A DNA stretch of 64,000 nucleotides, from contig SNVD02008158.1 of NCBI GenBank assembly GCA_013180625.2, positions 1-64,000 of the forward strand. Direction: 5' to 3'. This stretch comes from Boswellia sacra (Eukaryota; Streptophyta; Magnoliopsida; Sapindales; Burseraceae). Position 1 is the stretch's first letter; each line of letters starts with the position of its first letter. The translations under genes were made by a program, and so were the position numbers. Shown one piece after another: positions 1 through 64,000 of this stretch. Under the pieces are notes generated by a model. The model ran no database searches and was not told the DNA's origin. It was given only the letters and a program-made list of their open reading frames with translations.

Positions 1-202
1 CTGTCATTTTTGAATTTGTATCTTTTGTTTGACTTATGTGTCTTATTTCATCATCTTTTGAATTTTTATGCATTTTTGTCAAATTTTTCAACAAACAACC
101 GAGCTACCTAGATAGATATCATCATTAGCATACCTTTTTGCACTTCATAAATACCAAATCTCTTATTCTCTTCTTCACACATAGTTAGAGAGTTGCATAG
201 AC

Positions 203-865
203 ATGGAGGGAATTTCAAAACGTCGAATCCAAAGGATATGTGTATTCTGTGGATCTCGACCAGGTAAAAGTGAAGAGTTTGTCGAGGCAGCAAATTATCT
301 TGGTAGATTACTAGCTGAAAGAAAGATTCATGTGGTTTATGGAGGAGGTAGCCTCGGGTTAATGGGTTGCGTATCAACAGCTGCACATGTAGGAGGTAGT
401 CAAGTGTTAAGAGTTATTCCTAGAGTTATTCCTAAAGCTTTGGCTGTAGAAAGTATTGTTGGAAAAACGGTTGGGAAGGAGTTACAGGTCTCCTCTATGC
501 ATGAACGCATGGCACATATGCTCATCAATTCAGATGCCTTTATTGCTTTACCAGGTGGCTTTGGCACTCTTGAAGAAATTTTTCAAATTGCCTCTTGGGC
601 CCAACTAAATCTCCATCAAAAACCCATAGGTTTGTTGAATGTCAAAAACTTCTTTGATCCTTTGATAAGTTTTATTGATGCAGCTGTGGAACAAAATTTT
701 ATCCCTCATTCAGCGAGAAAGATCCTTGTTTCTGCCACTTCTGCTGGTGAGTTACTTGACAAATTACAAGAAGTTGAGTATGAACCTGACCCAGCTAGTA
801 CTCAAATTAATTGGGCAGGAGGGCAAAACAAAAATTGCAAATTGGATTTGAATCTCCATTTGTAA
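203..865 (+). CDS. LOG-type cytokinin riboside 5'-monophosphate phosphoribohydrolase, intronless retro-copy
   Basis: LOG enzymes release active cytokinin bases from cytokinin nucleotides in the cytosol in one step. This 220-residue frame has the family's nucleotide-binding motif YGGGSLGLMG (about residue 48-57), a conserved Arg in SMHERMAH, the signature PGGFGTLEE, and a C-terminal ending like INW...KLDLNLHL, as in the divergent plant LOGL branch (recalled, not searched). Plant LOG genes normally have several introns and this frame has none, so it derives from a processed mRNA. It sits inside an LTR element, and a second, frameshifted copy is at 46142-46793. A 12-bp tandem duplication near 410-433 adds four residues (RVIP repeated), which may disturb the fold. 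The ATG at 203 matches the conserved start of the second copy. Expression or activity cannot be judged from sequence. Confidence 0.85.
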   Translation: MEGISKRRIQRICVFCGSRPGKSEEFVEAANYLGRLLAERKIHVVYGGGSLGLMGCVSTAAHVGGSQVLRVIPRVIPKALAVESIVGKTVGKELQVSSMHERMAHMLINSDAFIALPGGFGTLEEIFQIASWAQLNLHQKPIGLLNVKNFFDPLISFIDAAVEQNFIPHSARKILVSATSAGELLDKLQEVEYEPDPASTQINWAGGQNKNCKLDLNLHL

Positions 866-2186
866 TTTTTTTCTTATCCTTTATTTTATTTTATTTTATT
901 TTTAGCATGTTATTTTTCTTTCAGGTCATCTCTCTTGAATAACAGAAGCTTCAGGTAATGTCTCCTATACTTTATCTCTCTACATTTAAACATTGAGGAC
1001 AATGTTTCATTTGGTTGGGGGGGAAGGATAGTAGACATAAGTGTGTCTTGAATTTTCCTTTTCTTGCAAAAAAAAAAAAGCGAGTTAGTAATTAGATTCA
1101 GAGTGCGGTGTAAGGAGTTCAAATCCTCTTGAGACGCATTCTGGGTCAGGAATGGCAGAGTAGGGAGGACCAGTTTGAACTCTTGAAACCCATTCTAACC
1201 AATTTGTCATTTTATTTTTGCATTTTTGAAGACTTATTTGATATTATTTAGTCTTGATTTTTGAATTTTATAACAAGGGGGTCTTATTCATTTTGCTTTG
1301 AATCATTCAAATCTATGAACTTTCACAACCCTATCATTTAATAAATTGTGTGCTTATGTGCTCATTAAGCAAGTATCTATGAATCTTTCTTCACACACAC
1401 ACATACCTTGATGTATGATTGTGGGTGGCGAAATGAAATATTGCAATATTTGAGTTCTTTTGTTTTGTTTAGGATAACAACAAAAGGAAGGGGAAAGTTT
1501 AAAAAAAAATGAAAAAAATGAAAAATGAAAAAAAAAAAAAAAAGAGAGAAAGCAATGGTGGATAAGTTTGGTCTTGTAGCCTCCTTAATTCGAGCAATTA
1601 AGCCCGAGGGGTGCCTCAACACCTAATACCCTAAGACCAACTGGTTTGGGAGCTATTGGCCCAAAGCTCGCTACATGGATTAAGGAGAAAGCTTAATGGG
1701 ATTGAACATTGCACTATCCACAAGTTTCTAAGCAAAAATAAAGCATCGGCAACCCGAGTCGTTAAGCTCGTAGGGGTGTCTTAACACCTAATGCCCTAAG
1801 GTCAACTGGTCTGGGAGTCATTAGCCTAAGGCTCACTACATGGGTTAAAGATGCATTCTTTAAAAAAAAATAAAAGAAAAAATATATAAAATGAATGAAT
1901 ACCCCCTACCTAAAGTTGTTAGCCTTAACAAATACTAGAACCGATATGGCTTATTTCTAATAAGCCCTATAGTCATGTGTCAACTGAGCACAAAAGAAGG
2001 TTTGTGCATATCTTGACTGACGGGTACATGAGTCATTTAAAAAAAAAAATCAGTTGAGAGTTTGTTTATTTGGATAAAATCAAGGAGAGAGCAATAATGA
2101 CCACCTTGGATGTAAAATTCTATAAATCACTTCTAAATAATAACGCTTTAATTACTAGGGACTGGCAATAAGCTAGTTGGGGAGTG
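866..2186 (+). other. Non-coding 3' internal region of element D
   Basis: This holds no reading frame of note. It is colinear with 46794-48730 of the sister element. It contains an imperfect direct repeat: the block around 1580-1680 (…TAAGCCCGAGGGGTGCCTCAA…) recurs near 1760-1855 (…TAAGCTCGTAGGGGTGTCTTAA…), each followed by a variant of CCAACTGGTTTGGGAG. Several homopolymer A runs occur. The region ends with the polypurine tract TTGGGGAGTG at 2177-2186, directly before the LTR. Confidence 0.7.
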
Positions 2187-3715
2187 TGATGAACACTTAA
2201 ATATGCATGTTTAATAAGAGTTTAGTTCATCATATTGCATTAATAGTGTCATTAAATTCCTCAACTTAAGCATATTTGTAGCATTTGCATCTTTGGAATT
2301 AATTTCTCTTAATTTTGGTTTTGTTACAGGTTCGGTAAAATGGCATAACTCTCTATTTATAGATCAGAATGGTGCAATTCTTAATGTTTTGGAAAGCTGA
2401 TTCAATTTTCTACAAGATTTCATTTCACAAGCATAATCAAATTCGAGCTTTTAGTGGACCAAAATTGGGCTTAAAGTGAACCCATCTACAGTCTCAGCCC
2501 AGTCTGACCAGGCCTCAGTATTTGGACCGTATCTCTCAAAATACGTATCCAAATTGTGCAAATCAATATGTTCTAGAAATCTGAGAGAAATATCTACAAC
2601 TTTCATGAAGACATGTGATTAAAATTCACAACATTTCGATGTCAAAATTGATGGTCAAAGTCGGTGCCTAATGATCCCAATTGTCAAAGATATTTACAAC
2701 TAATATTTGACAATTATGCCCTTGTAATTTGACAAGTTTGCCCCTGGATGTATCTATAAATAGAGGTGCCTTGTGACCCATTAGGGCATCTTGGCCTTGG
2801 CTGGAACATTTTGGCTTTGGCTAGGATCTTGTATTGTGTTTTGTGTGTTTATGTTATTAATGAATTTCCTTTTTCTTGCATTTTATTTTCTTTCTATTAT
2901 AATGTTCTTCTAATTTCTCTTTTGCTAAGGTGAAAGGGTGAAACCCTTGATATGAGAATAAGGATTCTCTAACCCTTAATATGTGCTTAATAATCTTAAT
3001 CTTATAATTGTTTATTCAATATGATTTATATTTAATTTCTTAATCAATCTTGACACCACTCGTAAAGTGGAGGTCTTGATCCATTGTCGACAATCCTTGG
3101 CGCATCAAATGCTTGGATCCTTTCTAGATGATGTATGGTTCTTCCTTACCGACACAAATCTAGTTAAGAACCTTGATTTGTTGTAGACATATGGTGATTG
3201 GCATATTGGATGCTTGAACCCATTTACAAGAAGTGGTATAAATATTGGTAATGAAACAAATATAATTCATATAACTAAAATGGGTTAATTATCCTTATTT
3301 GAAATATCAAGGGCGGATCCCCTAACCTTAGCCTTCATTGTTATTGTGTTAATTCCTCTTGTATTTTAATTATTCTATTGTTTATGAACTTTTTATTTTA
3401 TTTACTATGGTAGGTTCTACCACCTTATGAAATTGTTCTTTAATTTACTATGGTTGGTTATACCACCTATTTCCATGGATGGTTTTACCTCCTCTTGCTT
3501 TTTGTTTTATATTTGAATGGTCGGTAATACCGCCTACCATCTTACATATTTATTGATATTATCTTGTCATTTCTTTGAATTATTCACACCATATTTGCTT
3601 ATCTTATAATTTGTAACGCTAAAATTCCCTTCCTCGTGGATCGACCTCGGTCTCACCGGGATTATTACTTCGACACTCCTATACTTGGGAGACAATCCTA
3701 TTTTCGAATGTGTCA
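2187..3715 (+). repeat. 3' LTR of element D
   Basis: The 1529-bp LTR begins TGATGAACAC and ends GTGTCA. It aligns along its length with the LTRs at 41924-43048 and 48731-50095. It holds a likely promoter TATA box (CTATAAATA at about 2754-2762). It is longer than its relatives because of a short-repeat expansion at about 3405-3545. As a 3' LTR it would supply the polyadenylation signal and could drive outward transcription to the right. Confidence 0.85.
3405..3545 (+). repeat. Short imperfect palindromic repeats within the LTR
   Basis: Four variants of a unit resembling TGGTNGGTTNTACCACCT occur in a row, each partly self-complementary (GGT…ACC). The corresponding part of the element C LTRs lacks this expansion, which accounts for most of the extra length of this LTR. 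Confidence 0.55.
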
Positions 3716-6700
3716 CATATCATCTACATATGGCACTTTGCACTGTGTGTGGCATTTCGTGCTTCTCACACAATCTCAAGAGGTGGCCCTATGCAGTCAT
3801 GTCATAATATATAAGGGTGCTACGGACAATGAGCCAAAAATTTTTTCTTATTATAACTTATAATATGGAATACTGATTTCAAAATTTGTATAAATCTCAA
3901 AATACTTAAAATAATCCTTTGCATAATAAATTTATATACGAACTTTATTTCTTAAACCAATTGTTTGCTTAGAGAACATTTAAAACCAAGATAATTGATT
4001 TGAAAAGCATTTTAAAGAAACGTTAAAGTATGAAGTTTTGAAGATCTTTTGATAAATGAGTTAAATGATTAAATAAAAGCAAATTTTAGAAAACAATTTA
4101 CTTTATTAAATATCTAATTTAATAAAACTAAAAAGATCTTTGTTGTTTAGAAGCCAGATATATAGAAAACTAGCTTCCATTCATGAAAAACTATAAAACT
4201 TAAATTTAAAATTATATCGGTTTTCACATATGTCAAATAAAGCACACTAATGTGAATATCATTTACTTAAATACTAATTTCAAAATATCCATAAGAACAT
4301 GTATTTTTATGAAAGCTATACTTTATATGGAAATAAAACTATATATATTCATAAAATACTTGTAAGCATAAACTATTATTTGAAACTATCAAAGACTTTT
4401 ATGTGTTTTTTCAAAACCACTATTGAAAGCACCATAATTTTATTTCAGTAAAAACAATTTTTTTTATAATAATAAATAGTAAAAAAAATATAATAAGTGT
4501 TGAACTTGTAGTTTTTGATACTTATAACAAAATGTATAACTTATAAAACATTCTTACATAGACACTATACATAACATAAGAATCATTTCTACTATCAAAC
4601 ATATTTTTAATTATGCATGTAAACTAATCATATTAAGAATGATTATACTTACCTCATACTTGCAGACCATATATCATATATCTTTTAGTCACCCATCCAA
4701 CATCTCTCAATCGTCTAACAAAAATGAAACATAATTTGATCATGTGAATATCCATCACAATTTCTCATCAAATATAAAAACTCCCATTCCAACTCAAAAC
4801 CCGATTCAGTCTCTTCAATAACAACGTAAACGAATTCTTTCTCATACAACTAAAGAGTCATCATCTCCATACCAAATGAACCAAAGATCTCATAATTATT
4901 ATGCTCGAATCAACACAATAAGAATACCAAAATTTATCTCATCTAATCTCTTAAGTTTAAAAATCTCCAAACTATCATTCCTAATTACAATACTTCCACC
5001 TTTAAATCATAACAATGCAAATTCTCTCATTTTTAATAAATTATCTAACCCCCAAGGTTTCCAATATCGTACAGAGACGTAGTAGACATTTTAATCTTAG
5101 AAAACAAAAGGTATCCAAACATTTTGGGTTCAAAAAATCCTTCAAAGAAATCATAATTTAAGAAATATCAATTCTGGTCATTAGATTACAAGATTAACAT
5201 CCGTTACTTTGTAAATATGAAATAATTTGCCATCAATTTGTAAAATCATAAAAACATCCAAAATGAAACTTAACATGCCAAATAAGAATTCTTTAAAAGC
5301 TCATAACTTTATGAAAATATGACCAACTCAAAATCAAATTTGTACTTCTAACATTCTGTTGAAAATAGTAAATTCAAAAATTTCATAGTCTTATTTTAAA
5401 AATAATTAGAAATAAATTACTCAATCATTTTCAATGAAACTAATTTTAAAAGAACTATTTTCATGTCTACTATAATATATAAGAATTTTAGAACGAAAAT
5501 CAGTTTCAAGCCATACTTATGATTTTCAAAAATCTAAAGATTAGGTTTAGAATCAATATTTTCATAATCTTTTTGCCAAATTTAAAAATTAATGAAAAAT
5601 CATATCTTTCATATTCTGATCTAAAATAAAATTTAAATAATTCTTGGTACATATGTTTGAACTTATAAAAACATGGAATTCAAAATCAGAGTGTAAATAA
5701 ACTTAGACACTTGATAATAGTTAATTATCTCACGTAAGGTTTGTAAGTCGAGATCTTCGATCTCAAACTCCAACCACTTACAAAAACCCATAAATCTAAT
5801 ACAATTAAATATTAAATCATTAAAATATCAACCCTTAGATATTTTATAAATCATCATGTCATATACATTAGAATTAACCTGATGAATCCAAGAAATATAA
5901 ATTCTTGAACTTAGTTCTAATCTTGGTAGTTCAAGCCAGAACAACACTCAATCTCAGATTTTTAATTCCCAAAATAATCATTTAACTCTACATATTTAAA
6001 AAAAATAAAATAAAATTGCGGATGTTACATTTACCATTAGTTTTGTTTGTTTAATTGAATTATATTTTTATTTTTAGCTCTCTTTTTTTTTTTTTGTTGA
6101 GGCTGTTATCTATGAGCATTTCGTATTTATATTGGATAACATTCACCAGTAAAGTTTTGAAAATTTTGTTTGAAATTTAATGATATAGTTATTTGATTCA
6201 ATATTTCTCCTCAATAAAGTTTTTAAAAAATTGCTTGAAATTTAATGATAAAGTTATTTGATCAGTATTTCTCGTTACGTGTTCTTTGCTTGGTAATTGA
6301 ATTTGTTCTGTTCATGTCCTCTCTTGTTTTGATTTTTAACTTGATTGGTATTCTATTTGTTTTTATTCGTTTAAATTTAATGTGTGATGAATGCAAGTTC
6401 ACATATTTGCATGCAATTTGAAGCAGTCTTGTTGATTTCAACTTGTTTGAGGCTCTACATCTTTGTACAAAAGCGAAGCTATTACACCCAAAATTATATG
6501 CTCAACACTCATTTTCTAAATACAACCCATAATTCATCATATGATTTTTATTTATTTTTTCATGATTCTTATGTTGATGAACTATCTTTGATTAGGAGTA
6601 TCACGGGCCATGTACTTCAAAGGAAAGGCAGTTTTGGCCTTTGGGGTGGTAATTAGTTGGAAAGTAATGGCCAAAATGTGTTTCTTGGGCGTTTGAATAT

Positions 6701-7043
6701 TTCTTGGTGTCAAATTGTTCTTGGGCTTGAGTAGTCTAAGAAAATAGGTGCATTCTTTGACTCCTAAGGACCAAAATTACATTTGAGTGTGTGGGTGCTA
6801 GAGAATTTCATAGAAAACTTCAGTGTAAAGGAACAATCTTTGTGTTTGATATATGCATTAATTATTTGTAGTTAGCATTGATATCAATGAAAGGATGACA
6901 AAGATTCAGCCTTTTCATTTTGTAAATGATGCTTATATTGTTGCACTCATAGATGTAGCCAATATGCCATATGTGCATCTTGTGTGTGCTTTCTGACTCT
7001 CTGGTTCATATAAAAAATGCAGTCTCTAGATTTTTTTGATTTT
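3716..7043. other. AT-rich intergenic DNA, no gene seen
   Basis: No conserved protein could be recognised in any frame, and the short open frames (for example at 4876-5082 and 6384-6656) look random. The sequence around 6016-6027 reads GCGGATGTTACA, which on the minus strand is TGTAACATCCGC, a start typical of some plant LTRs. The AT-rich text to its left could therefore be a decayed solo LTR, but I found no matching second end. Confidence 0.4.
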
Positions 7044-7048
7044 GTGAC

Positions 7049-7278
7049 TGAAGAAATCAATGTCATGAGAAAGTTGTTCTATCTTATTCATGGAATGGTG
7101 GAGCACATATATACAAGGAGAAAGCCTACCTAATTATAGCAAGAATTAAAGCTCCAGCATGGATCATGCCTACAATCACGGCTAATCACAATTGCTATCT
7201 ACCTATATATAGAAAAGATAACAAATATGGAGGATAAAATATTTACATACTATACATGTGATCCATGCAATCCCATTA
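7049..7278 (-). repeat. 3' LTR of copia A
   Basis: This 230-bp repeat has only a few differences from 17194-17423. On the minus strand it begins TAATGGGATT and ends TTTCTTCA, so its ends are TA…CA and not the usual TG…CA. The boundary is supported by the adjoining polypurine tract and by the target-site duplication. Confidence 0.9.
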
Positions 7279-7290
7279 CCCCCCCTCAAG
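7279..7290 (-). other. Polypurine tract of copia A
   Basis: On the minus strand the sequence reads CTTGAGGGGGG directly before the LTR start TAATGGG. This is the expected primer for plus-strand DNA synthesis and it fixes the 3' LTR boundary. Confidence 0.8.
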
Positions 7291-7770
7291 TTAGAGCATG
7301 AAGATGGTGAATGCCCAACTTGCAAAGAAGAGAGGAAAAATGGTTTTTTCCTAAGGCTTTAGTAAAAATATCTGCAAGTTGTTTGGAGGTCTTGACAAAA
7401 GTTGGCTTGATATTCCCATTGAGAATTTCATCTCGTACAAAATGGTAATCGACTTTAATACGCTTCGTACGCTCATGGAACACCAGATTGGCAGCAATGT
7501 GCAAAGTGTCTTGGCTATCACAATAGGTGCATAGGAGTGGCATGAAGAATCCCAAGCGTATGCAACAACCTCTTTAGCCATTTCATTTCACACACAGTCA
7601 TAGCCATGGACCTGTATTCTGCCTTTGTCGAAGAATGAGAAACAGTGTGTTGTTTCTTCGTTTTCCAAGAGATAGGTGAGTTGCCCAACATAACAAAGTA
7701 ACTAGTAAGAGACTGGCGAGTCAATGGACAACTTGCCCGGTCCGAGTCACAATTTGCATAAAGTTGTAAG
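7286..7770 (-). pseudogene. Copia A RNase H domain, C-terminal part
   Basis: Pieces in shifting frames encode the end of a copia polyprotein: ISWKTKKQHTVSHSSTKAEY, then WLKRLLHTLG, CDSQDTLHIAAN, the HERTKRIKVDYHFVRD block and the near-terminal KQLADIFTKALG. All are typical of Ty1/copia RNase H. The domain is cut at 7773 by the CACTA insertion and resumes at 13236. Frameshifts make it non-functional. Confidence 0.85.
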
Positions 7771-7773
7771 TCA

Positions 7774-8060
7774 CACTACAAGAAAAATGATCATATTTGG
7801 CGGTCTTTGACCGTCAAATATGTATATATTTGGCGGTCTTTGACCGTCAAATATGTATATATTTGGCGGTCTTAAAAGCACCACCAATGGCAGTGCCAAA
7901 TATAGTCAATTTTACTATATTTGGCGGTCTGTCAAAATGCCAAATATGCATCTGACTATACTTGGCGGTCAAAGACGGCCAAGTATAATATGTTTAAAAA
8001 TTAAAAAAAATATACTTGGCGGTTTTTGGCCGCCAAGTATAATAGTTTCCAAAATTAAAA
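7774..8060. repeat. Left subterminal repeats of CACTA-2
   Basis: A motif near ATTTGGCGGTCTTTGACCG recurs at least six times in both orientations, with variants ACTTGGCGGTC and GGCCGCCAAGTAT, separated by 20-60 bp. In CACTA elements such subterminal arrays are the binding sites of the transposase. Pairs such as TTGGCGGT…ACCGTCAA are inverted and could form hairpins. Confidence 0.8.
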
Positions 8061-8756
8061 AAAAAATATACAGCATCAGCTTTGAATGAGGTATCACTTT
8101 GACAACTCCATGGAGACCTATTAAGGTAATAATGGAAAAATTTAGATTTCTTAATCCTGTATACAGAGAATTAAGCACTTGCCAAGAAACTTGTTAGACT
8201 CTTCTTCTGTCATTACAGCCTAAAAGAAGAATGGATGATGTATCCCACAACAATAAAATTCTTTGTTTGACCTCCTCCAAACTAACACCATAATATATAA
8301 TATAATAATTTAAAAGGGGTAAAAAGTATCAAAAAGAAAAAAAAAAAATTGTACTGCGTACAGCCATCAACCAATTAATCAGAAAAGCAACAATTTCATA
8401 GCCAACTTTCAATCGTAAGTCTTGGTCTCTTTGAAAGTTGATTTTGCTCCAAGAAAATTGAGCTGCTCCTCTGGACTTTTTCTGTCATGGTAATAGTACA
8501 TTATAGCTTAGATACAAACACAAGAAATTACAATCCTTATTGACACTCTTAGGCGAATCTCCACTGAAAAAAGAGATCCAAAACATAATAAAAAACTGCA
8601 ACTGGAAAGACAAAAAGAAAAAAAAATTTATTAAAAGTAACACATGTAGAAAGTAATTAAACTTTTTACATTGGGGACACTAAAAAGCATGAGCATTATT
8701 TTCATATACCGACTACGTTTGATATGGAATATTTTCAAGCTTTGAGCAAAACCAAC

Positions 8757-9487
8757 TTGCTTGAATTCTTTGTCGACATAGCATCTCCCCTTGATTTTAG
8801 AGTTAACCAAACCATTATTTGTCACAGGAAATCCTTTTTTTCCCCGCACAATAAACCTAATCTTCTCATGTTTATCGTAGTGCACCCCTACTCCAGGGCT
8901 TGCTGATAGCTACAGATAATTGCCAGATGCAGAAAATACAATCTAAAAAAAATAAGTCTTAAAAATTTATAGGATAACAGCATGTGAGAACATACATCTG
9001 GGTAGAAGTGTCTTATCATTGCACTGACATAACTTGGAGATCCCACTCTGGTATCTAGCTCTCCATGAGCCTAAAACAAACATACACATACATAGAATTA
9101 CTTGTATGAGCTAAAACCATACATTCAACCACAAGTAGAACCCTTAAATAACAAATGTTAGCACCATTCTGTAATTGGCGTTCAATTACGCATTCACAGG
9201 AACAACACATACATTAAACAAATAGATCAACAAAACCTAGTGAAGCTGCAGCTGAGGGGATTGCAATTGCAAGAACAAAACAATACACAATCATTTCCTA
9301 ATATACTCAGAAGTAATCACTCACACCAAAATCTATTTAAAACCAAAACAATTATCAGAAAGAATGAAACAATTCATTAAAATAATAAGAAATGTCAACA
9401 GGATTAGAGTAACAAAAAGTTGTGTACCTGCAAGTGAGTTTTGGAATCGATGGGGAATTTCTCCTTGGCATGGATTCTTAAAGCTTT
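8757..9487 (-). pseudogene. OEP21: Captured gene fragment: outer envelope pore protein OEP21
   Basis: OEP21 is a small beta-barrel anion channel of the chloroplast outer membrane. Three exons on the minus strand match it in order: about 9428-9487 (KALRIHAKEKFPIDSKTHLQ), 8996-9070 (GELDTRVG…IRHFYPD) and 8757-8909 (GVGVHYDKHEKIRF…GRCYVDKEFKQ). All junctions keep AG/GT splice signals and consistent phase, so this was captured as genomic DNA with introns. The first exon lacks its start and the final third of the protein is missing, so no complete OEP21 can be made. Identification is from memory of the family, not from a search. Confidence 0.75.
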
Positions 9488-9489
9488 TG

Positions 9490-12370
9490 TAGTTGTACAG
9501 GCAGTAATTTACCTTCTAGGCAACTTTTTTTGTATCCTTCTTCCCTTTTAAAATTTTATCCAGTATTAAATGCAAGAAATGTCCAAATGGTCCAAGATAT
9601 GCAAATCCAAAGACCTGTATTAAGCCATATTAAACAGATGTTGTGAGATAAATATAAAAGGACAACACAGACATGCATGTAAATCAAAACATTTCTACTT
9701 TGGTTTGTAGAAAAATATAAGTCAAGCAGTCCTTTGGTTTTCTTTCTTTCTTCTTTTTTTTTTCCCCTATCATTCTATTTTCCCCCTCTAAAATCAATTT
9801 TAGATTTTACAAAGCCCAACTCAATATGTACATTGATATATAGACATTAGAATCCAAGTAGAAAGAACATACTTCCACGCAAACATTGAGACCAATAGAA
9901 CACGGTTGCTTGCATCAAAAGCAACAAAAACAATGCACCAATAAAGGAATAAAAAGAATTACACATTCTGGCTCAAATATATCAAGCATTAGAAACACAA
10001 CTTAGATACATGGAAGTATTCCGCAACTCAAGAACTTCAAGAGCACATAATGCTTACATAGTAGAAACTAGTAAAAATACCTAAAATTTTAGTCTACGCA
10101 AGAGGGACAGTGTTGGGTCTAATCTTCACTTGAAGAAACCAAATCCACCGCTAGCTCACAGACACACACGTCATGTAAACTCTCAAGAGAGAAGTGGCAA
10201 CTAAGCTTTCAATACAAGAAAAGGAACGCCATGCCGTTCCTAGCCCTCTAAATAAAATAAGAAATTAACTAAATTTCAAAACACCCTTTAAATAGTAACA
10301 CACAAATTAAAGCATTTTTCTTATAAGACATTTATCAAATAGGTTGTGGGCATGTCCAAGTTGAGCCAAATGCATTGCATAGTTGGCAATCTACACCCAT
10401 CAATCAACTAATTATGTATATGATAATAACGCATGAGAGCTTCAAATTATAATTATAAAATTAAAGTCATATGAATAAGCTTTATATCTGATCCAACACC
10501 AATATTCAGCTAAGTAGGAACAAAACATATAGCTCATGATTTGACTCTTCAAATCTATGGAGAAAGTGCAAATGGTTAAAACAAATTAATGTAAAAAAAT
10601 GAATATTTTTAATTACGATTTTTGGTATTTTAGAAAATACACAAATCCAGAACATGAAATTTATTTTAATAAAGACAGTCTAAAATAATATAAGGAAAGA
10701 ATAAACATTTAGAAGGAACAGAGCATTTTTCTCAATAATTGGAGAGGAGAGCTAACAAGTGAAGAGCAACAACTTTTATGCTAATGCATCAGAATGGAGT
10801 CAAATGCATTGTTACAATTCCTCTTCAAAGGAAAAGCTACACTTAAAAGTGATTTATTTTGGAAAAAACAAGTCAATGAGAATCAAGGGGCACTGATAAG
10901 AGAATATAAGAGAAAAGGAGGGGAAATATCTGATTTCAATGATTACATCAGCAAAAAAAATATAACAAAATTTTATTTTAGAGGAACTACAAAATCTGAT
11001 TTGAATAATTACCTGAAGAACTCAACAATTTCATTCTTTCATGTAAATAGAGATCTCCATTGCACCTTATTGCAACCCGTATGTTAATTGCAATTTATTT
11101 AGTAATGTGCAGAACATGTCCTTATATAATATGTAATCTAGATAACTATAAACTGTTTAGATATCATTAAAATCAATTGATATAAAACCTGATTATCAGG
11201 TTTCCATCTTACAACATACATAGACTAGAAAATTAGCAATTATGATAAATAGTGATAACAAATTTATATCAATTATGTAATCTATAGTATAACAAATTAG
11301 CAATTTTACACTATGACACTTGCTCAACAGGGCTGTTTTGCTCTCCCATAAACAAATCAACCTACTCGTACTATTTTTTTAAGTCTGAAACAAATAATGA
11401 ATTAAATTAATAAAGCGATATAGAGGAATCAAAATATATGTATATGTATATATATATTCAACGAAATGATAATTTAGCATGCATGCTAATTTGCACATGA
11501 GATGAACATTAAAAGCATGAATATTTGTGGGCCATGAATATGATGACTAGCCAAAGATACCAAAAGATATAATCAAAATCACATCAACTGAAATATTTAT
11601 TTACATCCCACATAAGTTGATGCACACTTTTTTATTTATTCTAGATCAAGAAGCAATTTTGCGCTTAGTGAGACAAAATTTGAGTGACTACTCCAAGATA
11701 TGAATGATATACTTAAAGAATTCCCATCAAATGATCGGGTACGGACAAACATATATATCAAAACTTGAGAAATTAATTTCCAAGTCTACAAGTGAACTTA
11801 CAAGCAAAAATAAACCAAGAAACAAACTATATGGTATACTAGATGATATCAATTAAATACTTAATTTAGTAGAAATCCTAAGTTAAAAAACAAGCGTAGT
11901 CATTCAGTATGAATGGCCCATATGCTGAAATGTAGAGAAACAAATTGATTTGAGTTAAAAGCACTAACAGTTATAAGGATCATCAAACCAAAGAACATTG
12001 TTTCATTTCTTCCTTTGGTCGACACTATCATATTTCCAAAAATCAATAGCCAAAGGCACAAACAACATTAAGAAAATAACCAACAAAATTAAAAATAAGA
12101 AAAACCCATAGCACAAAACACAACAATAAACAAAACCCAGAGAAAAAATTTCATATAAAGCAATCAAAGGAAACAATTATGAGAGAGAAGATTTTAAACC
12201 CCACTTAAAAGTGATAAAAAAATTAAGCAGTAGCAAAAGAAGATTTTAAAAGAATATATAGATAGACGTACAAAAGTCATCCGCATATTGAGAAATAATT
12301 AAAAAAATAAAAGAACAGAAAATGCAAAAACCCAAAAGAAGAATAAAACGAAATGAAACGAACCTAATTT
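9490..12370. other. CACTA-2 interior without recognised genes
   Basis: This stretch is AT-rich and mostly closed in all frames. An open frame of 97 codons at 10794-11087 (plus strand, Lys-rich, no known motif) and several shorter ones match no family I know. The region may include introns or eroded captured DNA beyond recognition. Confidence 0.5.
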
Positions 12371-12454
12371 CATAAATTCAGCAGAAGCAAGTGCATCAAC
12401 ATAGTACTTGTCGTTGGAATGGACATGGAACAGTGTAGTGTTGAGCTTCTTAGC
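12371..12454 (-). pseudogene. Exon-like segment of unrecognised origin in CACTA-2
   Basis: On the minus strand an AG acceptor (ATTATGCAG) is followed by an open stretch reading AKKLNTTLFHVHSNDKYYVD and then ALASAEFMKL, ending at a GT. Its amino-acid composition looks like a real exon and stands out from its surroundings. I do not recognise the gene. It may come from the same donor region as the OEP21 exons or from another gene. Confidence 0.4.
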
Positions 12455-13079
12455 TGCATAATGTTTCTTGTTACTGGCTACCCTACACCCATTCTATTTA
12501 TTTATTTATTTTCTTTCTTACATTTCGAAAGAGAAGACAAAAATGAAGACACAAACACTACACAATCAATAACCCAGATTAATATGAGAAAGAAAAAGAA
12601 TAATCAAAATGGCTTTTAACCAGATTAATAACCTAGAAAATAATATATTAATAACCCAAAAAGAGTAACCCAACCCCATAACACCATAAAATAAACAGAT
12701 TCTCAAAATTTGCAATCCACTGATAAAATATTCGAGAAAGCAGATAAAAAGAAAGATACCTTAGGATCCTCAAACTCTAACAATCTTACGATTAATTACT
12801 GTCCCTAACAACGAACTCTACACTGAATCGCTGGACAGAATGTTAAAGACATTCAGTGAGTAGAGAAAACGCCACTGAATGATGAGCGAAACACCAAAAT
12901 TCCAACAAGGGAATATAAGAGCCAGAAAAAAGGCCATTGACTAATAAGCGAAGGAATGAGCAGAATGAGCATTTGAGCAATCTTAAAGAGACGAGAGCGA
13001 TGAATAGAGAAAGTGTTTCACTTTGAACGGCTAGGGCAAGAGAGAGCAAGAAAGAGGAAATATGGGCTACTTTTATAGG

Positions 13080-13235
13080 AGTGGCAAATGTGTAAATTAG
13101 TGGACATTATTAAGTGACAAATAGTGAAAAGGGGCGGGCTTGACTAGTGGAATAAAGTTATATTTGACTGTTTTTTAAAAAACCGGCAAATATACAAATT
13201 GTAAAGCGACAAATATTTTAGAAATTCTTGTAGTG
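13080..13235. repeat. Right subterminal region of CACTA-2
   Basis: Variants of GGCAAATNTNNAAATT and GCGACAAATATTT, related to the left-end TTTGGCGGT motif in inverse orientation, recur up to the terminal AATTCTTGTAGTG. Confidence 0.65.
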
Positions 13236-14230
13236 TCACAATCCAAGCAAAGTAGGATTCCATGTCCAGGATTACCCTTCAGATATCGTACAACTTGCAA
13301 TGCTGCATTCCAATGATCTTCTTGTGGCACCTGCATGAATTGGGCAAGTATATGCATACAATATGATAATTCTGAACATGTGAGAGTGAGATAAATGAGT
13401 CACCTAACAAGATGCTGATAGCATTCTGGATTAGCCAACAAGGCACCGTCGGCCAATGCTAATTTGTGATTTTGCTCAAGCGGGAAGGAACATGGTTTAG
13501 CACCTAGCAGACCAGTCTTTGTGATGATATCCAGAGCATATTTCCTTTAACACAAAAAAAAGGCCCTCTTTGTTATGTGCAACCTTTACACCCAAAAAAT
13601 ATTTCAATACGCTAAGATCCTTCATATGAAAACACTCACTCAAATATTGTTGGAAGCGTGTAATAGCCACACTATCATTTCCTGCAACAACTAAGTCATC
13701 AACATCCAAAACATGTAAACGTACCCCATTGTGGAAATATGTAAATAGAGAATAATCAGACGAGATTGAGTGAATCCATATCATTTCAAGGCTGTTACTA
13801 ACTTGGAAAACTAATAACGAGGAGCTTGTCGTAACCCATACAATGATTTTCTAAGTCGACAGACCTTCCCCAGTTGTTAAGAGGCAAATCCTGGTGGCAT
13901 TCGTATGTATACTTCCTCCTATAAATCTCCATGCAGAAATGCATTATGTACATCCATCTGATGCAATTCACAGTTCTTTACTGCCGCCAATGCTAAAAAA
14001 ACACGTACAGTAACCATCTTGGCCATTGGAGCAAATGTTTCATTGTAGTCTATGCCCTCTACTTGATTATTTCCTTGAATTACCAATCGCGCTTTGTAGC
14101 GTTTAATAGTGCCATCTGAATTATACTTTATTTTGTACACCCATTTGCTCCCAATAGCTTTCTTTCCTGGAGGTAGATCTTCAACTGTCCATGTGTCATT
14201 TTGTTTAAGAGCTTGTATCTCCTTGTTCAT
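13236..14230 (-). pseudogene. Copia A reverse transcriptase and start of RNase H
   Basis: The 13919-14230 frame has the N-terminal copia RT signature ([50 protein letters not shown]). The 13497-13784 frame holds the active-site region as LDVDDLVVAGND, where YVDD is usual, then FLGVKVAH. The 13240-13357 frame holds WNAALQVVRYLKGNPGHGI. Stops and frameshifts separate the pieces, and the first Tyr of the YVDD box is lost. Confidence 0.88.
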
Positions 14231-14485
14231 AGCCTCTCTCTAATGTTCGTGTTGAACTGCTTCTGCATAATTTTTGGCCTCATGACCTACTGTGACAATA
14301 GCTAAAAAAATTTTGTGTCGTAAAGAGAATTTATCACAATTCACAAAATGCATTAAAGGATAAGGATTACCTGAGGCCAGCTTTTGTTAGGATGAGAGTG
14401 TGGAGGTGCTTACACAACGAGCTGTATGCGTCACATAATCTTTAAGTCATGTTGATCGCTGCTTCACTCTCTGTCCTCATCTCAG

Positions 14486-15314
14486 TTAGTCCTTTTGTCG
14501 ATGCAATGTGCTGCCTTCCAAAATCTCTTTATCACTTGCAACATTACTTATAAGTGGCTCCCCATCGCTACTTGCAATGACATCACCAATGCCACCCCTC
14601 ATATCATTTTCTTTATTATCAGGTGAAGCATTGAAATTACTCCCCCTCACTTTGTGGGCCTCAGTCATACCATGTGCACCACCAAGATTTTGTCTCATGT
14701 CCTGAAGATCAAATTCCTTTTTAGCATGGTACCCTTCATTGATGCCCATTTGGTTATAATTAATTCCTTCCTTTGTCAAAGAGTTCGATTCATATGGGAA
14801 TTCGACTTCACAAAATGCAACATCTCTTGAAACAAAGAATTCGTTTGTGTTCAAATCATAAAGTCGCCATCCTTTTTTTTTCAAAAGGATATCCCCCAAA
14901 AATACAACATCGTCCCCTACTTGCAAATTTATCCTTTTCTCTATTTATATTTCTACCATAGCACAAAAAACCAAAAGTATGAATATGGTTATAGGAAGAA
15001 GGTTGCCCAAACAACATTTCATAAGGGGCTTTTCCGTTCAACAGAGCGGAAAGAGTTTGATTAATAAGGTATCCAGCTATAAGTACATATTCTCCCCAAA
15101 ATTCCATAGGAATACTAGCTTGGAATCGTAAAGCTCTAGCAACATTCAGGATATGCTTATGTTTTCGCTCAACACGCCTATTTTGTTGAGGCATGTCAAC
15201 ACAAGAGGTTTGGTGCACAATCCTAAGTTCAAGAAAATATTCTTTCAAAGAAAACTCTGTCCCATTATCACTCCTAACAACTTTAACTCTTTTATTATAT
15301 TGTAGTTTGACCAT
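14486..15314 (-). pseudogene. Copia A integrase core and C-terminal linker
   Basis: The minus-strand frame 14856-15314 carries the second catalytic Asp in VVRSDNGTEF and the Glu in PQQNRRVERKH, where NGVVERKH is usual. It continues with the conserved WGEYVLIAGYLINQ and GKAPYEMLFG blocks. The first Asp region upstream is broken by stops. The frame overlapping at 14486-14926 continues as the poorly conserved hydrophilic linker between integrase and RT. Confidence 0.87.
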
Positions 15315-15476
15315 AATGATAAAATTTCAAAGAGTTCAACCAACTTCAGTTTTATCATTAAGTAAATATAACCAAACAACTATTGAGAAATCATCTACGA
15401 CAGTTAAAAAATATGAGGCACCATAAGAGGCACGAATTTGATAAGGTCCCCACAAATCACAATATATCAATTCCAA

Positions 15477-16362
15477 TTATTCTTTTGCTTTATTGTTACT
15501 AGAAACAAAGACATCTATAGTCTGTTTTGCCTTGAAACAAATTTCACACATTTTATTTTCATCACTATTGCTACTAGCATTTATTCCTAGAAGCAATTTA
15601 AACAACCTTTTATAAGGATGTCTTAGCCTCTTATGCCATAATTTAAATGAATCAACACCACTTGCCTTGTAGGCCTTTATTGAAGGTGTTCCTGCAAAGT
15701 AATAAAGCCCCCCACATAGCTCACCCATACCAATCACTGTCCTCGTAGTAGGGTCTTGTATAATGCAAAATTTGTTAGTGAATTGGATACTATAATTGTT
15801 CTCGTTGAGTAATTTTGACACAGAAATCAGATTGCATTTTAATTGAGGCACAAATAAAACATTATTTAATTTTATGTGATTGTTCAAAGTCACATCTCCC
15901 TCCATTGTGGCATGCGCTTCTCCTCCATCGGGTAGCCCTATTAGACAACTGGTCACTGTCTTTGTATTAACCAAGCCAACAAAATCACAAGTCATATGAT
16001 GTGATGCTCCTTATCAATTATCCACCTTTTTCTCACTCCTGTACTTGTTAACTTTTCATTATTGTTCGATTTGCATGAATTGAGCAATTGCATCAGACTT
16101 TCCCATTGTTCCTTCGACATTCCTATAAGTCCTAGGCTAGCATCAAACTTCTCACAAGTTAGTGGCTGCTCTGAAGCTTGAGCAGCATGTGCCCGAGCCA
16201 AAACTTCTCGACCACGTTTTCCTGCACTCGCAACTTGACCTTCTCAGCCTTGTCCAATCCCTCGTCCGGTCTGGGTCTATCAACCCACCAATCGGGGTAT
16301 CCAATGAGCTGAAAACAGCTACCTACATCGTGTCCCTTTCGTTGGCAATTTGAACATGTCAC
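15477..16362 (-). pseudogene. Copia A zinc knuckle, protease and GAG-pre-integrase region
   Basis: A CCHC zinc knuckle is read as CSNCQRKGHDVGSC at about 16315-16360. The protease active site should read WIID(S/T)GAS-HH, but at about 16010 it reads WIIDKEHHI, so the catalytic Gly-Ala segment is deleted and the protease is dead. Downstream, 15477-15995 holds the rest of the protease and the GAG-pre-integrase motif LWHKRLRHP with a CEICFKAKQ zinc-binding pair. Confidence 0.85.
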
Positions 16363-16531
16363 TTGCTTATCTTTTCAAATAGTCTCGACTTTTCGATGGG
16401 TCAGAATCGTCTGTACCACTAGAGCAATTGGATCTCCTCTTTCCTCTACAGTATGAACATGTTCTTCCTGGATCACCATGGAGTAAGTCTTGTTGAGGCT
16501 TGGGCAATGGATCTCTGCTAAGAATATTGCT

Positions 16532-17143
16532 TCAAACATTACCATACACGACATCGTCTAATCCCATCAAGAACTGATGCACTTTCTCCTTCTCACGCTT
16601 CTTTTCAAGTTGTACAGACAAATCAAATATGTAGTATTTACACTTATAAGTTGGAAACTGCTTATGATTTGCCAATTCATCCCATATTTGCTTTAGCTTT
16701 CCATAATATGGAATAATTGCCAGGCCCCTTTGTTTGCAGTTCATTAGTTCAGCCTTAAGTTGATGCACTTATGGCCCATTGGCAATGGAGAATCGCTCCT
16801 TGATGTCATCCTGAAGGTTCTTTGCTATCTCCATATGAGTAATAGTTGATATCAAAGTTGGTTCTATGGTGTTGAGAATCCATGACACCACCATCGAATT
16901 TGCAGTCCACCAATCTTCTAATTCCGCAAAGTTTTCTGATGGCTGAGACACGAACCCGTCAATGAATCCAAACTTTTTCTTAGCCTGAAGCGCCATCCAT
17001 AGGGACAGAGCCCATTCATCGTAGTTGTTTACCTTCAGTTGAACCTGTGTTATGAGTTTTCCGGAGTTGTCAATAGACCCAAGATAATATGGTGAAGCAG
17101 TACTCTTCTTGCTCTCACCATCATTCTTCTTGTCATCCGTCAT
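16532..17143 (-). pseudogene. Copia A Gag (capsid region)
   Basis: Two adjacent frames (16769-17143 and 16532-16768) encode a copia-type Gag: the N-terminal YYLGSIDNSGKLITQVQL and YDEWALSLWMAL, and later IWDELANHKQFP and VHQFLMGLDD. A stop separates the halves. The ATG at 17143 follows the primer site closely, as expected. Confidence 0.85.
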
Positions 17144-17181
17144 TATGGTAGATCACTAGTTTCAAGGAGCCAAGAAGACTT

Positions 17182-17193
17182 GCTCTGATACCA
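17182..17193 (-). other. Primer binding site of copia A (tRNA-iMet)
   Basis: TGGTATCAGAGC on the minus strand, immediately inside the 5' LTR, is complementary to the 3' end of plant initiator tRNA-Met. This is the standard copia primer site. Confidence 0.92.
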
Positions 17194-17423
17194 TGAAGAA
17201 ATCAATGTCATGAGAAAGTTGTTCTGTCTTATTCATGGAATGGTGGAGCACATATATACAAGGAGAAAGCCTACCTAATTACAGCAAGAATTAAAATTCC
17301 AGCATGGATCATGCCTACAATCATGGCTAATCACAATTGCTATCTACCTATATATGGAAAAGATAACAAATAGGGAGGATAAAATATTTACATACTATAC
17401 ATGTGATCCATGCAATCCCATTA
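17194..17423 (-). repeat. 5' LTR of copia A
   Basis: This is the partner of 7049-7278 with the same TA…CA ends. It differs at only a few positions, which implies a younger insertion than its broken coding frames would suggest, or homogenisation of the LTRs. Confidence 0.9.
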
Positions 17424-17451
17424 GTGACTTATCTATTACGACTGTTTGTAG

Positions 17452-20412
<2,961 letters not shown>

Positions 20413-21662
20413 ATGAATTCTCCTTAAAAATTATATTTACAAAAACTGCTCTTAAAAGAAAAGTTAAGGAATAAAATTTTTGTTTTTAGAGAACTTACAG
20501 AGCAGGTGGGATTATGGGACTTTCTGTGACTTGAACTAACATGGTATCATCCCAAAAGCGAACTAGTGATTGGTTTTATCAACACAATAGTTGCTTTGAC
20601 TATCTTTTTATTGAAAAATTTTCACTTTTCCTTCACAGTCAAAAAAATTTGAAATATCCAGACACAAGAAACATAAAAGTTAACATCCCGCTGTCTCTCT
20701 TGCAATGTGGTACTTTTCTAGGTTGTTTCTTTAAATGCCATAATATCTAATGATACTTTCACAACCCGCACCCAATGTAGTAATATTGTAGCGAAAAAGA
20801 GCTCGCCAAGGGAACACAGTCGTCGCTATGCCGAAATCCTCTCTTAATCTTTAATTGATTGAATACCTGAGGTACACAACAGACTAGTGAGTATGAAACT
20901 CAGTAAGCAGCTAGAATTATGAAATTGGTGTAACACTCAAAATAAAACAATTAATGGCGATAACTATTTCAGAATATGACCACTATTAAACACTTATTCC
21001 ATAAATTACCAATTACTATTTATTTCTTGGTATATAAGCCACCAGTGCCCTACTAAAAAAGTCAAAAAATTGATTTCACTGTTCAAGGATCGCGCCTCTG
21101 CGCAAGGGAACTAGCATGGTGGTGCCAAGTTTCTGATTTTCAATCCGTTGCAAATTTCAGTTCTGCGCTCCTGCACCAAGGGAGAGGCACGCATGCGCCA
21201 ACTCTCTGTTCTCTCTTACTTGAGTCAATGCAATTGGCGCTCTAGCGCGGAAAGTATGGCACAGCGATGCCATTCTCTGTCTATACCTCTTTAGGTCAGT
21301 TAAAGATGCGCTCCTGCACCAACGTTGCATCATTGGCCAATTTCCTAGACCAATTACTCACTTATCTCATCACATTTCTAATTCTATAAATACTTGTCTA
21401 TGGGTGATCAAACATGGCTTTTCTATGTCAAAGCTCATCGCATATATCTATACAAATACCCATTTATATACACATCTCATTTACAAATAAACTTTTCACA
21501 AGTCTAACACATCCTCATGTGCTCCCATAAACACATAAATCATTCACACACGAGTTTCCACCAGCTAGCTATATTGTTCATATGGATATCCAATTCACAT
21601 AATTTCAGAAGCTTCCACAGTACAGTCACAGATACTTAGGAACAGTCAGTTCCCATATGTAG
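20413..21662. other. Non-coding DNA right of the channel pseudogene
   Basis: No gene is seen. From about 20760 the base composition changes (CG-containing text such as GCGCCTCTGCGCAAGGG at about 21090-21110 and variants of GCTCCTGCACCAA), typical of the LTR or untranslated part of a retrotransposon. I found no second terminal repeat to prove it. Confidence 0.4.
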
Positions 21663-22070
21663 GCCTACCGTGAATTAGCTCAAGGCTAGTCTGACAATCC
21701 GGGTGATACCGAGCCCATGTTACCGAATCTCGTCTAGAGAAACACATGGTCCAAACCTCCCCTCAAGCCATGGGGATACGAAACAGTACAGATACATTCA
21801 GAGGCCTACCCATGAAATAGCTCAAGGCTAGTCTGACAATTAGGGTGATACCGGGCCCATGCTACCGAATCTCGTCTAGAGAAACACATGGTCCAGACCT
21901 TCCCTTAAGCCATGGGGATACGGAACAATACAGATATATTTAGATGCCTACACTTGAAATAGCTCGAGGCTAGTCTGATAATCCGGGTGATACCAAGCCC
22001 ATGCTACCGAATCCCATGTAGGGAAACACATGGTCCAGAGCTCCCCTATATATTCCCATGGGCTTGGCAT
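21663..22070 (+). repeat. Tandem repeat, about 141-bp unit, three copies
   Basis: Units start at 21663, 21804 and 21946 with GCCTAC, followed by TAGCTC(A/G)AGGCTAGTCTGA, GGTGATACC and GAAACACATGGTCCA. The third unit diverges at its 3' end. No coding potential is seen. Repeats of this kind are common inside plant gypsy LTRs. Confidence 0.85.
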
Positions 22071-22612
22071 GTAATTTCAAATTCATAACACATCACACAG
22101 TGATACATGCCTTCACACATCACAATATTGCAGTTCACTATCATAATTGAGGTTCTACGTAGGCTTCTCATTAATCACATATACATTTATAAACACAATA
22201 AGCCTACATATCTCACATACACTTATGGATGTGCACAATCCAGACATTGGCATCATTTCTATACATATAAAACCCCATTGAATTCTTTATTAGTGCCAAC
22301 CCTTCCATTACTCTTCGATGTATTTCAATCACATCGTTGCATAACTATGTCCATGTATAACTGATCTAAGTCATTTTCTACTTGTACATATTCATGGCAC
22401 TCTTAATACACATGGTTTTTCATAGACATTCATTTGCCATGCCCTCCACATGAGGAATTAGTATCCTAGAACGTTTAGCATGTATTTCATTCTTCATATA
22501 CACACATCATTTCATTGGCAATATTATTCAAGCCATATCACAACAAATTCACATATATGAGGGCACATTCACATTTCTATATCTTACACATATAGAAGCT
22601 ACACCAACATGT
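22071..22612. other. Non-coding stretch
   Basis: AT-rich text with many CACAT motifs and no recognisable gene or terminal repeat. It is probably the continuation of the same retrotransposon-derived DNA. Confidence 0.35.
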
Positions 22613-22745
22613 CAATCCATAGCCACTTCATCTCTATTGCCATCTTTTACTCCATTTGTACAACGCAATGATTACTAAATTTCTATAATTTTTCATTAAA
22701 TGAGTGTATTATGAGTTAGCCAAACGCTTACAACGCATAATAAAT
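22613..22745 (+). repeat. 133-bp direct repeat, copy 1
   Basis: This is identical, as far as I can read, to 26213-26345, exactly 3600 bp away and in the same orientation. The second copy lies within the tail of the LRR receptor-like pseudogene, so this copy is a displaced piece of it (minus strand encodes TNGVKDGNRDEVAMDW). It ends six bases before the gypsy LTR fragment. Confidence 0.9.
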
Positions 22746-22751
22746 ATTTGC

Positions 22752-23059
22752 ACTGTAGATAGGTTTACTTCAAGGCCAATTTTGGTCCACTAAGAGCCCG
22801 AATTGGATGATACTTGTGAAATGCAATCTTGTAGATAATTGAATCAGCTTTCCAAAACGTTAATATTTGCACCATTCTGATCTATAAATAGAAAGTTATG
22901 CCCATTTTACCAAACCTACATCAAAATCGAAATTAAAAGAAAGTTAATTCAAAGGATGTATAGACTACAAATATACTTAAGTTGAGGGATTTAATGACAC
23001 TATTAATGCAATATGATGAATTAAGCTTTCATTAAGCATACATATTTAAGTGTTCATCA
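22752..23059 (-). repeat. Truncated LTR of the element C/D family
   Basis: On the minus strand it begins TGATGAACACTTAAATATG at 23059 and follows the first 300 bp or so of the element C and D LTRs up to CTACAGT, then stops. Only the LTR start is left. It abuts a broken copia B on its right and the 133-bp repeat on its left. This is a third member of the family in the window. Confidence 0.88.
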
Positions 23060-24240
23060 GTAGACCCGCAGTCCTTAGTAACGCTCTCATTCTTTCTATG
23101 AGAGTTCTATTTATCCGCTCTGCCACTCCATTTTGTTGTGATGTGTAAGCAACTGTCTTTTGTCGTTTTATACCTTCTTGACTACAAAATACGTCAAACT
23201 CCTTGTTGCAGAATTCTCTCTTATTATCTGTCCTCAAACACTTGATCCTTTTTCCGGATTCAAGTTCCACATGTGCTTTGAAGGCTTTAAATATAGGAAA
23301 TACATCTGACTTTTTCTTGATGACATATACCCAACATCTCGTAGAATAATCATCCACAAACAATACAAAATAATTTGCTCCTCCTAGGGATGTAACTGGT
23401 GATTCCCAAACATTAGAATGAATCAAGTCTAGAATATTTTTACTCCTAGCAATAGATCTGCTAAAACTCAGTCTATTCTGCTTGTTAATAACACAATGCT
23501 CACAGAATGGTAAACTTACAGTTTTAATTCCAGGAAGCAGTTTTCGATCAGAGAGAATCTTTAAACCCTTTTCAGACATATGGCCAAGTCTTTGATGCCA
23601 TATCACAGACAATTCTTCTCCAGAACTAGCAACCACTGTTTCTGCCTCCTGAATAGTTTCTCCATGGAGCATGTATAGGTTAGCAGCAATCTTTTCTGCC
23701 TTCATCACCACAAGTGCACCTCTGACAACCTTTATGATCCCATTTTTCATATGGAACTCACATCCGAGGTCATCCAACTGTCCCGTTGATTGCAAATTTT
23801 TCTTCAAGGCAATCACATGTCGTACATCTTGGACGGAGTGAATTTTACCATCAAACATTTTTATTTTGACGGTTCCAATACCAGTGATTTTTAAGGCATG
23901 ATCATCACCCATGTACATAGATCCTTCTGAGATAGGCTTATATTGATAGAACCAATCTCTTCTAGAAGTCATATGCCATGTTGCTGCTGAATCAATTAAC
24001 CATATATCAGCAAACCTTTTTTTGCCTTCCGCAATAGTTGTTGCCTCACCGCACAAGATTTCGCCATCTCCTGAAGTACTTGCTACACAACCCTGAGATC
24101 CTGACGACTCAGATTCTTTTCCTTTGCTATTTCCCTCTCCATTCTTTTTAAGATGCCAACACTCGTTTTTCACGTGCCCTTGCTTTTCACAATGGTAGCA
24201 TTTATCAAACTTCCTTCCTTTAGACTTTCCCCTGTTCTAA
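23060..24240 (-). pseudogene. Copia B zinc knuckle, protease and integrase (truncated)
   Basis: Reading down the minus strand: the knuckle CYHCEKQGHVKNEC, the protease site LIDSAATWHM (Ala where the catalytic motif normally has DSG), the GAG-pre-integrase zinc site WHQRLGHM…FCEHC, then the integrase core. The first catalytic Asp of integrase appears as HSNVWES, where HSDVWGP is usual, so Asp is replaced by Asn. The second Asp (RTDN) and the Glu (QQNGVAERINRT) are present. The 375-codon frame 23046-24173 is open but ends at the junction with the LTR fragment, so it makes no complete polyprotein. Confidence 0.87.
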
Positions 24241-24900
24241 TTGTGACTTCCACTGGAACCACGTTCCCTTGATCTCCCTATATTGATGGATAAAGCTTCT
24301 GCATATTGAGAAGTCATTATTCTGTCTTCCTTATTTTTATGTCTGCTTTCTTCTTCTAAGACAGTAGCCGCAACATCATTAAAGACTAGAGATGACTTCA
24401 TCAAACCATTTGCCAAGTTAAGGATGAGATTATCATATGAATCAGGTAAACTTTGAAGTTGAAGCTCAGCACGTTCCTTCTCTTCTATGTTATGCTCTAT
24501 GTTGAGAGCTGAGAGAATAACGTCCTCAAAGTGTTGATATGTTCAGTCACCGGAGTGGTTTCTGACATACGAAGAGTGTACAGCTTCCTTTTCAAGAAGA
24601 TTTTGTTTTGTAGAGATTTGGCTTCATATAGGCTTGTCAATGTATCCCAAATCTCTTTTGCAGAGTTCAATTCTTGAATACTTGACAGCACTTCATCTGC
24701 AACTACTAGATGTAGACTTGCCATTGCATCACCATCTATCTTCTCCCATTTCTTTTCATCTTGCATATTTTTCGGTCTTCCATCAATTGCTTCAAGGCAA
24801 TTTTCTTTTCTCTAGATAGCCTTTATTTTTATTTTTCATAGCCCAAAGTTGTTTCTATCAAACTTCTCTATCTTAAATTTGGCTGCCATTTGTCTTGCAG
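24241..24900 (-). pseudogene. Copia B Gag
   Basis: The frame at 24497-24766 encodes the UBN2-type Gag core: EIWDTLTSLYEAKSLQNKIF, LKRKLYTLRMSE and HINTLRTLFSQL. Upstream and downstream pieces are in other frames. The start region near 24890 (MAAKFKIEKF-like on the minus strand) is preceded by the leader. Confidence 0.75.
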
Positions 24901-25199
24901 TGAGCAGTACCGTATATGTGAACAGTATCTTTGAATAGTATAGTATATGTGAACAGTAATCGTATCCGTATAGGTACACCACTGCTAAACAGTAATTGGG
25001 AATAGTAGTAAGTGCCGGTATGATTTAATATACACCAGAAAAGCTTCCAAGAAACACTGGAGGGGTCACAAGCAGTCCCACTTAAAACCCAGTCACCTTA
25101 GACTCTTATCGCCTTTTTGACAAAGCTTTCCTAGACATGTATATAACCATACAAGTAACCACTCACTGCCCTAACCTTTGGCTCTGCCTTCGCAACCTT

Positions 25200-25211
25200 G
25201 CTTTGATACCA
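25200..25211 (-). other. Primer binding site of copia B
   Basis: TGGTATCAAAGC on the minus strand, one base different from the initiator tRNA-Met complement TGGTATCAGAGC. It sits one base inside the LTR end. Confidence 0.85.
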
Positions 25212-25212
25212 T

Positions 25213-25760
25213 TGTTAGGAGATTAAACACTCCCACCGCAGCTCAAATATAAAACAAGAAACAAATTATTATGAAGAAAAATATTACAATCTCTCTCACA
25301 ATTAGAATAGAGGAGATAATAAGGGACAAAGAAGAGAAAAGCTTATTGCATAAGCTTGGGACAAATATAAGGGGAGGAGGAAGCTTTATTATATAGCCTA
25401 GCCTCCCCCTGGACTTATTGTTTCCCACCAATGTGGGATTGTGTGAAAGGCAAAAATGCCTTCACACTCTTCATACTTCACATAGTACTTATTTTAAGCC
25501 GGCATTCAATCATAAAAGACATCTCTCAAACAAGAATAAAAAAAGGCAACTTGACCAAGCCAGAAGATCAAAAATATGACATGTCATCAATTGCTTGACC
25601 CCTGACAATTTGACCGGCTCAAGTAAGATCTGCAATCTACATAAACTTCCCATTTTTGTATAACTAGCTCCATGTACTTAATTGTTGACTCATTGGGCTG
25701 AAGTTGCCTCTGAGTTTTCATATATTTGCTTCATATATCTATCCATATATTGTGTTAACA
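25213..25760 (-). repeat. 5' LTR of copia B
   Basis: This is about 548 bp, bounded by TGTTAACA… and …CTCCTAACA on the minus strand, giving the usual TG…CA ends with a 5-bp inverted repeat TGTTA/TAACA. The inner boundary is fixed by the primer site. The outer boundary is inferred from the terminal motif because the partner LTR is lost. Confidence 0.65.
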
Positions 25761-25900
25761 CTGGTTTCTACTTCTTAGCCCACGCCAACAAGACAAAAAG
25801 ACAAGAAAAACCCTGTTTGCTTTCATTATTGTAATACTTCATTACATTAAAAAAAGGGCAGCATCTCCCTCCAAATTAACATAGCGACTACATTAATTTT

Positions 25901-26265
25901 CTAACAGGAGACTGATTTTTCCCTAATACTATCCAAGAAGCGATAGTACCAATGAGACCTAAATCTTCTGTTAACAATTAGAAGATCTGACCAACGGTGG
26001 AGTCTTGGGTTCGACTCTTCATAATGGCCTTTCCTCATAAGATAAGCGGGAGATCGTGACAGTGGGTTGTGGTCGCGTTAGTCTCCCCCGAGGATTAGTT
26101 GTGATGCGCGTAAGCTGACCCGGACACCTCGGTTATAAAAAAAAAAATTAGAAGACTTGCTAAGCCTATCATGGAGCCAACCGCCAACCCAAGTGCCATG
26201 CTCACATAAAACCAATCCATAGCCACTTCATCTCTATTGCCATCTTTTACTCCATTTGTACAACG
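25901..26265 (-). pseudogene. C-terminal tail of an LRR receptor-like protein (RLP), split by a SINE
   Basis: RLPs are plasma-membrane immune or developmental receptors with an extracellular LRR domain, one membrane helix and a short tail. The minus strand encodes the typical end: CTNGVKDGNRDE, then MDWFYVSMALGLAVG (start of the helix), SMIGLASLLI, and a basic tail NRRFRSHWYYRFLDSI before a stop at 25901-25903. The frame is interrupted by the SINE at 25986-26145. The two sides share the 10-bp duplication AATTAGAAGA and the frame would be continuous without the insert. LRR repeats are absent. Confidence 0.75.
25986..26145 (+). mobile_element. tRNA-derived SINE
   Basis: This 160-bp insert has a 10-bp target duplication AATTAGAAGA (25976-25985 and 26146-26155) and a 3' A tail. 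It contains a polymerase III B-box-like GGTTCGACTC at about 26009-26018. The 3' body CGAGGATTAGTTGTGATGCG…CCCGGACACCTCGGTTAT resembles the widespread plant Au-type SINEs (from memory). No clear A box precedes the B box, so the copy may be 5'-truncated. Confidence 0.85.
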
Positions 26266-26345
26266 CAATGATTACTAAATTTCTATAATTTTTCATTAAA
26301 TGAGTGTATTATGAGTTAGCCAAACGCTTACAACGCATAATAAAT
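26213..26345 (+). repeat. 133-bp direct repeat, copy 2
   Basis: This is the partner of 22613-22745. It is contiguous with the RLP tail on its left and is therefore the probable original. It is followed after about 20 bp by the insertion site of the Sire-like element. Confidence 0.9.
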
Positions 26346-26370
26346 TTCTACTATAGTCTAACAAAGTTTT

Positions 26371-26745
26371 TGAGAGTTCTGGAGGTATGCAGTTATAAAT
26401 AACAACACAATAAACTGTAATGTAAATTGGTACAGGAGGATTTTTACGTGGTTCGGTTATAAAAACCTACGTCCACGGATAGCTATAGAGCTGCAATTCA
26501 CTAAGTTCTCGTGTACAATCTTTAGGACCTTTTACAGTGTTGACTCACTCTCATACACTGACCTAATCTTTGACAAACAAAATCTTCGCAAAGATCTTAA
26601 ACTCTAGTGACACTGCCCACTCTCTGTCACAGATAACAACACACTATTAAGTTATACATAACACCCGATGTCTGATACTGAATTACATAAACACTTAACC
26701 CGCAAGCTATCCTAAGTGTCTACTAACTCACACAGACTCAATCAA
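26371..26745 (-). repeat. 3' LTR of the Sire-like element, first segment
   Basis: 375 bp aligning with 57024-57405 of the other LTR, including ACGTGGTTCGGTTATAAAAA. It is interrupted by the CACTA insertion at 26746 and continues at 40710. Confidence 0.93.
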
Positions 26746-27440
26746 CACTACAACAAAAAAGGGTTTTGTGTCGGCCGAAAACTGACACATATCAAAATAC
26801 ATGTCGGTTTTTGTGTGACACATATGGCCCAGACACGTATTCTATACGTGTCACTTGGTCAAACCGACACAAGCATATGTGTCGTTCAAAAACAGACATG
26901 TATTAACAATTATATGTCACTTAGTAACAGATTTTATCAAATATGTGTCAGTGATTAAGCGACACATATTTTGTGTCGGTCAAAAAACGACATACCTGTG
27001 TCATTCCGTGACCGACACATATTACGTGTCGGTCAGAAAACGACACTGACGTGTCAAACTATGACCGAATCATATGTGTCATACTCTGAACGAAACATAA
27101 ATCTTCACTAAGTGACACATATTCTGTTATCTATGTGTCGGTTATTGACCGACACTAAAATTTAAAATAATTTTATATGTGTCATTCGATGGTCGACACA
27201 TATTTCGTACACTAAGTGACACATATTCCGTTTTTTGGTGAACATATATGTGTTAGTTTTTAGCCGACACTTAATTTTAAAAAAAAAATTATACATGTCA
27301 TTCTCTGGCCGACACATACTTCGTTTTTTAAGTGACACATATTCCGTTTTTTCGTAAACCTTTATGTGTCGGTTTTTGGCCGACACAAATCTTTAAAAAA
27401 TATATAATACGTGTCAGGATGGTCTCATCCTGACACGTAT
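26746..27440. repeat. Left subterminal repeat array of CACTA-1
   Basis: The motifs GTGTCGGT, TGTGTCATTC and the inverse CCGACACATA occur more than twenty times over 700 bp, often paired as GTGTCGGTTNTTGNCCGACAC hairpins (for example 27137-27156 and 27366-27385). Such arrays serve as transposase-binding sites in CACTA elements. Short open frames across it are repeat artefacts. Confidence 0.85.
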
Positions 27441-27950
27441 TATATATTTTTTTATTTTAAAAAAGTACATAAAACACAACAGACAAAAACACATTTCATA
27501 GCACTCTGCAAGGTGAATCAACTTTCAGACAGACAAAAAACAGGTGAAAGACAGAATATGAACTATCAGTATTTACATTCTGATAATCCAAAATCTAAAT
27601 GCAAAACTATTATGGTTCAACTCATCCATTTGTCACCACACAATGAAACAACAATAATTTCCACAGTAAGCTTTAAAGTTCTGGACCTCAATTGTTAAAT
27701 GTTCAGGCAGGAAACAAAAAGCTTTGCAGGTCTTGCTACAAAATTGACCAAAATAACCCAAAAAATAGAACCATATCTTATAATACATGTATGTAAGCAT
27801 AAATCTGATTTATTAAAACATGTATATAATACAAAGCAATCACAGAAATATTAAACAAATGAGACATTCAACATATATCTGCACCTCATAAAGTTTATCA
27901 GAGTCGAGGACAATTTAAAGCAATGTTATAGTGGATAATTAGAAAAGAGA
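27441..27950. other. CACTA-1 spacer without recognised gene
   Basis: The 95-codon frame at 27411-27698 starts inside the subterminal repeats and has no recognisable domain. The text may be the 3' untranslated region or an intron of the RPN5 donor gene, since RPN5 exons follow on the minus strand. Confidence 0.4.
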
Positions 27951-27971
27951 AATCTTAGAGATGTATTTGCA

Positions 27972-28855
27972 TAATTCCACCTTCCCAGCTGAGACATTGT
28001 TCAGTGTTTTGATAAGCTCTATATGAGTATCAAGGTCTGGGGTCCCATCAATATATTGCATTGCTTACTCGACCATTGCAGTTACAGCCTACAGAGACAT
28101 AAAACCATAGTGAATAATAGTGTTGATCAAAGCATGGTCTTCATAAGTGAAGCATTTGGACATTAGCCAAGGAATTTTAGTAATTTGAATTGTAATTGAT
28201 CAAATTGCCCATAATGCAGGTTATATGAATATTTTAAAATGTCTACCTGATAGTCCAAGCAAGCAAGAACAAGAAGACAAGATAAGCTGTAAAACAACAA
28301 AGACACAGAAGATCCAGCTAAAGATTATATTAAATTTATTGTCATTACTCTTATGCACAAAGTTATATTAACAATTATTCATCTTATGTGAGACTTGATG
28401 CAAGTATATATTCGCAAGACACAATTAACCCTCAAAACCAACAAATTCTTAGATGCAATTCAAAAACTTAAACAAATTTCTCCATAAAAACCCATCCACC
28501 ATCCTCAATCAACAAAAAGGAACTAAATCTCTAAATATCCCAAACCATAAATCCCAGATGACTTTCATTTCAAATCTCTAATTCAAATTCTACAGAACAC
28601 TCAATTCACAAACACGTAAATCAAACCTATAACAACCAAACAATAAACCAAAACCGTCACCTGCTTTAGTTGATCGCATTTCTTTGATAGATTGATACTC
28701 TGCTCATTGAGAGTCTTCCAGTCTTTAGCTTCCAAGCAAAGCTGCCGAATATCGGTTACGACCTTCTTGGTGCTGGCCATATCACCCACCAGTCTCATCT
28801 GCTTCTCGATGTTCAAAAGCTGATCTATCTGCACCTCCAAATTGGCTTTTCCCTT
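27972..28855 (-). pseudogene. RPN5: Captured fragment of 26S proteasome lid subunit RPN5 (PSMD12)
   Basis: RPN5 is a PCI-domain scaffold of the 19S regulatory lid. Two exons are visible: 28661-28855 ([20 protein letters not shown], then [20 protein letters not shown], ending at QLKQ with a GT donor) and about 27972-28088 ([27 protein letters not shown]). They correspond to an N-terminal part of RPN5. The second exon has a stop where the family has Gln. The first exon's AG acceptor and GT donor are intact, so this is genomic DNA. The start and the PCI domain are missing. Confidence 0.8.
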
Positions 28856-29354
28856 CTGCAAAAGAAAAAAATTCAAATCACACAAAACATCGACGTTTCA
28901 AAATGAAATGATTGCTGAGCTTCTAATATGAACATGGTCATGAAACTACATTTATTTAGAGAAAGACACTAAGAAAAATAAGGCAACAATCATGAAACAT
29001 AAACCTTATTTACTGAAAGGATAATGTAAAAGCCTACCCAACAGACAATGGGACTGAAAGCTTATCTAGTAAGTTTTCAGACCTCTGATATTTTCAACAA
29101 GTGTGCTGGCAGAACAGAGAGTAAAGAAATTTGCCACGAAAAATAAATCTCATTAGAAGAAAAAAAATAGAAACTCTTTCCCTATAATCAACTTTGATGG
29201 TCTGCTCTTGAGATGGAAAGAGACAATAAAATCCCTAGAGGACACTAAAAAGTCTAAAAGTTTTGGCTAGGAGAAAAAAATATAAATAGTAAAAAAAAAA
29301 AAGCTAAGCAAGTTTATCATTTTGTTATTGCGATTAATAAGATCAGAAAAATAT

Positions 29355-29640
29355 GTTAGTTGCTGCCATCATTTTGGGTTGACATTGCCTTGTTTGAGAT
29401 GCTAGAAATGTGAGAATCAATGTATTCATCAGAACTGGCATTATTTCTCTTAGAGTCTTTGGAGTGTTTGCCACTATAGTTTCCAGCCTGACAAAGGGGA
29501 ATGGGCAGATTAGTTCAATAACTAAATGTCTGTCTAAAACCAATTTATCAATGTCCACCAAAACATGAAACTAATATATTGTAATTACCTGACGTACTAA
29601 AATACTGATATTCATTGTTGTTCAGGCTAGTAACTGATGT
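29355..29640 (-). pseudogene. Two exon-like segments with a C-terminus, gene not recognised
   Basis: On the minus strand an AG acceptor at about 29642 opens a short exon (SSTSVTSLNNNEYQYFSTS) that ends at a GT donor near 29589. A second exon near 29490-29369 reads AGNYSGKHSKDSKRN and DEYIDSHISSISNKAMS, ending in a stop. The Ser/Asn-rich, low-order composition suggests the disordered C-terminus of a plant protein. It lies between the RPN5 and RETICULATA fragments and fits neither. Confidence 0.4.
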
Positions 29641-30015
29641 AGAACTGCATCGAAACATAAAATGCTTGCTTCTTAGTGCAATATCTTAAAATCAACATAT
29701 TTAGAAAAAGAAAAAGGAACTTTGTTAAACCTTGTTATTCTAAATGCAGTACTTTAGTGCCTTTTTCTAAAAATATACTCATTATCATGGTAAAAGTTTT
29801 TTTATCTAATTACGCCCATGAAAAATAGTAGCATATGAATCAAATTAAGTGACAGCAATACTTTATCACCACTACTTACAAAACCTGTGGAAGAAATATG
29901 GCGTGATAATTAATCAAACAAGCAACTGAAAAAAAAAGTTCCTTTTAAATAAAATTCCATGAATAATAGCAAGACTAGGATCTCAATAAAGTGAGATTCA
30001 TCTGAACTTAAATAC

Positions 30016-31493
30016 CTGAGGTTGTTAGAAACTGCCATGTAGACACCATGGGCAGCACTAGTGGAAAATATGGGCACATTTTCAATTTCACCTACACTAC
30101 ACTTATCCACAGCCTTCCGTGCATTGATAAAGGTATTAGTCACAGCTGTACCAACCTAAAACAAACAAAACTGTATTAAATGCAAGCTTATTAAATTTCA
30201 AGTTTTCAATTGAATGAATTAATCACAAAAAGGAAACAATATTTTGAAAATACGTAAGAACTGCTAAAATCAAGGCACAACAGGGTCATAAACCCTCAAG
30301 AATTTCAGTATTTTCAACTCTTCAAGGAACAAAAAACATGAATAATTTATAAGTAAACCATCGAAGCCACAGAGGCAAACAAATAATCGCAAAGACAACT
30401 ACTACAGCACATTAGAAGATTTCAACTTATCACAAAGCCACAGAATTAGCTACACATTTGCTATAGGAAAACACCAAAAAAGGCAAAGAATATTGTCAAT
30501 TATTAGGCTCTCTATCAATTTGTATAAGCCTCAACCTCCTCAATGAGCGAACTTAACGGCTTAAATAATATTTGGATTTAGGGAAAAGGGGGTTGTCAGA
30601 GACTCTGAAACCCTTTTGTGTAAAGACTTCTGTTACAAGAATGGACTAGATGGGACTTAAGGTAACTAGTGATGAGAACATGTAAATTAAAAACATGTTA
30701 ACAAAAGAAAATTCTTTTGGCTAATGTGGAAGGTAATTGCCTTATATCCATATGAAGTTTAAATTAAAAGCAAATGCATCTAATTTTTACACCACCTAGT
30801 AGTTTAAGCAATGAGAAATTAACATCATCAATTAGGACTACAAGTTGGAGCTAAATCTGACAAATCCAATCATTTTGAAGATTTTGGGATAGGAGTGAAT
30901 TTAGATTGCAGAACCTAAACAGAGTAAAGGAAGTCCGATCTTCAATAGAGTTTTGGATTGCCCAAACCAATCCAATTGTTCAATTTTTTTATTTGTGGAC
31001 ATCTATTCCAATAGGATTGTCTTATAAATATGCATGTAAAGGAAGATGAAACAATGGAAAGATAGACAAGCCCATGTCTAAATCAAGGAACCTAATTTAC
31101 CAGTGATGAAGTAGTGCCAACCGCAAAAAGCTTTGCCCCATTACGCTGCATAACACATATAAATTATATTAAATTGGATTTCCTCTGCACAAAAAATTGA
31201 AATCTTAATAAAACAATGCAAGATATGAGAGGGTTTTCTTACCACTATGGCACCTAATCTCTGCAAAAATGAATATGAAGTTCCAGCAACGGCAACCTGC
31301 AGATAAAATTCAAGAATTAGATAAATATCTGTAGTTTGTATTTCCAGAAACAACCGTTCAGTTTTTTAATGGCATGAAACCTGAAATGCATTATCCAGAC
31401 AGTTGTAGAAGAACTTGGCAATAGGTCCAATATTGCCTGCAACACGTGGTCGGAGAGAGACGGTAGGGGCAGGAAGATAAACAAGCATGAAAT
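30016..31493 (-). pseudogene. Captured fragment of a RETICULATA-related (DUF3411) gene
   Basis: RETICULATA-related proteins are chloroplast-envelope membrane proteins affecting leaf mesophyll and retrograde metabolism. Four exons in order on the minus strand: 31381-31493 (FMLVYLPAPTVSLRPR, then GPIAKFFYNCLDNAFQ), 31243-31296 (VAVAGTSYSFLQRLGAIV), 31101-31145 (RNGAKLFAVGTTSSL), 30016-30155 (VGTAVTNTFINARKAVDK, then VYMAVSNNLR). All splice signals are present and phase is kept, with no stop in these four exons. The N-terminal transit region and the last membrane segments are not present. Confidence 0.8.
30160..31095. other. Long intron-like gap inside the RETICULATA fragment
   Basis: About 0.9 kb between exons 3 and 4 of the captured gene, AT-rich and closed in all frames. 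It may be the donor gene's own intron or may include other captured DNA. Confidence 0.5.
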
Positions 31494-31629
31494 CTGCAAT
31501 TATGGCCATGACCTAAGATTCTAAGGTACTTCTCCCTAGCTAACTTACAGTTAACCTTCAGTCTGAATTTAACCATCACTTATCTATAACATTTGAAACA
31601 CATTATCCATCTCTCCCAAATCATGCCCA

Positions 31630-31712
31630 ATAAAATAAAATTTAGAGATCCTTTGAGTTTTATAAACTCAAAGTAGGTGATTTTGGATTGGTAAACTCAA
31701 AGTATGTGATTT
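31630..31712 (+). repeat. Short tandem repeat, about 31-bp unit
   Basis: AAACTCAAAGTAGGTGATTT followed by TGGATTGGT is repeated as AAACTCAAAGTATGTGATTT plus TGGATTGGT, then runs straight into the GIP1-derived duplicate block. It marks a junction between captured segments. Confidence 0.75.
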
Positions 31713-31949
31713 TGGATTGGTATAGATGAGAGTTGGGAAGACTCATTTAGCTGATTTTTCATGAGACCTTGGGATTTGCTGGGCATCTTTTCTTGCGTAA
31801 ATGAGCTACCAATCTCAGAAGCTGCTGTCAATCATGAATAAAAGCTCATTAAAATTGATAGTATCACTAAAGGAAAAATGTCACACTGATTAAAAATTTA
31901 GAGATCCTTACCAGCAGTTAACTTGTTCTCTGCAGGAATATTAGGTTGT
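31713..31949 (-). pseudogene. Second copy of GIP1 exon ends inside CACTA-1
   Basis: Nearly identical to 37866-38098 (shared text such as GACCTTGGGATTTGCTGGGC and CAGCAGTTAACTTGTTCTCTG). It contains part of two GIP1-like exons and the intron between them. The match stops abruptly at AATATTAGGTT, after which a short inverted echo of the same words follows (TGATTGACAGCAAAGAACAA). This is an internal duplication of captured DNA. Confidence 0.85.
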
Positions 31950-32467
31950 CCATGATTGACAGCAAAGAACAAGTTAACTGATTAAAAATTTTTGGCTACT
32001 AATACCTTCATTTCCTTTTGTTCTGTGACTCTTTCCCAGAGAATTCCTCTAAGTTTTGACAATAAACTAGGTTCTTGGATTCTTCACAAGGAATTACCTG
32101 TAAGTGTTTTTAAGATTTGATTATAGTTGGTCTTAAGGAGCTCAAATAATAATATTATTGTTATATTAGTCCCTGTGTTTACTTTGGTTTCCAATATGGC
32201 TTGTGCTGAAAAAATAACAGTTTCTACTAACATCACTAAATCGCTTGCTGATATAAGTATCATTCAAGTATGGCAAATATAGCTTGAGTTTTGTCTTGGA
32301 TATTAAATCATAAACATGTTTCTTTATCTAATGAGATACCTTCAAAAGATAGCCATGTTGACTGATTGAACATATGATATAGGAATGCTAGTAAGTCATT
32401 CCTGAAGATCTTGCTACTAACGGTACAAGTTACTGCCATCATTGACTAATAACTGTTGATTTAGCAG

Positions 32468-33141
32468 GAAGGAGTCTACGAGTACAAGTACATTGTTGAT
32501 GGTGAATGGACATGCAATGAGAACGAGCTTATTACCTCCCCAAACAAAGATGGTCACATTAAAAATTATGTTGAAGTGAGTTTGCACAACCTGAGACCCA
32601 TAATTTGGGCTTGTGATTAAATGATTATATCAAAGTGAATTTGCATGACGATCAAAGGATTTGTTGATAAAACTATGCGCCACTAAATGCAGCATGGGAA
32701 TTCTGTGGTTGTTTACTTCATAGGTTTACTAACAAATTTACTGATTGTTGCAAACCTATTTAAGGTCTCTCACTTGAAATGTTGTTTTTAAATAGTGATC
32801 TAATAGATTTTTTATTTTTTTGTCTCTTTGATCGTAGAAATAGAATAGTTATGGTTACCAGTTATTTGATACATCAACTGAGGCTGTGTGGAGCAGTACA
32901 CAGACCAAGTTGAATGGATTTTGTCATGCCTTAAAGGCTTAATGCATTTGATTAGTCACAAGAAGTATACCTGGAAATCATTTTTTACACTCTCATCTAC
33001 TTTGCACAGGTTGGTGATGATGATCCAAGCAGTCTGGGTGCTGCCCTGAGAAGGAGGTTAACTAGTGAAGATTTTGATCTCACAGCGGATGAATGCCTTA
33101 AAATAAAACAATTTCTTGGAGCTTTTCCTGCAGATGAGTGA
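32468..33141 (+). pseudogene. SEX4: Captured 3' end of phosphoglucan phosphatase SEX4
   Basis: SEX4 removes phosphate from starch glucans in plastids. Two plus-strand exons match its C-terminal carbohydrate-binding (CBM48) region and terminus: 32468-32575 ([20 protein letters not shown], then [13 protein letters not shown]) and 33010-33141 (DDDPSSLGAALRRRL, then LKIKQFLGAFPADE and a natural TGA). The splice sites are intact. The dual-specificity phosphatase domain is absent, so alone it cannot act as an enzyme. It is the only clear fragment on the plus strand and keeps a true stop codon. Confidence 0.82.
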
Positions 33142-33356
33142 ATCTCAAAGCCAAGCCAGTTCCAGGTTAACTACAAGAAGTGAAAGAAAAAGGGAGTGTG
33201 ATATTTTGTTACACTAAATAATTATGGAGTGGTATAAACATAAATGATGTGGTTGTTCCCACGAGAATTGAAAATAATAATGAGAAATAACAAGAAAATG
33301 TAAATAATCCCTATGTAAACTAGGAAGTAATATTTAATACTTGACGGAACAAAACC

Positions 33357-33485
33357 TTTTGCAAGTTTGAATATGTGAACAATGTTGTGGGTCCTTGGAT
33401 CCCAAACTCGAACCATGCCATCCTCTGATCCAGAAAGCAACAAATCTCCTTCCGAACTATATGCCAAACAAGTCACAGCTTTGTT
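33357..33485 (-). pseudogene. Captured WD40-repeat exon (WDR18/RID3-like)
   Basis: One minus-strand exon follows an AG acceptor at about 33485: AVTCLAYSSEGDLLLSGSED, then GMVRVWDPRTHNIVHIFK. This is a single WD40 blade with the usual GH-like start lost and a clear VWD end. It best resembles the plant WDR18/ROOT INITIATION DEFECTIVE 3 group from memory, but a lone blade is weak evidence for a specific gene. Confidence 0.6.
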
Positions 33486-33796
33486 GTTTCACATGGGAGG
33501 GAAAAGAAGGAAAATTGCAAATCAGCAAGTAAAAAAACAAAAACAGGTTAATTTAATAGAAAACCTCTAAGCACTTAAGGATGAACAGAGTATCAATCAT
33601 TCAACAAACTTCTGTTACATTAATGGAATTTATTCCAATCAAACTGTACAAGAAAAAACCCTAAAACTCTATCATCAAGGAACCATTTGCAAGATAAATG
33701 TCTTCCAAATGGGCAATTCTTGTCGATAATTCCTGACAAGTTTGGATTGAAGTCTTTTTCACTTGTATCAGCAGAACTAATTGCATTGGAACAAGG

Positions 33797-33798
<2 letters not shown>

Positions 33799-33834
<36 letters not shown>
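33799..33834. repeat. (AT)n microsatellite
   Basis: Eighteen uninterrupted AT units. A second (AT)n tract lies at 35783-35818 and a third at 58367-58410. Confidence 0.95.
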
Positions 33835-33837
<3 letters not shown>

Positions 33838-34299
33838 AAAAGTATACTACCCTTTCAGCATATGTTGCATACTAATTAGCATTATTTCTACTGAAAGACC
33901 CATATATAAAAGAAGGACAGGTCGAACAAGAACATTCGCAGAAACATCTTTAAGTTTCGAATAGTGGACAATTAACAAAATCCATTTTGAACCTGATGAT
34001 ACCATATCCGGATTTAGTTATGAGCAAAGATGCTAAGAGGAACTAGATATCCAAATTATAGTTACCAAATGCCAAATAAGACACATTAAATAGAAAATAA
34101 AATTCATAAAAAAAATCTTATCACATAAATTTAGAGGAAAACCTCCAAAGATAGGGGAGGAAAAAGAAAATAAATAAATAAACAACTTGTAAAAGAATAA
34201 CAGAGTATACCACATAAAAAAGTTCTATTTATTAACTAATTATGCGCTATAAACTAATAACACAACCAAAGATTCCAGCATATCACTTGCTAACCTTAC

Positions 34300-35775
34300 C
34301 AAGTTCAGGGGGTAGTCCAGTCAATGAATTATTAGAAAGATCCAAGACTGAAAGACGCAATTGGCATGCCTCCACTGGATATTCCTTCAATTGTAAGGAT
34401 ATGAACACATCATCTTTGGTCAAATGTAAACCATTAGTGAACAAGAAGAAATACATACCCAGTTTCAGTCATAGACAGCTCCTATCTCTATGTAAAAGGT
34501 CAAGAATCATCCTAACTTGAAAATCATAATTCTGTTAGAAAATATTCAACACCATTTGATTATAGGATAGGATCAAAAGTGGTCTTCTTGAACTAAACTA
34601 ATCAATGTCAAACTTTTTCATATCAAAAGCTCATCAAACAATGACTTGGTGCAACTCAGTATACCTAGTCTAAATTTTTTGCCATCAATTAGGTCATTAA
34701 GCAGTTCAATGTAATAATGTTTGTCAGAGACACATCTAGTTTAAAGTTTGACAAAAAATAAATAAATAAAATAAATAAATACCTGGTTGGAGTGCATATC
34801 AAAAATGCCCAACCTAGAAAGCATTCCTAAAGTCGCTGGTAATGTAGACAGAGCATTATTCCTAAAAGTTTGAGATCAAAATGTAAATGAATGTCAAAGA
34901 TGAAAACATTTAGAAGAACAATTTACATCCTCAAACTAGCTGAAATTCTTTGTAACGATGGTTGAGAATATAACCCCAGATAAATTTCCGTAAGGGCACC
35001 GCAGCCAGATATTGAAGAAGGAACCGAAGAAATTCCTGCATAACTCAGTCATTGAAGATCTGTAAGAGAATTGAAGGAAATATGCTTGATTATATCCAAA
35101 TATGAAAGTTAGCAAGATAATTCTTTCATCTACTCACGGTTCTGATGAAGGTCAAGACGTATGAGACGTGAAAGCCTTCCAATAGATTCTGGAATACCAT
35201 TCAACAAATTTTTTGCTGCACAGATTCAACCATTTCACATTCTCATCTGAGGTTGTAATAGGAAGATGCTTTATTGAATCATGTAGTAGAAAAGCAATAG
35301 ATAATTACAGGCATTAAGTTCTGTAAGCATGGTCCATGATGCAATCAAATTGTCAGATAAAGCTGTTAGCTTGTTCCTCTGAAATCATATAGAAAAGGAA
35401 TTCCATTGTTCTCTTTTATTTAATAGTAACTATAGAGATAGTTACACATTTGGTTTAAGTACATAAAGCATAATTGTCTAGCAATGAAAAAAGGAAAAAT
35501 AAGGCGAGATGCAAAGAAGCTACACATATTAGATCTCACTAGTACCTCCACATCCAATTTTGTCAATTTCGAACAGTTTGCTAGGTCTTCTACCAAATGA
35601 TAAGACACTAGTTTTATTATATGATTTGCAACATAGTAAGCTGCAACAAATTTACATCCGCTTGATCAATGTGCCTAAACAATATTAAATGAATGTTTCT
35701 GTATGGTAATCTTCTAAGTTCTAACACTAGAAAGTGGAATTTTCTCTATACAGTTTACCAAGTTACCCATAGTTA

Positions 35776-35820
<45 letters not shown>

Positions 35821-37087
35821 TAACTCATTTAAATTTTCTTTCAAGCATCTACCCCGCCATTAGAAAACCTAATAGAAGGCGGCAGAGATAGAGAAATATA
35901 TATATATATATGACTACTTGACAAGTGAAGTTGCTGATCCGATCTCCTCTGGTATCTCTTGTATTGAGTTGAAGGAGACATCTAAAGATTTTAGCACATG
36001 AAGCCTGTCCAATAGACAGGAAAAAAAAAATTCCAATATTAAACATTGCACAAACTAAAGAAAACATCATGAAGATCAGCACAGCATTCTTAGAACATAA
36101 TACGGTTAATAAAGTTTCAAACAACTCACTCTCCTATTGCAGCAGGAAGGTTGGAAAGTTGGTTGTGGCTAACATTCAACACTGTAAGTAGAGGTAAATT
36201 TCTCAAGTCCTCTTTCAATACTTCAATATTATTATGAGCCAATATTAGCTTCTGTAGATCCACAGCCTACAAGTAAACAATAAAACTATCAGCCAGCTCT
36301 ATCACAAATGAAAATGTGGACTGCCACTTCATCTAACCAATGAGTCAAAACTCGAAATCTCTCAGTTTACAGAGTGGTTTAAAAAACAAGAAAATAAACA
36401 AATAAATAAATAATGAAATATCAAATACCTCCCACCACTTATCACCCTCTCCGGCCGCATCCAAACTTTGATAAACCTCATTGGGCACATCTCTACAAAA
36501 TGAAAGAAAAGTCCAAAGATGCCACAAGTTCACACCGGGAACATAAAGTAAAATATGGTATAACTACTTTTCAACTGTTGCATGTTCATAAAAGAATAAA
36601 AGCAGTTCGTAAACAAGTAATAAGTACTACAAAATTCCACGAATCTAAACAATTTTCTAAAGCTTTTGAAACTATCAACATATTGAATTTCCTCCTTGCC
36701 CACTTCATCTCTCTCCAACGGTCTAGAAAAATGAAACATATACTGTTACAAAGCTAAATTTAAGAACTTTGACCCATCAAAACCACCATTCACCAAAGCT
36801 GATCGTGCCACCTTTCAATCATCGTTCCATTGCACTCATTTTCCCTACACGCGAAGAGAGAGAAACAAAATCCTACACTTTCTTCCCTTCACTTTGCTAC
36901 AATCTCTATTTTATCATTGTAGAATCCATGCAAATAATAATTCATTTTAAATAAATAAACTAAATTTTTTTTAAAGAAATGTGGACAGAACGTTGCCGGG
37001 AAAGTGGAGGTGAGTGACTTGCCTGAGAGAGCGATTTGACAGGTTGAAAGAACCGGAGGTTCGTGCAGCTTTCAATACCCGATCCAT
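34300..37087 (-). pseudogene. Captured fragment of a plant LRRC40-like leucine-rich repeat gene
   Basis: Ten minus-strand exons encode an N-terminal start (MDRVLKAARTSGSFNLSNRS, 37023-37087) and successive LRR units: 36429-36492 (DVPNEVYQSLDAAGEG), 36130-36266, 35918-36004 (SLDVSFNSIQEIPEEIG), 35546-35640 (DLANCSKLTKLDVE), 35309-35378, 35138-35215 ([14 protein letters not shown]), 34975-35035, 34783-34861 (LSTLPATLGMLSRLG), 34300-34392 ([17 protein letters not shown]). This matches the plant LRRC40-type intracellular LRR protein. Exon 1 ends at a GC donor. The acceptor of the last exon has changed from AG to AA. One LRR is eroded before 35640. The C-terminal half is missing. Confidence 0.82.
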
Positions 37088-37099
37088 GCTCTTTGTGTT

Positions 37100-37785
37100 T
37101 ACGGTTGTTTCTCTTCAGACAGACGTGAAAATGGAGTTAGTTACTCTTTGTCTGGTGAGTTTCGCATAATGTATCACATTTCATCATCTTTAATGAAAGC
37201 AGAACTCACTGCAGCACCAAAATATATTCATAGTAGCAAATTTGTGACCAAACTTTTCTTGATTAAAAGGAGAATACCAACCTTACATGTTCAATCCTCA
37301 AAAGCTGACACTATAATTGCGTTGCATCCTCCATAACCAGTAACAATTTAAGTTACACGCAGAGTGCGCTCCGTAAAACTATAGTGATAGGTCATCTGTG
37401 GGGTTTCACATTCATCAAAGAGCCTATAATCCAGAGCCCCAAAAAAAAAGTGAAACTATAATAAGTAATAAATCAAATCCATCACACAAGATGTTATATG
37501 CCTCGTTATAAAATGGGACACTACAAATAAATTTTTAAAATATCATAGTAGGCTATTACATTAAAAGCAGCCAAACTCTTATCACATCTATCCTCTGACC
37601 TAGAAATCAACAGACTCATCTTCTGAGAAAACTAAGCATGTAACAGCCCTGTAATGTGCGTGCCACAGTTATAGCCTATGTCACAATATAACCCAATATT
37701 TGTTTTATAATTTTTTTTAATAAAATGAAATACTCAAGTTAAAGAGCATATTCAAATTTACCTCCCATAGGTAGATATCTCCAAA
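37100..37785. other. CACTA-1 spacer without recognised gene
   Basis: Upstream of the LRRC40-like start codon, so it may include that gene's promoter (TTTGTGTTTACGG leader). The rest toward the GIP1 fragment is AT-rich with no conserved frame. Confidence 0.4.
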
Positions 37786-37790
37786 TTCAC

Positions 37791-38708
37791 CTTTCTATGG
37801 GCCAATTATTTCTTGTGACCGGTTATTGTAATTAGATGGAGGTCGACTAACTGAAGAAGCACTCTGAATTGGTATATATGAGGGTTGGGAAGACTCATTT
37901 AGCTTATTTTTCATGAGACCTTGGGATTTGCTGGGCATCTTTCCTTGCGTAAATGAGCTACCAATCTCAGAAGCTGCTGTCAATCATGAATAAAAGCTCA
38001 TTAAAACTGATAGTATCACTAGAGAAAAAATGTCACACTGATTAAAAATTTAGAGATCCTTACCAGCAGTTAACTTGTTCTCTGCAGGAATATTAGGTTC
38101 AATAGAAGTCCGATGACTTCCCACCTCATGTTTGATTGTACCCACTGCACCAGGGAGCCGAGAATCATTAGAAGGCACCAATACAGGATCCGAAGAAGAG
38201 AAACAGAGGGTTGATGAAGAAAATGAACTTGAGCTTGGAGTAGGTTGTCCATGGGTTGGCCCAAACCCAAACGCATAGTAGGATTCTTCTTTGTAGCAAC
38301 AGGAGAGTGTGAGGTCCCCAGCTTATTAGTGCTAACAGTTGACGGACTCACTTCAGGTTGATTTATGCCAGTTCCTACTGGTAAATCAGAGGCATGCACA
38401 ATACTTGCACTTCCTGAAGCTGCCCTATTAGGACCATTGGCCATGACAGCTACAGAGCTGCAGAATTAATTAGAAATCTAAGTTGTAACGTCGTGTAAAT
38501 TAGATTTTTTTCTTGTAGGTGCATAACACTTAAGAAATTGGAATTGCAAAAGAAAGTTGAAGTGTAGACAGTAAACACCTTGCTGCTGGAGTTGTTTCTT
38601 TAATTTTTGTTTCCTGAGAGATTGGCAAGGATGGACCAATAGCTTTTTCTGCAGCTTGACTGGTTCCATTGTCTCTCTCGGAACCAGAGTTCTTATCACC
38701 ACCAGCAT
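37791..38708 (-). pseudogene. Captured fragment of a GBF-interacting protein 1-like (GIP1) gene
   Basis: GIP1 proteins are plant nuclear cofactors of G-box-binding factors. Three minus-strand exons: 38579-38708 (GDKNSGSERDNGTSQAAEKA), 38064-38459 (MANGPNRAASGSASIV…, then after a frameshift SSSDPVLVPSNDSRLPGAVG and TIKHEVGSHR), 37791-37976 (SEIGSSFTQGKMPSKSQG, SSVSRPPSNYNNRSQ). The composition (Ser/Pro/Asn-rich) and the DPVLVPS and GTIK(R/H)EVG words identify the family. The middle exon is frameshifted near 38240. A piece spanning the last two exons is repeated at 31713-31949. Confidence 0.75.
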
Positions 38709-38719
38709 CTGATATGCAG

Positions 38720-39500
38720 AACACATGAGAAAATTAGATTTGAAATCCAATTTTTTCCAGCAATGCATTAAATTATGTCATTGTAAACTTTAGTTCAGTA
38801 ACCAAACCAATGTTCTTAAATAATCATACATCCTAACTGAGATCGTAGCCTAGAAAATGATGACTGCAAAAAACAATCAACTGAGGATGATCCAAGGGCA
38901 AAGGTAGAGAATATGTTTAAAGTAAAACTAGTTAGTATCTCCTTAATTAGACAAAAAGAAACTTGTTTGGACTGAACCTATAAAACTGATACTTCTTTAC
39001 CTATTACTACATAAGTTGCATGCTTCTACTGAAAGAAATAAATGCAGCGAAATCAACAAAATAACTTAAAGAGAGCAAAATCCAGTCCAACCATAATAAT
39101 TATAAACAGCTTTGGTCATTGTTTACCGTGTGATGTGTAACGAGGTGCGAAATTCGCCCGGCCGCCCCTGCTCCCTCGCCCCTGTGAGCCAGGTCATTAA
39201 CTGCTCATTCTTTCACAACAGTACGAGCATTTCTTCTTCTTCTCGTTCTTCTTCATTATTTATCTTATATTACACAATAAGAGCAATGCTCTCCAAAATG
39301 TCCAAGTCACAAGGTTCACCGTACTCTTCCTTCGCTCAATCAAACTAATTACAGATATTAGCAGTGAGATCGATCACTGGAAAAACACATCATATATACA
39401 CTACTAACATATCATATCAATTCTCTCCAAAAATATCCAAAACTCCCTCTTGTTAGGTCTGCGGTGCTTGCAGATTTCGTTGGCATTCAGCGTCCTTCTA
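38720..39500. other. CACTA-1 spacer without recognised gene
   Basis: No supported exon. The short GC-rich patch at about 39140-39190 (CGAAATTCGCCCGGCCGCCC) stands out in an AT-rich background but has no identified origin. Confidence 0.4.
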
Positions 39501-39521
39501 TGTACAGTTTCATTTATAAGT

Positions 39522-40297
39522 CTAAGCCACAGCAGGGATGCTGGAATTTTGGCGATCCCTATTGAGGCAATCAAATCCTTTTATTCTAAAGGTGGCTGGT
39601 TTAAGCCCAAAATTCATTCTAGCACACCCAGCCGATGGAGATGACAAACCAGATGGCGATGGTACCAACGGTGGCGTAGGACTGAATTTTTCATCTCCGA
39701 ATCGGGCATCCTGAACTAAAGGGTTGGCAACCCTGCTTGGAGGAGACCCACTAAAAAACGGGGGCGAGGATGCTACCTGGGTTGCAGATTGTTCTGTCCC
39801 ATAACCCTCCTGTAACAACAAAAACAGGAATCCATCAATCAAAAGCATCATATTTTACAAACCCCATTTATAAAATAAAAAAAAATCACTTCTAAGAGAA
39901 GCAGGCAAAACCAAAATATTCCTGAAAATTAAGATCCAACTGATACAAATCAAGAGGAATTTGAAGGAAAAAAATCAAATCTCAAAAGATTACCTTCATG
40001 AGAATGATGTCTAGAAGTTCTGTGCCGGCTTTTGAATCAGACATCTCAACTGGATGGCTGTAATCAAACAAAAACACTTAAATTAACACATCTAAAAAGG
40101 CAAAAAGTAATTTTTACAAGTCATTAAAAAAATTAAAAATAAAAATAAAAATTTACCTAAATTGCCATCTCAAAGGCCTGATAGGATTATTACTATTAGC
40201 CAAGACCCCAACACGACGAGGCTTGGGGCAAACAACAGACCCCCTCTGATCAAAGCAGTTGCGCGTCTCCTCACGCACGCCGAAGGCATTCTTTTGA
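39522..40297 (-). pseudogene. Captured conserved plant gene of unknown function, nearly whole
   Basis: Three minus-strand exons with intact splice signals and matching phase: about 40157-40297 (NAFGVREETRNCFDQRGS, then CPKPRRVGVLANSNNPIRPL), 39994-40057 (EMSDSKAGTELLDIILMK), 39522-39810 (TQVASSPPFFSGSPPSRVAN, PLVQDARFGDEK…, ending SSIPAVA and a natural stop). I recall a plant-wide family with the SPPFFSGSPPSRV(A/S)NPL word and no assigned function. Only the first codons seem to be missing, so this is the most complete captured gene. Confidence 0.65.
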
Positions 40298-40544
40298 TGA
40301 TAGAATAACAAATAACTTCTCGTTCACAACAGTAAGAGAAGTTATTTGTCTTCATTTTAAACAAAGATGAACAAAAACGAGAAGAAGAAAGAGAGAAGGA
40401 GGAGAAGAAGCTCTCAAAATGACGACGTGATCAAGAGAGATCAAGAGACGATGCAAAGAGAGAGTACTACAAGAGGCGTTTGAAACTTTCGATTGTGAGA
40501 GACAAATTAGTTAGGGTTCCTTTTATCTTTTCTTTTATAGTTGG

Positions 40545-40706
40545 TAAATACGTGTCAGACTTAAAATTTGTGTCATTACAATTTAACCTGCTTTTTTAAT
40601 AGAATGACATATATGGGTTTGACTGAATGTAAGAGTTTAATTATATGTCATTCTTCTAAGAAGTGACATAAAAATTGTGACATAAAAGCTAAGTTTTCTT
40701 GTAGTG
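40545..40706. repeat. Right subterminal repeats and end of CACTA-1
   Basis: ACGTGTCAGAC, TGTGTCATTA, TATGTCATTCTT and GTGACATAAAA variants are related to the left-end TGTGTC motif. They are followed by the terminal inverted repeat TTTTCTTGTAGTG. Confidence 0.8.
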
Positions 40707-40709
40707 CAA

Positions 40710-41227
40710 CAACTCATGTACGATTTTTAACACTCATACATGAACCAAAGACTCAATGAATCAAAGTAATAAAGACATTCCTTTTGCGTTGAAGGTTTCT
40801 TTTATTAATTCATGGAATGTCGTGACCTAATCTCTCAAGAACACAATCGAGTCTCCAATGCACAAAACTCACTCCCACAACTATTGTCATAACTTGATAT
40901 ATATTGAGAGGTCTGGTCAAAATCTTCCTAAAAATCCTGTAAGTATCTCAATCAAAATCACATTAGGATTAGGATAAAATAAAATAAGAAGTGTTATAGT
41001 TAAACTCCTAAAGGAATTAGGACATAATTAAATATCCTCCTATTTTGATTAGGATACAAGAATTATTATCCTAATCTATAGAGATATTTATTGTGAATCA
41101 AATACTTCCTATAATAATCATCTAGAAACAGTAAAATAGGAATCAAAATACTTTTCTATTTTTATCACAAGTTAAACGAAAACTCAACATGTGCATGGCA
41201 CATACAAGTATCACGTTAACACCAACA
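40710..41227 (-). repeat. 3' LTR of the Sire-like element, second segment
   Basis: This continues the LTR begun at 26371-26745 after the CACTA insertion and its duplicated caa. It aligns with about 57406-57923. The two segments total 893 bp against 900 bp for the intact LTR. Confidence 0.93.
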
Positions 41228-41811
41228 ATCTCCCCCTTTTTGGCAACTTGTGATGAAAACACTGAACTGTTTCTAAAAACAACACATGATAAGTTAGATA
41301 TCACTAGAAGTTATCATGAAATATAAAACAGACAAAAATTACGTGCAAAGAAATAATTAGTATGCTGTTGGCAGTTGCATAACAAAACACTGTCACGAGA
41401 GATATAACCAGTCAATGCACTTACTAATTAGAAATTTGACAACCACTAATACTCATCTATAGAACAAATGAAGAACATTTAACAAACACTACTGCAATCA
41501 AACTCATCTATAGAACAAAGAAAACATTCCTCAAACTAACTGTGCAGATTAAGAACACTTAACACAATTCATCAATCTGTTCAAATGCATACATAACACA
41601 AAAGAAACATAGTTCTTTCTCCCCTTCACTTTTTACTTATGCTTCTGAGAAACAAGTAACCAAAATTAGTAAGCAGAGAGAAACATGATTAAACAGAAAA
41701 CAGAAATAGCAGCAAAATAGTTCGACAATCAAAAATAGTAAAATAAAATCATAAAATCCAGCCAATTCAGCCCCTTATCTCCCCCTTGATTTCAGCACAA
41801 GTGGCCAAAAT
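41228..41811 (-). other. Sire-like element 3' leader with polypurine tract
   Basis: On the minus strand AAAAAGGGGGAGAT directly precedes the LTR start TGTTGGTG. This purine tract (plus coordinates 41228-41241) is characteristic of the Sire/Maximus lineage. The rest lies between the stop of the extra ORF (41812-41814) and the LTR and is non-coding. Confidence 0.85.
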
Positions 41812-41923
41812 CTACCTAAGCCTTGGAGACTTTCTAACTGGCGGAGAGGTGGAGCTACCAGGGCGTTTGATGGATTTGCGAGCCATAGTTTTAAACCGAT
41901 GCCTAGGAGTGGAGGTAGGATGA
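41812..41923 (-). pseudogene. C-terminal end of the Sire-like extra ORF
   Basis: The minus strand reads RHRFKTMARKSIKRPGSSTS, then PPVRKSPRLR and a stop, a strongly basic tail. It is the continuation of the extra ORF at 50096-51960, cut apart by the insertion of element C at 41924. Confidence 0.7.
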
Positions 41924-43048
41924 TGATGAACACTTAAATATGTATGCTTAATAAGAGCTTAATTCATCAAATTGCATTAATAATGTCATTAAATTCCTCA
42001 ACTTATGCATATTTGTAGTCTTTGCATATTTGGAATTAACTTTCTCTTAATTTTGGTTTTGATGTAGTTTTGGTAAAATGGACATAACTTTCTATTTATA
42101 GATTAGAATGGTGCAAATCTTGATGTTTTGGAAAGCTGATTCAATTATCTACAAGATTGTATTTCACAAGAATCATCCAATTCGGGCTCTTAGTGGACCA
42201 AAATTAGATTTTAAGTGAATCTATCTATAGTTTCGCCCTAGCCTGACTATGCCCCAGTATTTTGACCATATCTCTCAAAATACATATCCAAATCATATGA
42301 ATCAAGATGTTCTAGAAATCTGAGAGAAATATCTATGACTTTCATGAAGACATGTAATTAAAATGCTCAATAATTCAATGTCAAAATCGGTGGTCAATGT
42401 GGTGCACCTAATGATCCCAATTGCCAAAGTTTGTTCACCTAATATTTGACAAATTTCCTTTGTAATTTGACAAGAATAATCATAATCTTGTGTTGTTTAT
42501 ATGATTTATATTTATTTCTCTAATCAATCTTGACACCATTTGTAAAGTGGAGGTCTTGATCCATTGTCGACAATCCTTGGCACATCAAATGCTTGGATCC
42601 TTTCTAGATGTCGTATGGTTCTTCCTTACCGACACGAATCTAGTTAGGAACCTTGATTTGTTGTTAACATATGGAGATTGGCACATTGGATGCTTAAACA
42701 CATTTACAAGAAGTGGTATCAATATTGGTAATGAAGTAAATATAATTCATATAACTAAAACGTGTTGTTATCCTTATTCGAAATATCAAGGGCGGATCCC
42801 CTAACCTTAGCTTTCATTATTATTGTGTTGATTTCTCTTGTATGATTCTCATTTATTGTTTACAAACTTGTTCTTACCTATATTTGTTGATATTATCTTG
42901 TCATCTCTTTGAATCATCCATATCATATTTGCTTACTTTATAGTTTGTAGCGCTAAAATTTCCTTCCTCATGGATCGACCCCGGTCTCACTGGGTTTATT
43001 ACTTCGACACTCCTATACTTGGGAGACAATCCTTTTTCGGATGTGTCA
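41924..43048 (+). repeat. 5' LTR of element C, with promoter deletion
   Basis: The 1125-bp LTR runs TGATGAACAC to ATGTGTCA. Compared with the 3' LTR it lacks about 238 bp (3' LTR positions 49283-49520). The junction is at about 42474/42475 (GACAAG joined to AATAATCATA). The missing part includes the putative TATA box and the probable transcription start, so this copy should not be able to start its own full-length transcript. Confidence 0.88.
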
Positions 43049-43054
43049 AGTTTT

Positions 43055-43072
43055 TGGTGCCATTGCCGGGGA
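43055..43072 (+). other. Primer binding site of element C (tRNA-Asp)
   Basis: TGGTGCCATTGCCGGGGA lies six bases after the LTR end. It matches the complement of the plant tRNA-Asp 3' end (TGGCGCCGTTGCCGGGGA) at 16 of 18 positions. tRNA-Asp priming is usual for Athila-like gypsy elements. Confidence 0.88.
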
Positions 43073-43243
43073 AGGTAAAATTTGGCGTACAAAATTGTAA
43101 GTATTTCCTTTTCTCATTTTTTTCATTTTTCTTGCATGTGTTCATCTTTTCTCTCCTTTTGCATTAGTTGGTAGAATTGTTAGGAGTCACTCATCTTCTT
43201 TAAAAAAAAAAAAACCCATGCTCATATCCAACTAAGAACATTA

Positions 43244-44920
43244 ATGGGCTCCATAAATCTTAGAAAAACTTGTGCACAATCATGCATAGTCTTCCCTCAT
43301 GATGCAATACATTTCAACCATGAACCAAATTTCATTCAATTTTTACCCCAATTTCATGGCCTAGATGTTGAAAACCCATTTTTGCACTTGAGAGAATTTG
43401 AAGAGTTTTGCAATACATATAGTGACCTAAATTGTAGCATAAACATCTTTAGATTAAAGCTTTTTTCTTTTTCTTTAAAAGATAAAGCTAAAACATGGCT
43501 ACAAAATCTTAGGTCAGGATCCATTAGCTCATGGGATGAAATGCAACAACAATTTTTTAAAAAAAATTTTCCTCCTTATAGAACAGATTCTCTCAAAAGG
43601 CAAATCATCAATTTCAATCAAAAACAAGGAGAGACCTTTTACCAATGTTGGGATAGGTATAAAGCATTGCTTAATACTTGTCCTCACCATGGTTTAGAAA
43701 CATGGAGACTAGTTTTAGTTTTCTATGAAGGTCTTACACATCAAGCTAGGCAAATGGTAGAATTAATGTGTAATGGACAATTTGAAAATAAAGACCTTGA
43801 TGAAGCCATGGATTTCCTAGACTTACTAGCAAAAAATGCCCAAAATTGGAACAATGTTGGCACCTATGAGGTACCAAGAACATCTAGTAGAGGCATATAT
43901 AACTTTAGGGAGAATCATGATCTGCATGCTAAATTTACATCCCTAGCTAGAAAAGTCGAGGACTTAGAAATGTGGTCTATTCAAGAAATTATCTGTCACA
44001 CCTGTAATTCTAGTGATCATCCAATGGATGATTGTCCAAAGGTGCCTACCTTTAGAAAAAGTCTCCATGAGCAAATCAATGTTTTAAACACTTTTCAAAG
44101 GTCAAATCCTAATCCTTACTCACAAAATTTTGGATGAAAAAATCACTTGAATTTTGATTGGAGGAATGATAATCATGCACAATCTTACCAACCTCCCTTT
44201 CAGTCATATCAAAATTTTAAAAAATCTCATGATCATACATCTTATGAGGATCTTGGAGAAATATTGGATTCATTCATTGCAAAGCAAGAGGCTTTTAATA
44301 GTCAAATTGCTCAGACTATGGCAAATTTGAATGATGCTCCTGACAAACTTGCATTTGCACTTAGTACTCATGAGAAAGGTGAGTTTCCATCTCAACTAGA
44401 GCCAAACTCCATCAATCCACATATGAGTAATCCAAGTGGCCAACATCTAGACGAAGATTCGGTCAGTACTCTTCATGATGGTAAAGTTGATAAAGAACAT
44501 ATTCTTAACCCTTATGAGAAAGATGATGAATCAATCTCAAAGGGTAAGGAAGAGGTTAGTAAACCTACAACTAACAAGGAAGAGATCGAATCCTCACTTA
44601 TACCCTCATGTCATCATGCAAAGGAACTTAACCAAAATTTTAACATTAATGAATTTTTTAAGCATGATGAAAATGAGGAAGCTAATAAGACTAAAATTAA
44701 TGTGGAAAACTACATCCAAAATGAGAATTTTTCAAGTCCTTCAGAAATCTGGTTAACTAGTTCATTTGAACCAAGTATGCAACTAGTGCCCATTGCTTCT
44801 AAAGAAATTTCATTGCTTGATTTTGTACAGGTGAAGGAAATTAAGAGTTGGGAGCCATTTTTGAAAAAAGGCAGGAAAAAACATCCACACTCAAGAATGC
44901 GTGCCTCAAGGACAAACTAA
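43244..44920 (+). pseudogene. Gag polyprotein of element C, one in-frame stop
   Basis: Gag forms the particle that packages retrotransposon RNA. Residues about 30-200 are a Retrotrans_gag domain (GLDVENPFLHLREFEEFCNT, KDKAKTWLQNLRSGSISSW, GETFYQCWDRYKALLNTCPH, HGLETWRLVLVFYEGL). A CCHC zinc knuckle CHTCNSSDHPMDDC follows at about residue 250. A TGA at 44135-44137 divides the frame. The same frame resumes and stays open to 44920 with an acidic, Asn/Glu/Lys-rich tail and a basic end (KKGRKKHPHSRMR). A single stop implies a fairly young copy or readthrough. Confidence 0.85.
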
Positions 44921-45250
44921 CTCAATCAGTGGTAATCTCTTCCATTTTCGCAAGTAAAGGAAAAAGAAAGGTACCACCTCAATGGCATATTTTTTACCGT
45001 GGTAAATTACTTTCAAGGAGATTCCCCTTTTTGCCTTTCTTTATCATGATCGATCAAATTTTATCTATTTGTGTCATATTTTCATTTTTATGGATTTTTG
45101 CTATCAGTTCTAGTTTGTTTTTATTTTATTTTATGTGCTACTATTGTGTGTTTTTGTTTTCCAGTCAAGTGGCGGATACAGTACTTCGTGACTTTTAAAG
45201 TCGGTTTTTCAGTTTCCTAAAAATTGTTGCTCACCTTGCATCCATTTTCT
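44921..45250 (+). other. Gag to second-ORF spacer in element C
   Basis: The overlapping +1 frame (44848-45198) encodes a short basic start (KRKVPPQWHIFYRGKLLSRR) followed by a hydrophobic stretch rich in Phe, Leu and Ile that would span a membrane once or twice. It may be translated noise or a remnant of another small ORF. Confidence 0.4.
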
Positions 45251-45928
45251 TTTCTTCTCTCTCATTTTCTTCATATGGATACCATTCTCTCAAAATTGCA
45301 CAAACATTTTCCCTCTCTTCCTCAAAATGATTTGCTTAAAATTTACAAAGCTCGCGCAGAAAGACTAAGGATGTTGATGTGTAAGGGTATGCATGTTGAA
45401 GTAAGATGGTTAATTGAAGCCAAGGTTCGATTTTCTTATGAATTTTCAGATAATCTTGTTTCTCACATGCCAGCTATGGGAAAAAGCTCTTACGCCAAAA
45501 AGCGAAGAGCGTAAAGGTTACAAGTTTGTCCCAAATGTGTAAGATGGACTTGTAACCAGCGTTGCCGCTCCTTGGGATATTTGTCTAATAATCGAGAGGA
45601 TAAACTATAGTTCATCAAGAATGGACTGAGTAAGGAGTCTTTGGATGATATCCGAAAGACTCTTGAGACGCATTCTTGTGGACTTGTGCAGCGTGAAATT
45701 TTTAAACCGTGGACACAATTCCGAGATGAGCAGGAACGCTATAGTCTTGGGAATCTGACTCAAAACGATCCTGTTTACCAGTTTATAAGAAAACTGGATG
45801 GGAAACATATTCCCAACTCATAAAAGGTGTTTAAGCTGTTTCTGGACGTAAAACCAGAGGAAGATGTGAGCCACAGTCACAACTACCTGTACATATGCAT
45901 GCGTGCCATCATTTTTGAATTTTAATAC
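45251..45928 (+). pseudogene. Eroded second ORF of element C, unrecognised
   Basis: One reading frame stays coherent for about 225 codons with three stops before its end (near 45512, 45609 and 45821). It starts MDTILSKLHKHFPSLPQNDL and has IYKARAERLRMLMCKGM. A Cys cluster CPKCVRWTCNQRC looks like a zinc-binding site. Then come SLDDIRKTLETHSCGLVQRE, RDEQERYSLGNLTQNDPVYQ and KPEEDVSHSHNYLYICMRAI. It is not a pol domain. It may be a second captured host gene or an ORF proper to this retrotransposon family. Element D would carry it left of the window edge. Confidence 0.5.
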
Positions 45929-46141
45929 CTTATAGCTGTCATTTTTGAATTTATATCTTTTGTTTGACTTATAGTGTCTTATTTCATCATCTTTTTTTGA
46001 ATTTTTATGCATAATTGTCAAATTTTTCAACAAGCAACCGAGCTATGTATTTGGATGTCATCATTAGCATACCTTTTTGCACTCCATAAATACCGTATCT
46101 CTTGTTCTCTTCTTTACACATAGTTGGAGAGTTGCATAGAC

Positions 46142-46793
46142 ATGGAGGGAACTTCAAAACGTCGAATCCAAAGGATATGTGTATTCTGTGGATCTCGACC
46201 GGGTAAAAGTAAGGAGTTTGTAGAAGCTGCAAATTATCTTGGTAGGTTATTGGCTGAAAGAAAGATTCATGTGGTTTATGGAGGAGGTAGCCTCGGGTTA
46301 ATGGGCTGTGTGTCAACAGCTGCACATGTAAGAGGTAGTCAAGTTTTAGGAGTTATTCCTAAAGCTTTGGCTATAGAAAGCATTGTTGGAAAAACGGTTG
46401 GGCATGAGTTACAAGTCTCCTCTATGCATGAACGCATGGCACATATGCTCATCAATTCAGATGCCTTTATTGCTCTACCAGGTGGCTTTGGTACTCTTGA
46501 AGAAATTTTTCAAATTGTCTCTTGGGCCCAACTGAATCTCCATAAAAAAACCCATAGGTTTGTTGAATGTCAAAAATTTCTTTGATCCTTTAATAAGTTT
46601 TGTTGATGCAGCTATGGAACAAAATTTTATCCCTCATTCGGGGAGACAGTTCCTTGTTTCTGCCACTTCTGCTGGTGAGTTACTTGACAATTTACAAGCA
46701 GTTGAGTATAAACCTGACCCAGCTAGTACTCAAATTAATTGGTCAGGAGGGCAAAACGAAAAGTGCAAACTAGATCTGAAACTCCGTTTGTAA
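46142..46793 (+). pseudogene. Frameshifted LOG-type retro-copy in element C
   Basis: Same intronless coding sequence as 203-865, with YGGGSLGLMG, SMHERMAH and PGGFGTLEE all intact. An extra A in the run at about 46543-46549 shifts the frame after residue 140 or so (counted from the 46142 start), so the C-terminal third (LLNVKNFFDPLISF…) is read only from the next frame, at 46560-46793. It lacks the 12-bp duplication of the left copy, so that duplication is specific to element D. The upstream leader is conserved between the copies for at least 190 bp. Confidence 0.9.
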
Positions 46794-47221
46794 TTTTTTC
46801 TTGTCTTTTATTTTATTTTATTTTTAGCATTTTATTTTATAAGTCTTTCAGGTCATCTCTTTTGAATAACAGAAGCTTCAGGTAATGTCTCCTATACTTT
46901 ATCTCTCTATATTTAAACATTGAGGACAATGGTTCATTTGGTTGGGGGGAAAGGATAGTAGACATAAGTGTGTCTTGAATTTTCTTTTTCTTAAAAAAAA
47001 AAAAGCGGGTTAGTAATTAGATTCAAAGTGCGGTGTAAGGAGTTCAAATCCTCTTGAGACGCATTCTAGGTCAGGAATGACAGAGTAGAAAGGGTCAGTT
47101 TGAACTCTTGAAACACATTCTAACCAATTTTTCATTTTGTTTTGATTTTGCATTTTTTACGAGTCATTTTAGTTAACTTGATATTATTTAGTTTTGATTT
47201 TTGAATTTTATAACAAGGAGG

Positions 47222-47734
47222 TAGGGGTGGGAATTTTTGACACGACCCGCGAACACGACATGAACACGACACGAACACGCTAGACGATTAATAAATGGGT
47301 CGGGTTAGTGTTGAAGGTATTCAACACGCCAACCCGTTTAATGACACGAATAGTTAAATATATTTTGTATATCCTTAATATGTAAATTCATTCAATGATA
47401 TAAATTATTACCTACTTACAATATATATATTATAAAACTGAAATTTTTATACTATAAAATAAATTAATTTGTAAAATAATAAATTATGATGATTTTAATA
47501 ATATTTTATACTAACAATGGTTTATATTTTAAAAATAATTTTAATTGATTTAAATATAGAGAATATAATATATTATGTATAATTAAGTTAAACAATTAGG
47601 TAAATTATGCGAATTAAATATGACACGATTACGACACGTGGATAACACGTTTAATAATCGGGTGGGTTTGGGTTTCATATTTTGACACGAATAATTAAAT
47701 GGGTCGACACGACACGACACGAATCCCACCCTTA
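47222..47734. mobile_element. hAT-type MITE
   Basis: 513 bp with terminal inverted repeats TAGGGGTGGGAATT / TAAGGGTGGGATTC and a perfect 8-bp target duplication caaggagg (47214-47221, 47735-47742), as for the hAT superfamily. The subterminal parts are rich in ACACGACACGA. It is absent at the matching place of element D (about 1275), which gives a natural empty site. No coding capacity. Confidence 0.93.
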
Positions 47735-48339
47735 CAAGGAGGTCTTATTCATTTCACTTTGAATTATTCAAATCTATAAACTCTCATAACCTTATCATTT
47801 AATAAACTGTGTGCTTATGTACTCGTTAAGCAAGTATTCATGAACCTTTCTTCACATACACACATACCTTGATGCATGATTGTGGATGGGAAATGAAATA
47901 TTGCAATATTTGAGTTCTTTTGTTTTGTTTAGGATAACAATAAAAGGAAAGGGAAAGTAAAAAAAAAAAAACAAAAAAAAGCAAAAAAAAGTGAAAAAAA
48001 AGAAGAGAAGAAGAGAAAGCAATTGTGGATAAGTTTGGTCTCGTAGCCTCCTTAATTCGAGCAATTAAGCCCGAGGGGTTCCTCAACACTTAATACCCTA
48101 AGACCAACTGGTTTGGGAGCTATTGACCCAAAGCTTGCTACATGGATTAAGGAGAAAGCTGAATGGGATTGGACATTGCACTACCCACAAGTTTCTAAGC
48201 AAAAATAAAGCATCGGCAACCCGAGTCGTTAAGCTCGAAGGGGTGTCTTAACACCTAATGCCCTAAGGCCAACTGGTTTGGGAGTCATTAATCTAAGGCT
48301 CGCTACATGGGTTAAAGATGCATTCTTTCAAAATAAAAA

Positions 48340-48440
48340 ATATATATATATATTATATATATATATAATATACTATATATATATATATATATATTAGTTA
48401 TATATATATATCTATATATATACATATAATATATAAATAT
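48340..48440. repeat. AT-dinucleotide-rich tract in element C
   Basis: About 100 bp of nearly pure TATATA with small breaks. The same position in element D has only a short A-rich stretch (about 1860-1895), so this expanded after the copies separated. Confidence 0.85.
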
Positions 48441-48730
48441 AAATGAATGCCCCATACCTAAAGTTGTTAGCCTTAACAAATATTAGAATCGATATGGCTT
48501 CTTTCTAATAAGCCCCATAGTCATGTGTCGACTGAGTACAAAAAGAAGGTTTATTGATATCTTGACTGAAGGGTACATGAGTCATTAAAAAAATCGGTTG
48601 AGAGTTTGTTTGTTTGGATAAAATCAAGGAGAGTGTAATAATGACCACCTTGGCTATAAAATTCTATAAATCACTTCTAAATAATAATGCTTTAATTGTT
48701 AGGGACTAGCAATAAGCTGGTTGGGGAGCG

Positions 48731-50095
48731 TGATGAACACTTAAATATGTATGCTTAATAAGAGCTTAATTCATCATATTGCATTAATAGTGTCATTAAA
48801 TTCCTCAACTTACGCATATTTGTAGTCTTTGCATATTTGGAATTAACTTTCTCTTAATTTTGATTTTGATGTAGGTTTGGTAAAATAGGCACAACTTTCT
48901 ATTTATAGATCAGAATGATGCAAATATTGATGTTTTGGAAAGCTGATTCAATTATCTACAAGATTGTATTTCACAAGAATCATCAAATTCGGGCTCTTAG
49001 TGGACCAAAATTGGGTTTGAAGTGAACCCATCTATAGTTTCAGCCCAGCCTGACCATGCCTCAATATTTTGACCATATCTATCAAAATACGTATCCAAAT
49101 CATATGAATCAAGATGTTCTTAAAATCTGAGAGAAATATCTATGACTTTCATGAAGACATGTGATTAAAATGCTCAATAATTCAATGTCAAAATTGGTGG
49201 TCAAAGTGGTGCACCTAATGATCCCAATTGTCAAAGTTAGTTCACCTAATATTTAACAACTATTCCTTTGTAACTTGACAAGTTTGCCCCTGAATGTATC
49301 TATAAATAGAAGTGCCTTATGACCCATGAGGGCATCTTGGCCTTGCTGGGATCTTGTATTGTGTTTCTCTCTTGTGTTTTTATGCTATTAATAAATCTTC
49401 TTTTTCTTGCAATTTGTTTCCTTTCCTTTATAATGTCTTTCTAATTTCTCTCTTGCTAAGGTGAAAGGGTGAAACCCTTGATATAAGAGTAAGGATTCTC
49501 TAACCCTTTAATATGTGCTTAATAATCATAATCTTATGTTGTTTATATAATTTATATTTATTTCTCTAATCAATCTTGACACCACTTGTAAAGTGGAGGT
49601 CTTGATCTATTGTCGACAATCTTTGGCATATCAAATGCTTGGATCCTTTCTAGATGTCGTATAGTTCTTCCTTACCGACATGAATCTAGTTAGGAACCTT
49701 GATTTGTTGTTGACATATGGAGATTGGCACATTGGATGCTTGAACACATTTACAAGAAGTGGTATAAATATTGGTAACGAAGCAAATATAATTCATATAA
49801 CTAAAACGGGTTGTTTATCCTTATTTGAAATATCAAGGGCGGATCCCCTAACCTTAGCTTTCATTATTATTGTATTGATTTCTCTTGTGTAATTCTCATT
49901 TATTGTTTACGAACTTGTTCTTACCTATATTTGTTGATATTATCTTGTCATCTCTTTGAATCATCCATATCATATTTGCTTATTTTATAGTTTGTAGCGC
50001 TAAAATTCCCTTCCTCGTGGATCGACCCCGCTCTCACCGGATTTATTACTTCAACACTCCTATACTTGAGAGACAATCCTTTTTCGGATGTGTCA
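48731..50095 (+). repeat. 3' LTR of element C
   Basis: 1365 bp, TGATGAACAC to GTGTCA. It keeps the TATA box region (TCTATAAATAG at about 49300) that the 5' LTR has lost, so any promoter activity of this copy would point outward to the right, antisense to the surrounding Sire-like element. Confidence 0.9.
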
Positions 50096-51960
50096 GTTGA
50101 TCAGATGGAACTGGTTCTGGTTGAGCTTCAACTAGTGCTGTCTGTTCAAAAGGGACTAGTGCTGGTGGAGCTTCAGTAGTATCTGAAAAAGTTATAGTGA
50201 CTTCAGCAATAACTCTGCGTATCTCCCTCTCAATTCTTTATGCACTGGTGTTAGTGGTCTTAACTGGCTATTGTGAAGAGGGAACTGGTGACTCAGCTGC
50301 TGGAAGAGTTGGTGATTGAGGTGGTGGTGGATGAGATTCTTCTTCAACTACTACGGGGATAAGGATGTCCTAAGATTCTGTCTCAACAAGTGGGAGGGTT
50401 GTTTCATTCTAGAATCTGCTTGTTTTGCTTCATCTGATTCAGATTCATCTTGCAAATTAAGTGGGAGTTGATGAGTCTAATTTCTATTTCGTCTAATCGG
50501 ATGATTTCTTCACCACTTTAAGTTTCTTCGTTCTCTTCCTGCTATATCCCTTGACAGAAGTCTTGATTAATTTTTCTTTTGGCTTCTGTGCTCCTCTTCT
50601 ATCTTTCTTAGTAGTAGGTTGTGCAGCATGACTTCATGGCATTTGAGCAGCTTCCTTAGGTATTGGTTCATTATCCTCTGGTATTTTCTCAATTTGTTTT
50701 TCGGGAATCACAGGTTCGGGTTCCATGGATTGTGGTACTATGGACCGAGACTGTCCTATAAACTAAGCTTCCAAGATAGATTGCTTAAGTTTAATGACCT
50801 TCAAATCCTACATAATATCTGTCAAAGCAGAGTTGTCAATTCAAGCTTTTCTGCAACAATTTTCAATTGGTTTTTCTGACTCTTGTTGGTTTTGGTTCAG
50901 GTGCAGGTAAGTCAGTTTGATCATGCAATCTTTGAAAGAATCCATTAGTAATGGACTTAGACAGAATTTCTGTCTGTTCACTAGAGCTCACAGGAATATT
51001 GTTCTGAACAAGTATTCCTTCAATCAAACAGGGGAACACAAGAAAATAGTAATCAGAGTGATAGGAACCAATTTATACAATTTTTCTATAGGCTAGCAAT
51101 CCAAAGTTGATTGGCTAATTAGTTCATAAACAAAATAGAAGTTTCACTCTGTCTTCCCGAATTTGATTTTGGTGGGAAGAAGGAAGCCAATTAAACTGTG
51201 CTATCTTATGTAACACTCTGTATTTCTTTCTAAGGTATTTCTGGTCAAGACCATCTCTGGGTTTCCATTCAATGTCTGTTCAACCAGTCACTTCCTTAAC
51301 TATTTCTGCCATGTTATATTCTTCATCTACAGAATGCATACTACCTATTGGAATGTCCAGAAAAGAGTTTATGACATTGGGAGAGAATTTCACAAACTTT
51401 CCCCAATAGTAAACTTTATGATAATGAAAACTCTTAAGATCATCAATGGCACTTGAGATATTAGCATAAAATTCCTGAATCAAAGTTTTTACAGGAGAAA
51501 GAAAGTTTGATACCTTTCGAGTCCAGTAATTGGACTCAATCATCTCACTGAGACCATATGTGTTGAAGTCTGAGAGTTTCACTGGCATTTCCAACTGTAG
51601 CTTTCTCTATGAAGTAATCTTGGCAAACTTCTGTTTGACTGCAGCTGTGAGAAATTTATGTATTTTGGCTTGAAATTGTCCTTAATCTTCTTCACTGGTA
51701 CTTTTTCATCCTCACTGATGGCGGGATCAAATGTAACCGTTGCATGTGTGTGTTGCACAGGAGATGACTGACTGCTGTCACTACTGTTGTGACTAGAGCC
51801 GCGTGAGGAAGAAGAAGCACTAGCTGTCGAGTTTGATGAGGTTGTCATAGCTAGGGTATCTGAACTATAGAAGATTTTCAGAACAGGAACAGAGAACCAA
51901 GACGTAGGACAGGGAAGTAACTGTAGGTGAAGGATGATATGAACAGGAGAAGCCCACAAA
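50096..51960 (-). pseudogene. Extra ORF of the Sire-like element (post-pol ORF)
   Basis: Frames at 51579-51959 and 51280-51594 and broken continuations encode a protein downstream of RNase H. It has a Ser-rich start (MTTSSNSTASASSSSRGSSH), then an alpha/beta domain with the words SPVKTLIQEFYANI, VYYWGKFVKFSPNVINSFLD and LPSSHQNQIREDRV. These resemble the plant transposon-protein domain PF20167 (from memory). A hydrophilic tail with several stops continues toward 50096 and resumes beyond element C at 41923. It is in the place of the so-called env-like ORF of Sire elements, but I see no convincing membrane-fusion protein features. Confidence 0.65.
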
Positions 51961-52740
51961 CTATTTGTTATATATACTACGCCGAATTTTAAGGAATTTC
52001 TGTTTTTTCAACAAAAATTTATTAATGACTTCCCTTTCGAAAAACTGTTTAATAACTCCCTTTAAGCATATCAATTCAAATAAAGAATACTAATAGAATT
52101 AGAATTCCTGCCACTAAGTCTTCTCCCCCTTAATTCAATGATGCTGACATGGCAATTTTTTGATACATGGACACACAGGTGTCTTATATTTAGGACAAGC
52201 ACATATGGCATTGTTATGAAAAACGTAACAGAACATAGTTAGTAATATTATAACAATAATATCTGAATTATCATATGTATCATTCTAAGAAAGCATATTT
52301 TAGAGCTGAGTAATTTACACATAAAAGCTTATTTCGATTCAATTTAGTGGACAACGTGAGCATGCTTCTTACACACACAAAAGTTGATTTCAAATAGAAT
52401 CTTTTCTAGATTAATACAGTAGCTTTCACACAATATCGAGGTAGCCCTTTTCATGTGAGTGGGTTACCTCAACATATTTCCTAGATACAGTGAGGTTACT
52501 CTCAATGATGGCTTTCACATATCATATATTGGTAGCTCTCACTGTATTTTTTATTTTAACTCAGTATCTATTATTCATACAAATTTTATACCATAGCTCA
52601 AACATGCTAAATTAGAAGGAAACTTATGATACTACAGATATGAATAACATAACAGCATACTGTGTTCACTCATATAACTGACAGATACCTAAGGCTTTTC
52701 TTAGATTTTCAAACCTTGTTGTATCCAATGCCTTAGTAAA
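51961..52740 (-). other. Spacer between pol and the extra ORF
   Basis: Non-coding, AT-rich. No frame or repeat of note. In Sire-like elements a spacer is usual here. Confidence 0.55.
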
Positions 52741-52752
52741 CAAGTCAGCTAA

Positions 52753-54190
52753 TTATTTATTAGTGGAGATATGCTCTATGTATATCACCTTAGATTCTGC
52801 TAGTTCCCTTATAAAATGGTATCTAATATCAATGTGTTTTATTCTAGAATGCTGAACAGGATTTTTGGAAATATTTATTGCACTATTATTATCACAGAAC
52901 ACAGTTGTAGGCTTTTGTTCAATACCATAATCACTCAACATTTGCTTCATCCATAATAGTTGCATACAACAACTCCCTGCTGTAATGTATTCAGCTTCTG
53001 CAGTAGATAAAGAAATAGAATTTTGCTTTTTGTTTTGCCATGAAACCAAGTCAGTACCAAGATAAAAACATCCTCCTGAGGTACTTTTTCTGTCATCTGC
53101 ATTTCCTACCCAATCAGCATCACTAAACCCTGCAAGATAATCATTTGTTTTTTTAGAAAACCATATCCCATAATCACATGTTCCATGAACAAACCTGATG
53201 ATTCTCTTGGCTGCTGCAAGATGAGATTCTTTGGGACTTGCTTGAAATCTTACACAAAGCCCTACACTAAAGCTCAAATCTGGTCTGCTTGCTGTGAGGT
53301 ATAGTAGGCTGCAAATAATGCTTCTATACAAGCTTGCATCAACATCCTTTTCTGCATTATCTTTTGAAAGTTTTAGTTTAGTACTGATAGGAGTTTTTAT
53401 TGGTTTTGCATTCTCAAGCCCAAACTTCTTTACAAGATTTTTGGCATATTTTGATTGAGATATAAATATCCCATCATTCATTTGCTTAACCTGCAATCCA
53501 AGAAAGAAATTTAATTCTCCTACCAAGCTCATCTCAAACTCTTCCAACATCAACTTAACAAGCTCATTAATTTTGCTTTTGTTAGTTAATCCAAGAACAA
53601 TGTCATCAACATACATTTGAGCAACAATAAAATAGTTTGATGCATGTTTGATAAACAAAGTCTTATCATTGCTGCCTCTTTAATAACCTCTGTTAATTAA
53701 AAAATTTGTCAACCTTTCATACCAAGCTCTAGGAGCTTGTTTCAAACCATACAAAGGTTTGTGCAATTTGTACACAAAATCAGGATGTTTAGGATCTTCA
53801 AATCCTTTAGGCTATTCAACAAAAACTTCTTCATTGAGATAGCCATTTAAAAATGCAGTTTTAACATCCATTTGATGCAACTTAAAATCAAGCAAACAAG
53901 CAATTGCAAGTAGTAATCTAATTGATTCAAGTCTAGCTACAGGTGCAAAGGTCTCATCAAAGTTTATGCCTTCAACTTGTGTGTAACCTTGTGCAACTAA
54001 CCTAGCTTTATTCCTTACTACTTGACCACTTTCACATGTTTTACTTTTAAAAATCCATTTAGTTCCAATGACATTTGTACCTTCTGGCCTAGGAACTAAT
54101 TCTCATTCTTCATTCCTTTTAAACTGATTAAGTTCATCTTGTATAGCTTGAATCCACACCTCTTCTTTTAAAGCTTCTTTCACATTTTTT
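52753..54190 (-). pseudogene. Sire-like reverse transcriptase and RNase H
   Basis: The open frame 52753-53658 carries the RT active site QMYVDDIVLG, the conserved FFLGLQVKQ, the RH words SLLYLTASRPDLSFSVGLC, GFSDADWVGN, DDRKSTSGGCFYLG, SLSTAEAEYI and HIDIRYHFIRE. The N-terminal half of RT (53660-54190; KDFKVPRNKMW-like region) has scattered stops. The catalytic Asp pair is preserved but the polyprotein is not continuous. Confidence 0.9.
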
Positions 54191-54442
54191 GGCTCAACTA
54201 AAGAAACATAACATGCATGCCATCTGGTGTTCCAATGATAGAACTTGTTGGATGTGCCTTTTGAATCCATGTGGGTGGATCTTTTTTATCTTCATCATTC
54301 CGGATTGAACTTCCGTTCAAATCTGAGTTGTCAGATGTTATTGTTACTTCAGTTGTAACAACAACTGTTTCCTCCTTCATAACAAAATCTTTCTTTTTGT
54401 TGTTGTCTGAATTTGATTTTTTTGTATCTTCTGTGAAGCTGG

Positions 54443-55312
54443 TTATGCTTTCCTCTTGTGAGTACTTTGTATAATCATCAAGGTATCAAATACTACATTT
54501 GCAGATTCCATCACTACCTCAGTTCTCATATTGTAAACTCGAAATGCTTTACTGTTTTGAGTATATCTCACGAAAACTCTTTCATCACTCCCTGGATCTA
54601 ATTTTTCTAATAGTTCTCTGTCGTTTAAGATGTAACACCTGCAACTAAAGACATGAAAATATTTTAAATTAGGTTTTCTCCCTTTCAAAATTTCATAAGG
54701 TGTCTGGTTAGTGCCAAGTCTGAGAAAAACTCTATTTGAAATATAACAAGCAGTGCTTATTACTTCAGCCCATAGCCTCTTGGTCAATTTCTTGCTATTG
54801 AGCATCACTCTAGCCATCTCTTGAAGAGTTCTATTCTTTCTTTCCAAAATGCCATTCTGTTCAGGGGTTTTAGGAGCTAAAAATTCATGATCAATTTCAT
54901 GATATTTGCAAAAGTCAGCATAGCTAACGTTTTCAAACTCCTTGCCATGATCACTTCTTATTCTCACAATCCTTCCAATGTTCCTATTTTGCTCATTTTC
55001 AAGCTTAACACAAAGATTCTTGAAAGCTTCAAAAGTGTCAGATTTTTCTTTAATGAAATCAACGCAAGTATATCTAGAAAAATCATCCACACAAACGAAT
55101 ATGTAACTCTTACTTGTAATGCTTTCAATTTGCATAGGACCCATAAGATCCATGTGTAGCAAATTAAGTATCTTAGATGTGCTAAGATATGGATTTGATT
55201 TGTGTGAACTTTTGGTTTGTTTTCCTATTTGACATGGTCCACAAATTTTATTAATTTTGTCATCAAGTTTAAGGACTCCTGTTGCAGCACCTAACTTAAT
55301 TAATTTAACCAA
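54443..55312 (-). pseudogene. Sire-like integrase
   Basis: A 289-codon open frame has the zinc-site end CGPCQIGKQTKSSHK and a complete catalytic triad context: LLHMDLMGPM, IRSDHGKEF and PEQNGILERKNRT. It continues with AEVISTACYISNRV and GRKPNLKYFHVFSC. The triad is intact, so this is the best preserved part of the element, but it is cut off from protease upstream by stops. Confidence 0.9.
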
Positions 55313-55422
55313 GTCTTTGTAATTTAAGTGTCCTAATTTTTGATGTCACAATTCTAAATCCGAAATCCTAGCATGAAATGCAATTTCTACCAAATAACAA
55401 ATATCCGAAGATCTATTACCTT

Positions 55423-56961
55423 CTAAAATGCATTTACCGAAGTCATGTGCCTGGAATAACCGCTGTCAAAATACCACAAATCATTAGATGCATGATTAAG
55501 TGCAGTAAAGGCAACATGGCATACTGTTTTGTCTTTCTTAACCCACCGCTGTTGTGATTTTGGTAACAGTTTTAACTGTTTTGATCTTTTATGCAAAAAG
55601 TTCAACAATTTAAAGCATCTAGATCTAATGTGTCCCCTTTTTTCATAAAAATAACAAGTAGGAATGAATTTCCTTACCTTTTCAGGACTGGATTTGAAAG
55701 AACTCAGGGGAGAAACAAATATTTCACTGCTCTTGGAATTAGGACTTGATTTTGAAGAGTTAAGTTCAAAATTCTTACCTGATGTTGAAGCTTTAACAAA
55801 GACTATTTTTGATGGAGATGCAACATTACATTCAGTATACCCCAATCCATGTTTGTTGGAGTTGTCTCTTCCAAGGTTCAAAACTTGATCAAGTTTGGCT
55901 GCTCCAATTTTGAGTTGATCAACACACTTCTTGCTTTCAATTAGTTCTATTGTGATTTTCTCAATGTGTGCTATTTTGTCTATCAAAACAGTCTCAAGTT
56001 CTGTGATATGGTTTTCAGCATAAGCTTTTTCACATTTAAGAACTTCAATCTCCTTTTTCAAGGTGTTGATTTCTTCTTTCTGACTCAGCCATTCACCATA
56101 GAGTGCATTGTATGTTTCTTGCAACTCTTCATAATATTATGGTCTATCTTCATCATCTGAATGATCAACACTGACTTGACAATCTTCTGTTATGTCTGAC
56201 ATAACAGCTTTCCCTTTATCTGCTGCAGATGCTGTAAATGCAACAAAGTTGCTCAAGCAATCTTGATCTTCTAACTCCGATTCTGATTCATCACACCAGG
56301 TTGCTGTCAGCACTTTGTTTTTCTTCTTGAGATTAGCACATTCAGATTGAATATGCCCATAATCGGAACATTCATAACACTAAATCTGTCCTTTCTTTTC
56401 AGGTTGTTTCAGCTTCTTTTTATCATTCTCCTTGCTAAACTTTCTGAATTTTTCTACACTTGAGTTTGATGGTTTTCCTTGCTTCATTTTCCTGAAATTT
56501 CTTTTCATGAACTTAACATAATTTCTTGTTAGAAAAGCAATTTGTTTAGAATCAGTTTCATCAAGCTCATCACTACATTCATCATCAGATTTTTCAGCTT
56601 TCACATTAAATGCAATGCTTTTACCTTTTTGTTTCCGAGTACTTTGATTTATTTCAAAGTTTTGGAGAATGCCAATCAGTTCATCAACTCTCATTTCATC
56701 AGTGTTTTTAACTTCCTCAATGGCTGAAATTTTAGGTTGAAATTTATCTGGGATAGACCTAATTATCTTACTAACAACTTCTATATTAGTGAAATTTTTG
56801 CCAAGCATGTATGCTGAATTCGTAATGTGACATATCTTAGAGTAAAAATCAGAAATTGATTCATCCTCATGCATCATCATTCTTACCTTCCAATATGGGT
56901 AATTACTATCATCGAGAATATATGGTTGCATTCCAGATCCTGCATTGCGAATAAACTCCAT
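55423..56961 (-). pseudogene. Sire-like Gag and protease start
   Basis: The 56380-56961 frame starts MEFIRNAGSGMQPYILDDSN, then YPYWKVRMM, and jumps directly to MHEDESISDFYSKICHI, so the middle of the capsid domain is deleted. The 55423-56124 frame encodes a coiled-coil-like segment (EEINTLKKEIEVLKCEKAYA) and a knuckle CYFYEKRGHIRSRC in which the second Cys is Tyr. The protease site FDSGYSRHMT follows. A stop-rich gap lies between the frames. Confidence 0.87.
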
Positions 56962-57009
56962 CCTTCCAGATCAACGTGATCGTTTTCTTCACTTGTCATC
57001 AGTGAGCCT

Positions 57010-57021
57010 GCTCTGATACCA
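57010..57021 (-). other. Primer binding site of the Sire-like element (tRNA-iMet)
   Basis: TGGTATCAGAGC on the minus strand, two bases inside the 5' LTR. Confidence 0.92.
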
Positions 57022-57023
57022 AT

Positions 57024-57923
57024 TAAGGGTTCTGGAGGTATGCAGTTATAAATAACAACACAGTAAATTGTAATGTAAATTGGCAAAAGAGGATTTTTAT
57101 GTGGTTCGGTTATAAAAACCTACGTCCACGGACAGCTATAGAGCTACAATTGACTAAGTTCTTATTTGTACAATCTTTAGGACCTTTTACAGTGTTGACT
57201 CACTCTCATACACTGACCTAATCTTTGACAAATAAAATCTTCGCAAAGATCTTAAATTCTAGTGACACTGCCCACTCTCTGTCACAGATAACTTAAAAAC
57301 ACACTATTAAGTTATACATAACACCTGATGTTTGATACTGAATTATATAAACACTTAACCCACAAGTTATCCCAAGTGTCTACTAACTCACACAGACTCA
57401 ATCAACAACTCATGTACGATTTTTAAATCTCATACATGAACCAAAGACTCAATGAATCAAAGTAATAAAGACATTCCTTTTGCGTTGAAGTTTTCTTCTA
57501 TGAGTTCATGGAATGCCGTGACCCAATCTCTCAAGAGCACAATCGAGTCTCCAATACACAAAACTCATTCCCACGACTATTGTCATAACTTGATATATAT
57601 TGAGAGGTCTGGTCGAAATCTTCCAAAAAATCCTGTAAGTATCTCAATCAAAATCACATTAGGATTAGGATAAAACAAAATAGAAAGTTTTATAATTAAA
57701 CTCCTAAAGGAATTAGGACACAATTAAATATCCTTCTATTTTGATTAGGATACAAGAAATATTATCCTGACCTATAGAGATATTTATTGTGAATCAAATA
57801 CTTCCTATAATAATCATCTAAAAACAGTAAAATATGAATCAAAATACTTTTCTATTTTTATCACAAGTTAAACAAAAACTCAACATGTACATGGCACATG
57901 CAAGTATCACGTTAACACCAACA
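57024..57923 (-). repeat. 5' LTR of the Sire-like element
   Basis: 900 bp, intact. It includes the uninterrupted equivalent (about 57395-57415) of the CACTA-1 insertion site and a GGTTCGGTTATAAAAACC stretch that may hold the TATA box of the element's promoter. Confidence 0.93.
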
Positions 57924-57928
57924 GTTTT

Positions 57929-58363
57929 GCATGGTTGTAACTGTCAATTAGTTACTTATCATTAACATGGATCCGTGTATGAAATTTTTTTATATGATCA
58001 TTTACCAATATTATATGTAAGTGTATATCAATTAATTGATAAATGAATAACCTCATCAATTAATCATTAAATACATTAAGAGTATGTTCCGTTTGAAGAA
58101 AGGAATTATGGGTGAAAATTTAAAGTAGAATTAAAGAAAAAATGGGAAGAAAGGAATAGGTTTATGAATACTTTTTCATTATTTGGTTTGATAATGGAAT
58201 CATAAATGGAAAGAAATAAATTATAAATTAATTTAACATAAATACCCTCCATATAAAAATATATAATATCCATTATTAAATATAAATTTTGAATTTAAAC
58301 TTCTTACATAAATTAATGGAAAATAAATAATAATCATATTATTAATAGTATAACAATTTAGGC

Positions 58364-58414
<51 letters not shown>

Positions 58415-59912
58415 ATATTTAATTTCATTTTTTTAAAATAAATAATATATTTAATTATATACAAAATTATTTAACTAATCAGATTTATTAAAATAAATAA
58501 TTCAGTAAAAGATAAAATATTTATTAAAGATTAAAAGAACATGAAGAAAATTATTATGGTTTTATTAAAATATTGTTAAATTAATTTATTTTGTAAAATA
58601 AATAAACAAAAAATATATAATTATTTATTAAAAAAATTAAAAAATTTGCAGAACAAGATTGTTGTTTGACCATCATTGACTGTCATCAGCATCCAATGAA
58701 GACTGCCTGTGGAAGTCACCACCGACTCCATTGAAATTGTCATCCGACGATCTATTTGCTCTTCCAAGTTTCATCGCCGTTTATCTCGCTGTTTGGCGAC
58801 ACGCGGCTACTATTTTTTTAGATCCACGATTAAACAAAGCTTCTGACGATAAACGGAGCAATCGAGGCTGATGATACCACCATTAATGGGTTGATCACCA
58901 ATCGATAATCATCTTGTATCGGCAGTGATGCAGGACATGCGGATGTGCCAGCAGTCGTTGGTGACACATGCCAAAAATTTTTTTTTCAAATTTTGTAATT
59001 TTTTTTAATGTTGGAAAAATATAAAATTTGCAATTTTTTAATTTTTTAAATAATAAATTATTAAATTATATTTATAATTGTTTTGTTAATTATTTACAAA
59101 ATAATTTAATCAATTATTTGAATAACATTAGTTTTGGACACATATAAAAGTACAATATTAGATTAGTAATTTTATGTTTTATTCCTAAGAAAAAAAAAGT
59201 TTTCTCCCAAAGTTCAGAAGAAACCCAACTATCAAAGTTTTAGAAATTATGATCCTTGGGAATGCTCTTCCCTAAGACTTTTAATCAAACCAAACAAAGG
59301 ACTTGAGTTTCCTTAGGAAAATTGCGTCCTTTTCTTGCCGAAAACCCCCTAAGTGTATATGCAGCACCAAATGGGTATACATTTCTAGGTGTATACATTA
59401 GGTTTTGCATACTTTCCTTACAACTCTCTATACGGCTATTCTTAGTCGATTCCTAGCGTTTTAACTTCTTGGTTTGGATATATTCGTTAGATTTTGTATT
59501 TTTCATAACTTAACTGTAAACAAAATAGCACAAATTTTATTTCATGTAGTTTCTTCTTAAAAGATTAGGAAATAAAAATTATATAAATTAAGACACTACC
59601 TAATGCCTATCAAGATAAAGGCACAATTATTACTTACCTATATTATTATAGCTTTAAAAAAGTATATACTAAACCCAGTATTTCTTCATTGATCCACCTC
59701 TCGGAACACAGTTCAACTTTTACGGTGTGTTCATTTTTTAATCCAAATTTTGTTTTTTGTGTTGCATATTTTTCAATGCATTTTATATTTAATATCAATT
59801 ACATATCTTTTTAAAAATTTAAAATAATTCAAAATCAACTATATATTCTTAAATTTAATTGAAAACAAAAACACAAAATAATAAAACAAATGCACCTTTA
59901 ACTTTTTTTGAA
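57929..59912. other. AT-rich intergenic DNA
   Basis: No gene seen. It contains the (AT)n tract at 58367-58410 and a somewhat GC-richer patch at about 58650-58960 (CATCGCCGTTTATCTCGCTG) without a supported frame. Confidence 0.5.
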
Positions 59913-60275
59913 GCCTAGCGGCCCAACCACAAAACCAGCTTCGTGGCCACTAACCGAATTCTCCTAATCCACAGACCAGTCCAATCAATCGAATCCAATC
60001 CAGCAAATACCCTTGCCAGATCCCAATTCAATCAAAAATCACAATGCAGCCTATCCAACCTAGCCACAAACCATCCTCTAACTGAAACCAGGCTAGCCCA
60101 ATCTGGCGTAACCATAGTGCAGCCTAACGCTCTAGCTCAAAACCCAACCTCTAAGCTCACCCTAGTCACGGTCCAATCTAATTCAACTAAAATTAGTCAA
60201 AGCCCAGGCCAACCAAGCCTAATTGCAGCTTATCCAACCCAATCAACGCCACCCCGACCCAACAAATACAGTTGG
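59913..60275 (-). repeat. Degenerate AACCCA/CCAAC-type array
   Basis: Variants of CCCAACC, CCAATCNAATCC and AGCCCAA follow one another for about 350 bp. The 130-codon open frame 59943-60335 is a by-product of this low-complexity text. The G-rich form lies on the minus strand. Confidence 0.7.
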
Positions 60276-60930
60276 GTTTATCATTATCATTCTTCTATTT
60301 GCCTACTTGAATTCCAATTTGAATTGTCTTGTTAATTGTTGGACACGATAAGTACAGTTATTTATCATTTTCATTCTTCAAATTGTTGGTAACTAGTGTC
60401 TATCAATAATTGAGAATACAAATTATTTCCTATAATTTGGCTTATCTATCCCCCATTTCGTTTATTTTGTGTTGTGCATTATAAATGAGTATAAAATAAA
60501 CAAAAATTATAAATAAGTATAAAATAAATGTTTTGGAGATCTTGTTTTATTTACCAAATTTATAACATTGATTGGTTTGATTCTCATAATAATTATTTTT
60601 TTAAAATATTTGAGTTTGGGAGAATAGATTTACTATTTTTTGGAATTAGGTTCCAAAAGAATTATAATTATTTTAGTTTTATTTGTTTCTTATTGGATTT
60701 AGAAGTTATTTTATTTTCTTTTTTCTTATTAGAATTAGAATTAGTTTAATATTATTTGTTTTATATTAAAATTACAATTTGTTTGTAAGTAAAGTTGTTC
60801 TTTTTCTTCTTTATGTACGCGGCTCTGCTCCACTATCGTCTTTGTTTCCCCTTGTGAGAATGAAGCGACGAGCGAGAGCAACGACTTATATTTGTGTGAC
60901 GAATACAACAGGGTGGTGATCTTGGATTCG
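60276..60930. other. AT-rich spacer between inverted arrays
   Basis: No gene seen. It is bounded by C-rich repeats on the left and their G-rich complement type on the right, so it could be the loop of a long foldback structure. Confidence 0.45.
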
Positions 60931-61746
60931 ATTGGGCTGTTAGCTATGATAAATAGAATGGGTGGGTTGTGCTATACATTCGTTAGGCAAAGTCGTATGA
61001 TAATGGATTGGTCACCTTGGGTTGCGTGATGTAGTAGACTAAGCGTGAATTTGGGTTGGGCTTCCATTGGATGTGGGCTAGGGTAATTGAGCTAGGCTTC
61101 CGCCTAAAGTTTCTTTGTGGGTTGTGCCTACACATTAGGTTGGGTTGGCCCGTCGGATAGGGGAATTGGTTGGGTTGGTCTATGTTTGGCTTTTGGGCTA
61201 ACGGATTGGGCTAGGGAGGGGCATTGGTTGGGTTGGGACTTGACTAGGGTCAATTGGATTGGAGTATGCCAAGGGCTTTTGATTGGTTTAGGCTATATTC
61301 TTCGGTTAGGTCCGGATAGGTTGACATTTGTTAGGTAATGCTCATTTGATTGGTTTAGGCTTCAGCATGTGTATTTATTAGATTGAGCTAGACTCGTTGG
61401 GGTTGTGACTAAGGATTGATTTGGATTCTGTTGAGTTGGGTTGTAGGCTAGGATGAATTGGTTTGGGATGGATTGGGTTGTAGCTAGGGCATGTTAGTCG
61501 CGTTAAGCTATGGTTAGGGTGGATGGCTTCAAACGTGGCTAGTGGTTGGCTTTCTATGATGGCTTGGGCTTAGATTGTAGACTGGGGTGAATTCCTTTGG
61601 TCTATGGCTAGGGATTGGCTTTGCTCTGTCTTCTTGGATTAGGTTGGGTTGTCGTTAAGTGTGCTACTGAACTTGGGTGGGTTTGGCAATGGTCCAAGGT
61701 GAATTTTGTTGGGCTGTGCCAGTTGTCTAATGTGGATTGGCTAGGC
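60931..61746 (+). repeat. Degenerate TTGGGTTGGGCTA-type array
   Basis: More than twenty variants of GGGTTGGG, TTGGGCTAGG and GATTGGGTTG follow with changing spacing. It resumes after the hAT-like insertion at 62718. It is not the plant telomere repeat TTTAGGG. Orientation is opposite to the arrays at 59913-60275 and 63500-64000. Confidence 0.75.
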
Positions 61747-62717
61747 TAGGGATGGCAAAAACAAAAACTGGTTGATCCAGGTACCTGAATTTTACTCGGT
61801 ATATGCGGGTGAAATTTTTATCGGAATTACGGGGATTGCGTGCGGGCGAGGGTGTGTATATGGAGTTTGGAATCCGCATGCGGTATGTACCTTCCCTGGC
61901 TCGCACCTGTACCCGCATCCGCACTAGACATATGGTTTATATATTCAAAAAATAAATAATATTTATATTATATAAATAATTCAAAGAATAAAAAATAAAA
62001 AGTTAAAAACTATTTCAAATCCTTATACCACTTTGCAACTTTGAAGCTTACCACTGTACCACCACTGCACTACCTCATGCTCCTTCCTCCTCTGGTCATG
62101 TCGATCACGGTCTTCTCTCTAGCTCTTGTCAGTCATCACCATCGTCGATCATCAAAGTCATCACTTGCAGCCACAACCGTTGTTTAGTTGCCCTTTTCTC
62201 TGTTGAACAAATAGGAAAGTAGAAGGTAGAAGCTCATCGCAGCAGTAGACAGCCTCTCATCTCTACCTTCTCCCGCCTCTATACTTATTCCTTTGCCATC
62301 CAAAGAAATTAGGACCTTATTTCAACCTTCAAGTCTGGAGACCTATCTTTTTTTTTTTTCTTTCTATATTTGGTTGCTTTGATGTGGAAATTTAAACGAT
62401 TATGAGACAAAGATGAATGAATTTGATACGCAGCAGGTAGAATGGCACTAGGCACTAGGCAACAAGCATGATGCATGAATTGAAGGAAGAAAAAGTTCCA
62501 AAAACAGCCATGAAGAATTGAAATCCGGGGATTTTCTGGTATTTTATCCAGGTAAGTTGTGGGGTCTGGGAGAGAAATTATGCATTCGCGAAAAATCGTA
62601 CTCACACTGCACAAGAAAAATCCGGAGAAATTGCGATGTGGGGGGAAAGGAGCACATCATCCGATCCAGGTGAGAAAATGCAAAACCTGCACCCGCACCC
62701 AGATTTTGTCATCCCTG
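61747..62717. mobile_element. Non-autonomous hAT-like element
   Basis: 971 bp with ends TAGGGATGGCAAAA and the inverse of CAGGGATGACAAAA, flanked by a perfect 8-bp duplication ggctaggc (61739-61746, 62718-62725). The ends also share GC-rich subterminal text (CCCGCATCCGCAC, CACCCGCACCC). No transposase frame. It is inserted in the G-rich array. Confidence 0.88.
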
Positions 62718-63490
62718 GGCTAGGCTATGGATAAGGGTTGTTTAGTTGTGTTCTAAGCTCTTAAATTGAGTTTTGAGTGAGGTTGTGATTAAGATGTTCG
62801 CATTGGTTTGGCTATACTGTGAGTTCTTAATTTTTTTTTAATCTAGCTTGATATTTGATTAAGTTATACAAAGAAATTATGATTAAAATCTTCCATTTTA
62901 TAGGTTCGTATTTTTAGGCTATTTGTACTATTTATACCATATTGATTGTACGAGCTAGGTTGTATATGTAATATCTTTGATATAATTTACCAATAAAGAG
63001 AATCCTTAAGATTTAACAATTTCTTGTATTTTTCCCTTTTTTATCTGTTGTCAACCTTCAAACATAATTTTCACAATTAATTTACAAAAAAAAAATCTAT
63101 TTCGTATAATTGAATAAAGTATATAATAATTTCAATACTCATTTTTTATAATCAAGTATATCTTTAATACAATTTATTGATAAAGAAAATGAAATAATAA
63201 ATAACATAATATCATTCTATCAATCTAATATTACTTCATCTTCATTCAAATCCTAAAAATTTTACTTAGACTTTACTTTCCAAAAAAGAAAAATTGAAAT
63301 TCAAAAAGAAAGAAATATTTCATTATTTCATGTAAAGTGAGTTCACTGTCCACTTTAATTGGATGTGCAGAATAAGGTAGTACATCGACTGGCGCAAGAT
63401 TCAAGCCACATAATGTACAACATTTAACATCTTTCGGCTTTTAACCTTTCCTAAATATAAAATTTTTTCCGTAATTGATGGTACCACAAA
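62718..63490. other. Remainder of the G-rich array and AT-rich DNA
   Basis: About 80 bp of GGGTTG-type text, then AT-rich sequence with no gene seen. Confidence 0.5.
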
Positions 63491-64000
63491 TTATTCCACC
63501 GGGCAATGAACGAAATCGTATTTCTTAAACCCAATTGGACCAACAGCCCAGCCCAACCAATCTGACCTGAACACTTGTCCACAATTTAACCCAATCCAAG
63601 AACACAACCCAACCCAATCCGTCGTAATGGTAAACCCAATCCAGTGAATACCATTGCTAAAACCCAATTCGGTCCAACAACACAATCCAACCAATCCACC
63701 TTAGCTGCAACCCATCCTCCAACAAAACCAAGATAGCCCAACCAAATTTACTGTAGCCCAAACCCAAATTGCTGTCCAGCCCAATTCAACATATCAACAA
63801 CCAAAAGCGCAACCTGACATTGATAGCCACAACCCAATCTAAGCTAGCCCAACTTAGTCTAGCCATTGCCCGGCCTCAAAAGCCCATTATAGCCTGCCTA
63901 AAAGTGTAACTTAAACGTATCATAGCCACAGCCCGTATCCCAACCCAACACCAAACTCACCAAACAAAATACAACCCAACCCAATTAACCTTAGCCCAAC
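63491..64000 (-). repeat. AACCCAACCCAAT-type array running off the right edge
   Basis: Dense CCCAACC, AACCCAATCC and AGCCCAAC variants, in the same orientation as 59913-60275. The apparent 67-codon frame on the minus strand is repeat text. Confidence 0.75.

Follow-up and report, generated by a model that had tools for sequence, protein, structure and literature searches.

A virus-like CRP gene beside a tailed LOG gene in Athila-like retrotransposons of Boswellia sacra

The 64,000-nucleotide stretch of Boswellia sacra DNA analyzed here (the window, C4128:1-64000) revealed two members, elements C and D, of a highly multiplied retrotransposon lineage in which a CRP-like gene and a LOG gene lie side by side, and both genes evolved under purifying selection. 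The elements are Ty3/gypsy and Athila-like, the latter name resting on motifs seen by eye. LOG-bearing Athila-like elements were already known; what appears to be new here is the CRP gene and the tail of the LOG protein. An earlier note on this DNA had described a gypsy-type element with an intronless LOG at 203-865 and a second copy in element C. Both are confirmed, the second lying at 46142-46793; that account had neither the virus-like CRP gene nor the pol-bearing form, and it reported neither the tail nor the selection. The explanation as a whole, that Athila-like elements use a conserved CRP-LOG cassette on their host, acting on hormone and silencing together, seems to us about evenly balanced between true and false.

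The LOG frame of element D matched TIGR00730 above its cut-off (E 5.8e-48) and PF03641 (E 1.1e-35), with Arabidopsis LOG3 (At2g37210, structure 2a33; E 3.5e-60) as the best solved relative of its protein, and scored 102 bits, far under the cut-off of 300, with CtkRMPhLog, the NCBI cytokinin-LOG model. The left copy is open, as the earlier note stated, but its 220 codons are not the usual length of the family LOG, which is 216; the four additional residues come from a 12-bp in-frame duplication. This duplication adjoins a conserved segment, and a G-to-R change falls within a conserved segment; the window protein is therefore perhaps inactive, and its open frame need not mean an active enzyme. 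The 5' part of element D is missing because the window starts at base 1 of its contig. In the self-comparison of the window, D and C are 88-91% identical in DNA across LOG and flanks; the surroundings of the D LOG recur at 45936-49916, and the LTR recurs twice, at 41918-43048 and 48731-50095 (Table 1). Element C is flanked by GATGA and GTTGA, a candidate target duplication with one mismatch (by eye), and its primer-binding site is of what we take to be the tRNA-Asp type. A 511-bp insertion (47223-47733) with inverted-repeat-like ends and the repeat acaaggaggt on both sides (both by eye), absent from D, is a later-inserted small DNA element. Elsewhere in the window, a 308-bp fragment of an A-family LTR (22752-23059, minus strand) is 88-92% identical to the C and D LTRs, and minus-strand frames at 14856-15995, 23046-24173 and 52753-56961 resemble, by eye, Ty1/copia pieces.

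Table 1. Coordinates of the features of elements D and C in the window.
Feature	Position	Strand	Remarks
LOG ORF of element D	203..865	+	220 codons, ATG to TAA; profile and structure-database matches
3' LTR of element D	2187..3715	+	TG...CA ends; 97.7% identity to the 5' LTR of L039
5' LTR of element C	41924..43048	+	Self-comparison; shorter than the 3' LTR of C
Putative primer-binding site of element C	43055..43072	+	By eye; position matches that in L039 and L059
gag frame of element C	43244..44920	+	PF03732, E 8.2e-21; frame broken once, by a TGA at 44135-44137
CRP-like gene of element C	45275..45823	+	Two in-frame stops, no indels; intact homologue in L039
Non-coding block 3' of CRP, element C	45824..45905	+	Conserved between families A and B; end approximate
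LOG of element C	46142..46793	+	1-bp insertion
3' LTR of element C	48731..50095	+	Matches the 5' LTR of C in two pieces, 93.7% and 95.0%

A complete element of the same genome (L039, ~8.16 kb) shows the anatomy in full. Its LTRs are 98.17% identical, with TG...CA ends, the target duplication AGGCA on both sides and a primer-binding site directly after the 5' LTR, and they enclose a single gag frame (598 codons from stop to stop), CRP and LOG, in this order and with no pol. Four other copies (L040-L043) align with L039 only from just upstream of CRP; in front of that gene they hold pieces of gag-protease, RT, RNase H and integrase, Athila-like by eye. Among four pieces from three of these copies scanned against Pfam, RVT_1 was matched in L041 and L043, and RT_RNaseH, Integrase_H2C2 and rve in L043, where RVT_1 and RT_RNaseH precede Integrase_H2C2 and rve, the RT-RNase H-integrase order of Ty3/gypsy; the protease match of L042 was sub-threshold. 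Together with its upstream neighbour L059, L042 makes up ~11.5 kb with LTRs 97.85% identical, around which a target duplication was sought and none was clear. The pol-bearing copies are LTR-gag-pol-CRP-LOG-LTR elements, and L039 and element C represent a pol-less form, gag-CRP-LOG. Over 40 distinct places, three repeated ones being left out, the sequence upstream of CRP is pol-type in 22, gag-type in 8 and neither in 10. In the available text of PMC6317226 an additional RNase H (aRH) marks Tat; no second RNase H family was matched in the two L043 pieces scanned. Pol-less and pol-bearing copies have their sequence in common downstream of a sharp point just before CRP (L039 position ~3682) and differ in their gag regions, for which reason the pol-less form may have arisen by recombination and not simply by deletion. 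It would presumably use the proteins of the pol-bearing form, supplied in trans.

That the LOG-bearing form was itself mobile, as the earlier note held, is borne out by its multiplication. A 22-mer of the A-family LOG was found at 1,990 genomic places with up to 2 mismatches (reversed control, 0) and one of the B-family LOG at 4,963 (control, 0); the two sets of places may overlap, and the diverged copies L032 and L033 still match the A 22-mer. Family B was found with a host LOG query. Its LOG protein is ~67-69% identical to that of A in five of the six fetched loci, and tblastn detected CRP in four loci, with pieces 60-84% identical to that of A. In the B element at C4480 the LTRs are 92.7% identical mutually and have no detectable likeness to the A LTR; a 698-codon first frame, in which the protease match is only sub-threshold, is followed by CRP and LOG. 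The pair is common to two families with unlike LTRs. Between A and B, ~77 bp 3' of CRP align at 88%, and the rest of the CRP-LOG spacer no longer aligns. The ~80 bp after CRP (45824-45905; compared in L039, L042, L043, L044 and L046-L049) are more conserved between A and B than the coding sequence and vary less than CRP or LOG among A copies; RNA structure in this block found no support (z -0.41 and +1.13). A host segmental duplication in place of an element, for which nothing speaks beyond the shared flanks, was rejected as having next to no probability: LTRs, target duplication, gag and pol occur in one unit, the DNA recurs at thousands of places, and intron-bearing host LOGs have no element DNA in the fetched 3.1 kb.

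The protein encoded by the element LOG retains the features of its family. Residues P117-T122, E124 and R102 are invariant in 24 aligned LOG rows, except for the variable residues in between, and PGG.GT.E is present in 102 of the 120 relatives, among the matches listed; PGGxGTxxE and the conserved arginine presumably have a catalytic role. AlphaFold gave a model of the window LOG (pLDDT 80.9, pTM 0.79) in which the core matches 2a33 best (TM 0.93 by target) and the tail is unstructured. The element LOG would keep LOG enzymology and free active cytokinin from its riboside monophosphate. We consider it unlikely that LOG is instead a nucleotide enzyme for replication, which would hydrolyse AMP-like or N6-modified nucleotides near the replication complex and not act on the hormone. 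Retroviral dUTPases, which clean nucleotide pools, provide the analogy, and the fold is common to nucleotide hydrolases, with AMP complexes among the solved LOG-family entries; the closest solved relatives, however, are plant LOG3 and LOG8, and the conserved tail would be left without a reason.

This tail distinguishes the element proteins from those of the host. At the C-terminus of element-type LOGs, basic residues precede L[DN]L[TNS]L.L, and LxLxL lies within the last 14 residues in 96 of 115 of them (190-232 aa) vs 0 of 89 host LOG1/3-type proteins; the 19 without it, sorted by eye, comprise 11 that are shortened, 7 that differ at a motif position and 1 that ends otherwise. LxLxL is the EAR consensus, which recruits TOPLESS. 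These counts, together with the lack of structure of the tail in the model, would suit a protein that mainly recruits or titrates TOPLESS-type corepressors, with the enzyme fold as a carrier, but the catalytic motifs are kept as well and corepressor binding is putative; we rate this possibility, too, as improbable.

The CRP-like gene adjoins LOG upstream and encodes 182 residues in L039. Its protein matched PF05515 Viral_NABP (E 1.2e-7, 32.4 bits, cut-off 23) and PF01623 Carla_C4 (E 1.1e-6, 28.9 bits, cut-off 20.9), and at E up to 0.01 these families were matched by 29/30 and 30/30 aligned CRP members, respectively. A protein search returned 339 relatives, with Populus, Xanthoceras, Acer, Rhamnella and Orobanche among the 120 matches listed. 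In Rhamnella (Rosales), protein P0213 has CRP fused to LOG and P0197 has an integrase end fused to CRP, the integrase part being 71% identical to that of L043 over 105 residues; two Xanthoceras proteins have LOG fused to an Athila-like pol piece. A basic stretch precedes a four-cysteine finger, spaced C-x2-C-x4-C-x3-C in 89 of the 106 relatives of 170-210 aa. The finger quoted for a carlavirus in the accessible part of PMC8839810, C-x2-C-x12-C-x4-C, occurs in 0 of these 106, and because the spacing is never the quoted one the protein was not filed as a carlavirus CRP proper; judged by its sequence, it is a relative of the viral family. The PDB sequence search with CRP gave a single match at chance level (E 0.55), the scan of viral_contigs showed no relative of CRP and five distant LOGs (35-43% identity), and the structure model of CRP (pTM 0.29) was too poor for use.

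Host LOG genes stand apart from these copies. In this genome their exons account for 17 hits at 69-92% identity, which precede hits at ~57-63%. The comparison with host genes that the earlier note proposed was made on four fetched loci (two near-identical), which have introns at ~112/113, 136/137 and 184/185 of the LOG3 segment, two of them also at 79/80, and neither element DNA nor CRP within their 3.1 kb. The element LOGs read through the host intron places, as expected of capture from spliced mRNA. To this extent the capture proposed in the earlier note holds; capture by a single family does not, the pair being shared by A and B. A tree of 45 rows has a branch with 100/100 support that parts 26 element-type LOGs from 19 host LOGs; two of the 26 come from this genome and 24 are database proteins labelled by similarity, not by their own DNA. 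The element-type relatives belong to Malvales, Lamiales, Sapindales, Populus and, for CRP, Rosales. The acquisition of LOG looks old and single on these sequences, because two families with unlike LTRs share the pair and the element LOGs of several orders group apart from host LOG1/3/8; LOG would have been acquired once, long ago, from spliced host LOG mRNA. Several independent captures, or horizontal movement of the cassette between plants in place of one capture and inheritance, are distinctly unlikely: the host rows of the tree are only LOG1/3-like plus one LOG8 and its bootstrap is unsettled, which leaves room for them, but all 26 element-type LOGs lie together and the CRP-LOG order recurs in Rhamnella. 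Relatives of the element LOG are filed in databases as ordinary plant proteins, two of them (P0046 and P0082) being named LOGL10 in Populus entries, and counts of the plant LOG gene family may include retrotransposon genes.

Copies were also compared by dN/dS, as suggested in the earlier note, in pairs chosen among those whose LOG is open. For A against B, LOG has a dN/dS of 0.16-0.20 (three pairs, bootstrap 0.09-0.30; dS 1.15-1.35) and CRP one of 0.16 (one pair, 0.09-0.25; dS 1.15); the B copy used for CRP contains one stop and lacks an ATG where the aligned start lies. Within B, LOG pairs gave 0.11-0.23 (three pairs), and within A the range is 0.11-0.51 (six pairs), the highest with an interval up to 0.97. 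Among 33 A copies, nonsynonymous and synonymous LOG variants number 88:73 when present in at least two copies vs 139:40 for singletons (Fisher p 1e-5). Applied to CRP (27 rows), this test is not significant (71:38 vs 124:47, p 0.23), and the spacer control, read as coding, leans the same way as LOG without significance (p 0.12). For these counts 33 of 43 rows were kept for LOG and 27 for CRP; L020, L039 and L040 (same places as L001, L002 and L004), L019, L026 and L029 (near-identical to others) and L018, L032, L033 and L037 (diverged or partial) were dropped. In L032 and L033 the differences from L039 are commonest at third codon positions, in CRP and LOG alike.

A full LOG frame is present in 14 of 37 distinct loci and CRP is open without indels in 4 of 22 well-covered copies, rates that are not random samples, since L009-L038 were picked for an exact LOG 22-mer and L002-L008 for their similarity to the copy in the window. 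The many broken copies, with 23 of the 37 loci lacking a full LOG frame, are what would be seen if CRP and LOG were useless passengers spread with the element. We regard this as very improbable, since dN/dS is well under 1 in six LOG pairs (three A-B, three B-B) and in the CRP pair, and since most of the spacer no longer aligns whereas both genes do. Two families keep the cassette and purifying selection acted on it; therefore, the encoded proteins were of use to the element during its mobile period.

From the sequences we infer that the element manipulates a host hormone. Wherever the element is transcribed, LOG would increase the level of active cytokinin; CRP would have the nuclear role ascribed to carlavirus CRPs, that of a transcription regulator and silencing suppressor. 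According to the available part of PMC8839810, carlavirus CRPs are nucleic-acid-binding, can suppress silencing and are said to regulate transcription in the nucleus, and one is tied to a host factor linked with cell proliferation. Together, CRP and LOG would favour dividing or poorly silenced, element-expressing cells, and through them more new copies in the germ line. This explanation is tempered because the within-A CRP test with its spacer control, the finger spacing, the few open CRPs and the altered window LOG count against it. A bolder version is possible but rather doubtful: a retrotransposon lineage of rosids and asterids with a virus-like host-manipulation cassette, in which a nuclear zinc-finger regulator and a hormone-activating enzyme with a gained corepressor-recruiting tail would reprogram proliferation and silencing where the element multiplies.

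The origin of extra ORFs is called mostly unknown in the part of a 2020 review at hand (PMC7264820), and the cassette gives these plant retrotransposon ORFs a testable role. It also links a gene family of plant RNA viruses to retrotransposons and raises the question of which borrowed from which. If the cassette works as proposed, a genomic parasite would exploit a plant growth hormone in the manner of gall-forming microbes, but with thousands of copies lying within the genome itself.

Steinbauerova et al. (2011) reportedly described two Athila-like elements with a LOGL4-like extra ORF. The earlier note had thought the case unknown, and in this it was mistaken: the YgdH domain, otherwise present in LONELY GUY proteins, is already in print for consensus sequences of LTR elements from two Citrus species and, once a filter was switched off, from Populus trichocarpa, in line with Steinbauerova 2011 (PMC9289625, in its available text). 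Those elements resemble the present ones in having a LOG-type domain as an extra gene of plant LTR elements, but for them that text says nothing of a CRP partner, a tail, copy numbers, selection or a form without pol. The open-licence literature searched yielded no description of CRP genes in these elements, of the CRP-LOG pairing, of the tail or of the selection. Ty3/gypsy elements of orchids that carry an m6A RNA demethylase domain are alike in that a host-type enzyme ORF was acquired and kept; they differ in the enzyme, which is active in vitro there, and in the plant group (PMC9289625, same text). Extra ORFs are common in the Ogre/Tat/Athila group, as stated in the accessible parts of PMC7264820 and PMC6317226. 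The former describes plant aORFs as without similarity to other TEs or viruses, whereas CRP is virus-like here, and the survey in the latter, as far as its accessible part goes, covers eORFs of at least 250 codons only, which leaves ORFs of 182 and 216 codons under its threshold. Carlavirus CRPs, as presented in the available part of PMC8839810, share with the element protein the Pfam family match and the basic stretch just before the four-cysteine finger; they differ from it in the spacing of that finger and in their carrier, which here is a retrotransposon.
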